Below, in pieces: positions 1-42,751 of a stretch of 42,751 bases of DNA. The notes under the pieces were generated by a model. That model saw only the letters and a program-made list of their open reading frames with translations. It had not been told where the DNA came from and did no database searches. The stretch is from assembly GCA_017695095.1 (NCBI GenBank), contig JADILW010000003.1, positions 1 to 42,751 on the forward strand, read 5' to 3'. This stretch comes from Candidatus Cryptobacteroides avistercoris. Lineage in GTDB: Bacteria > Bacteroidota > Bacteroidia > Bacteroidales > UBA932. Numbering within the stretch: position 1 is the stretch's first letter; every line of letters begins with the position of its first letter. Made by a program: the position numbers and the translations under genes.

Positions 1-2
1 CT

Positions 3-845
3 CCGGTGAATCCCGGACACGGAACCAGGCCGCCTCACGCGACTGCGCCCCGTCCCACACCCCGTCCCACGCCGAGCAGGGTTCACCCCAACCGCAAGCC
101 GCCCATCCCTCACAACCGCCCTGTCAGCTTCTGGAACCGCGGACGGCACTATTTCGGCTACAGAATCACCAGCCTGCCTCCGCGCCACGTGCGCCGGGTG
201 TACTGGGGTGTTCCGTACTACATAATCGACGGAGTGTACTATCGTCTGGTGTCAGGGGCCTACTACATCTGCCGTCCTCCGTTCGGAGTCGTGTTCACTC
301 CCACGGTCAGCCTTGCCGGAGCGATATGCAGCTTCGCCTACTATGCTGACTCCTACTACCGATACAGGACAGTCAACGAGAACGCGAACCTGATCACCCA
401 GCAGAACAGAATCATAGCCGAGAACAACGCCACGATTGCCGCCCAGAACGAAATCATAGCCCGTCAGAACGAACTTCTGTCCGGTCAGGGCGCCTCCACC
501 GCGGCAGGCCTGGCGTCGATGAACTCGCAGCGCGCCGCCGAATCCGGACGCCTTGCCGACAGCCTGGGCCTCGTCCAGAGCTATGCTTCGGTCAATGAGG
601 AATATTACTACGACGACGGCGTGTTCTTCACGAGGAACGCCTCCGGAGAGTATCAGACCATAGTGCCGCCCGCGGGCGCGCTCATCGAGGAGCTCCCCGA
701 GGACTACCGCGTCGTCACTCTCGACGGAGAGGAGTACTATGCTGTCGACGACACCGTCTACCGCATGACGGCGGTCGGCGGGACGCCCTACTTCGAAGTT
801 CTCGGCCAGATGACCGGCTCTCTGGCGGAGATGTACTCCATTTAG
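3..845 (+). CDS. DUF6515-like hypothetical protein, probably 5'-truncated by window edge
   Basis: ORF open to the window start; Pro/His-rich N-terminus, then YYRL/GAYYICRPP aromatic pattern and C-terminal EEYYAVDDTVYR. Confidence 0.6.
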   Translation, partial: PVNPGHGTRPPHATAPRPTPRPTPSRVHPNRKPPIPHNRPVSFWNRGRHYFGYRITSLPPRHVRRVYWGVPYYIIDGVYYRLVSGAYYICRPPFGVVFTPTVSLAGAICSFAYYADSYYRYRTVNENANLITQQNRIIAENNATIAAQNEIIARQNELLSGQGASTAAGLASMNSQRAAESGRLADSLGLVQSYASVNEEYYYDDGVFFTRNASGEYQTIVPPAGALIEELPEDYRVVTLDGEEYYAVDDTVYRMTAVGGTPYFEVLGQMTGSLAEMYSI

Positions 846-862
846 AAACCAGGTGTATTCAG

Positions 863-895
863 AAACGCACCTCCGGAGCTTCCGGGGGTGCGTTT
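863..895. terminator. Bidirectional hairpin terminator between convergent genes
   Basis: AAACGCACCTCCGGA / TCCGGGGGTGCGTTT arms, A/T-flanked, between a + strand stop (845) and a - strand stop (900). Confidence 0.75.
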
Positions 896-899
896 TGCG

Positions 900-1655
900 T
901 CATTGTCCTATAAGGTGGCGGAAACTGTTCTCCAGTTGCCGCTGGTCGCCCGAGGTCAGAAGCTCTATTCCGGGGTCCGGGTCGTCCATGGCTATGTTCT
1001 TCTGTCTGAGGATGTCCCGCAGATGCCTTGCGACAGCGGGCGCGGGGTCGATGAACCTGACTCCCGGCCCCGTGATTTTCCGGAGCACGGGCAGCAGGAA
1101 GGGGTAGTGGGTGCAGCCGAGCACTATGATGTCGGCCCCGGCGGCTATCAGCGGACGGAGGCTGCGCTTCACGGTCTCCTCGGCCGCCGGGCCGCTGAGC
1201 TCGCCCCGCTCCACGAGCTCTACGAAGCCCGCACCCACGTGCTCGACAACTTTGATGTCGTCTTCGACGCCGTGCTTGAGCTTCAGGTAGTTCGAGCCCT
1301 TGAGGGTGCCGGCCGTGGCGAGCACTCCTATCACTCCCGCCCTGGTGCCGAGCGCCGCCGGCTTGACTGCCGGTTCCATGCCGATGAAGGGGATGCTGAA
1401 TTCGGAGCGCAGGGTGGTGATGGCAGCCGCGGTGGCGGTGTTGCAGGCGATTACCATGGCCGACGCGCCCCTGGAGAGCATCATTCCGGTGATCTCCCGG
1501 CATCGGTCGCGTATGAATTCGGGCTTTTTCTCGCCGTAGGGGCAGTTCGCGCTGTCGGAGAAGTAGACATAGCGCTCGGAGGGGAGCAGCTTGCGTATCT
1601 CCCTGTACACCGAGAGTCCTCCGACTCCGGAATCCATTATCCCTATGGTCGCCAT
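900..1655 (-). CDS. murI: Glutamate racemase
   Basis: MATIGIMDSGVGGLSVYREI..., YFSDSANCPYGEK, VIACNTATAAAI, VLGCTHYPFL motifs; start taken at 1655. Confidence 0.95.
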   Translation of the reverse strand: MATIGIMDSGVGGLSVYREIRKLLPSERYVYFSDSANCPYGEKKPEFIRDRCREITGMMLSRGASAMVIACNTATAAAITTLRSEFSIPFIGMEPAVKPAALGTRAGVIGVLATAGTLKGSNYLKLKHGVEDDIKVVEHVGAGFVELVERGELSGPAAEETVKRSLRPLIAAGADIIVLGCTHYPFLLPVLRKITGPGVRFIDPAPAVARHLRDILRQKNIAMDDPDPGIELLTSGDQRQLENSFRHLIGQ

Positions 1656-1731
1656 ATCATACAAAGTTAGAAACTGTTTTGGTTTTGTCAAATGTGCGTG
1701 TCAATGAGAATATTTCTTAAATTTGCACGAT

Positions 1732-2799
1732 ATGATAACTCAGGAGCAGATCAAGGGATTGCAGGAGCGCGTGGAGACGCTCAGGAAATGCGTGGACATC
1801 GACGCCAAGCGCGCGGAAGTGGAGGAAAAGGAGAAGAGGAGCCAGGAGCCTGATTTCTGGAACGACCCCAAGGAGGCCGAAGCCTTCCTGAAGGGGATGA
1901 GCGGCGTGAAATCGTGGGTGACCGCCTTCGACGAGGCCGGCTCGGCGGTGGATGACCTCGAGGTGCTCCTGGAACTCGAACCCGACAGCCCGGAGACCGA
2001 CTCGGCCTATGCCCGCGCGGTATCGCTTGTGGAGAAGCTGGAGCTGCGCAACATGCTCGGCGGCGAGGGCGACTCGCTCGGAGCGGTGCTGACCATCAAC
2101 TCGGGAGCCGGCGGCACCGAGGCCAACGACTGGAGCGCGATGCTCATGCGAATGTACATGCGCTGGGGTGAGAGGAACGGCTACAAGATGACCGTGACCG
2201 AGCTCATCGACGGCGACGAGGCGGGAATCAAGTCCGCCACCGTGCAGTTCGAGGGCGACTACGCCTACGGCTACCTCAAGGCGGAATCCGGAGTGCACCG
2301 CCTGGTGCGCATCTCTCCGTTCAACGCCCAGGGCAAGAGGCAGACGACCTTCAGCTCCGTGTTCGTCTATCCTCTGGTGGACGACACCATCAACATCGAG
2401 ATCAACCCCTCCGACATAGAATGGGACACCTTCCGCTCCGGCGGCCACGGCGGCCAGAACGTCAACAAGGTGGAGACCGGAGTGCGCGTGCGCCACATCC
2501 CCACGGGCATCACGGTCGAGAACACCGAGACCCGCAGCCAGCAGGACAACCGCCAGAACGCGCTGCGCATCCTCAAGTCGAGGCTCTACGACATCGAGCT
2601 CAAGAAGCGCCAGGAGAAGCAGGCGGAGCTCGAAGGCCAGAAGAAGAAGATCGAATGGGGTTCGCAGATACGTTCCTACGTGCTCCATCCCTACAAGATG
2701 GTGAAGGACCTGCGCACCGGCTATGAGACCGCCGATACCCAGGGGGTGCTGGACGGCGACCTCAACGAGTTCATGAAAGTATTTCTAATGCAGAACTGA
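1732..2799 (+). CDS. prfB: Peptide chain release factor 2
   Basis: [16 protein letters not shown] (GGQ) and SPF motif; start [10 protein letters not shown]; uninterrupted frame. Confidence 0.95.
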
Positions 2800-2806
2800 C
2801 ATAATT

Positions 2807-4426
2807 ATGACAGAATTCAAGTATGAGCCCATGTTTCAGCTTGGCGAGGACAAGACTGAATACTACAAGGTTCCCGGCTCGGAACAGTATGTGAGCACTT
2901 CGGAGTTCGAGGGCCACAAGATTCTCAAGGTCTCTCCCGAGGCCCTGACGCTGATGTCCAACACGGCCTTCCGCGACGTGAGCTTCATGCTTCGCCGCTC
3001 CCACAACGAGCAGGTTGCGAAGATTCTCCGCGACCCCGAGGCTTCGGCCAACGACAAGTACGTGGCGCTGACCTTCCTGCGCAATGCCGAGATCGCCTGC
3101 AAGGGCAAGCTGCCTTTCTGCCAGGACACCGGCACAGCCATCGTCCACGGAGAGAAGGGCCAGCAGGTGTGGACCGGTTTCTGCGATGAGGAGGCGCTGA
3201 GCCTCGGAGTCTACAAGACCTACACCGAGGAGAACCTCAGATATTCACAGAACGCCCCTCTGGATATGTACAACGAGGTCAACACCAAGTGCAACCTGCC
3301 CGCCCAGATCGACATCGAAGCCTGCGAGGGCGACGAATACCGCTTCCTCTGCGTGACCAAGGGCGGCGGCTCCGCCAACAAGACCTACCTCTATCAGGAG
3401 ACCAAGGCCATACTCAATCCCGGCACCCTCGTGCCCTTCCTCGTGTCCAAGATGAAGACTCTCGGCACGGCGGCCTGCCCTCCCTACCACATTGCCTTCG
3501 TGATAGGCGGAACCTCCGCCGAGAAGAACCTGCTCACCGTGAAGCTCGCCTCCACCCACTACTACGACGAGCTCCCCACCACCGGCGACGAGTGCGGACG
3601 CGCCTTCCGCGACGTGGAGCTTGAGAAGCAGCTGCTCGAGGAGGCATGGAAGATCGGCCTCGGTGCCCAGTTCGGCGGCAAGTATTTCGCCCACGACGTG
3701 CGCGTGATACGTCTGCCCCGCCACGGCGCGAGCTGCCCCGTCGGCCTCGGAGTCAGCTGCTCGGCCGACCGCAACATCAAGGCGAAGATCAACGCCGACG
3801 GCGTGTGGATAGAGAAGCTCGACGACAAGCCCTACGAGCTGATTCCCGAGGAGCTGCGCAACGCCGGCGAGGGCGACGCGGTCAAGATCGACCTCGACCA
3901 GCCCATGTCCGAAGTGTGCAAGCTGCTCAGCAAATATCCCGTGAGCACCCGTCTGAGCCTCAGCGGAACCATCATCGTGGCCCGCGACATCGCGCACGCG
4001 AAGCTCAACGAGAGGCTCGACAGGGGAGAGGACCTGCCCCAGTACTTCAAGGACCATCCCGTATATTACGCCGGTCCCGCGAAGACTCCCGCCGGCTATG
4101 CCTGTGGCTCCATGGGCCCGACCACCGCGAACCGCATGGACCCCTATGTGGACCGTTTCCAGGACCACGGCGGCTCCATGGTGATGATAGCGAAGGGCAA
4201 CCGCACCCAGGTGGTGACCGACGCCTGCAAGAAGCACGGAGGATTCTACCTCGGCTCCATCGGAGGCCCCGCCGCCGTCCTCGCCCAGAACAACATCAAG
4301 TCCATCGAGTGCGTGGAATATCCCGAGCTCGGAATGGAGGCCATCTGGAAGATCAGGGTCGAGGATTTCCCCGCCTTCATCCTCGTAGACGACAAGGGCA
4401 ATGACTTCTTCAAGACCATTGCCTGA
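2807..4426 (+). CDS. Fumarate hydratase, class I (Fe-S)
   Basis: [55 protein letters not shown]; full-length class I fumarase pattern. Confidence 0.93.
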
Positions 4427-4994
4427 CAAAAGGCGGATTCGCAGAATGATGAAGTCTCTCGAAGCGGAATTTCTCGCTTCGGGAGACTTGTTTTCTCTCC
4501 ACGGTCCCGTTGAGGAGACGGTCAGGATAATGTCGGAGCTGGAGCGGCTGGAGCAGTTCCGTAACGCTTCGTGCATGCTCGCCTACATGTCCATGCCGGG
4601 CGAGGTGCAGACTCCGGACTATGTGGCCAGGTGGCGCGCCGCCGGGAAGCGGGTCGTGCTTCCCAGGGTGGTCGGAGAGACTCTCGAGTTGCGGGAATAT
4701 GATCCTGCGGCGCTGGTGTCCGGCTATCGCGGAATCCCCGAACCGTCGGAAGCCGCCCCGCTGGTGAGGCCGTCGGAAGTCGGGCTCGCCGTGGTGCCCG
4801 GAGTCGCCTTCTCCTTCCAGAAGGGCCCCGACGGGGTGGAGAGGTTCTATCGTCTCGGCCGAGGAGGCGGTTTCTACGACAGGCTTCTTCCCATGCTCGA
4901 CTGCCCGTTGGTGGGAGTATGCTACCCCTTCCGCTTCGTGGACAGCCTGCCCCTCGACGAGTGGGACATGCCGCTCGACCTGGTGGTAAGGTAG
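4401..4994 (+). CDS. 5-formyltetrahydrofolate cyclo-ligase
   Basis: [10 protein letters not shown]-like and [13 protein letters not shown] motifs; overlaps fumarase 3' end unless a downstream ATG (4446/4449) is used. Confidence 0.9.
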
Positions 4995-5029
4995 GCTGTG
5001 AGAACTTTGCCGTATCTCATTATTGCCGG

Positions 5030-5824
5030 TTATTGCTGTAATTTATCTATCAATAAAGAACGAACAAGTTCATAACCTGATTGAGGGTTGAATTCTCTGT
5101 CAGGGCGAATCAGATTTTGCGTATCACCCAGGAAATCCGGATCTGACATCTTCCCCTCCATATTGTTGATGAATTGCTTGTATGTTGGCGGCTGTTGTAC
5201 TGTAAAGGACATATAACGTTTGTAGCAGCGAAGTATTTCATCAATATTTACGGTGGCTTCAGTCAGTGCGATATATAAATCAAAAAGGTCTCTTCCTTTT
5301 TTTCGTTGATATAAAGCCCTGAGTTTTGTTCCCAGAAGTTCATTCAGACAATATGTCGTTATCTCGCATTTGCCGGAAAACCAGCTGTTTTCCATCTCAA
5401 ACGGTATTTTAACCAATCCGAGTTCGTTGAAATGTTCAAAACAATTTATCTCGATTTTCAATCGCATCGGAATGGTAGGAGGAATCTCGGACTCCATGCG
5501 AAACAACATTGTATTATTATATCGTTTTTGTTTGGTCACTCTGTCCGGTAAGAAATTCAGGACCTCGCCGAGTCTGAACATGATTGGTTTTATAGGTCCC
5601 GGTGTGATTTGCACCAAATCAATATCTTCACTGTACCTGGGCTGTGGTGACAAGTATAGCTTATGAAGTGCCGTACCTCCCCTGAAAGCCAACTGTGAGG
5701 CAAGGAATTCATCGCTGAAAATGGCGACCAGCGCACGGGAAATGATAAGGTCTTGTTCCACTTGCGCATTGTTATTCCACGGGACAATTTTATTCCATTG
5801 GGTAATAGCTGTTCTGTTTACCAT
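5030..5824 (-). CDS. AbiEii-like nucleotidyltransferase (type IV TA toxin)
   Basis: FRGGTALHKLYLSPQPRYSEDIDLVQ motif; downstream of and overlapping an AbiEi-like gene. Confidence 0.88.
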   Translation of the reverse strand: MVNRTAITQWNKIVPWNNNAQVEQDLIISRALVAIFSDEFLASQLAFRGGTALHKLYLSPQPRYSEDIDLVQITPGPIKPIMFRLGEVLNFLPDRVTKQKRYNNTMLFRMESEIPPTIPMRLKIEINCFEHFNELGLVKIPFEMENSWFSGKCEITTYCLNELLGTKLRALYQRKKGRDLFDLYIALTEATVNIDEILRCYKRYMSFTVQQPPTYKQFINNMEGKMSDPDFLGDTQNLIRPDREFNPQSGYELVRSLLIDKLQQ

Positions 5825-6624
5825 AGTTCGTCTGGTTCTATTATCGAATTTATATTAACTTTCCAACGAGTGTTCTTTTCTGCGGCTTTTTCTGCCCGAT
5901 GGGTACTTAACGGGACGTATCTGAAACGCCTGGTATATGACAGCAATTCCGTATAGAGCATGTCCGCCACCGTTTTCTGTTCAAGTATCTCCTCAAGTAT
6001 GTACCCCAAACGTTGTATGGTGGCAACTGATGTATAGCAGAACAATTTTTGGGAGGCGCCCCTGAAATCCATCTTATCGGCCAGTTCCTCCAAAATGGTA
6101 GCGGCTCTTGAGAAGCCGCCGATATGCTGTTCGTACTGCACGATATCAATGGAGGTCAATTCCACATTTGAATAGTGGATCACTCCGGTTTCAGAGTTCT
6201 TCGACAGCAAAAGGTCCGATGGTATCTCTTTCCGGTATGTCCATACGAGTGTGTCGTTTTTTGATGGTGATGTGGACGGCTTTGGATATTTTGTCGTCAC
6301 TGAAAACTTTTGCGGGCGCTGGTGCGCAGCACCCAGGATTTCAGCAGCGCTCAACAGACTTATATAGTACGGCTTTTTCAGATATGACATCAATTGGTCT
6401 ATATAGTAGACAGGAGGAATAACCCTTTTGGCGGCATATTGGGGAGGGATAATAATATAAAATCCCCTATAGGCAGAATATAGAATACCTTGAGACGATA
6501 ATCGGAAAAGCTCATTCCTTATGACCTGTTCCGAATAATTGGGAAATGTCCGCCTTATTTCTTCAACGGAAAAAGTCGGGAAGCCACTTATTTCTCTATG
6601 CCGAATCCATCCTCTGATTGTCAT
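5818..6624 (-). CDS. AbiEi-like antitoxin/transcriptional regulator
   Basis: N-terminal HTH-like region, Y-x-GFYIIIPPQYA and YISLLSAAEILGAAHQRPQ typical of AbiEi; 7-nt overlap with the AbiEii gene. Confidence 0.8.
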   Translation of the reverse strand: MTIRGWIRHREISGFPTFSVEEIRRTFPNYSEQVIRNELFRLSSQGILYSAYRGFYIIIPPQYAAKRVIPPVYYIDQLMSYLKKPYYISLLSAAEILGAAHQRPQKFSVTTKYPKPSTSPSKNDTLVWTYRKEIPSDLLLSKNSETGVIHYSNVELTSIDIVQYEQHIGGFSRAATILEELADKMDFRGASQKLFCYTSVATIQRLGYILEEILEQKTVADMLYTELLSYTRRFRYVPLSTHRAEKAAEKNTRWKVNINSIIEPDELW

Positions 6625-6666
6625 ATCAAACGGTTTTTATGCAAAGGTAATCAAATATAGGTTATT

Positions 6667-6685
6667 TATGCACTATTTTGGCGCA
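6667..6685. promoter_or_regulatory. Putative operator copy (degenerate) between divergent AbiE and PTP operons
   Basis: TATGCACTATTTTGGCGCA; same 19-bp layout as the sites at 6728 and 20966; lies just upstream of a TACCTTTGC -7 box for AbiE on the - strand. Confidence 0.35.
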
Positions 6686-6727
6686 TTCTCGAGCCGAGTT
6701 TTGGAAAAAGTGGATATTCTTTGCGGT

Positions 6728-6763
6728 TATGCCACGATTTGGCATAGGTTATAGTGATATTTG
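6728..6763 (+). promoter_or_regulatory. Bacteroidetes-type promoter with inverted-repeat operator
   Basis: TATGCCA-N5-TGGCATA overlapping TTTGGC, then N12 and GATATTTG; 20 bp before ATG 6783. Confidence 0.5.
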
Positions 6764-6782
6764 CCATATAAAAGATTTTGAT

Positions 6783-7292
6783 ATGGTGGAGATTCACACA
6801 TTGTCGGCCGCTGATTTCAAGCATACGATGAAGAGCAACGACCTGTATGACTGCAATATAGAGCAGCGTACGGATGTCGCTGTCATTTCCATTGCCAACT
6901 CGTCCGAAGACAGCGAACCAGACGATATCTTCGCAAACGGGCCTTCGTCGAGGTGGTTCCGGCAACGGCACAGGAATGTGCTGAATCTCATATTCGACGA
7001 TGTTTCAGCTTCAGGGACTGAACCGCTTGCCGGCTCTTCTGACGGAGACGGCTATGTCATTTTCGATGAGAGAATGGCCTGCGAAATAGCCGCTTTCGTG
7101 GATGCTAACAAGGACGTCGCCGTCTGGATAGTGCATTGCAGCGCCGGAGTGAGCCGCAGCGGTGCTGTGTCCAGGTGGCTGAAAGACAGGCTGGAGTTCA
7201 AATACGGCATCGAGGCGAACAATGTCGACGGCAGGCACGCCGTTCCCAACGCGTATGTGCTGGAGGTGCTGGACAGGGTGCTGTATCTGTAG
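6783..7292 (+). CDS. Protein-tyrosine/dual-specificity phosphatase-like protein
   Basis: WIVHCSAGVSRSGAVSRWL = HCX5R(S) P-loop; start at 6783 follows a promoter-like motif. Confidence 0.7.
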   Translation: MVEIHTLSAADFKHTMKSNDLYDCNIEQRTDVAVISIANSSEDSEPDDIFANGPSSRWFRQRHRNVLNLIFDDVSASGTEPLAGSSDGDGYVIFDERMACEIAAFVDANKDVAVWIVHCSAGVSRSGAVSRWLKDRLEFKYGIEANNVDGRHAVPNAYVLEVLDRVLYL

Positions 7293-7295
7293 ACT

Positions 7296-7973
7296 ATGGG
7301 GCAGATAATAATAAAGGCCAGGGCTCTGGACTGGACCGAAGGCAATGTCGGGCATGTTCATGTTCTGCTGGACGGTGGGACTTGTAAGGTGGACTGGGGA
7401 GACGGGCATACTTCCGGTATGGCGGCAAGGGGCTTGGAATGGGTGACGTCGGACCATGTATATCCGGAGGGCAGCAGGAAGTCCGGGGACAGGTTCTACA
7501 TCGTCATATCTTCCTGCTCCGAGAATATCACCGGCATTCTTGCGAGCAAGGGTGAAATGCAGGTTGAGGACATCGACATCAGCGGATGCCAGTCCCTGAC
7601 CTATTTCCATGCATCATGGCTGATAGACCATTTCGACCTCGGAAAGAATCCGGGAATCAGGAAGATTGAGCTCCAGGGGAAGGCCTGCGCCCTCGCCGAC
7701 TTTTCAAACAGCAGGGAATTGAGGGAGCTGAGTGTCGAATACGGGGATGCAGGCTTTACCAGGCTGGATTTGACCGGTTGTGGCAAACTGGAGACCCTGA
7801 ACTGCCGTTTGAACAATCATCTGACGCGCATAGCCATCAGCAACCGCTCGGCATTGAAGGAAGTTGTCTATGAGTCAACTCCGTTGGTGGGCCGCTGCCT
7901 TGAAGTGCTGGACAGAATTGTCGTCCGTCAGAACGGAGGCACCGTCACGGAAGCTGCCGGCGAACTTGATTGA
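7296..7973 (+). CDS. Hypothetical protein, PKD-like N-terminus and LRR-like C-terminus
   Basis: VDWGDGHTS motif; repeats such as LREL/FTRLDLTGCGKLETLNCRLNNHLTRIAISN; 3-nt gap after the PTP-like gene. Confidence 0.5.
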   Translation: MGQIIIKARALDWTEGNVGHVHVLLDGGTCKVDWGDGHTSGMAARGLEWVTSDHVYPEGSRKSGDRFYIVISSCSENITGILASKGEMQVEDIDISGCQSLTYFHASWLIDHFDLGKNPGIRKIELQGKACALADFSNSRELRELSVEYGDAGFTRLDLTGCGKLETLNCRLNNHLTRIAISNRSALKEVVYESTPLVGRCLEVLDRIVVRQNGGTVTEAAGELD

Positions 7974-7976
7974 AAT

Positions 7977-8567
7977 TCATATTTGCCGGTCAATCTCTAT
8001 ATTGATTTCAGTCTCGAACTTGCGCACATAGAGGAAGTCCGTTATCGCGAACTTTGTATGGTCTAACAGATGATGGAACGGACTTATGAGGTGCAGGTCT
8101 TTCGTGAGCTCCAGGTCGAGACCTTCATTCCAGTTCGGCGGCAGACAGTCCATGCCGGTCAGAGAATCGAAACTGTCACCGGAGTCCCGAGGGAGCGTAA
8201 GCGTGGATATTGTGACCCCGTCTTCATACAAGGGATTCCAGCCGCTGTCGCAGATTGCGTCCCACAGGTCCTGACGGTCGTCACCCTGCAACGGATGCAG
8301 TTCGGGATAGTCGTAGCCGAGAAAACATTTCGCTGTCAGTTCGATGCTGTCTCCGAAGGAATCCTTGTCCTTCATGTCCGCCCATATCCGCTGCGCCCGG
8401 TCGTACATCTCTTTCAAGGCGTTGCGCAGAGCGTCGTTGAATGCGATGATGTCCGGGAGAATCTCTTCCTGACGGGCGAGAACATGGCTGTTGATCAGGG
8501 TTTTTCTCAAATCGAGAAGAGCACGGCAGTGCGTATATAAGCTCGGATTCCGATCATCGTAAGTCAT
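7977..8567 (-). CDS. Hypothetical protein
   Basis: Open frame convergent with the preceding gene; acidic soluble-like composition; start MTYDDRN preferred over 8657 but uncertain. Confidence 0.5.
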   Translation of the reverse strand: MTYDDRNPSLYTHCRALLDLRKTLINSHVLARQEEILPDIIAFNDALRNALKEMYDRAQRIWADMKDKDSFGDSIELTAKCFLGYDYPELHPLQGDDRQDLWDAICDSGWNPLYEDGVTISTLTLPRDSGDSFDSLTGMDCLPPNWNEGLDLELTKDLHLISPFHHLLDHTKFAITDFLYVRKFETEINIEIDRQI

Positions 8568-8705
8568 GATAATCTGCCGCTCTACGAGAGCCAGGTCTGG
8601 ATTGGAGAGTATCGTAAGCATATCTGAAGTGTTTTGTTGCAAAATAAGCAGAAGCATCTGCCAAAAGAGGACACAAGTTCTACAGAAATATAACTTGAGT
8701 CATGT

Positions 8706-8731
8706 TTTGGCGCATGTCTATGGTATTTTTG
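8706..8731 (+). promoter_or_regulatory. Promoter-like motif TTTGGC-N12-TATTTTTG
   Basis: TTTGGC 8706-8711 and TATTTTTG 8724-8731, same spacing as sites at 6738, 16759, 19371, 20975. Confidence 0.45.
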
Positions 8732-9033
8732 CAGATAGAAAAAGAAAAGCAACAGCCCAGGTTGGACTTTTTTGAAGAAATGAAAAATAATCATATCTTT
8801 AAAAGAATTTTGACGAAAACGAACGTGTTGGTCAGTTCTCGGATACGAATCTGGAACATTCAAAGAAGAGAGAACAGGCGGACATCTTCTCACGTCATAT
8901 CACTTGTGGTATGTGCGTGGGGCTGTTGCTTGTTTCATCTTCAAGGTTTTCCAGAACCTGTATCCTGAAATCGGCAGTGGCGCCACGCTTTCGTTTTGTG
9001 ATAAATGGCATTAAGACTAAATAAACGATAATT

Positions 9034-9342
9034 ATGGCAACAATTTCTATGATTGAACATCGTAGTGCCTGGTATGACATTTATGATGAGAGTGGCAAGA
9101 AGCAGAAGACCCTAAGTGACAGCATTGGAGAGGTATTAGGGTGGAGTTCGTCGTTCTTTATAGTACACAGACATTCCTGGTATGACCTGTATGATGCTTC
9201 CGGGAAAAAGTACAAGACAATGAGCGATTCAATCGGCTCGTTTGTCAGCATCTCCGGAGGTACATTCATCATGCGCCGGAGCGCCTGGCTGGACACATAC
9301 GATAACTCCGGGAGAAAAGTCAATACAAGGACAGCACGTTAA
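9034..9342 (+). CDS. Small tandem-repeat protein (three units of 36 aa)
   Basis: HRSAWYDIYDESGKKQKTLSDSIG / HRHSWYDLYDASGKKYKTMSDSIG / RRSAWLDTYDNSGRKVNT; Trp residues at 13, 49, 85. Confidence 0.7.
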   Translation: MATISMIEHRSAWYDIYDESGKKQKTLSDSIGEVLGWSSSFFIVHRHSWYDLYDASGKKYKTMSDSIGSFVSISGGTFIMRRSAWLDTYDNSGRKVNTRTAR

Positions 9343-9354
9343 ACAATTTGTGAT

Positions 9355-11232
9355 ATGGAACCAATACTATCTATAAGTGAAATATTCAATTCTTATCTGA
9401 AGGACGACGAATATATGGTAATCCCGTCATACCAAAGAGGCTATGAATGGGATGCAGACGATATCAGAATATTGCTTGACGACATCGCCAAATTTGCGAC
9501 AGCTGGCTTGGATAACGATAAATTCTATTGTCTGCAACACATCACCTTGATTAAGAAGAATGATAAAGACGGGCACACATTTTATAATATCGTAGACGGC
9601 CAGCAGCGTATTACCACATTGGCTATAATACTCTCATTCTACGGGAAAGGCCAAATGTTCGGGGACAAACTGCGATATGAGGTCCGGACTGAAACAGGAA
9701 AATTTCTGAAAGACTATATTTTCACACGGAAATACTGGAGAGGAAATTATTCTGAAAAGCCACGGCATAAAGACGAATATTATATTATGCAGGCTGCAGA
9801 TATAGTCAGGAAATGGGAATCAGAAACTCCAAAACAAAAGGACTTTGCTCTTGAAGATTTCATTGATGCTTTACTCGCCAAAGTCAAGATAATCGTCAAT
9901 GATGTAAGCGGCAATGAAGAAACTGTCTTCGCAAACATCAATGGCGTGAAAGCTGAACTTGACGGAGCCGACCTGTTGCGTGCAGTACAGATTACAAGGT
10001 CGGCAGAAGAAAAATATGAGACCTCAGATTCCGATACCCATAAAGAAAATAAAGAAAATAAAGAAAATAAAGTAAATGAGTACCGGGTAAAAATGGGAAT
10101 GGAACTCGATTCTATCAATTTATGGTGCAATTTTCCGGAAGTCCGCAAATATCTTGAACTTTTTCTTCCTGAGAATGCTTTTGAGAAATCGGGCTTTTTT
10201 GTCAAAGATCATCCGATAGATTACCTGTACAGGATGATGTATGAGATTCATTCAGACAAGACTGCGAAGTTTGAATTTCGCTTCTTTGAGTACGGACTTA
10301 ACAAAAACAGCAAGAATAATGATGACAACTGGGAAATGTATGAAGAACTGAAAAATATTTACAGTTCTTTATACGACTGGTATGGCGACAATGAAATATA
10401 CCATTATACCGCCTATTTGTTTTCCCAGCATAAACAGAGTTTAAATTTTAAGACCATTTATGAAAAATGGGATAATCTTGGCTCTAAACAGGAATTTGCC
10501 AGATATCTTAAAAACATGATTGTTGAGATGTTGCTTCGCAGGTTCAATGACGAAGACAACGGTTCTGGCAATTCACAAAGTGATGCTCATGTTCAAGAAT
10601 ACAAGACTGATCTTTTAAAGGAGATTTCTGATATACAACATAACTGGTATGGAGATCCTATGTCAAGCACAATACTGATATTGTCTGATGTTATTCTCTG
10701 CACACGCAAAAATTCGCTGAACAGGTTGCCGATTGACCGTTTCAGACGCAATTCAGAAGACATAGAACACATCGGATGCAGGACTCCTAATGAGGAAGAT
10801 TGTGCAGATACCATCAAATGGAGAGCATATATAGAGGAAATCGAGAAAAGCGGGATCGACATAGAGAAAGATACCATAAAACGATGGAAAGCAAGTCTTG
10901 AGAGTAGTTCTGATACACAAAAACAGATTGATAAAATCGTATCGGAACTGAATGCATACGGTTTGAATTCATTAGGCAACCTTGTCCTGCTTGACCAAAG
11001 TGTAAACCGCAGCTATCGTAATGCTTCATTTCACAAAAAGAAAATGATAATTCTTTCACATTATTTTGGGAACACAGAAGAAATCAAGGGAAAGAGTGAG
11101 AAAAATATAAAACCAATCCGCCCGTACACATTGAAAGTATTTTCATCAGAAGAAGATAACAAGTGGACACTTGAGGACATAAAAAGAACAGCGGAAGCTC
11201 TTTCCGGTACAATTAAAAAATTTATAGCATAA
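9355..11232 (+). CDS. DUF262 protein with C-terminal DUF1524-like (HNH) region, GmrSD-like
   Basis: IPSYQRGYEWD, IVDGQQRITTLAIIL; C-terminal EDIEHIGCRTP and LGNLVLLDQSVNRSYRNASFHKKK. Confidence 0.85.
   Translation: MEPILSISEIFNSYLKDDEYMVIPSYQRGYEWDADDIRILLDDIAKFATAGLDNDKFYCLQHITLIKKNDKDGHTFYNIVDGQQRITTLAIILSFYGKGQMFGDKLRYEVRTETGKFLKDYIFTRKYWRGNYSEKPRHKDEYYIMQAADIVRKWESETPKQKDFALEDFIDALLAKVKIIVNDVSGNEETVFANINGVKAELDGADLLRAVQITRSAEEKYETSDSDTHKENKENKENKVNEYRVKMGMELDSINLWCNFPEVRKYLELFLPENAFEKSGFFVKDHPIDYLYRMMYEIHSDKTAKFEFRFFEYGLNKNSKNNDDNWEMYEELKNIYSSLYDWYGDNEIYHYTAYLFSQHKQSLNFKTIYEKWDNLGSKQEFARYLKNMIVEMLLRRFNDEDNGSGNSQSDAHVQEYKTDLLKEISDIQHNWYGDPMSSTILILSDVILCTRKNSLNRLPIDRFRRNSEDIEHIGCRTPNEEDCADTIKWRAYIEEIEKSGIDIEKDTIKRWKASLESSSDTQKQIDKIVSELNAYGLNSLGNLVLLDQSVNRSYRNASFHKKKMIILSHYFGNTEEIKGKSEKNIKPIRPYTLKVFSSEEDNKWTLEDIKRTAEALSGTIKKFIA
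10042..10077 (+). repeat. In-frame 9-bp minisatellite (AAAGAAAAT)x3 plus one degenerate copy
   Basis: Encodes KENKENKENKVN inside the first DUF262 protein. Confidence 0.9.
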
Positions 11233-11238
11233 TTTGCC

Positions 11239-13461
11239 ATGGAACAGAAACATTTATCAGAACTACTTGAAAAGAATATAGTCGTACCAGAAATCCAGAG
11301 AGAATATGTCTGGGGGTCCCGAAAGGAAATATTCGTTCAGTTTATTGATACTTTAAAGGATGCAGAAGCCGGGAATATCAAATTAGGATTCCTCTATTCA
11401 TATTCAAGGAACGGAGAAGAATATATTATTGACGGCCAGCAACGCTTTACCACTCTCGTGCTGCTGCTATATTATCTGTCACTTAAAAATCCGAAGAATA
11501 CCGAAGATTTTAGACGGAGATTGAAGACAGATTCTGCCAATATGGCCTTTACATACCGAGTAAGGACTAATACAGAGCAGTTTATGAAAGATCTTTTTGC
11601 GAGCGGGGTCTGCTCACGGGAAGAGATACTGGACAGCCCATGGTATCACCAATATTATGATAATGATTTGACTATCAGGTCAATGATTAATTTTCTCGAT
11701 TGTCTGAAGTCCACAGGGCTGGAATATGACTACGATAATTTGCTCAATGTGTCGTTCTGGTATTATCCTGTGGACAAGACCTCGATGGGGGAAGAACTGT
11801 ATATAACGATGAACAGCAGAGGAAAGGCTTTGGACAGTGCAGAACACCTGAAACCTCTGCTTATGAAAAACGAACCGGACAAAGACAGGAACTGGGGTAG
11901 AATATGGGATAACTGGGAAGAATTCTTCTTCGGGATACTAGGCAAGAGGGAGATCAGTTGCATAAATGTGGCAATGAATAATTTCATTAGGCTTGTTTGG
12001 GAATTGGAAACCTGCGGAGAGCATGATGTACTTGACCCGACAGCGGCAAAAGAAGATATTGAACTTGGCAAAATTAATCTTAAGGAGATCTGGCATTATT
12101 TCACTGCCCTGGAGGCTTTGTATAATTCTGAGTTCAAGATAGAAATCAACAGGCTTTTCGGTGATGAAGTAAATGGGGTAAAAGATGCCAATATGTTGAT
12201 TCTTAAATCTTTGTTATGCGCATGCAGATTCCATACGTTTGACAAATATGAACATAGAAGAGTATATGAACGGGTATACAATGCGTTCCAACGGAGACGG
12301 ATATTGAATCATATACCTCTTCTAAAGCTTCTGAAAAAATATCGGGAATGTTATGGCGGAAAGACTTTTTATGAAATTATATTGGAGAACTGCGGCAAAA
12401 ATTGGAACGACAAAGATTATCCGACACCTCCTTTTGACGAAAAAGAATGCAAACTGGTACAACTCATTCAGGATTCAATCAATAGAGATGATGATGAAAT
12501 ATCAATCAGTGGAATTCTTCCTTTGCTTGGTATTCTTGGCAAAATTAAATATTCTGACATTGAAGAGGAATTCTGGAGGGTGTGCAGACGCGATATAGGA
12601 AGTCATAAGATATGGAATGGAGACTTGTCAATACTAATCGGATGGAGTTGCGATGAAACAGGCAAGTTCGATTTGTCTAAATTCAGACATTACGCAGATT
12701 TAATTGATGCACTGTTTCCTGGGAAAGACAGTACCGGACATGAAATTGATCTGTTCCGAAGAGTTGTAATCGTCGGAATCCCGAATTACCAGCCGGTCAG
12801 TAGAGGTGGGTACAAAACTTTCGGGTGGGAATGGCAGGACTGGAGGAAACTAATCGATAATAATCCTGATGCTTTTAAGGAATTCATTGATGAAATAGGT
12901 GATGGAAGTCCAGAATCTATGAGCAGCTATATTCAAACACATTGTACTACGGTTAATAAGTATACTGATTTTGCCGTTGATAATTATCTGCTTGATTTTA
13001 CGCATAATTCATGCTCTTGTGATATCAGAGATGATGAAAAAAGAAATGATTATAATATCTATGTCAAGGGCGGAATTTTAAGACATACCAGATGTATACT
13101 GCGCTATAATGCTTTAATCCTGAAGGAATTCGGAGGAGATTACAAGGCAGATAAAAGAAATGACAGACATTTGATAGGTATCGGGGAGTGGGGCGTCTGG
13201 TATTGGGCTGATAAATGGTATAACTGTGTCGTTATGGACAATGTACAATATAAGATAGACATACGATATGACAATAAGGAAAAATCATGCAGTCTGACAG
13301 TAAAATGCAGCAATAATGAACCTTGCGACTTAACCCTGCAGGGATTTGAATGGAGAGAAAAGGAGTATACTAAAGTAATCAGACAGACCGAGTTCAATCC
13401 GAAAGAAATCAAGCGGAAGGTCATTGAAACCATTAACGAAATCGATATGCAAAAAAAATAA
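11239..13461 (+). CDS. DUF262 protein, second of pair; long uncharacterised C-terminus
   Basis: VPEIQREYVWG, IIDGQQRFTTLVLLLYYL, MNSRGKALDSAEHLKPLLM; no HNH motif recognised by eye. Confidence 0.83.
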   Translation: MEQKHLSELLEKNIVVPEIQREYVWGSRKEIFVQFIDTLKDAEAGNIKLGFLYSYSRNGEEYIIDGQQRFTTLVLLLYYLSLKNPKNTEDFRRRLKTDSANMAFTYRVRTNTEQFMKDLFASGVCSREEILDSPWYHQYYDNDLTIRSMINFLDCLKSTGLEYDYDNLLNVSFWYYPVDKTSMGEELYITMNSRGKALDSAEHLKPLLMKNEPDKDRNWGRIWDNWEEFFFGILGKREISCINVAMNNFIRLVWELETCGEHDVLDPTAAKEDIELGKINLKEIWHYFTALEALYNSEFKIEINRLFGDEVNGVKDANMLILKSLLCACRFHTFDKYEHRRVYERVYNAFQRRRILNHIPLLKLLKKYRECYGGKTFYEIILENCGKNWNDKDYPTPPFDEKECKLVQLIQDSINRDDDEISISGILPLLGILGKIKYSDIEEEFWRVCRRDIGSHKIWNGDLSILIGWSCDETGKFDLSKFRHYADLIDALFPGKDSTGHEIDLFRRVVIVGIPNYQPVSRGGYKTFGWEWQDWRKLIDNNPDAFKEFIDEIGDGSPESMSSYIQTHCTTVNKYTDFAVDNYLLDFTHNSCSCDIRDDEKRNDYNIYVKGGILRHTRCILRYNALILKEFGGDYKADKRNDRHLIGIGEWGVWYWADKWYNCVVMDNVQYKIDIRYDNKEKSCSLTVKCSNNEPCDLTLQGFEWREKEYTKVIRQTEFNPKEIKRKVIETINEIDMQKK

Positions 13462-13484
13462 ACTGCACTTTGCCTGTCAATCCA

Positions 13485-13526
13485 GCCCCACTTGCGTCGC
13501 TTTTTGGCGCAGGTGGGCTTTTATTT
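13485..13526 (+). terminator. Rho-independent terminator downstream of the DUF262 pair
   Basis: CCCACTTGCG ... CGCAGGTGGG stem followed by CTTTTATTTT. Confidence 0.75.
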
Positions 13527-13558
13527 TGTGTCTGTAAAAATGAATAAACTTATAAATT

Positions 13559-15121
13559 ATGGCATTTGCTCATCTTCATGTCCACACTACTTACTCCATC
13601 TGTGAGGGAGTTGCCAGAATCGGAGAACTGTTCCGACGGGCAAAGGAATTGGGACAACTAGGACTGGCTATTACGGATCATGAAGTACTGTCTGGAGTTC
13701 CGACATTCCTGTCCGTGGCAAAAGAATATCCGAGTATTAAACCTGTTATCGGATGCGAGATATATTTGACCGACCACTATGACCATAAAATCAAGGATTA
13801 CGGGCATCGCAGGCGTTTTCATCTGACGCTGCTGGCTAAGAATCTGACTGGCTATAGGAATTTAGTCAAAATCGTAACAATAAGCCATCTTGAGGGAAAT
13901 TTCCTTGGCAAGCCGAGAGTTAGCCATGAAGTCCTCGCCACGCATCACGATGGGCTGATAGCCTTGTCCGGCTGTTTTGCCGGAGAGATACCTCGGGCGA
14001 TATTGAACGATGACATGGATAAGGCGGAGGCTGCCATAAGATGGTACCAGGAGGTTTTCGGAGACGATTTCTACTTAGAAGTCATGGCGCACAACTGGTC
14101 GAAACCCGGCAAAGGCCACAATCTCAGAGAGAGACAGGACAAGGTCAATGCTGCAATCTTCGGTCTTGCCGAAAAGTATAACGTAGATGTTGTCGCGACT
14201 AACGATGTGCATTTCGTCATGAAAGAGGACGCGGCCTTGCAGGATGCCGTCTTGGCGGAATATCTGTTTGAAGGAGAACAGTACAGTCCGTTATGTACAG
14301 GAGAGGAGTATCTGAAATCCGAACAGGAAATGCTCGCACTTTTCCCTGAACATCCGGAAGTGGTCAGCAATACGATGAAGGTGCTGGACAAGGTGGAGCG
14401 TTACAGTATAGAGTGTCCTCCTGAGGTGCCGGATTATCCAGTTCCTGAAGGGTGTTCGCAGGATGAATTTCTTCGGCGGCTCTGTGAGGACGCTTTGGAA
14501 CAGAAAGGGTGCAGCGACACAGCACATAGTGGCCGGCTTGAAAACGAACTCAAGATGGCAACAGAATCCGGATTTGCCAATCTGTTCCTGATTCTCAGGG
14601 ATCTTGTATGGACTTGCAAGGGAAACGGAAAGATTCTGATTCCCGGAAGTAGAGATATGGTAAGTTCGCTTATAAATTATCTTCTGGGGATTGTGGAGTC
14701 TGATCCCGTTGAATCTAATCTGCCGGAGAGATTCCAAAGTAATCGCGAGTATAGATATCCGGAAATAAGGTTTATGGTCCACAAGGAAAATCTTCAATTT
14801 GTTGTATCATATCTGAGACATAAATATGGCTGGCAACATATGGCAGAGACCATACGCTACATTGGTCCAAGTTGGAATGAAGCTGCTGAAATTGTGGAAA
14901 AATTCAATTTGCCGCTTGACCGGCAGTATGATTTGTTCAAGACTCGTTATTCGGTTCAAGAACGAAAGGGAAGTATCCTTCTTGGGAAAAAGCCGATGTC
15001 GGAATATGTTCCGTTGTCATCGTTCGGTTCAGACAATGACATGGTCAGTCAATACTCTTGTTCCAATCTCTTGGATATCTCAATAGGGCCTGTCCTTATT
15101 GATTTTGTTCCAATTGATTGA
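13559..15121 (+). CDS. DnaE-derived protein: PHP domain plus shortened, degenerate Pol III alpha palm
   Basis: HLHVHTTYS, ITDHEVLSGV, GCEIYL, RFHLTLLAKN, LSGCFAGEI, ATNDVHFV (PHP); palm-like GFANLFLILRDLVW...IPGSRDMVSSLINYLL...LPERF...YPEIRFMV and EYVPL...VSQY...LIDF. Confidence 0.8.
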   Translation: MAFAHLHVHTTYSICEGVARIGELFRRAKELGQLGLAITDHEVLSGVPTFLSVAKEYPSIKPVIGCEIYLTDHYDHKIKDYGHRRRFHLTLLAKNLTGYRNLVKIVTISHLEGNFLGKPRVSHEVLATHHDGLIALSGCFAGEIPRAILNDDMDKAEAAIRWYQEVFGDDFYLEVMAHNWSKPGKGHNLRERQDKVNAAIFGLAEKYNVDVVATNDVHFVMKEDAALQDAVLAEYLFEGEQYSPLCTGEEYLKSEQEMLALFPEHPEVVSNTMKVLDKVERYSIECPPEVPDYPVPEGCSQDEFLRRLCEDALEQKGCSDTAHSGRLENELKMATESGFANLFLILRDLVWTCKGNGKILIPGSRDMVSSLINYLLGIVESDPVESNLPERFQSNREYRYPEIRFMVHKENLQFVVSYLRHKYGWQHMAETIRYIGPSWNEAAEIVEKFNLPLDRQYDLFKTRYSVQERKGSILLGKKPMSEYVPLSSFGSDNDMVSQYSCSNLLDISIGPVLIDFVPID

Positions 15122-15127
15122 TTTAGA

Positions 15128-15167
15128 CTGAAAACGAGGCCGCTTACGCAAAATCTGCCGTTTTCAG
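15128..15167. terminator. Hairpin after the PHP/DnaE-like gene
   Basis: CTGAAAACG ... CGTTTTCAG perfect 9-bp arms. Confidence 0.4.
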
Positions 15168-15219
15168 GTTCTTCGGGCCATTCGTGAGTCGGCATCAGCC
15201 GCGTATGTCATATTGTCTA

Positions 15220-16494
15220 TCAGTCCTTTAGACACCCGATGGGAACTACATAAACTCCGTCTGCTCGACGATAGGCGAATTTCCCTGTTGCCGTCAGTAT
15301 CATAAGGAAGGACGGGGCTTTCATCTTGTCCGTATCGATCTTTGCCGCCAATGTTTTCAGTGTAGCTGCGCCTTGCTCTATAAGCTGGTCTCCTCCGAGT
15401 TTTATCTCGACAAGCCCGAATCTGCCGTTGCGCAGGTGGACGACGGCGTCACATTCGAGGCCGTTCTTGTCCCGAAAATGATAAACTTGTCCATCCAGAG
15501 CACCTGCGAATACGCGTAAATCCCGGATGCAAAGTGTCTCAAACAACAACCCCATTGTATTCAGGTCATGAATCAGGTCCTTGGGGCCAAGGCCCAAAGC
15601 GGCGACAGCTATTGACGGATCGACAAAGTATCTGGTGTCAGATGTCCGGATAGCTGTTTTTGAACGCAAATTGGGATTCCACGCAAGAGAATCTTCTATG
15701 ACAAAAATCTTTTTCAGGGCGTCGATGTAGGAGGTGACTGTCTTTGCATCCGTCGATTCTTCATCATTCACCCGCATATCTTCTACGATTGTGCTGATGG
15801 GGACCTGTGAACCCTGATGCCGAGCATACGATCGCATCAAGCGGTTTGCCCGTTCTCGATTGCGTCGAACGCCGTCTACGCGAGATATGTCCGAACGTGT
15901 CACAGCGTCATAATAGTATTTCACCTGGTCCAGGGCAATATCCCCGGTTTGTAAGGATGCACGAGGCCATCCTCCCCGGCAAATTAAAAAGGCAATATCA
16001 TCAAGCGACAATTTATTCATTCCCATGATGTTGTCGGGAGTCTCAAACATGTCCTCCAAACTCACTTCTCCAGAAGATTCTCCAGACTCGTATAAACTCA
16101 TGGGTCGCATTGTCAGCCATGCAAACCGGCCGGCTCCGGAATGATGGATTTCTTCTGTCTTTGCGGGAATAGCGGATCCCGTCAAGATAAAAAGACCGTC
16201 GCCTTCTCTATGGTCAACTTCAAAACGGATTGTATCCCACAATTTGGGAGCGAGTTGCCATTCATCCACCAATATGGGGGATTCCCCCACCAACAGCACT
16301 TTGGGGTTTATATCGGCCATACGGAGATTCTGTTCTTTGTACAAAGGGTCGTCCATGTAGATGATTGTGGATGCCTGTTGCTCCGCAGTCGTGGTCTTGC
16401 CACACCATTTAGGCCCTTCAATCAAAACGGCTCCGATGCCAGCAAGCTTTCGTTGCAGCTCCTTATCCGCAATTCTCGGTTTATATGTCTTCAT
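15220..16494 (-). CDS. AAA_14/DUF4143 ATP-binding protein
   Basis: LIEGPKWCGKTTTAEQQ (Walker A), ILVDEWQLAPKLWDTIR, ILTGSA, C-terminal GLECDAVVHLRNGRFGLVEIKLG; start set below a TATCTTTGCC -7 box. Confidence 0.9.
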   Translation of the reverse strand: MKTYKPRIADKELQRKLAGIGAVLIEGPKWCGKTTTAEQQASTIIYMDDPLYKEQNLRMADINPKVLLVGESPILVDEWQLAPKLWDTIRFEVDHREGDGLFILTGSAIPAKTEEIHHSGAGRFAWLTMRPMSLYESGESSGEVSLEDMFETPDNIMGMNKLSLDDIAFLICRGGWPRASLQTGDIALDQVKYYYDAVTRSDISRVDGVRRNRERANRLMRSYARHQGSQVPISTIVEDMRVNDEESTDAKTVTSYIDALKKIFVIEDSLAWNPNLRSKTAIRTSDTRYFVDPSIAVAALGLGPKDLIHDLNTMGLLFETLCIRDLRVFAGALDGQVYHFRDKNGLECDAVVHLRNGRFGLVEIKLGGDQLIEQGAATLKTLAAKIDTDKMKAPSFLMILTATGKFAYRRADGVYVVPIGCLKD

Positions 16495-16555
16495 GGCATG
16501 GTACTGATTATGAGGCAAAGATAGCGATATTTCTTGAAATTCCCGGCTTTGGCCA

Positions 16556-16617
16556 AATTCTATTCCGTGTTTCGGCTAAAATCTATTCCGTTATTCGGCT
16601 GAAAATTATTTCGGCAG
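16556..16617. repeat. Direct repeat of 23 bp upstream of the DUF4143 gene
   Basis: TATTCCGTGTTTCGGCTAAAATC / TATTCCGTTATTCGGCTGAAAAT plus partial TTATTTCGGC. Confidence 0.65.
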
Positions 16618-16758
16618 TAAGTTGATGAAATAAGAGTATCCGACACCAGGGAAAAGCACCATAGTCGGAAATGATGTCAGAATATGACAGTTTTTTCGAT
16701 TAGGATTTTGTGGTACGGCCGAAGCCAATACGGAAATTACCCGGCAGTAATGTCGTAA

Positions 16759-16784
16759 TATGGCATAGCCCTAGGCTAAATTTG
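16759..16784 (+). promoter_or_regulatory. Promoter-like motif TATGGC-N12-TAAATTTG
   Basis: Same 12-nt spacer as the other accessory-region sites. Confidence 0.45.
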
Positions 16785-16819
16785 CCTTCGTGAAGGAGAC
16801 AGGCGGACATATTGTCAAG

Positions 16820-17653
16820 ATGAGGGATGTGAAGTTTGATCCGTCCCTCTTTCAGAATTACCGGACAGGCACAGTTCTGGACGAACTTCTGTGCAGCTAC
16901 TGCGGATTGCCAAAAGGTGTCAATTATATGGTTATAGGTGATCCCGGAGTCGGCAAGACGACAATAATAATGGATATGCTCTCCGACATAAGGATGCTTT
17001 CCACGACTGCGCGCGTACTTTTCATAAGCGCCGAAATGAATGAGATAGACCTGGCCGTCTATGTGCAGAGATTCCCTAAGTTCCAGGATCTTGAGATACT
17101 TTTCATCAAGGCCGATTTCAGTTCGGAAAGTGGAGGTGCCCATTGTCTGAAGCTGTTGACGGATATCTTCAGCAGCGGGTGGGACGTGGTGGCGATAGAC
17201 TCTTTTTATGAACTACAGGGAATAATCAAGGAAGAGGAGAACATCACCTTGAAAAAGGCTGAGAGCCTGTTGCTGTCTTTGCTCAAGGAGCAGAATGAAG
17301 GCCATAATGATACAAGCGCGAACACGACATTCCTGATAATCCAGCAGGTGACCAAAAGCGGAAACTTCATAGGCTCCAACAGGCTCAAGCACTATATCAC
17401 CGCCATGATGGAACTGCGGCTTGAGAATCCGAAGAATGTGTATTCATCGCGATATGTGGTCTTTACCAAACACAGGAGGGGAACGGTCGGAATCAAGCTT
17501 TACTATGACCTTGGGGTGGAGGGTGACGTGTTCTATGATGAAAAGCGCTTCCTGCAGGACCAGCAGATACGGAGCCTCCAGTCAAAAGCCTCGGACAGCA
17601 TCAGGGACGTGGCCGACAGATTTGACAGACTCTTCAGCAACATTGAATTATAG
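16820..17653 (+). CDS. RecA-fold ATPase, RadA/KaiC/DnaB-like
   Basis: YMVIGDPGVGKTTIIMDML (Walker A), LFISAEMNEIDLAVYVQRF, WDVVAIDSFYEL (Walker B); start 16820 chosen because ATG 16790 is too close to the -7 box. Confidence 0.8.
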   Translation: MRDVKFDPSLFQNYRTGTVLDELLCSYCGLPKGVNYMVIGDPGVGKTTIIMDMLSDIRMLSTTARVLFISAEMNEIDLAVYVQRFPKFQDLEILFIKADFSSESGGAHCLKLLTDIFSSGWDVVAIDSFYELQGIIKEEENITLKKAESLLLSLLKEQNEGHNDTSANTTFLIIQQVTKSGNFIGSNRLKHYITAMMELRLENPKNVYSSRYVVFTKHRRGTVGIKLYYDLGVEGDVFYDEKRFLQDQQIRSLQSKASDSIRDVADRFDRLFSNIEL

Positions 17654-17657
17654 TAAT

Positions 17658-18716
17658 ATGGATTTCAGTACATTGAAAAATCAGGTGCTGTCCGACAGGA
17701 ATCCCTACAGGACAGTGGGTCGTGAGCAGATTGAGCACATTGGCGGCAGTTTCTACAAGGTGGACGGAGTGGAAATGGAAGTCACGCCAGAGGTGGCGTC
17801 AGATCTTGATGCTTTCATAGGCCTGAGCAGGAAACAGGCAAAAACGGTCGAAACCGCATCCGGTGAAACGGGTATCAGGAATTTCAGGAACTATCTGGCT
17901 TCAGCCAGTTCCATCTCCAGGCCTATGCGGCTCGCAATAGTCGGTGACAGAGATACAAGGCAGATTACGAAGGCTGTTCCACTGAAGGAAGAACTGATAA
18001 CGGCGGAAGCATTTTTCGATTTCGCCGAGATGTTCATGGACAGGAATGGCTATTCGTCTCGCTCGTGCATGATAGGCGTTGATACGGGTGCTGAATTCTC
18101 CATAATCCTCGACAGCTGGCATCCCGAAATCTCGGCGATCCGGAATGACGACGAAGGCTTTCTGACCAATTCCATATACCTGAAATGGAATCCGGGAGGA
18201 ATCGAACTGGGGCATTACTATGAAAGACTGATTTGCTCCAACGGTCAGGTGACGCGGGTGCATTCACGCGATGCCACGATAAATTCGCTTGCGACGGAGC
18301 AGGTGAACAGGATGCTGGCATTGCCGGATTCGAATATCATGAAAAAGGGTTTCCATGAATTCAGCAATGCGGCCCTGCTGGCAATGGACACCAGAGCTTC
18401 CATGCAGGAATTGAAATATGTGTCCGCTTTACTGGAAAAATTCGGACTGGAGGCGGATGAGGCGGAGAAGATTGCGCCATATCGGAAGGAAGTACAGGAG
18501 TATGCAACAAGGGGCTATGATATCGACAGGAACAATGCCGCAACCGCATTGGCCAGCATGACGGTTTGGAATCTGTACAATTCCCTCACGGCTTTCGCCT
18601 CGCACAATGATATGTGGCCTGAAGCTGATGGCCGCCGCATGGAACTTGGAGGGGCGGCGGTGAGATTTCTTTATCGCGAGCGGGATATAAAGAATTATAC
18701 CGATATCTTTGCATAA
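17658..18716 (+). CDS. Hypothetical protein, possibly DUF932-like
   Basis: Downstream of the RecA-fold ATPase by 4 nt; C-terminal ALASMTVWNLYNSLTAFASHND; family assignment tentative. Confidence 0.55.
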   Translation: MDFSTLKNQVLSDRNPYRTVGREQIEHIGGSFYKVDGVEMEVTPEVASDLDAFIGLSRKQAKTVETASGETGIRNFRNYLASASSISRPMRLAIVGDRDTRQITKAVPLKEELITAEAFFDFAEMFMDRNGYSSRSCMIGVDTGAEFSIILDSWHPEISAIRNDDEGFLTNSIYLKWNPGGIELGHYYERLICSNGQVTRVHSRDATINSLATEQVNRMLALPDSNIMKKGFHEFSNAALLAMDTRASMQELKYVSALLEKFGLEADEAEKIAPYRKEVQEYATRGYDIDRNNAATALASMTVWNLYNSLTAFASHNDMWPEADGRRMELGGAAVRFLYRERDIKNYTDIFA

Positions 18717-18741
18717 AGAGACGAAGCCTCGCGTACCATAT

Positions 18742-19242
18742 ATGAAAAATTTTGCGGCGATAGATTTCGAGACGGCTAACGGATGCCGCTCCAGCGTGTG
18801 CAGCGTCGGAGTCGTCATTGTAAAGGACAACAAGATAGAGGACAGGTTCTACAGCCTTATCCATCCGGTTCCTGACTATTATTCGTATTGGAACACGCAG
18901 ATCCACGGACTGACGGCGGAATCGACAATGACGGCACCGGCCTTCCCCGAGGTATGGGAAAGGGCCAGCGCTCTCATAGGGGACCTGCCGCTCGTCGCCC
19001 ACAACAGCCCTTTCGACGAGGGCTGTCTGAAAGCTGTTTTCGGGGTATACGGAATGACTTATCCGGACTATAAATTTTACTGCACCTGCAGGGCGTCGAG
19101 GGCGGTTCTGGGCAAGAGGCTTCCAAATCATCAGCTGCAGACCGTCGCACAATATTGCGGCTATGACCTGCGGCAGCATCACCACGCACTGGCCGATGCC
19201 GAAGCCTGCGCAAGGATTGCGATTGAAATCCTGGATTTTTGA
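18742..19242 (+). CDS. DEDDh 3'-5' exonuclease, DnaQ-like
   Basis: AAIDFETANGCRSSVCSVGVV, QIHGLTAES, LVAHNSPFDEG, HHHALADAEACARIA (Exo I-III). Confidence 0.92.
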   Translation: MKNFAAIDFETANGCRSSVCSVGVVIVKDNKIEDRFYSLIHPVPDYYSYWNTQIHGLTAESTMTAPAFPEVWERASALIGDLPLVAHNSPFDEGCLKAVFGVYGMTYPDYKFYCTCRASRAVLGKRLPNHQLQTVAQYCGYDLRQHHHALADAEACARIAIEILDF

Positions 19243-19370
19243 TTCCGGAGCATTTTCAAAATCTCCTTTTTATCTATGCAGATTTGAAGTACTGCCGCAT
19301 AATTTCATAAAATATTTTTTGGCCATATTTTCAGGAACCGCAGAGCGAATCGTGATATGCTCTGTCATGA

Positions 19371-19396
19371 TTTGGCTCATGTCCGGATTTCCTTTG
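19371..19396 (+). promoter_or_regulatory. Promoter-like motif TTTGGC-N12-TTCCTTTG
   Basis: Same spacer; shares GTCATGWTTTGGCKCATGTC with the site at 8706. Confidence 0.4.
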
Positions 19397-19421
19397 TGAT
19401 TGAAAGAAATATAAGATTATC

Positions 19422-19883
19422 ATGGGAACGGTCATAAACCTGAAGTGGAAGCACATCGGCCCGTGTCCGGACCAGTGGTTTGCGTACTTCTATAATGAAT
19501 GGGAAGACAGGACATACGAAGTCTATATCAGGGAAGACACTTACTGGTGGTCAGCGGCTCTGTCTTCTGTGGAAGGACAACATACTGCAGAAGAGTTTGA
19601 AAGAATCCCGAGCGAGCAGCAAGTTTATGAGAACATCCCTCTTGCTTTCTACTATGACACCGATGTCGACAACAGGCCTAAAATGGAGGAGGAAGTACTC
19701 CTATTTCTGCTGCATCGCTTCCCGCATCTCTCGTTTGATTCAAAAATCAGGGAGCAATATGACTTTACGGCAGGTCTGGAAGACATGGACGACGGCAGCC
19801 GCGCCGAACTGTTGGAACGGCGTGCCGAACTGATGCGGAGATATTTGGAGAAATACGAGGAATTCAAAAAATCAAATCGATAG
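19422..19883 (+). CDS. Hypothetical protein (153 aa)
   Basis: Continuous ORF after a promoter-like site; acidic, Trp/Tyr-rich N-terminus. Confidence 0.6.
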   Translation: MGTVINLKWKHIGPCPDQWFAYFYNEWEDRTYEVYIREDTYWWSAALSSVEGQHTAEEFERIPSEQQVYENIPLAFYYDTDVDNRPKMEEEVLLFLLHRFPHLSFDSKIREQYDFTAGLEDMDDGSRAELLERRAELMRRYLEKYEEFKKSNR

Positions 19884-19901
19884 CCCTAAATCATCGCGCT
19901 T

Positions 19902-20951
19902 ATGACTCTGAAGGATTTATTGGACAAGGTGGACTTCGACAGCCTTGCGCCATTCATAGAAAAGAGTGAAGGAAGGCACCTTGACAGCATCTATGCGTAC
20001 CGGGAGGCATACGACATTCTCCGGTATATGAAACCGTCAGAAAACTTCAAAGGCGAAGCTCGGGTCGAGTGGAGCGGGGAGGAATACGGAGACGAGCAGT
20101 GGATAGGGGTGTTCCATCTTGACGGCGACTATTGGGAGGATGCGCTCGCAAAGGAAATCGTAATCGGCGAGAATGTCGACCTTCCAATAGAAGAGATTGC
20201 GGCAAAATGCCTCTGGGAAATAACTTTTTATGGATTTACCCCGGAACATGAAGGGTTTGAGGACTTACTCGGGCGCAAGTTAAGAAACAAATACGACCTC
20301 ATGCTCGACAGGCTTGAAGAAAGCGAATGGCGGCATCAGATTCCGAGGAAATACCGTGTCCGACGGAACGGACAAAGGCTCATCAGCGGCGACTGGGGGA
20401 TGAAGGACTGGTTTGGGAAACGCATGAACCGACCCAAGCGGATGAGGGAGCACCGCCAGGAAAAGCGGGAGAAATTTCTTAAGTCCATGAGCCGCCGCGA
20501 AAACAATATTCTGGATTTGACGGCGGAAGGGAGCAGTTTCACGCGTGCTGACCTGGATTTCGTGCTTTCTGTCAAACATGGCGTCAGGTACGATTTCAGG
20601 TCCGTTACGGGGCCGTATAGGCAATCCTCCTCCAATTCGGAAGTGGCGGTGGAGTCCTGCGCTGTTGCAGTGCCCGAAGCACCGACCGCAGACCGTCAGG
20701 CCAGCGACAAGCGGCTGGACTATATCCTGAAGTCCATCACGAAATATCAGCATCTCGACCTCTCACAATATGACAACGCAGTCGTATGCGTTTGCCATTC
20801 TTCCGAACATCCGGTCTCGGACGCCGGTCTCGCCGGATTCTTCGCAAACGTCAGAGGGCATTTCGGATACGGCGACATACGTACTGGAACTATCGTAGCG
20901 AACAGCGAAGAAAGAGAGGTTAGGGCGGTCCTCCTGCTGAACAAAATCTGA
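19902..20951 (+). CDS. Hypothetical protein, DUF6557-like N-terminus
   Basis: MTLKDLLDKVDFDSLAPFI; 18 bp after the previous gene. Confidence 0.6.
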   Translation: MTLKDLLDKVDFDSLAPFIEKSEGRHLDSIYAYREAYDILRYMKPSENFKGEARVEWSGEEYGDEQWIGVFHLDGDYWEDALAKEIVIGENVDLPIEEIAAKCLWEITFYGFTPEHEGFEDLLGRKLRNKYDLMLDRLEESEWRHQIPRKYRVRRNGQRLISGDWGMKDWFGKRMNRPKRMREHRQEKREKFLKSMSRRENNILDLTAEGSSFTRADLDFVLSVKHGVRYDFRSVTGPYRQSSSNSEVAVESCAVAVPEAPTADRQASDKRLDYILKSITKYQHLDLSQYDNAVVCVCHSSEHPVSDAGLAGFFANVRGHFGYGDIRTGTIVANSEEREVRAVLLLNKI

Positions 20952-20965
20952 GATTTCTATCAGTT

Positions 20966-21000
20966 ATGCCGCTTTTTGGCACAAGATGTTCGTATCTTTG
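20966..21000 (+). promoter_or_regulatory. Promoter with inverted-repeat operator upstream of the WYL gene
   Basis: TATGCC-N7-GGCACA overlapping TTTGGC, N12, TATCTTTG. Confidence 0.5.
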
Positions 21001-21020
21001 CGGAAACAACATCTGGCAGT

Positions 21021-21947
21021 ATGGCAAAAGACAAATTCTCCAGGTATATATGGTTGGTGGACACCATATACCGCGCAAACGGCATCACGTTCGAGGAAAT
21101 CAACGAAAAGTGGCTCCGGAACAGCATGAGCGACGGGCTGGACCTGCCGCTGAAAACTTTCCACAACCACAGGAATGCCATCGAGGAGATATTCGACATC
21201 AACATCGTCTGCGACAGGCGAAACGGGTATCGCTACTACATCGAAAACGCCGACGACATGAAGAAAGGCGGAGTCAGGACCTGGCTTCTGAACACCTTCG
21301 CCGTGAACAATCTCATCAACGAGAGTCACCACCTGAAGCGGCGCATACTCTTCGAGCAGATTCCGTCCGGCCAGAAGCACCTCACCACCATAATAGAGGC
21401 GATGCGGGACTCCCGCACCCTGGAGATGACCTACAAGAGCTTCTGGCGACAGGACAGCTACACCGCCGAAGTGGAGCCCTATTTCGTCAAGGTATTCAGG
21501 CAGAGATGGTACATGGTTGCGAAGAATACGGAGAAAGACGCATTGAGAATATACGCTCTCGACAGGGTGCAGGAAATGAGGGAGACCGACAACGGCTTCG
21601 CCTTTCCCAAGGACTTCGACCCCGAGGAATACTTCTACAACAGCTTCGGAATCATCCACGACGACAACTGTCCTCCGGAAATCGTGGACTTGAAAGTCTA
21701 TGGTACGCAGAGGGAGTACTTCAGGACCCTGCCGCTGCACCACTCCCAGAAAGAGGTAGAAACGGAAAACGAGTACTCCGTGTTCCGCTACTATCTTTCT
21801 CCGACCTACGATTTCGTCCAGGAAATACTGTCACACGGATGCGAAGTGGAGGTGTTGTCGCCGGAGCATCTCAGGAATGAAATCCGCTGGCACGCTGAAG
21901 TCATTGTAAAAAGAACCAGTGGAGGGGAACCGGACAAAGCAAATTGA
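21021..21947 (+). CDS. WYL-domain transcriptional regulator
   Basis: HTH-like N-terminus (FSRYIWLVDTIYRANGITFEEINEKW), LEMTYKSFW, VEPYFVKVFRQRWYMVAKN. Confidence 0.88.
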   Translation: MAKDKFSRYIWLVDTIYRANGITFEEINEKWLRNSMSDGLDLPLKTFHNHRNAIEEIFDINIVCDRRNGYRYYIENADDMKKGGVRTWLLNTFAVNNLINESHHLKRRILFEQIPSGQKHLTTIIEAMRDSRTLEMTYKSFWRQDSYTAEVEPYFVKVFRQRWYMVAKNTEKDALRIYALDRVQEMRETDNGFAFPKDFDPEEYFYNSFGIIHDDNCPPEIVDLKVYGTQREYFRTLPLHHSQKEVETENEYSVFRYYLSPTYDFVQEILSHGCEVEVLSPEHLRNEIRWHAEVIVKRTSGGEPDKAN

Positions 21948-22000
21948 ACAAGTTCATTTGCATTGCACTCGGCTTCTGCGTATATTTGCCAATTGAAATT

Positions 22001-22081
22001 GCGGGTGTGTTGTAATTGGTAGCCAAGCCAGACTTAGGATCTGGTGCCTCGCGCGTATGGGTTCGAGTCCCTTCACCCGCA
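22001..22081 (+). tRNA. tRNA-Leu(TAG)
   Basis: GCGGGTG/CACCCGC acceptor, CCAGACTTAGGATCTGG anticodon arm, long variable arm, GGTTCGAGTCC T-loop; TATATTTGCC promoter box upstream. Confidence 0.95.
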
Positions 22082-22089
22082 CTGAATTT

Positions 22090-22398
22090 ATGTTCTACGT
22101 TCTGCTCACAATGTTCGCCGGGGTCGGCGCGGGGTGGCTGCTGAGAAAGTGGAAGCCCGTGAAATACTCCGGAGCCGCGGTCACCGTCGTGATTTGGCTG
22201 CTGCTGTTCCTGATGGGAGCGGAAATCGGAGCGGACAGGGAACTGGTCCGCAATCTCTCCTCGCTGGGTCTCCAGGCCCTGGTGTTCGCCGCCGCCGGAA
22301 TCTGCGGCAGCGTGGCCGCTTCAGTGATATTGTACAGGCTGCTCTCCCGTAAGGGGCGGAGCGGCTCCGGTGATGCCGGAGGGGAGGGGAGAAGATGA
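22090..22398 (+). CDS. LysO family protein, N-terminal half
   Basis: Hydrophobic; LLFLMGAEIGADRELV; overlaps the next gene by 4 nt. Confidence 0.75.
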   Translation: MFYVLLTMFAGVGAGWLLRKWKPVKYSGAAVTVVIWLLLFLMGAEIGADRELVRNLSSLGLQALVFAAAGICGSVAASVILYRLLSRKGRSGSGDAGGEGRR

Positions 22399-23021
22399 AG
22401 GGAACCCTGACCGTGCTCGTGATGTTCGCGCTCGGCTGCCTTGCCGGGGTGTCCGGAATCCTTCCGGAAGGCCTTTCCGACGGCGCTCTCGCCGGGAAGG
22501 TGCTGTTCGTGCTGATGTTTCTGGTCGGGGTGGGCATAGGCGGCAATCCGGATCTCAAGAAGATATTCGGGAACCTTGACCCCCTGCTGCTGCTCCTGCC
22601 GTTCGCCACGATTCTGGGCACGCTGGCCGTCACGGCCCTCGTCTGCCTCGTGTTCCCGCAGTGGCGGCTTGCAGACTGTCTCGCCGTGGGCGGGGGAATG
22701 GGGTATTACTCCCTTTCGTCGATACTCATCTCTGAATACGGAGCGGCGACGCTCGGCGCCCGGCTCGCTGCGGAGCTCGGAACCATCGCCCTGCTGGCCA
22801 ACGTGTTCAGGGAACTCTTCACCCTCGTGGCCGCGCCCATTCTCGCAAGGCGCTTCGGCCCCCTGGCTCCGATAGCCTCCGCCGGCGCGACTGCCATGGA
22901 CGTGACCCTGCCGGCGATTCTCCGTTCGTCCGGCGAACGTTTCCTGCCGGCGGCGGTTGTCAGCGGCGTGCTTTGCGACTTCAGCGTGCCGCTGCTCGTG
23001 ACTTTCTTCTGCTCTCTGTAG
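22395..23021 (+). CDS. LysO family lysine exporter, C-terminal half
   Basis: VGVGIGGNPDLKK, GGGMGYYSLSSILISEYGAATLGARLAAELGTIALLANVFRE, GATAMDVTLPAI. Confidence 0.85.
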   Translation: MKGTLTVLVMFALGCLAGVSGILPEGLSDGALAGKVLFVLMFLVGVGIGGNPDLKKIFGNLDPLLLLLPFATILGTLAVTALVCLVFPQWRLADCLAVGGGMGYYSLSSILISEYGAATLGARLAAELGTIALLANVFRELFTLVAAPILARRFGPLAPIASAGATAMDVTLPAILRSSGERFLPAAVVSGVLCDFSVPLLVTFFCSL

Positions 23022-23025
23022 GGGG

Positions 23026-23586
23026 CTACATCAGGAATCCGCTCATGTCGTCGCCGGCGGCCTCGCGCTCGCGTATCTCCGTGGAGGAGATGTCGACTAT
23101 CGGCGCGTCGATGAGCTCGATGCGGCAGTCTTCAGGCCCCTGCTCGAGAATCTCCCGGCGTATGGCCTCGGCGTCGAATCCCCGGCGCGGGTAGACCGTC
23201 ACCCCGTATTCGCGGAGGATGCGCCCGGCGTCCTTCCAGCGCAGCAGGCCGCCAAGGTTGTCGGCCCCCATCACCAGGCTGAATTCGTTGCCTGGCTCCC
23301 TCTCCCTGAGGGCGTCGAGGGTGCGTATCGTGTACTGGGGCGCGGGCATCGAGAGTTCGATGTCGTCGACCTTCACCCTGAGCTCCGGATGCCTGCCGAC
23401 GGCTTCGGCGGCCGCCCGGTAGCGTTCGGCGGCGTTCGCGGCCTTCTCGGGGCTCTTGAACGGGTTCTGGGGCGACACTATGAGATAGACCATGTCGAAC
23501 TCGGCGTCCGTGGTCAGGTATTCCAGGATGGCGAGGTGTCCGATGTGCAGGGGGTCGAAGGAACCCGGATAGACTGCTATGCGCAT
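23026..23586 (-). CDS. nadD: Nicotinate-nucleotide adenylyltransferase
   Basis: YPGSFDPLHIGHLAI, SPQNPFK, MGADNLGGLLRWKD, ISSTEIRER. Confidence 0.95.
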   Translation of the reverse strand: MRIAVYPGSFDPLHIGHLAILEYLTTDAEFDMVYLIVSPQNPFKSPEKAANAAERYRAAAEAVGRHPELRVKVDDIELSMPAPQYTIRTLDALREREPGNEFSLVMGADNLGGLLRWKDAGRILREYGVTVYPRRGFDAEAIRREILEQGPEDCRIELIDAPIVDISSTEIREREAAGDDMSGFLM

Positions 23587-24146
23587 AAGAATTCGTCTAC
23601 GATGCGTTCAGCTTCCGCGAAGGTGTCTTCGAGCCTGTCGTTCACTATCTCCCGGTCGAAGCGGCCTTTCGCGAAGCTGATTTCCGAGGCGGCCTTGCCT
23701 ACGCGCTCGCGTATGGCGTCCTCGCTGTCGGTGCCGCGTCCCCGCAGCCTCTGCTCCAGCACCTCGATGCTCGGGGGCAGTATGAGTATGGACAGGGCGG
23801 CGTCGCCGAAATATTTCTTGAGATTGACCCCTCCCTTCACGTCCACGTCGAAGATTATCACGTGGCCTTTCGCCCAGATGCGGCTGACTTCCGACTTCAG
23901 GGTGCCGTAGAAGCGGTCGTGATAGACTTCCTCGTGCTCCACGAAGGCGTCCTCGGCGATGAGTTCGCGGAATCTGTCGGCGGAGATGAAATAGTACTCG
24001 ACTCCGTCGCGCTCGCTGCCGCGGGGAGCGCGCGAGGTCGCGGAGATCGAAAACTCGAACTCGGGGTGCAGTTTGAGCAGGTGGCCGACCACCGTGCTCT
24101 TGCCGGCTCCTGAGGGAGCAGAAAATATGATGACTTTACCGGACAT
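23577..24146 (-). CDS. gmk: Guanylate kinase
   Basis: IIFSAPSGAGKSTVVGHLL, SATSRAPRGSERDGVEYYF. Confidence 0.96.
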   Translation of the reverse strand: MSGKVIIFSAPSGAGKSTVVGHLLKLHPEFEFSISATSRAPRGSERDGVEYYFISADRFRELIAEDAFVEHEEVYHDRFYGTLKSEVSRIWAKGHVIIFDVDVKGGVNLKKYFGDAALSILILPPSIEVLEQRLRGRGTDSEDAIRERVGKAASEISFAKGRFDREIVNDRLEDTFAEAERIVDEFLCA

Positions 24147-24230
24147 TATTATTCGGATTTGTTGCAAAAATAGTTAAATTTGCACGAATTGAATTTAAGT
24201 GGAAAGTTTATTTATCATTTCACCTTTGAT

Positions 24231-25235
24231 ATGAAAGTTTCTTACAAAGATCTTGGCCTTGTGAACACCCGTGCGATGTTCGCCAAGGCCGTAAAGGGCG
24301 GCTATGCCATCCCTGCCTTCAACTTCAACAACATGGAGCAGCTCCAGGCCATCATTCAGGCCGCCGTGGAGACCAAGTCTCCCGTGATTCTCCAGGTTTC
24401 CAAGGGAGCCCGCAACTACGCCAACCAGACCCTCCTGCGCTATATGGCACAGGGAGCCGTGGAGTATGCCAAGGAGCTCGGATGGAAGAAGCCCCAGATC
24501 GTGCTGCACCTCGACCACGGCGACAGCTACGAGCTCTGCAAGAGCTGCGTTGACTTCGGCTTCTCTTCAGTCATGATCGACGGTTCATCCCTCCCTTACG
24601 AGGAGAACATCGCCCTGACCAAGAAGGTCGTCAAGTACGCCCACAAGTACGACGTGACCGTTGAGGCCGAGCTCGGCGTCCTCGCCGGAGTTGAGGATGA
24701 GGTCGCTTCCGAGGAGTCCCACTACACCAAGCCCGAGGAGGTCATCGACTTCGTGAAGAAGACCGGCTGCGACTCCCTCGCAATCTCAATCGGAACCTCT
24801 CACGGCGCCTACAAGTTCAAGCCCGAGCAGTGCACCCGCGACCCTCAGACCGGCCGTCTCGTTCCCCCTCCGCTCGCATTCGACGTGCTGAAGGCAATCG
24901 AGAAGAAGCTCCCCGGCTTCCCCATCGTGCTCCACGGATCATCTTCAGTTCCCCAGGAGTATGTCGACATCATCAACTCCAACGGAGGAAACCTTCCTGA
25001 CGCTGTCGGAATCCCCGAGGAGCAGCTCCGCAAGGCTGCGAAGAGCGCGGTATGCAAGATCAACATCGACTCAGACTCACGTCTCGCGATGACCGCCGCC
25101 ATCCGCAAGTACTTCAACGAGCACCCCGAGCAATTCGATCCCCGTCAGTATCTGAAGCCCGCCCGCGAGGAGATGAAGAAGATGTACATCCACAAGATCG
25201 TGAATGTGCTCGGCTCTAACGGAAAGGCCAGGTAA
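24231..25235 (+). CDS. fba: Class II fructose-bisphosphate aldolase
   Basis: YAIPAFNFNNMEQLQAI, LHLDHGDS, SVMIDGS, EAELGVLAGVED, LHGSSSVP. Confidence 0.95.
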   Translation: MKVSYKDLGLVNTRAMFAKAVKGGYAIPAFNFNNMEQLQAIIQAAVETKSPVILQVSKGARNYANQTLLRYMAQGAVEYAKELGWKKPQIVLHLDHGDSYELCKSCVDFGFSSVMIDGSSLPYEENIALTKKVVKYAHKYDVTVEAELGVLAGVEDEVASEESHYTKPEEVIDFVKKTGCDSLAISIGTSHGAYKFKPEQCTRDPQTGRLVPPPLAFDVLKAIEKKLPGFPIVLHGSSSVPQEYVDIINSNGGNLPDAVGIPEEQLRKAAKSAVCKINIDSDSRLAMTAAIRKYFNEHPEQFDPRQYLKPAREEMKKMYIHKIVNVLGSNGKAR

Positions 25236-25850
25236 TTGACCGGAAAGTATCCATCAAAATCATTCAAGGACGCCGTGGAGGCCATAAGCTCCCTGCCGGG
25301 AGTAGGCTCCCGCGGCGCCTTGCGATTGGTGCTGCACCTGCTGAGGCAGCCTTCCGAGAACGTACATCATCTGGCCGAGGCGATCAGCGGCCTCGCCGAC
25401 AATGTCCACTATTGCAAGACCTGCATGATGGTCTCGGACGGCGACAGCTGCTCGATATGCTCCGACCCGAAGCGTGACCATTCCACCATTTGCGTGGTCG
25501 AGAACGTCCGGGACGTGATGCGCATCGAGGAGACGGGGCAGTACCACGGGGTGTACCATGTGCTCGGAGGCATAATTTCGCCCATCAACGGTATCGGCCC
25601 CTCCGACATCACCGTCAGGGAGCTCATAGAGAGGCTGAAGCAGGCCTCCGGGCCCGTGGAGGTGATTTTCGCGCTGAGCGGAAGCGTGGAAGGCGAGACC
25701 ACCGCCTTCTACATCTACCGCCAGATAGAAGGCCTGGGCGTGAAGGTGTCGACCCTTGCGCGCGGACTGAGCTTCGGGGCCGACCTCGAATATGCCGACT
25801 CGCTGACCCTCGGCCGCTCGATAATCGACAGACAGATATTCAAACCTTAG
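25236..25850 (+). CDS. recR: Recombination protein RecR
   Basis: LPGVGSRGALRLVLHLL, zinc-finger CKTCMMVSDGDSCSIC, Toprim CVVENVRDV; apparent TTG start. Confidence 0.94.
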   Translation: MTGKYPSKSFKDAVEAISSLPGVGSRGALRLVLHLLRQPSENVHHLAEAISGLADNVHYCKTCMMVSDGDSCSICSDPKRDHSTICVVENVRDVMRIEETGQYHGVYHVLGGIISPINGIGPSDITVRELIERLKQASGPVEVIFALSGSVEGETTAFYIYRQIEGLGVKVSTLARGLSFGADLEYADSLTLGRSIIDRQIFKP

Positions 25851-25906
25851 TTGTCCGGTGTCCCGGCGGCCTTGTTCTCCGGCGGCCGCGGCACTGTCGG
25901 TAGTGT

Positions 25907-26467
25907 ATGACCATACTTGAAACCTTGCTGCTGGCGCTCTCGCTTTGCGCCGACTGTTTCGCCGTCTCGCTGTGCTCCAGCGTCACCCTGAAGAAGGCCG
26001 GGTGGCGCGACGTGCTGCTGACGGCGCTGGCGTTCGCCGTGATACAGAGCGCGCTGCTTCTGGCCGGATGCCTGCTCGGCGATCTGTTCTACGGTCTCGT
26101 CGAGACGGTGTCGGGCATCATAGGCTTCGTGCTGCTCGCCTACGTGGGCGGTTCGATGCTCGTGGAGGGCATACGCGGCTGCGGGGAGGGCAAGAATCTC
26201 AACGGCTGGAAGAACATACTGCTCGGGGGAGTGGCCACCAGCATCGACGCCGCCGCGGTAGGGGTCTCGCAGTCGATGAGCGGCTCCGGCCTTTCCGGCA
26301 CCCTGCTGCTGCTCGCCGCCGTGTTCGCGTGCACCCTGGTTTCGGTGGCGGCGGGCATCTCGGCCGGCAGGGCGATAGGCTGCATCAGAGGCCGCAACGT
26401 GGGCCGTATCGCCGAACTGGCCGGCGGTCTGGTGCTGGTGGGCATAGGCTTTTCCATTCTGTTCTGA
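25907..26467 (+). CDS. MntP-like manganese efflux pump
   Basis: LALSLCADCFAVSL, GVATSIDAAAVGVS. Confidence 0.85.
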   Translation: MTILETLLLALSLCADCFAVSLCSSVTLKKAGWRDVLLTALAFAVIQSALLLAGCLLGDLFYGLVETVSGIIGFVLLAYVGGSMLVEGIRGCGEGKNLNGWKNILLGGVATSIDAAAVGVSQSMSGSGLSGTLLLLAAVFACTLVSVAAGISAGRAIGCIRGRNVGRIAELAGGLVLVGIGFSILF

Positions 26468-26590
26468 GGCCGCCCTTTTTGCATTTCTCGGGAAATTTTT
26501 TATCTTTGCGAGCCGGATTTGCGCTGTTCCGGCAAGTCTGCATGGTTTAACCCCTTCCGACACGAGTGCCGGGATTAAGTTAGGAAGGCA

Positions 26591-27547
26591 ATGGTAAAGA
26601 TTCTCTACAGGAGCGGAGCGGAAATACTCTCCACCCAGACGGAAGCGGAACTCGCTGCAATCAGCAGGGAGAATGTGCTCTGGATAGACATGCTGGAGCC
26701 CACCGGCGAGCAGAAGCGCCTGGTGGAGCAGTATCTCGGAACCGAGATCCAGAGCCGTGCGGAGGCCGAGGAGATCGAGAGTTCCTCCCGTTTCTTCGAA
26801 GAGGGCGGAGCCATCTTCGCCAACACCAACTTCCTTTCGCCTGCCGACGACGAGATGCTGATGGACGCCGTGTCCTTCATACTCGTGAGCGGGGTGCTCA
26901 CCACCATCAGGGAGATACCCCTGCGTTCGCTCAACACCCTGCAGCTCAAGATGCAGGCGCTTCCCGACGAATACCCCGACGGCAACACGGTGTTCGTGGA
27001 CATCATGGACAGGCGAGTCGACCTCGACGCCGACATCGTGGAGCTGATTTCCAAGGACGTGACCCGCTACAGCCGCCGCATCAACCAGAACGAAGACATC
27101 AACGAGGACTTCCTGCTCGACATCAACCAGCTCCAGCAGAACGCGATGAACGTGCGCGCCAACATGGTCGACAAGCAGCGCCTGATATCCAACCTGCTGA
27201 AGAGCAAGATCTTCCCCAAGGACGCCGAGCTGCGCGAGCGCCTCGGCATCATCCTGCAGGACATCGCCTCGCTGGTCAACCACATCAGCTTCACCTTCGA
27301 GCGGCTGGAATACATGCAGGAGACCGTGATAGGCATAATCAACCTCGACCAGAACCGCATCATGAAGGTGTTCACCTTCGTGTCCATCCTCCTGATGCCT
27401 GCGACTCTCGTGGCGAGCTTCTACGGCATGAACGTGAGGCTTCCGCTCGCGAGCTGGGAGTGGGCGTGGCTGGCCATAATAGTCATCATGGTGCTTCTCA
27501 TGGCCGCCATGATATGGTATTTCTTCAAACGTAAGAAAATGCTCTGA
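26591..27547 (+). CDS. corA: CorA-family magnesium/cobalt transporter
   Basis: C-terminal YGMNV motif between two TM helices (FYGMNVRLPL). Confidence 0.93.
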   Translation: MVKILYRSGAEILSTQTEAELAAISRENVLWIDMLEPTGEQKRLVEQYLGTEIQSRAEAEEIESSSRFFEEGGAIFANTNFLSPADDEMLMDAVSFILVSGVLTTIREIPLRSLNTLQLKMQALPDEYPDGNTVFVDIMDRRVDLDADIVELISKDVTRYSRRINQNEDINEDFLLDINQLQQNAMNVRANMVDKQRLISNLLKSKIFPKDAELRERLGIILQDIASLVNHISFTFERLEYMQETVIGIINLDQNRIMKVFTFVSILLMPATLVASFYGMNVRLPLASWEWAWLAIIVIMVLLMAAMIWYFFKRKKML

Positions 27548-27671
27548 TTCTCAGGGAGTATTCTCTTGGTTATCAAATTTTTTTGCTATCTTTGCGCGCC
27601 CGAATCACCGGCTTGCGCCGGAGGGCTCGTTACATAAAGTTTAACAACTAACTGTTTTTTATTTTACTGAA

Positions 27672-29546
27672 ATGTCAGAAGTAGAAATCAAGAAAGTCGA
27701 AGAGCAGACCGCCCCGGTCGCAGCGACGGAGGAAAAGCCTGCAGTTGCCGAAGAGAAGGCTCCCGCAGCGAAGAAGTCATCAATCATCAATGCCTCAGTG
27801 AAGCCCGAGGACTTCGACTGGGATGCATTCGAGGGTGGCGAAGGCAACAGCCCCGAGGACAGGAAAGCCATCGAAGAGGCATACGACAAGACTCTCTCCA
27901 AGGTCGTGGAGAACGAAGTAGTGGAGGGAGAGGTTACCGCAGTCACCAAGCGTGAGGTGGTTGTGAACATCGGAGGAAAGAGCGAGGGAGTCATTCCCAT
28001 CTCCGAGTTCCGCTACAATCCCGACCTCAAGGTAGGCGACAAGGTTGAGGTATATGTCGAGTCCGCTGAGGACAGGAAGGGCCAGCTCGTGCTCTCACAC
28101 CGCAAAGCCCGCACCCTCAAGTCCTGGGACAGGGTGAACGAGGCTTACGAGAACGACGAGATCGTGAAGGGCTTCGTGAAGACCCGCACCAAGGGAGGCA
28201 TGATCGTGGACGTGTTCGGAATCGAGGCCTTCCTGCCCGGTTCACAGATCGACATCAAGCCCATCCGTGACTACGACCAGTTCGTAAACCAGACCATCGA
28301 CTGCAAGATTGTCAAGATAAACCAGGAGTTCCGCAACGTTGTGGTATCGCACAAGGCTCTTCTCGAGGCCGAGCAGGAGCAGAGGCGTGCCGAGCTCATC
28401 AGCAAGCTCGAGAAGGGACAGGTGCTCGAGGGCGTGGTGAAGAACATCACCCACTACGGAGTATTCGTCGATCTCGGCGGCGTAGACGGACTCATCCATA
28501 TCACCGACCTCTCATGGGGCCGCATCAACAACCCCGAGGAAGTCGTTTCACTCGACGAGAAGATCAAGGTGGTAGTGCTCGACTTCAACGAGCAGCAGAA
28601 GCGTATCGCCCTCGGTCTCAAGCAGCTCACCCCTCATCCCTGGGACAACCTCAATCCCGATCTCAAGGTCGGCGACAAGGTTAAGGGCAAGGTTATCCTG
28701 ATCGCCGACTACGGCGCATTCGTGGAGATCGAGCCCGGCGTGGAGGGACTCGTCCACGTGACCGAGATGTCATGGTCTCCCAGGCTCCACTCAGCCCAGG
28801 AGTTCCTCAAGGTAGGCGACGAGGTTGAGGCCCAGATCCTCTCCATCGACCGCGATGCCCGCAAGATCTCCCTCGGCCTGAAGCAGCTCATGCCCAACCC
28901 TTGGGAGAACATCCGCGAGAAGTATCCCGTCGGAAGCAAGCACAAGGCCGTTGTCCGCAACATCACCAACTTCGGCGTGTTCGCGGAGCTTGAGGACGGC
29001 GTGGAGGGACTCGTCCACATCAGCGACCTCAGCTGGAACAAGATCAAGCATCCTTCAGAAGTGGTGAATATCGGCGACACCGTCGACGTGCAGATTCTCG
29101 ACTTCGACGAGGCCAACCACAAGCTCAGCCTCGGAATCAAGCAGCTCACCGCCAACCCCTGGGACGAGGTTGAGGCAAAGTATCCCGTTGGCTCTGTAGT
29201 TGAGGGAACCGTGGCTTCATCTACCGACAAGGGCGCCAACATCACCCTCGACGGCAATGTGGAAGGCTTCGCGTTCACCCGTGACCTCCTCAAGGAAGAC
29301 GGCAAGCAGGCTGTGGTCGGCGAGACCCTTCCCTTCAAGGTCATCGAGCTCCGCCGCTCAACCCGCCGCATCCTCCTCTCACACCTCCGCACCTATTCAG
29401 AGGCCAAGGAGAAGGCTGCAGCCGTAGAGGCCGAGAACACCAAGAAGTCTGTGAAGAAGGTCAACGCCAGCATCGAGAAGACCACTCTCGGCGACATCGA
29501 CGCCCTCGCAGCCCTCAAGGAGAAGCTCGAGAAGGAAGCAGAATAG
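27672..29546 (+). CDS. rpsA: 30S ribosomal protein S1
   Basis: Multiple S1 repeats (GVFVDLGGVDGLIHITDLSWGRI, GAFVEIEPGVEGLVHVTEMSW, GVFAELEDGVEGLVHISDLSW). Confidence 0.97.
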   Translation: MSEVEIKKVEEQTAPVAATEEKPAVAEEKAPAAKKSSIINASVKPEDFDWDAFEGGEGNSPEDRKAIEEAYDKTLSKVVENEVVEGEVTAVTKREVVVNIGGKSEGVIPISEFRYNPDLKVGDKVEVYVESAEDRKGQLVLSHRKARTLKSWDRVNEAYENDEIVKGFVKTRTKGGMIVDVFGIEAFLPGSQIDIKPIRDYDQFVNQTIDCKIVKINQEFRNVVVSHKALLEAEQEQRRAELISKLEKGQVLEGVVKNITHYGVFVDLGGVDGLIHITDLSWGRINNPEEVVSLDEKIKVVVLDFNEQQKRIALGLKQLTPHPWDNLNPDLKVGDKVKGKVILIADYGAFVEIEPGVEGLVHVTEMSWSPRLHSAQEFLKVGDEVEAQILSIDRDARKISLGLKQLMPNPWENIREKYPVGSKHKAVVRNITNFGVFAELEDGVEGLVHISDLSWNKIKHPSEVVNIGDTVDVQILDFDEANHKLSLGIKQLTANPWDEVEAKYPVGSVVEGTVASSTDKGANITLDGNVEGFAFTRDLLKEDGKQAVVGETLPFKVIELRRSTRRILLSHLRTYSEAKEKAAAVEAENTKKSVKKVNASIEKTTLGDIDALAALKEKLEKEAE

Positions 29547-29553
29547 TTCCGAC

Positions 29554-30366
29554 ATGAACTTTACTCTCAAGATAATGGGCACGGCCTCGGCCATGCCCAT
29601 TTCTGATAGAAATCCAAGCGCCCAGGTTCTTTCAGTGCACGGGCGCTTGTTTCTTATAGACTGCGGCGAAGGCACGCAGCAGCAGCTCAGGAGGGCGCAC
29701 CTGGCGTTCCTGAAGATAGATGCCATCTTCATCACCCATATCCACGGTGACCATCTGTTCGGCATCTTCGGGCTGCTGAACTCCATGGCCATGTACGGCC
29801 GCACCGCCGACCTCCATGTCTACGGCCCGCAGGCGCTCGGCTCCGTGCTCAACTTCTACCGCTCGTTCTTCGGCGAGGGGACGGGGTTCAACATAGTGTT
29901 CCACGCCGTGAGATGCAGCGCGCCCGAGGTGGTGATGGAAAGCAGGTACGTGAGGGTGAGCGCCATCCCGCTCAGGCACAAGATCGAGTGCTACGGCTGG
30001 AGGTTCGACGAAGTCCCCACTCCGGGCAGGCCCCTGCATGAGGACGGCAGCCCCGTCCAGCCCCTGAAGTCCTACGCCTACTGCTCCGACACCGCGCCTT
30101 TCCCGGAGCTGGCGTCGTGGGTGAGGGGAGTGACCGTGCTCTACCATGAGGCCACCTACATGTCGGACATGGCCGACAAGGCCGGCGAACGCTACCATTC
30201 CACCACCGCCCAGGCGGCCGCATGCGCTGCCGAGGCAGGGGCCGGCAGGCTTCTTGTAGGCCATTATTCCTCGAGAATCACCGATTTCGACGCCTATCTC
30301 GCCGAGTGCAGGGCGGTCTTCCCGGCCACCGGACTGACGCACGACGGCGATGTCTTCGAATTTTAG
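29554..30366 (+). CDS. rnz: Ribonuclease Z
   Basis: FITHIHGDHLFGIFGLL, LFLIDCGEGTQQQL, YHEATY, HYSSR. Confidence 0.95.
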   Translation: MNFTLKIMGTASAMPISDRNPSAQVLSVHGRLFLIDCGEGTQQQLRRAHLAFLKIDAIFITHIHGDHLFGIFGLLNSMAMYGRTADLHVYGPQALGSVLNFYRSFFGEGTGFNIVFHAVRCSAPEVVMESRYVRVSAIPLRHKIECYGWRFDEVPTPGRPLHEDGSPVQPLKSYAYCSDTAPFPELASWVRGVTVLYHEATYMSDMADKAGERYHSTTAQAAACAAEAGAGRLLVGHYSSRITDFDAYLAECRAVFPATGLTHDGDVFEF

Positions 30367-30380
30367 TATATTAGCGGACG

Positions 30381-31328
30381 ATGAAACGAATAGCCTTTAT
30401 CCTTCTTGCGCTGCTGTTCTCGCTTGGAGCGACCAAGGATGTCACCCTCGAATATATCAGCCGGTATTCCGACCTCGCCGTGAGCGAGATGAAGCGCACG
30501 GGCATACCTGCCAGCATCACCCTCGCGCAGGGCATACTCGAGTCCAATTCGGGCCAGTCCAGGCTTGCGGTGAAGGGCAACAACCACTTCGGCATCAAGT
30601 GCCACAACGACTGGGACGGCAAGACCATGCGCAACGACGACGACGCGCGCCGCGAGTGCTTCCGCGTGTACCCCAGCGTCGAGGCGTCGTACCGCGACCA
30701 TTCCGACTTCCTGCGCTACCGCGACCGCTACAAGTCCCTCTTCGACCTGAAGCCCGATGACTACAAGGGCTGGGCCCGCGGACTGAAGAAGGCCGGATAT
30801 GCCACCGACCCCTCGTATGCCAACAAACTGATAGGTCTGATAGAAGAATACGAACTCCACCGCTTCGACAAGCCGGTGAAGGTGGAGCGCGAGGCCCCGC
30901 TGAAGATAGAGGCGCCCAAGATCGTGCCCCCGGAGACCGTTAAGAAAGAGTTCCGAGAATCGGTCAAGCTGAGCCTCAGCCGCAGCATCTACGAGCAGAA
31001 CGGCGTCCCCTTCGTCTACTCCGTCGACGGGGAGAGCTACCGCTCCATAGCCTCGGCCAACGGGCTCTTCCTCCGCGAGCTGCTGAGGTTCAACGACCTC
31101 GACCGCGAAGAGGAGCTGGAGCCCGGCACCATGGTCTACCTCGCCCGCAAGAAGGCGGTGGCGGCGAAGGGTGTCGACAAGTATGTGGTGGGGGCCGACG
31201 GTGAAACCCTGCGCGACATCGCCCAGCGCTTCGGAGTGAGGCTCGACGCGCTGAAGAAACTCAACCCCCTGCTCGAGGGCGTCGCCCTGGAGGAAGGTGA
31301 CACCGTCCGGCTGAGGAAAGGAGAATGA
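30381..31328 (+). CDS. Secreted glucosaminidase with LysM domains
   Basis: SITLAQGILESNSGQSRLAVKGNNHFGIKCHNDW; C-terminal LysM-like repeats. Confidence 0.9.
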   Translation: MKRIAFILLALLFSLGATKDVTLEYISRYSDLAVSEMKRTGIPASITLAQGILESNSGQSRLAVKGNNHFGIKCHNDWDGKTMRNDDDARRECFRVYPSVEASYRDHSDFLRYRDRYKSLFDLKPDDYKGWARGLKKAGYATDPSYANKLIGLIEEYELHRFDKPVKVEREAPLKIEAPKIVPPETVKKEFRESVKLSLSRSIYEQNGVPFVYSVDGESYRSIASANGLFLRELLRFNDLDREEELEPGTMVYLARKKAVAAKGVDKYVVGADGETLRDIAQRFGVRLDALKKLNPLLEGVALEEGDTVRLRKGE

Positions 31329-32359
31329 AAGCACTGAAAATCATTGCAGCAGCGGCGGTGGCCGTGGTGGCGGTGGCCGTGGCGGCTGCGGGCTGGCGCT
31401 ATCTGCGCGACAACAGGCTGCCGAACTTCACCCGGAGCGCCGAAGTCTACGTGTATCCCGGCGCAACTGCCGGCGAAGTGCTGGAACAGGTCTGCGAAGA
31501 CGCCGGGGTCCGCAGCAGGCGCAGTCTCGAGCGGGTCTTTCGCAAGAAGCAGGTGGAGCGCTACCTGACTCCCGGGCATTATACGGTGACTCCTGAGAAT
31601 TCCAGCGTCTATGTGGCCCGCATGCTCAACAACGGCTGGCAGACCCCGGTCAAGGTGACTCTGTCCGGCAATCTCAGGATAAAGGGCAACATCGCCGCCA
31701 AGATCAGCAGCCAGCTGCTCGTCGACTCCGCCTCGGTGCGCCGGGCGCTCAGCGACAACGCGCTGCTCTCCCGCTACGGCTTCGATTCAGTCAGCGTGTT
31801 CGCGCTGCTGATGCCGGCGACCTACGAGATGTACTGGACGGCGTCGGCCGAGGACTTCCTGGACAGGCAGAAGCAGGCCTACGACGCTTTCTGGACTCCG
31901 GATAATGACGCGAAGGCTGAAGCGCTTGGGCTGTCGCGGCTGGAGGTCTCGACCCTCGCATCGATAGTTGAGGCGGAGACCAACGTCGAGGAGGAGATGC
32001 CGCTGATAGCCGGAGTGTATCTCAACCGGCTCAGGATAGGGATGCTGCTCCAGGCCGACCCGACCGTGGCCTACTGCTTCGACTACAAGCTCACGCGCGT
32101 GCTCCACAAGCATCTGGAGTTCGACTCCCACTACAACACCTACAAGTATCCCGGGCTGCCTCCCGGACCGATCTGCGTGCCCTCCCGGGCCGCCCTTGAA
32201 GCCGTGCTGAATCCCGACTACGGCGGGGAGCCCGGCCGCGGCAACCTGTATTTCTGCGCCAATCCCGACTTTTCCGGCTCGCATCTCTTCGCCCGCACCC
32301 TCACCGAACACAACCGCAACGCCGCCGCGTTCAGAAGAGCCCTTGACTCCCGCCGCTGA
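31325..32359 (+). CDS. mltG: Endolytic transglycosylase MltG
   Basis: LASIVEAETNVEEEMPLIAGVYLNRL, LQADPTVAY, YNTYKYPGLPPGPICVPS; ATGA overlap with previous gene. Confidence 0.95.
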   Translation: MKALKIIAAAAVAVVAVAVAAAGWRYLRDNRLPNFTRSAEVYVYPGATAGEVLEQVCEDAGVRSRRSLERVFRKKQVERYLTPGHYTVTPENSSVYVARMLNNGWQTPVKVTLSGNLRIKGNIAAKISSQLLVDSASVRRALSDNALLSRYGFDSVSVFALLMPATYEMYWTASAEDFLDRQKQAYDAFWTPDNDAKAEALGLSRLEVSTLASIVEAETNVEEEMPLIAGVYLNRLRIGMLLQADPTVAYCFDYKLTRVLHKHLEFDSHYNTYKYPGLPPGPICVPSRAALEAVLNPDYGGEPGRGNLYFCANPDFSGSHLFARTLTEHNRNAAAFRRALDSRR

Positions 32360-32418
32360 GCGGCAGGTCGAATTAATTCGGGCATACTTGTGCTGTAACT
32401 GGCTGTCCGGTCGGATTT

Positions 32419-32561
32419 GAAATTCATTAGTACCAGGTGCAGCCGTTCTGCTGCGGCGGGTGGCTGCCCGGCGGTACTGCTGGAACCAATTTGGGTCCAG
32501 TAGTACCGGCCATCACCCCTGAAACCGCCTCTGCGCTGTCCCGCTTGGACTACTGAATTTC
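32419..32561 (+). repeat. 143-bp palindromic intergenic element, copy 1
   Basis: GAAATTCATTAGTACC...GGACTACTGAATTTC ends; central GTACTGCTGGAACCAA-T-TTGGGTCCAGTAGTAC; same length as copy 2. Confidence 0.85.
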
Positions 32562-32590
32562 TCGTTTCGCTTCATTCCAGACATCGTCGG

Positions 32591-32630
32591 CGGCTGGGTG
32601 GTATCAGACTGTGATCACAGAAACCAGCCG
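32591..32630. repeat. Nested inverted repeats
   Basis: CGGCTGG...CCAGCCG enclosing the perfect palindrome CTGTGATCACAG. Confidence 0.7.
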
Positions 32631-32665
32631 TGGCGGAGTCGACCTGCCTGATCCGAAGACAGCCA

Positions 32666-32786
32666 GCAGTACGGAATTTCCGCTGAGGAGGCTAGCCGTC
32701 CGCGGCTGTGAGCGGACGATGTCCGGAGCGGAGCGATGGGCATCGATGAAGCGGAGCGGAACCTCCGAAGCGGATTTCCGTACTGC
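32666..32786. repeat. Long imperfect inverted repeat with internal hairpin
   Basis: GCAGTACGGAATTTCCGCTgaGGAGG / CCTCCgaAGCGGATTTCCGTACTGC, containing CGTCCGC-N8-GCGGACG at 32697-32718. Confidence 0.75.
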
Positions 32787-32811
32787 GGTTACAAAGAAAA
32801 GCAGCCTGCCG

Positions 32812-32834
32812 GCAGCAGATTACAAATCTGCTGC
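32812..32834. repeat. Hairpin GCAGCAGATT-ACA-AATCTGCTGC
   Basis: Perfect 10-bp arms; tail sequence shared with 40372-40391. Confidence 0.8.
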
Positions 32835-32869
32835 AACACAGAATCCTCCACAGCTGAGTTGCGTATATT

Positions 32870-32907
32870 GAATTTCAAAATTTTTTACATATAAAATTTT
32901 GAAATTC
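32870..32907. promoter_or_regulatory. Perfect 15-bp inverted repeat upstream of higBA-like genes (candidate operator)
   Basis: GAATTTCAAAATTTT-N8-AAAATTTTGAAATTC. Confidence 0.6.
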
Positions 32908-32941
32908 GTAACAATTTTGCATCTTTGTAAAAAAGTGAGTG

Positions 32942-33241
32942 ATGAGGATAGTGTCGCACAGAAAGCTCAGAGAGTTTTATGAAAGTAATGGAAGGGAAGA
33001 TGCAAAAGTGGCGCTGGAGCGTTGGTATCAGATAGTGGATGAGGCGCAATGGGCGAATTTGTCGGACATCAAACTCGATTTCCCCTCGGCGGATTATGTT
33101 GGAAACCAGCACTATGTGTTCAACATCAAGGGCAACCGCTACAGGCTGGTCGTTGTGGTCAAATTCCGGATGGGATATGTCTTCATCAGATTTGTGGGGA
33201 CTCATGCCGAGTATGACAGGATTGATAGCGCAACAATATAA
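32942..33241 (+). CDS. HigB-like type II toxin
   Basis: MRIVSHRKLREFYE..., W-x-N-L-SDIK, VFNIKGNRYRLVVVVKF; followed by an HTH antitoxin. Confidence 0.88.
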   Translation: MRIVSHRKLREFYESNGREDAKVALERWYQIVDEAQWANLSDIKLDFPSADYVGNQHYVFNIKGNRYRLVVVVKFRMGYVFIRFVGTHAEYDRIDSATI

Positions 33242-33251
33242 AATGTTGAAA

Positions 33252-33611
33252 ATGAATGTAACGAAAGCACAATACGAGTTCGCTTTGGCAAAAATCGAGG
33301 AACTGCTGCCTTTGGTGCCGGAAGATGCTTCCCCAGATGACAAGGACGCCGTGGAACTTTCCATTCTGTCCGACGTGGTCATCGAATATGAAAAGGAGCA
33401 TTTCCCGATAGGCAAGCCGACGGTAGCCCAGCTCGTGGAACTGGCTCTGGAGGAAAAGAACATGACCCAGAAACAGCTGGCGGAGGAAATCGGAGTCAGT
33501 CCCTCCCGTATCAGCGATTATGTCAACGGAAGAGCCGAACCGACCTTGAAAATAGCCAGTTCCCTTTGCAAGGTGCTTGATATTCAGCCTTCAGCAATGC
33601 TGGGGCTGTGA
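33252..33611 (+). CDS. HigA-like antitoxin, HTH-XRE
   Basis: MTQKQLAEEIGVSPSRISDYVNGRAEPTLKIASSLCKVL; in-frame ATG also at 33243. Confidence 0.88.
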   Translation: MNVTKAQYEFALAKIEELLPLVPEDASPDDKDAVELSILSDVVIEYEKEHFPIGKPTVAQLVELALEEKNMTQKQLAEEIGVSPSRISDYVNGRAEPTLKIASSLCKVLDIQPSAMLGL

Positions 33612-33615
33612 CTCG

Positions 33616-34767
33616 TCAGCGTTTCACGGTCTTGGATGTGAGGTTGAGCTTGTAGTCGAAATGGCGGTTGCCGTGGTAGTAGAACATCTCGAGGGTGTTC
33701 GCGTCCTCGAAGCTGATGCTGTTGAGCAGGCGGTCGCGGTAGTGGTCCTCGCACTCGGGCTCCGCCCATGCCAGCACATAGTTGCCGTCAGCCTTCTGCT
33801 TCACCACGATCACCGAATAGCCGCGGATGTCGAACAGCGCGGCGGTGTAGCGGGAAGAGTTCTTCTTGTCGCGTGAGGCCTCGAACTGCTCCACGAGCGA
33901 ACTGTTTTCGGGGAGGATGTTGAAGTTCAGCTTCGTCGCCGAGCTGAGAGCGTCCGGGTTCTGCTCCAGCCACCAGTCGATGGCTGCGTCGGTCAGGTAG
34001 TCGCCGGCGGGAATCGGCTCCAGGCAGGGGTTCTCGTTTATGGCCACCATCATCAGTCTCGCCTCGGGCCTGTCGGGATTCATGATGCTGTTCTCGTTGA
34101 CGCGCCCCTCGATGCGGAAAGGCAGTCCGTCGCCGGGCCGCAGTATGTCGTGGCCCTCGAAGACCACCTCGCTGTAGGCGTCGCCGGCAGGTGACCAGGT
34201 TGCGGCCGTGTAGCTCATCTTGTCGGAATCAGCCGCCTTGGTGAGGAAGTTGAACCTGAAATACCTCTCGCCGCCGATTTCGAAGACGGCGGTGCTGTCG
34301 ACGAAGCTGCGCGCCGCGCCTTCGGAGGAGAGAGCCGCCGTCGGGCTCTCATAGGAGTCCGCGAGCGACCATCCGTCTTCGCCCATGACCGCCGTGTAGA
34401 GCTTCACGTGGCCGAGGTCGATTTCAGACGAGCAGACGCAGATTCCGTAGATCCTGTCCACGGCGTCCTTGCGGTCGGGGAAGGCCAGGAACAAGGCGCC
34501 GTCGGTCATGAATTCCGACATGACAGCCTCGGCTTCGGCGCGGCTGTAGGGGCTTATGCTCAGCAGGGTGTCCCTTCGAGCGCTGATTTCGGCTGCGTAG
34601 ACCGAAGAGGGATATTTCTTGAGGAAGCGGTCGAAGGCCTGGACGGAAGGCTTCCCGACAGCCTTGTTGTATTGTCTGGTCTCAGCCTTGGTCTGCGAGT
34701 ATGCGCCAGTCGACGCAGCAAGCAGAAGAGCCGCGCACAGCAGGGATTTCAGTATGCTGTTTATCAT
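33616..34767 (-). CDS. Secreted hypothetical protein
   Basis: Signal peptide MINSILKSLLCAALLLAASTGAYS; 4-nt overlap with upstream S9 peptidase. Confidence 0.65.
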   Translation of the reverse strand: MINSILKSLLCAALLLAASTGAYSQTKAETRQYNKAVGKPSVQAFDRFLKKYPSSVYAAEISARRDTLLSISPYSRAEAEAVMSEFMTDGALFLAFPDRKDAVDRIYGICVCSSEIDLGHVKLYTAVMGEDGWSLADSYESPTAALSSEGAARSFVDSTAVFEIGGERYFRFNFLTKAADSDKMSYTAATWSPAGDAYSEVVFEGHDILRPGDGLPFRIEGRVNENSIMNPDRPEARLMMVAINENPCLEPIPAGDYLTDAAIDWWLEQNPDALSSATKLNFNILPENSSLVEQFEASRDKKNSSRYTAALFDIRGYSVIVVKQKADGNYVLAWAEPECEDHYRDRLLNSISFEDANTLEMFYYHGNRHFDYKLNLTSKTVKR

Positions 34768-36614
34768 AGATATGTCTCAAAATAGTCGGTGATTTTCTCG
34801 TGGAGGTGTACGCGCGCGCGCCCCTCCATGTTGTGCTTCTCGCGGGGGTAGGCGAAGAAGTCCACTGGCTTCTCGGCCTCGATGCATTTCTGGATGAAAT
34901 TCAGCGAGTGCTGCCATACCACGGTGTCGTCGAGCACTCCCTGGCAGATGAGCACCCTGCCGCCGAGATTCGCGGCCTTGGGCAGCAAGGAAGTGGCCTC
35001 GAAGCCCTCCGGGTTGGTCTGAGGGGTGTCCATGTAGCGTTCGCCGTACATCACCTCGTACCATTTCCAGTCGATGACGGGGCCGCCGGCCACAGTGACC
35101 TTGAAGATGTCGGGGCGGGCGGTGGCCAGGGTCAGGGCCATGAAGCCGCCGTAGCTCCAGCCGTGGACTCCGATGCGTCCGCGGTCGATCGCGGGAATCC
35201 TGTCGAGCAGAGCGGAGAGTCCGGCGAGCTGGTCCTCGGTCTCGGCGACGCCGCACTGGCGGTTGATCGCCTTCTCGAAGGCCGCACCGCGGTTCTGGGT
35301 GCCCCGGTTGTCCTGCACGTAGACGAAATAGCCCTTCTGAGCCATCAGCATCTCCCACATGCGAATGTCGCCCAGCCATTTGTTGCTGACCATCTGGGAG
35401 TGGGGGCCGCCGTAGACGTAGACTATCAGGGGATATTTCTTCGAGGGGTCGTAGTCGCGCGGGTAGAACAGGCGGTAGTAGTTGTCGTAGCGATTGTCCG
35501 CCGAGCGCACGCTGCCCAGCTCCACGCGGCACTGCGCGTATTCGTCGAGGGGGTCGATCGCGTCGAGGATGTGGTTGATGACCTCGCCGGAGGTGTTCTT
35601 GACCACGGTGACTCCGGGCACGTTGAGGCTGCTGTAGCGGTCGATGAACTTGCTGCAGTCGGGGGCCATGTCGATTTCGTGCCAGCCGCTCTCCCAGGTC
35701 AGGCGCTCAGGTTCGCCGACGCGTCTGCCCTTGACCTGCACCCGGAAGAGGTGGTTCTCGATCGGAGAGACCTCGGCCGAGGTGTAGTAGACATATCTGC
35801 CGTCGTTCGCCACGTAGGCCACGTCGGCGCTGCAGGGGGTCACCCGGGCTATCACCCCGAGGGTGTCACAGAGGTAGAGGTTCCTGTAGCCGTCGCGGTT
35901 GTCGGTGCGGTAGAGGAAGTTCCAGCTGTCCTTGAGGAAGTAGAGCGGGTCGAGCGGCTCCACCCAGGCGTCGTTCTGCTCGCTGAGTATCGTGCGTACG
36001 AACGCGCCGTCGGAAGCCCGGTACATGTTGAGCTTCATGTGGTGCTGCGCGCGGTCGAGCACCTGCACGAACAGGTATTTCCCGTCGGGCGACCAGGTGG
36101 GGTTGGTGAGGTAGCGCTCCTCGTCGAAGTCGCTGACCTGCAGCTCGCTGACTATGGTGCCGTCGGTGCGGCAGATGCAGATGGCCAGCTTTTCGGAAGG
36201 CATGCCGGCCATGGGGTACCTGATCTCGTCGGTGCTGCCGGTGCGGGTGGTGATGTCGAAGAGGGGGAAGGTGCCCACTGCCGACTGGTCCTTGCGGTAG
36301 ACCGCCAGGAGGCTGCCGTCGGGGGAGGGTATCACCCACTTCGAGCCGCCGAACTCGTTGCGGCTCACGGTTTCACCGTAGACGATTTCGGGCGGGTTGC
36401 CCTCCGGGAGGGTCCAGTCGGGCCTGGCGGCCTTGGGTTCTTCTCTCGTGAGCTGGCTGTCGGCGTCCCACCAGAGCTTGACCCTTTCGGGGTAGACGGA
36501 GCGGGTCGACTGCCTGACGGCTTCCTCCACCGTGAGCAGCCTGGCGCCCGGATTGCCTTCGGGATGCACCGCTATCAGTCCTGCGGCGAGCATCGCAACT
36601 GCGCTCAGGGTCAT
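34764..36614 (-). CDS. S9 family (DPP-IV-like) peptidase
   Basis: VHGWSYGGFMALTLA nucleophile motif, GVLDDTV, REKHNM; N-terminal propeller-like region. Confidence 0.92.
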   Translation of the reverse strand: MTLSAVAMLAAGLIAVHPEGNPGARLLTVEEAVRQSTRSVYPERVKLWWDADSQLTREEPKAARPDWTLPEGNPPEIVYGETVSRNEFGGSKWVIPSPDGSLLAVYRKDQSAVGTFPLFDITTRTGSTDEIRYPMAGMPSEKLAICICRTDGTIVSELQVSDFDEERYLTNPTWSPDGKYLFVQVLDRAQHHMKLNMYRASDGAFVRTILSEQNDAWVEPLDPLYFLKDSWNFLYRTDNRDGYRNLYLCDTLGVIARVTPCSADVAYVANDGRYVYYTSAEVSPIENHLFRVQVKGRRVGEPERLTWESGWHEIDMAPDCSKFIDRYSSLNVPGVTVVKNTSGEVINHILDAIDPLDEYAQCRVELGSVRSADNRYDNYYRLFYPRDYDPSKKYPLIVYVYGGPHSQMVSNKWLGDIRMWEMLMAQKGYFVYVQDNRGTQNRGAAFEKAINRQCGVAETEDQLAGLSALLDRIPAIDRGRIGVHGWSYGGFMALTLATARPDIFKVTVAGGPVIDWKWYEVMYGERYMDTPQTNPEGFEATSLLPKAANLGGRVLICQGVLDDTVVWQHSLNFIQKCIEAEKPVDFFAYPREKHNMEGRARVHLHEKITDYFETYL

Positions 36615-36616
36615 CG

Positions 36617-37039
36617 CTATTCTCCTCCCGCGATTATGGGTATCTCGGTCTGGCGTTCGGCCTGGCGCACCGACACGATGTCGTCGACTATGTATCTCTG
36701 CATGCCTCTCCAGGGCAGCCAGCCGTTATATTCCTTGTAGTGGAGCTCGACCATCTTGCCGCTGCAGCGCATCAGCGAGTCGGCCACGGCCCTGTCGGTC
36801 ACCGAGAAGTTGAACTCGTTGGACTGGATGTTGCCGCCCTCCGAGAGGCTGTTGAATCCGGTCTGGATCAGACGGCCCTCGTAGGTCTTCCAGACCCATC
36901 CCTTGTACACTATCTGGTTGAGTTCGCCGGCCTTGACGCCCTCGCCGAAGACGAAGTAGAACTTGATGTAGAAGAATACCGCCGCAGCGAGCACTACAAT
37001 CGCTGCGATCCAGGTGATGACTTTTCCCTTTGTGGTCAT
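36617..37039 (-). CDS. Membrane-anchored hypothetical protein
   Basis: N-terminal TM; adjacent to the S9 peptidase start. Confidence 0.65.
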   Translation of the reverse strand: MTTKGKVITWIAAIVVLAAAVFFYIKFYFVFGEGVKAGELNQIVYKGWVWKTYEGRLIQTGFNSLSEGGNIQSNEFNFSVTDRAVADSLMRCSGKMVELHYKEYNGWLPWRGMQRYIVDDIVSVRQAERQTEIPIIAGGE

Positions 37040-37093
37040 AAGGCTAAAATATCTAAAACATACAAAGATAAAGATAATGAAAACTTAAAACAA

Positions 37094-37128
37094 AAGGAGG
37101 AGCCGGGGCTGATGTCCGGTTCCTCCTT
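37094..37128 (-). terminator. Terminator downstream of rpmE2
   Basis: AAGGAGGAGCCGG / CCGGTTCCTCCTT stem; T-rich on the - strand. Confidence 0.75.
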
Positions 37129-37149
37129 GGTGTCTCGCCTTGCAAGAAA

Positions 37150-37401
37150 CTATTTCTTGCGGGACTTGTATCTCTGATAGAACATATCAACTCGGCCGGC
37201 GGTGTCGACGATCTTCATCTTGCCGGTGTAGAAAGGGTGAGATGTGTTCGAAATCTCAAGCTTTACGAGGGGATACTCAACTCCGTCGATGGTGATGGTC
37301 TCCTTGCTGGTGGCGCAGGAGCGGGTGATGAACACGTCCTCGTTTGACATATCCTTGAAAGCTACAAGTCGGTAGGTTTCGGGATGGATTCCTTTTTTCA
37401 T
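37150..37401 (-). CDS. rpmE2: 50S ribosomal protein L31 type B
   Basis: MKKGIHPETYRLVAFKDMSNEDVFITRSCA...HPFYTGK. Confidence 0.95.
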   Translation of the reverse strand: MKKGIHPETYRLVAFKDMSNEDVFITRSCATSKETITIDGVEYPLVKLEISNTSHPFYTGKMKIVDTAGRVDMFYQRYKSRKK

Positions 37402-37462
37402 GTTTACTGGTGTTTTGAATCGGGCGCAAATATACGAATTAATTTTCGTAATTTTGCAATCT

Positions 37463-38875
37463 ATGACACTGATAAAATCAATTTCGGGCATACGCGGAAC
37501 CATAGGCGGGCCCTGCGGCGAAGCTCTCACGCCGGTGGATATAGTCAAGTTCACATACGCATACTGCGAGCGCCTGCGCAGGCACGCCGCTCCGAAACGC
37601 GGCCGCTTCAAGGTCGTCGTGGGCAGGGACGCGCGCATCAGCGGCGCGATGGTGGAGCAGCTGGTCTGCGGCACTCTGGTATCCTGCGGCGTCGACGTGG
37701 TCAGATGCGGGCTTGCGTCGACCCCCACCACCGAACTTGCGGTGCGCTTCGCCGGAGCCGACGGCGGCATCATCATCACCGCCAGCCACAACCCCCGCGA
37801 GTGGAACGCCCTCAAGCTGCTGAACTCCGAGGGGGAGTTCCTTTCCGCGGCCGAAGGCAATGAGATACTGGAGATAGCCGACAGCGGCGATTTCAACTTC
37901 GCCTCCGTCGACGAACTCGGACACATTGAGGACCACGACTTCACCGACGAGCACGTAGACTCGGTGCTCGCACTCGAGGCCGTCGACGCCGACGCCGTGC
38001 GCAGGGCAGGGTTCACCGTGGTCGTCGACGCCATCAACTCCGTGGGCGCGCTCATCATGCCGCGTCTGCTGGAGAAGCTCGGGGTGCGCTGCATACTGCT
38101 CAACGGCACTCCCGACGGCGACTTCGCCCACAACCCCGAGCCGCTGCCGCAGAACCTCACCGGCCTCAGCGAAGCCGTGCGGCGCGAGCATGCCGACCTC
38201 GGAATCAGCGTCGACCCCGACGTGGACCGCCTCGCGTTCTTCTGCGAGAACGGCGAACCCTTCGTCGAGGAATACACCCTCGTGGCGGTTGCCGACTACC
38301 TGCTGGAACGTGCTTCCGCGGCCGGCGTGAAACCCCTGCACACCGTTTCCAACCTGAGTTCCAGCCGCGCCCTGCGCGACGTGACGGAGCGCTGGGGAGG
38401 CAGCTGGTTCGCCGCGGCGGTGGGCGAGGTCAACGTGACCACGAAGATGCACGAGACCGGGGCGCTGATAGGCGGCGAAGGCAACGGGGGAGTCATCTAC
38501 CCCGCCTCCCACTACGGACGCGACGCGATGGTCGGAACCGCGCTGTTCCTGAGCCAGCTCGCCCGCAAGAAGATGAGCGCCAGCGCCTACAAGGCCACGC
38601 TTCCGCAGTACTTCATCGCCAAGAACAAGATTTCCCTGAGCGACAGGTCGCTGATTGACAAGATACTCGAGAGCGTCAAGGAACACTATGCCGCCGAGCG
38701 CGTGAACACCGTCGACGGCGTGAAGGTCGACTTCGAACAGAAGCGCAGCTGGGTGCATCTGCGCCGCTCCAACACCGAACCCATCATCCGCATCTACTCC
38801 GAGGCGCCCACCGAGGCCGAAGCCAGGGCGCTCGGCGAGGAAGTCATCGCGATTGCGCAAGGCATATTGAAATAG
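37463..38875 (+). CDS. glmM: Phosphoglucosamine mutase (alpha-D-phosphohexomutase)
   Basis: SISGIRGTIGG, IITASHNPREWNALK, DPDVDRLAFF, RRSNTEPIIRIYSEA. Confidence 0.88.
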   Translation: MTLIKSISGIRGTIGGPCGEALTPVDIVKFTYAYCERLRRHAAPKRGRFKVVVGRDARISGAMVEQLVCGTLVSCGVDVVRCGLASTPTTELAVRFAGADGGIIITASHNPREWNALKLLNSEGEFLSAAEGNEILEIADSGDFNFASVDELGHIEDHDFTDEHVDSVLALEAVDADAVRRAGFTVVVDAINSVGALIMPRLLEKLGVRCILLNGTPDGDFAHNPEPLPQNLTGLSEAVRREHADLGISVDPDVDRLAFFCENGEPFVEEYTLVAVADYLLERASAAGVKPLHTVSNLSSSRALRDVTERWGGSWFAAAVGEVNVTTKMHETGALIGGEGNGGVIYPASHYGRDAMVGTALFLSQLARKKMSASAYKATLPQYFIAKNKISLSDRSLIDKILESVKEHYAAERVNTVDGVKVDFEQKRSWVHLRRSNTEPIIRIYSEAPTEAEARALGEEVIAIAQGILK

Positions 38876-39940
38876 ATGTTTTCCTTCAGAACAACTCCGA
38901 TTGAGGACCAGCTCGACCGCGCGCTCACCGAAGGGCGCGTGGCCTGCTTCTGCACGCAGAACTGCTGGGATTCCGGCCGCAGCCGCTACCTCTACGAGAT
39001 ATTCCGCGAGCGCGGCAACCTGGTCCGCGTGATCCGCCCATCCGGCACGGAGCTCACCCCCGACACCTCCCACATCGACTTCAGTTCCGCCGACATCGAG
39101 GACGTGGACGCCATCGTCGTGGAGATTCAGGACGTGGGTTCGCGCTACTTCAACTACACCCGCGACGTGATGCGGCTGATGTCTATGTGCGCCCGCGAGC
39201 CCGAAGCCCCGGCAATCTACGTGGTCGACCACATCAACCCCGCCGGCAGGGTGGTGGAGGGCACGATTCCGGCGGTGGAGTCCGACATCTGGACGCCCAG
39301 GGTGGCCCACAGGCACGGCATGACCCTCGGAGAACTCTGCCAGCTCTACTACAGCGAGATAGGAGCGAAATTCCCGCTGCACGTGATTTCAGCGCGCTGC
39401 TCCTCGGTGGGCAAGGACATGCTTCCGTGGGCCATAGCGCCGGCGTCCGACATCCCGGGCATGTTCACCTGCGAGCTCTACTCCGGCGGCGGACTCTGGA
39501 ACAACACCACCATCTCGCCCGCCATCGGCACCGCGCGGCCCTACGAGTATTTCGGTGCGCCGTTCATCAAGACCGAGGACGTCCGTTTCCTGCCGGCGCA
39601 GCGCGGGGTCATGATGCGTCCCTGCTCCTTCACGCCCTCGGCTGGCATCTACAGCGGGCAGCAGTGTTTCGGCTATCAGATCATGCTCACGCCCGACGGC
39701 CAGTACCATTCGCTGCTGCACACGCTCCAACTCATGCGGCATTTTGCCGACAGGTATTCGCAGTTCGAGATGAGCGACGCACTGTTCGTGAAGATAGCCG
39801 ACCCCGTGATTGAGGAGTATCTGCGCGGGCGGCTGAGTTTCGACGTGGTGCAGGAGCATGTGAAGCTCGAGGAGCAGAAGTGGATACGCAAGGCCCGCCG
39901 CTTCCTGCTCTACGACGATGCGCCGTACAGAAGGAAATGA
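38876..39940 (+). CDS. DUF1343 protein, NamZ-like exo-N-acetylmuramidase
   Basis: VVEIQDVGSRYFNYTRDVMRLM, VVDHINPAGRVVEG, LYSGGGLWNNTTISPAIGTARPYEYFGAPFI. Confidence 0.85.
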   Translation: MFSFRTTPIEDQLDRALTEGRVACFCTQNCWDSGRSRYLYEIFRERGNLVRVIRPSGTELTPDTSHIDFSSADIEDVDAIVVEIQDVGSRYFNYTRDVMRLMSMCAREPEAPAIYVVDHINPAGRVVEGTIPAVESDIWTPRVAHRHGMTLGELCQLYYSEIGAKFPLHVISARCSSVGKDMLPWAIAPASDIPGMFTCELYSGGGLWNNTTISPAIGTARPYEYFGAPFIKTEDVRFLPAQRGVMMRPCSFTPSAGIYSGQQCFGYQIMLTPDGQYHSLLHTLQLMRHFADRYSQFEMSDALFVKIADPVIEEYLRGRLSFDVVQEHVKLEEQKWIRKARRFLLYDDAPYRRK

Positions 39941-40016
39941 TGCTTTTTAAGCTTATCTTGAGAAAAAATTTGCAGAATGTAAAATTATGCCTATATTTGC
40001 ACTCCCAACGACAGAC

Positions 40017-40088
40017 GGTGGGTTCGTATAACGGTTAGTACTCGAGATTCTCAATCTCGCAATAGGAGTTCGATTCTCCTACCCACTA
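40017..40088 (+). tRNA. tRNA-Glu(CTC)
   Basis: GGTGGGT/ACCCACT acceptor, CGAGA-TTCTCAA-TCTCG anticodon arm, AGGAG-TTCGATT-CTCCT T arm; TATATTTGC promoter box upstream. Confidence 0.93.
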
Positions 40089-40095
40089 CCAAAAG

Positions 40096-40127
40096 AAAGG
40101 ACAGTTTGAAAAAACTGTTCTTTTTTT
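40096..40127 (+). terminator. Terminator of tRNA-Glu
   Basis: AAAGGACAGTTT-GAAA-AAACTGTTCTTTTTTT. Confidence 0.85.
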
Positions 40128-40164
40128 GTTCTTATTTGTGCTGAAGCTGCGAGTACCGTTTCCT

Positions 40165-40307
40165 GAAATTCATTAGTCCCAACGGGACGGCGCAGAGGCC
40201 ATTCCAGGGCAGGTGGCTGGCCCCAATGGAACCAATTTGGTTCCATTGGGACCACCAGGCAGCCACTCACCGCCGTTCTGCGGCGGTATCTGGTACCAAT
40301 GAATTTC
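40165..40307 (-). repeat. 143-bp palindromic intergenic element, copy 2 (inverted relative to copy 1)
   Basis: GAAATTCATTAGTCCC...GGTACCAATGAATTTC; central CCCAATGGAACCAA-T-TTGGTTCCATTGGG; reverse complement aligns ungapped with 32419-32561. Confidence 0.85.
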
Positions 40308-40433
40308 AGCCACAGCCGGGCGCCTGGCCGCGCTGCGGGAGCATCGCCGGCGGCAGGCAGTTCCTATTGCACTAGATTGCAAATCTGCTGCAACGTGCAG
40401 CGCGGCGTTGGAGGACGTAAGGTGATACGAAAA

Positions 40434-40456
40434 GAGGCCGCCTGGGAGGCGGCCTC
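40434..40456 (-). terminator. Terminator of the SusD/DUF3823 operon
   Basis: GAGGCCGCCT-GGG-AGGCGGCCTC perfect stem; TTTT follows on the - strand. Confidence 0.85.
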
Positions 40457-40479
40457 GATTCTTGTGTCAGAGCGGTCTG

Positions 40480-41343
40480 TTAGTTGGCGGTTGACCAGTC
40501 GTACAGATTGATGCTCTTGTCTCTGTTCATCACATAGATGGGAGAGAAGTTCCAGATGCTGTTGGTGTTGACACCGGGAGCCGTGGCGAGAGCTGCGATC
40601 CTCAGGTAATGAGGGCGCTCGTACTGGAACTCGCTGGTGTTTACACCGTCGCTGGATGCGTCCACGGTCAGGGTAATCCTGTCGGTGGTGCCGTCCTCCT
40701 TGACAGTTACGTTTGCGAGAGACGCGCCGGGGTCTTTGTCTATGTCGTTCTCCCTATAATTTTTGCTATGTCCTACGAAATTTGAACTGTTGGAGCAGAG
40801 TACAACCTGGCTGATGGTGTTGAGCCTAGAAGGGTCGCCCATCTCGACGGAGAAGGTGGCCTTGATCTGCTGGTTGGCGGCATCGTAGCTGAACTCGGGA
40901 TCGATGATGCGGCAGTAGGGGGTGAGCTTAAAATCAAAGCTGTTGGCACCCTCATTGACCTGGATTACGGTCTGCTCAGCAGGTGCGAACACAGGCAGCT
41001 TCCTGAAATCTACGCTGTACTTGCCGGCGAAGACCATGTCGTTCTGGTAGTTTCCGTCGAACTTAACGAACCAGTCCTGCTCCTCATAGAAGTTTTCTCC
41101 CCATCTGTCACTTACATCTTCGATGACGGTGAGGGATCCCGAAACAGTGGTCGGAGGAGCCCACCAGCCAGCTGACTCTGTGTATGTTTCAACTTGAATC
41201 GTCTCGTTGGTCTTAGCATCGAGGATTCGTCCTGATATCTGTGCGTTGGGTCCGTCGTAGTTGTCGAGCTTGAACAAGTCGCAGGACGTCAGGAGGGAAC
41301 CTGCCGCAACAAGGCATGCTATTTTGATCAGTAATCGTTTCAT
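40480..41343 (-). CDS. DUF3823 lipoprotein of SusD-type locus
   Basis: Lipobox SLLTSCDLFKLDNYDGPNAQISGRILDAKTNE. Confidence 0.85.
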   Translation of the reverse strand: MKRLLIKIACLVAAGSLLTSCDLFKLDNYDGPNAQISGRILDAKTNETIQVETYTESAGWWAPPTTVSGSLTVIEDVSDRWGENFYEEQDWFVKFDGNYQNDMVFAGKYSVDFRKLPVFAPAEQTVIQVNEGANSFDFKLTPYCRIIDPEFSYDAANQQIKATFSVEMGDPSRLNTISQVVLCSNSSNFVGHSKNYRENDIDKDPGASLANVTVKEDGTTDRITLTVDASSDGVNTSEFQYERPHYLRIAALATAPGVNTNSIWNFSPIYVMNRDKSINLYDWSTAN

Positions 41344-41344
41344 G

Positions 41345-42751
41345 CTAGTTCGTGGTGTTGTTGTTGGTGATACGGTTGTTAGTGTAGTTCGGAATGGTGG
41401 CGTAGTAGTCTTCCGGTCTTACCTGAGGATGGAAGCCAGCAGGATTCTGGGTGGCCTCGTCGAACATAGGCACTGACCTGAGGAAGATGTACTGGGCGCT
41501 GCTGCCGCTGAGGTCCACCATAGGAATCAGGGTCAGTTTGGCAGGCACTGCGCCCTCTCCGTCGTAGACATTGGTGCCGTTGAAGTAGGCGCGCCTTCTC
41601 CAAAGAACCTCGTGCCATTTGTCTTCTGCAGCGAACTCAACCTTCCACTCGTGGAGCACGTTCTCGAGGGTGAGCTCAACGTCGTCGGTGAATCCGGCCC
41701 TGTGGCGGATGTCGTTGAGGTACTTCTTCGCGAGGGCAGCGTCCCCGAGACCGCTCTCAACCTGGGCCTCTGCATAGGTGAGGAGAACCTCAGCATAGCG
41801 GATATCGTACCAGGGAGTCTGGGTTGCGGTGTTGTAGGCAGTGGGGTCGAGGTACTTCTTGTTGTAGAAGGAGTAGGTGGTGCGGTTGTGGCTGTTGACG
41901 TCTGAAGGCATCTTGTAGAAGCCTGAGTTGCCGTCGGCCTCTCCGCCGTAGGGGAAGTAGGTCTGTCCCTGGAAGTCCACTCCGTTGTTGTCGACAGGGT
42001 AGATGCTGGGAGTGCCGTCAGGCAGGATCATTCCGCCCTGGAAATAAATCACAGTGTTGCGGAAGGTGGCTCCGGGATAGACTATCCAGGCCTGGAAGCG
42101 GGCGTCCTTGTTTACGAAAGGATCGGTAACATTGGCGTACTTGATGTAGTTCGCGTTGTCACCCTTCTTGAACTCGGTGGTGGGGTCATAGCTGAAGTAG
42201 CTGGCCTCGTCGCCGTCGAGCCTGGTGGGGATGGTTCCGTCGACCCTGCTGCGGTCGTCGGCATAGTAGTCGAACTCATCGGCGTAGTTCAGAGTGTAGC
42301 TGAACTGTCCGGTCTGCCATCCTGCGGTCACCTGGTTGGGTGCGCCCCAGTTTCCTCCCTGAGAGGATTCCATTCCGTTTCCTGAGGTCAGGTTACCTGA
42401 CTTGTAGGACTTTCCGAGAAGGCCTTCGAGGGTGGAGTAGTTCTGGAAGAGGTTGGCAAGGGTGTTGACGGCGTCCTCGACTGAGCCGGGGTTCGCTCCC
42501 TCAAGTCCGTACTTGCCGCTGTCGATCACCTTCTTGGCAGCCTCCAGAGCCTGCTGGTAGTAGCCGTTGGCGTAGGACTCTTCCATATAGGTGAGCTTCT
42601 GCTGCACTGCGGTGTAGCTGCTGTTGAGCTCGGCCCTGTCCCAGTACTTTGACTCGGAGGCTGCCCAGAGGGCTACGCGGGCCTTGAGGGCGTAGGCGGT
42701 GTACTTGCTTGCGCGCATGGGCTCGGGAGCGGTTTCGGGAAGCAGGTTGGC
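41345..42751 (-). CDS. SusD/RagB family outer-membrane nutrient-binding lipoprotein (N-terminus outside window)
   Basis: ASKYTAYALKARVALWAASE, EVLLTYAEAQVESG, YLNDIRHRAGF, EDKWHEVLWRRR; frame continues to window end. Confidence 0.92.
   Translation of the reverse strand, partial: ANLLPETAPEPMRASKYTAYALKARVALWAASESKYWDRAELNSSYTAVQQKLTYMEESYANGYYQQALEAAKKVIDSGKYGLEGANPGSVEDAVNTLANLFQNYSTLEGLLGKSYKSGNLTSGNGMESSQGGNWGAPNQVTAGWQTGQFSYTLNYADEFDYYADDRSRVDGTIPTRLDGDEASYFSYDPTTEFKKGDNANYIKYANVTDPFVNKDARFQAWIVYPGATFRNTVIYFQGGMILPDGTPSIYPVDNNGVDFQGQTYFPYGGEADGNSGFYKMPSDVNSHNRTTYSFYNKKYLDPTAYNTATQTPWYDIRYAEVLLTYAEAQVESGLGDAALAKKYLNDIRHRAGFTDDVELTLENVLHEWKVEFAAEDKWHEVLWRRRAYFNGTNVYDGEGAVPAKLTLIPMVDLSGSSAQYIFLRSVPMFDEATQNPAGFHPQVRPEDYYATIPNYTNNRITNNNTTN

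Follow-up and report, generated by a model that had tools for sequence, protein, structure and literature searches.

A truncated DnaE paralogue with a predicted PHP nuclease domain and a reduced polymerase palm in a defence-type island of Candidatus Cryptobacteroides

ImuB, a dead accessory polymerase of the Y family, works with the RecA-like ImuA and has no PHP nuclease domain. In family X, noncanonical PolX proteins have lost DNA synthesis and kept an active PHP exonuclease (PMC9226535). A survey of 3,070 genomes from 2026 reported that, PolX aside, conservation is generally lower at the proofreading exonuclease site than at the polymerase site, and that every C-family group includes inactivated PHP sites (PMC12926913). 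An earlier survey discarded fragments without an intact polymerase site (PMC3919608).

Here we describe a short DnaE-derived protein encoded in a 42,751-nucleotide stretch of DNA (the window) from Candidatus Cryptobacteroides avistercoris, a member of a gut lineage of Bacteroidales. It resembles ImuB in being a polymerase homologue kept after the loss of synthesis, and differs from it in polymerase family and in carrying a PHP domain. With noncanonical PolX and PolX-like proteins (PMC9226535, PMC12926913) it shares a substituted catalytic triad, palm deletions and a PHP domain that is more constrained than the palm. However, noncanonical PolX belongs to family X, has a demonstrated exonuclease and is linked to end-joining genes, whereas the short form belongs to family C and is linked to GmrSD. 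PolX is also defined by a family X palm with a C-terminal PHP domain, whereas in the window protein the PHP domain is N-terminal and the palm is of the C family. The short form may be regarded as a C-family counterpart of noncanonical PolX, as an analogue only.

The open reading frame, its length of 520 aa and every motif quoted in an earlier note on this DNA were found as described. The features of the protein are as follows.

13559-15121, plus strand: DnaE-derived putative pseudo-polymerase, with the PHP domain at residues ~1-230, a linker at 231-300 and a reduced, dead palm at 301-520
13559-14248, plus strand: PHP domain (alignment of 26 DnaEs and four short forms; dN/dS)
14459-15118, plus strand: reduced palm without equivalents of E. 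coli Asp401 and Asp403, ending after the strand of the third Asp (alignment, AlphaFold, dN/dS)

Pfam detected PHP (E 2.8e-49) and, at residues 304-437, DNA_pol3_alpha (E 3.4e-18), and the NCBIfam DnaE models matched residues 1-434 strongly, yet below the model cut-offs. The host assembly (G000; 1.64 Mb, 93% complete) holds an intact full-length DnaE elsewhere, so the 520-aa protein is an extra copy, a paralogue of the host DnaE. The chromosomal DnaE1 (Pol III alpha) of Cryptobacteroides is its direct relative, with a PHP region that is ~50-56% identical and a recognisable palm. In a tree of the PHP region the short proteins formed one clade (100/100) that grouped with the Cryptobacteroides DnaE (100/100) and not with the DnaEs of the other genera of the family, so that by descent the short form is an old duplicate of the Cryptobacteroides DnaE. 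Compared to DnaE1 the short form has no catalytic Asp pair or GPGRGS, a deletion in the palm, no HhH, OB or CTD, and no insertion after residue 300, which the aligned Cryptobacteroides DnaEs do have.

To find orthologues, we used the last 124 residues of the window protein to search 400 Cryptobacteroides genomes. We found intact copies in four further genomes (G709, G645, G715 and G776) and a remnant in G728. The copy in G709, which is the congeneric 'Candidatus Cryptobacteroides excrementipullorum', is 520 aa long and 95% identical to the window protein (94% over the C-terminal 124 residues). The G645, G715 and G776 copies are 739 aa long, with open frames, and ~60% identical to the window protein over 522 aa. 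This longer form runs on through the DnaE fingers, which are recognisable (Pfam finger domain, E 1.3e-27) and dead, and ends soon after. G645 and G715 encode the same protein, which leaves four distinct intact sequences, in two groups and one genus. None of them has a stop or frameshift, and each genome bearing an orthologue also has its own full-length DnaE. Decayed relatives were present too: G728 retains only 'SEYVPFSSFSSDNDVVSQYSCSNLLDI', adjoining a remnant of a KaiC-like ATPase, G782 has a fingers-only DnaE ORF of 237 aa (L164 1502-2215) that overlaps the start of a KaiC-like ATPase gene, and in G506 an isolated DnaE palm fragment of 174 aa (L162 11114-11638) lies in a related island. 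All the orthologue genomes are draft assemblies and the scans were limited by pattern or sample, so distant members may be missed.

In a scan of genome contigs for the short form the other matches, where read, were mostly ordinary DnaE frames, and with a palm-half query against 393 Bacteroidales genomes the matches listed outside the window were long DnaE or contig-end frames. Viral contigs gave no relative of the short form with a single-protein query and one distant match with an alignment query. By tblastn all phage and plasmid matches were less than 60% identical, and the annotated ones were mostly DNA polymerase III alpha. Within the phage collection PHP matched MT836900 most closely, but this entry looks like a bacterial contig, since its neighbours look bacterial and its DnaE is 52% identical to that of the host. 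The phage profile families PHROG 7513 and 13169 (~460 positions) hit the window protein (E 1e-64 and 1e-24) in its PHP part, with matches that end at residues 297 and 230, short of the palm.

The polymerase site is altered throughout. Aligned with the host DnaE, the window protein has PEIRFMV for PDIDVDF and IPGSRDMVSS for GPGRGSAAGS, so that its PD-I-D motif is P-E402-I-R404 and Asp401 and Asp403 (E. coli numbering) are lost. The first two palm Asps and GPGRGS are absent from all the short proteins aligned, and where the third catalytic Asp would lie the window protein has Asp (D515), G709 has Asn, and G645 and G776 have Cys. About 55-75 palm/thumb residues preceding EYVPL are missing from all four short proteins, a deletion that they share, and the window protein terminates just past the last palm strand, which bears the third Asp position. 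A functional C-family polymerase has three palm Asps and complete fingers, HhH, clamp-binding motif and OB; the window protein has E402 and R404 in place of two of the Asps, and the short proteins end at the palm (520 aa) or past the fingers (739 aa). An AlphaFold model of the window protein, built on an alignment of 30 sequences, had a pLDDT of 85.9 and a pTM of 0.87, with its last strand at residues 512-519. Foldseek matched this model to Pol III alpha structures at E ~1e-42 across PHP and palm; 2hpi from Taq (E 7e-43, TMq 0.83) and 2hnh from E. coli (TMq 0.86) were among the best solved matches, and 4iqj was matched as well. By descent and predicted fold the protein belongs to the C family (DnaE). 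Because the model is confident and matches Pol III alpha, the palm is real, if reduced, and its match is not spurious; the polymerase site is dead. The altered palm without its paired catalytic Asp, and the late EYVPL segment after a shortened stretch at which the protein ends, had both been read correctly in the earlier note.

The PHP metal site is better kept. In an alignment of 26 ordinary DnaEs and the four short forms, the ligands of the window protein are H7, H9, E16, H41, E67, H88, C139, D216 and H218, eight of the nine being exact. At position 16 all 26 ordinary DnaEs compared and every orthologue have Asp, and the window protein has Glu; the ligand string is HHEHEHCDH in the window and HHDHEHCDH, with all nine ligands, in the G709, G645 and G776 orthologues. 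Beside ligand H41 the window protein also has Glu at position 42 (G42E), which is nearly always Gly in the others. The orthologues fit the published signature of active PHP exonucleases, HHDHEH[C/H]DH, and the same criterion, strictly applied, would class the window copy alone as inactive (PMC12926913). In M. tuberculosis DnaE1, Asp23Asn abolishes the exonuclease (PMC5636811), and Asp23 is taken to be the position corresponding to position 16. PHP activity is therefore likely for the orthologues and, given D16E and this precedent, uncertain for the window copy. Hence the PHP domain that was previously called intact-looking is complete, with one ligand replaced, and the expected pattern of PHP ligands kept while the first two palm Asps are lost holds in the orthologues.

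Selection acts on the truncated form. Between the window and G709 copies, both already truncated, dN/dS was 0.22 overall (neutrality p 4e-9), 0.21 in the palm (neutrality p 4e-4) and 0.22 in the PHP domain. Between the window and G645, where synonymous changes are near saturation, it was 0.11 for PHP, 0.06 for the linker and 0.36 for the palm, and for the host DnaEs of G000 and G709 it was 0.12 for PHP and 0.15 for the palm. The PHP domain is constrained about as in a real DnaE, and the palm more loosely, not freely. The truncated form is under purifying selection and, with a dN/dS of ~0.22 after truncation, is therefore not a pseudogene.

Upstream of the PHP gene lies a pair of GmrSD-type genes.

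9355-11232, plus strand: GmrSD (DUF262 with a DUF1524-type HNH), gene 1 of the upstream pair (Pfam, PADLOC)
11239-13461, plus strand: GmrSD_N (DUF262), gene 2 of the upstream pair (Pfam, PADLOC)
13487-13527, plus strand: terminator-like hairpin of 13 pairs with a T-rich tail, between GmrSD gene 2 and the PHP gene

The analysis of gene neighbourhoods proposed in the earlier note showed a GmrSD pair upstream on the same strand in all the intact-copy loci (G000, G709, G645/G715 and G776, four distinct), with an exonuclease-like stretch between the pair and the PHP gene in G776. No GmrSD_N gene outside these pairs was detected in the G000, G715 and G776 genomes. The pairs are ~22-28% identical between groups, and the two window genes are 95% and 87% identical to those of G709. 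In G645 and G776 the GmrSD pairs are ~27% alike (L051 11598-15801, L053 12245-16623) between flanking DNA that is 91-96% identical, so the pairs have been exchanged at this spot, as in cassette exchange. PADLOC matched no model to the 520-aa protein and matched GmrSD-type and AbiE models to its neighbours. The placing of the gene next to defence-type genes is borne out by these neighbours, although the hairpin separates it from GmrSD and weakens the idea of an operon partner; a similar hairpin was read by eye at the same place in G645. Further upstream, an ORF at 6678-7292 has the motif HCSAGVSRSG, similar to protein tyrosine/dual-specificity phosphatase active sites, and a 102-aa ORF at 9034-9342, just upstream of the GmrSD pair, has about three 'SAWYDIYDxSGKKxKTxSDSIG'-like repeats.

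The genes downstream are more variable.

15220-16518, minus strand: AAA_14/DUF4143 ATPase (Pfam), within a ~1.5-kb stretch absent from G709
16790-17653, plus strand: KaiC/RadA/Sak4-like RecA-fold ATPase with Walker A GDPGVGKT (Pfam, profiles, family alignment)
17658-18716, plus strand: DUF932-like partner of the KaiC-like ATPase (weak Pfam similarity, E 0.011; start set by homologues)
18709-19242, plus strand: DEDDh exonuclease, Pol III epsilon-like catalytic domain only (homologues in the G645, G776, G728, G561 and G752 islands)
19422-19883, plus strand: 153-aa protein, 72-73% to the C-terminal part of the truncated DnaB-like protein of G645 and G776
20976-21947, plus strand: WYL/WCX transcriptional regulator, recurrent in these islands

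RecA-fold ATPases, either truncated DnaB-like or KaiC-like, lie downstream of the PHP gene in most of the intact-copy loci. In G645 a DnaB-like gene lies 19 nt downstream of the PHP gene. Its 456-aa product has the C-terminal ATPase domain of DnaB and lacks the N-terminal one, and over residues 31-222 it is 49% identical to the host DnaB. This DnaB-derived protein (L051 7803-9173) has an extra C-terminal region of ~150 aa that stands alone in the window as the 153-aa protein, a probable remnant of a DnaB-like partner. In place of the DnaB-like gene the window has the KaiC-like ATPase and the DUF932-like protein, past the AAA_14/DUF4143 gene. Since its stretch is absent from G709, the AAA_14/DUF4143 gene was probably inserted after the PHP gene, ahead of the neighbour that once followed it. 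In G709 the PHP gene is followed by an unrelated gene of AAA_14 type, and no KaiC-like or DnaB-like gene was found beside this copy; the link to an ATPase is therefore not universal. The DEDDh exonuclease and WYL genes recur across these islands. The KaiC-like/DUF932-like pair (window 16790-18716; L161-L165, L172-L174) is conserved and dispersed over Bacteroidales islands, where WYL regulators and GmrSD genes often accompany it; it also occurs in other Bacteroidales families without DnaE pieces. As this ATPase also occurs without the PHP gene, its candidacy as a dedicated PHP partner is weakened. In G039 (L173) an AAA_14/DUF4143 gene, 68% to that of the window, lies just upstream of the pair.

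The short proteins of G000 and G709 are 95% identical and their host DnaEs 73%, and window 4288-15122 (10.8 kb) is 95.6% identical to G709 as a mosaic of 86-100% blocks. Similarly, the genes of an 18-kb stretch common to G645 and G715 are 100% identical, with DnaEs that are 82% alike. As the short proteins and the 18-kb stretch are far more alike than the host DnaEs, the island, made up of genes for restriction and DNA processing, moves horizontally within the genus and has been exchanged between species. An AbiEii/AbiEi toxin-antitoxin pair at window 5030-6624 has proteins 100% identical to those of G709, with host DnaEs that are 27% different. A tRNA-Leu (tag) at 22001-22082, directly right of the WYL gene and between the island and lysO/housekeeping-type genes, is a possible integration site.

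We consider it moderately probable that the protein is a pseudo-polymerase that serves, in a mobile island of defence type, as a PHP 3'-5' exonuclease or phosphoesterase, maybe with the downstream RecA-fold ATPase. A DnaE duplicate would have lost DNA synthesis and survived for its PHP domain. On DNA ends this domain would probably act as a metal-dependent 3'-5' exonuclease or phosphoesterase, and what is left of the palm would bind DNA or lend structural support. The partner could be the ATPase, DnaB-like beside the 739-aa form and KaiC-like in the window, and the role would be to degrade or process foreign DNA; the nuclease activity, the partnership and the defence role are what we infer. 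Of the two functions suggested earlier, the standalone PHP nuclease/phosphoesterase is the best-supported reading, given the kept ligands, the lost palm Asps, the purifying selection and the reduced palm, with D16E in the window counting against it. The other, a decoy, would be a dominant-negative replisome mimic in which a dead fragment blocks invading replicons by binding their helicase, proofreader or primer ends. The inactive palm and the replisome-like neighbours in G645 and G776 (DnaB C-terminal ATPase, epsilon-like exonuclease) would suit it. However, the DnaE parts carrying the beta-clamp motif, the tandem HhH, the OB and the C-terminal tau-binding region are all absent, which makes a clamp decoy unlikely, and the best-kept feature, the PHP ligand set, is needless for a decoy. 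We hold this reading to be highly improbable.

It is improbable, too, that the gene is a duplicated dnaE in decay, a pseudogene shortened piecewise from its 3' end as a passenger in a plastic defence island. The stepwise shortening from 739 to 520 aa, the D16E and G42E changes of the window copy, the G728 remnant and the isolated fragments in G782 and G506 are what decay would leave, but the four distinct copies have open frames, selection persists after truncation, the PHP ligands are kept across 40% sequence divergence, and in the AlphaFold model the 520-aa form ends at a structural boundary. The same nuclease might instead clean DNA ends outside defence, during repair or recombination and perhaps for the island itself, and the KaiC-like/DUF932-like pair would then be a module for annealing or recombination. 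This alternative is tentative and rather unlikely. It accords with the likeness of the KaiC-like ATPase to RadA, RadB and Sak4, with the tie of noncanonical PolX to break repair (PMC9226535) and with the movement of the locus between species; against it, the nearest gene pair in all the intact-copy loci is GmrSD, a type IV restriction family. An extension of the PHP nuclease reading, in which a DnaB-derived motor would feed the DNA ends of invaders to the PHP pseudo-polymerase and an epsilon-like exonuclease, as a defence machine of replisome parts alongside interchangeable GmrSD pairs, is quite improbable.

Loss of synthesis with the PHP nuclease kept has been documented for family X polymerases, and is known so far from there. 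A C-family case kept by selection, running against the trend that the 2026 survey reported outside PolX (PMC12926913), would mean that even the replicase can be reused as a nuclease, and the short form would offer a small, testable protein for asking what the PHP domain of DnaE does without a polymerase.
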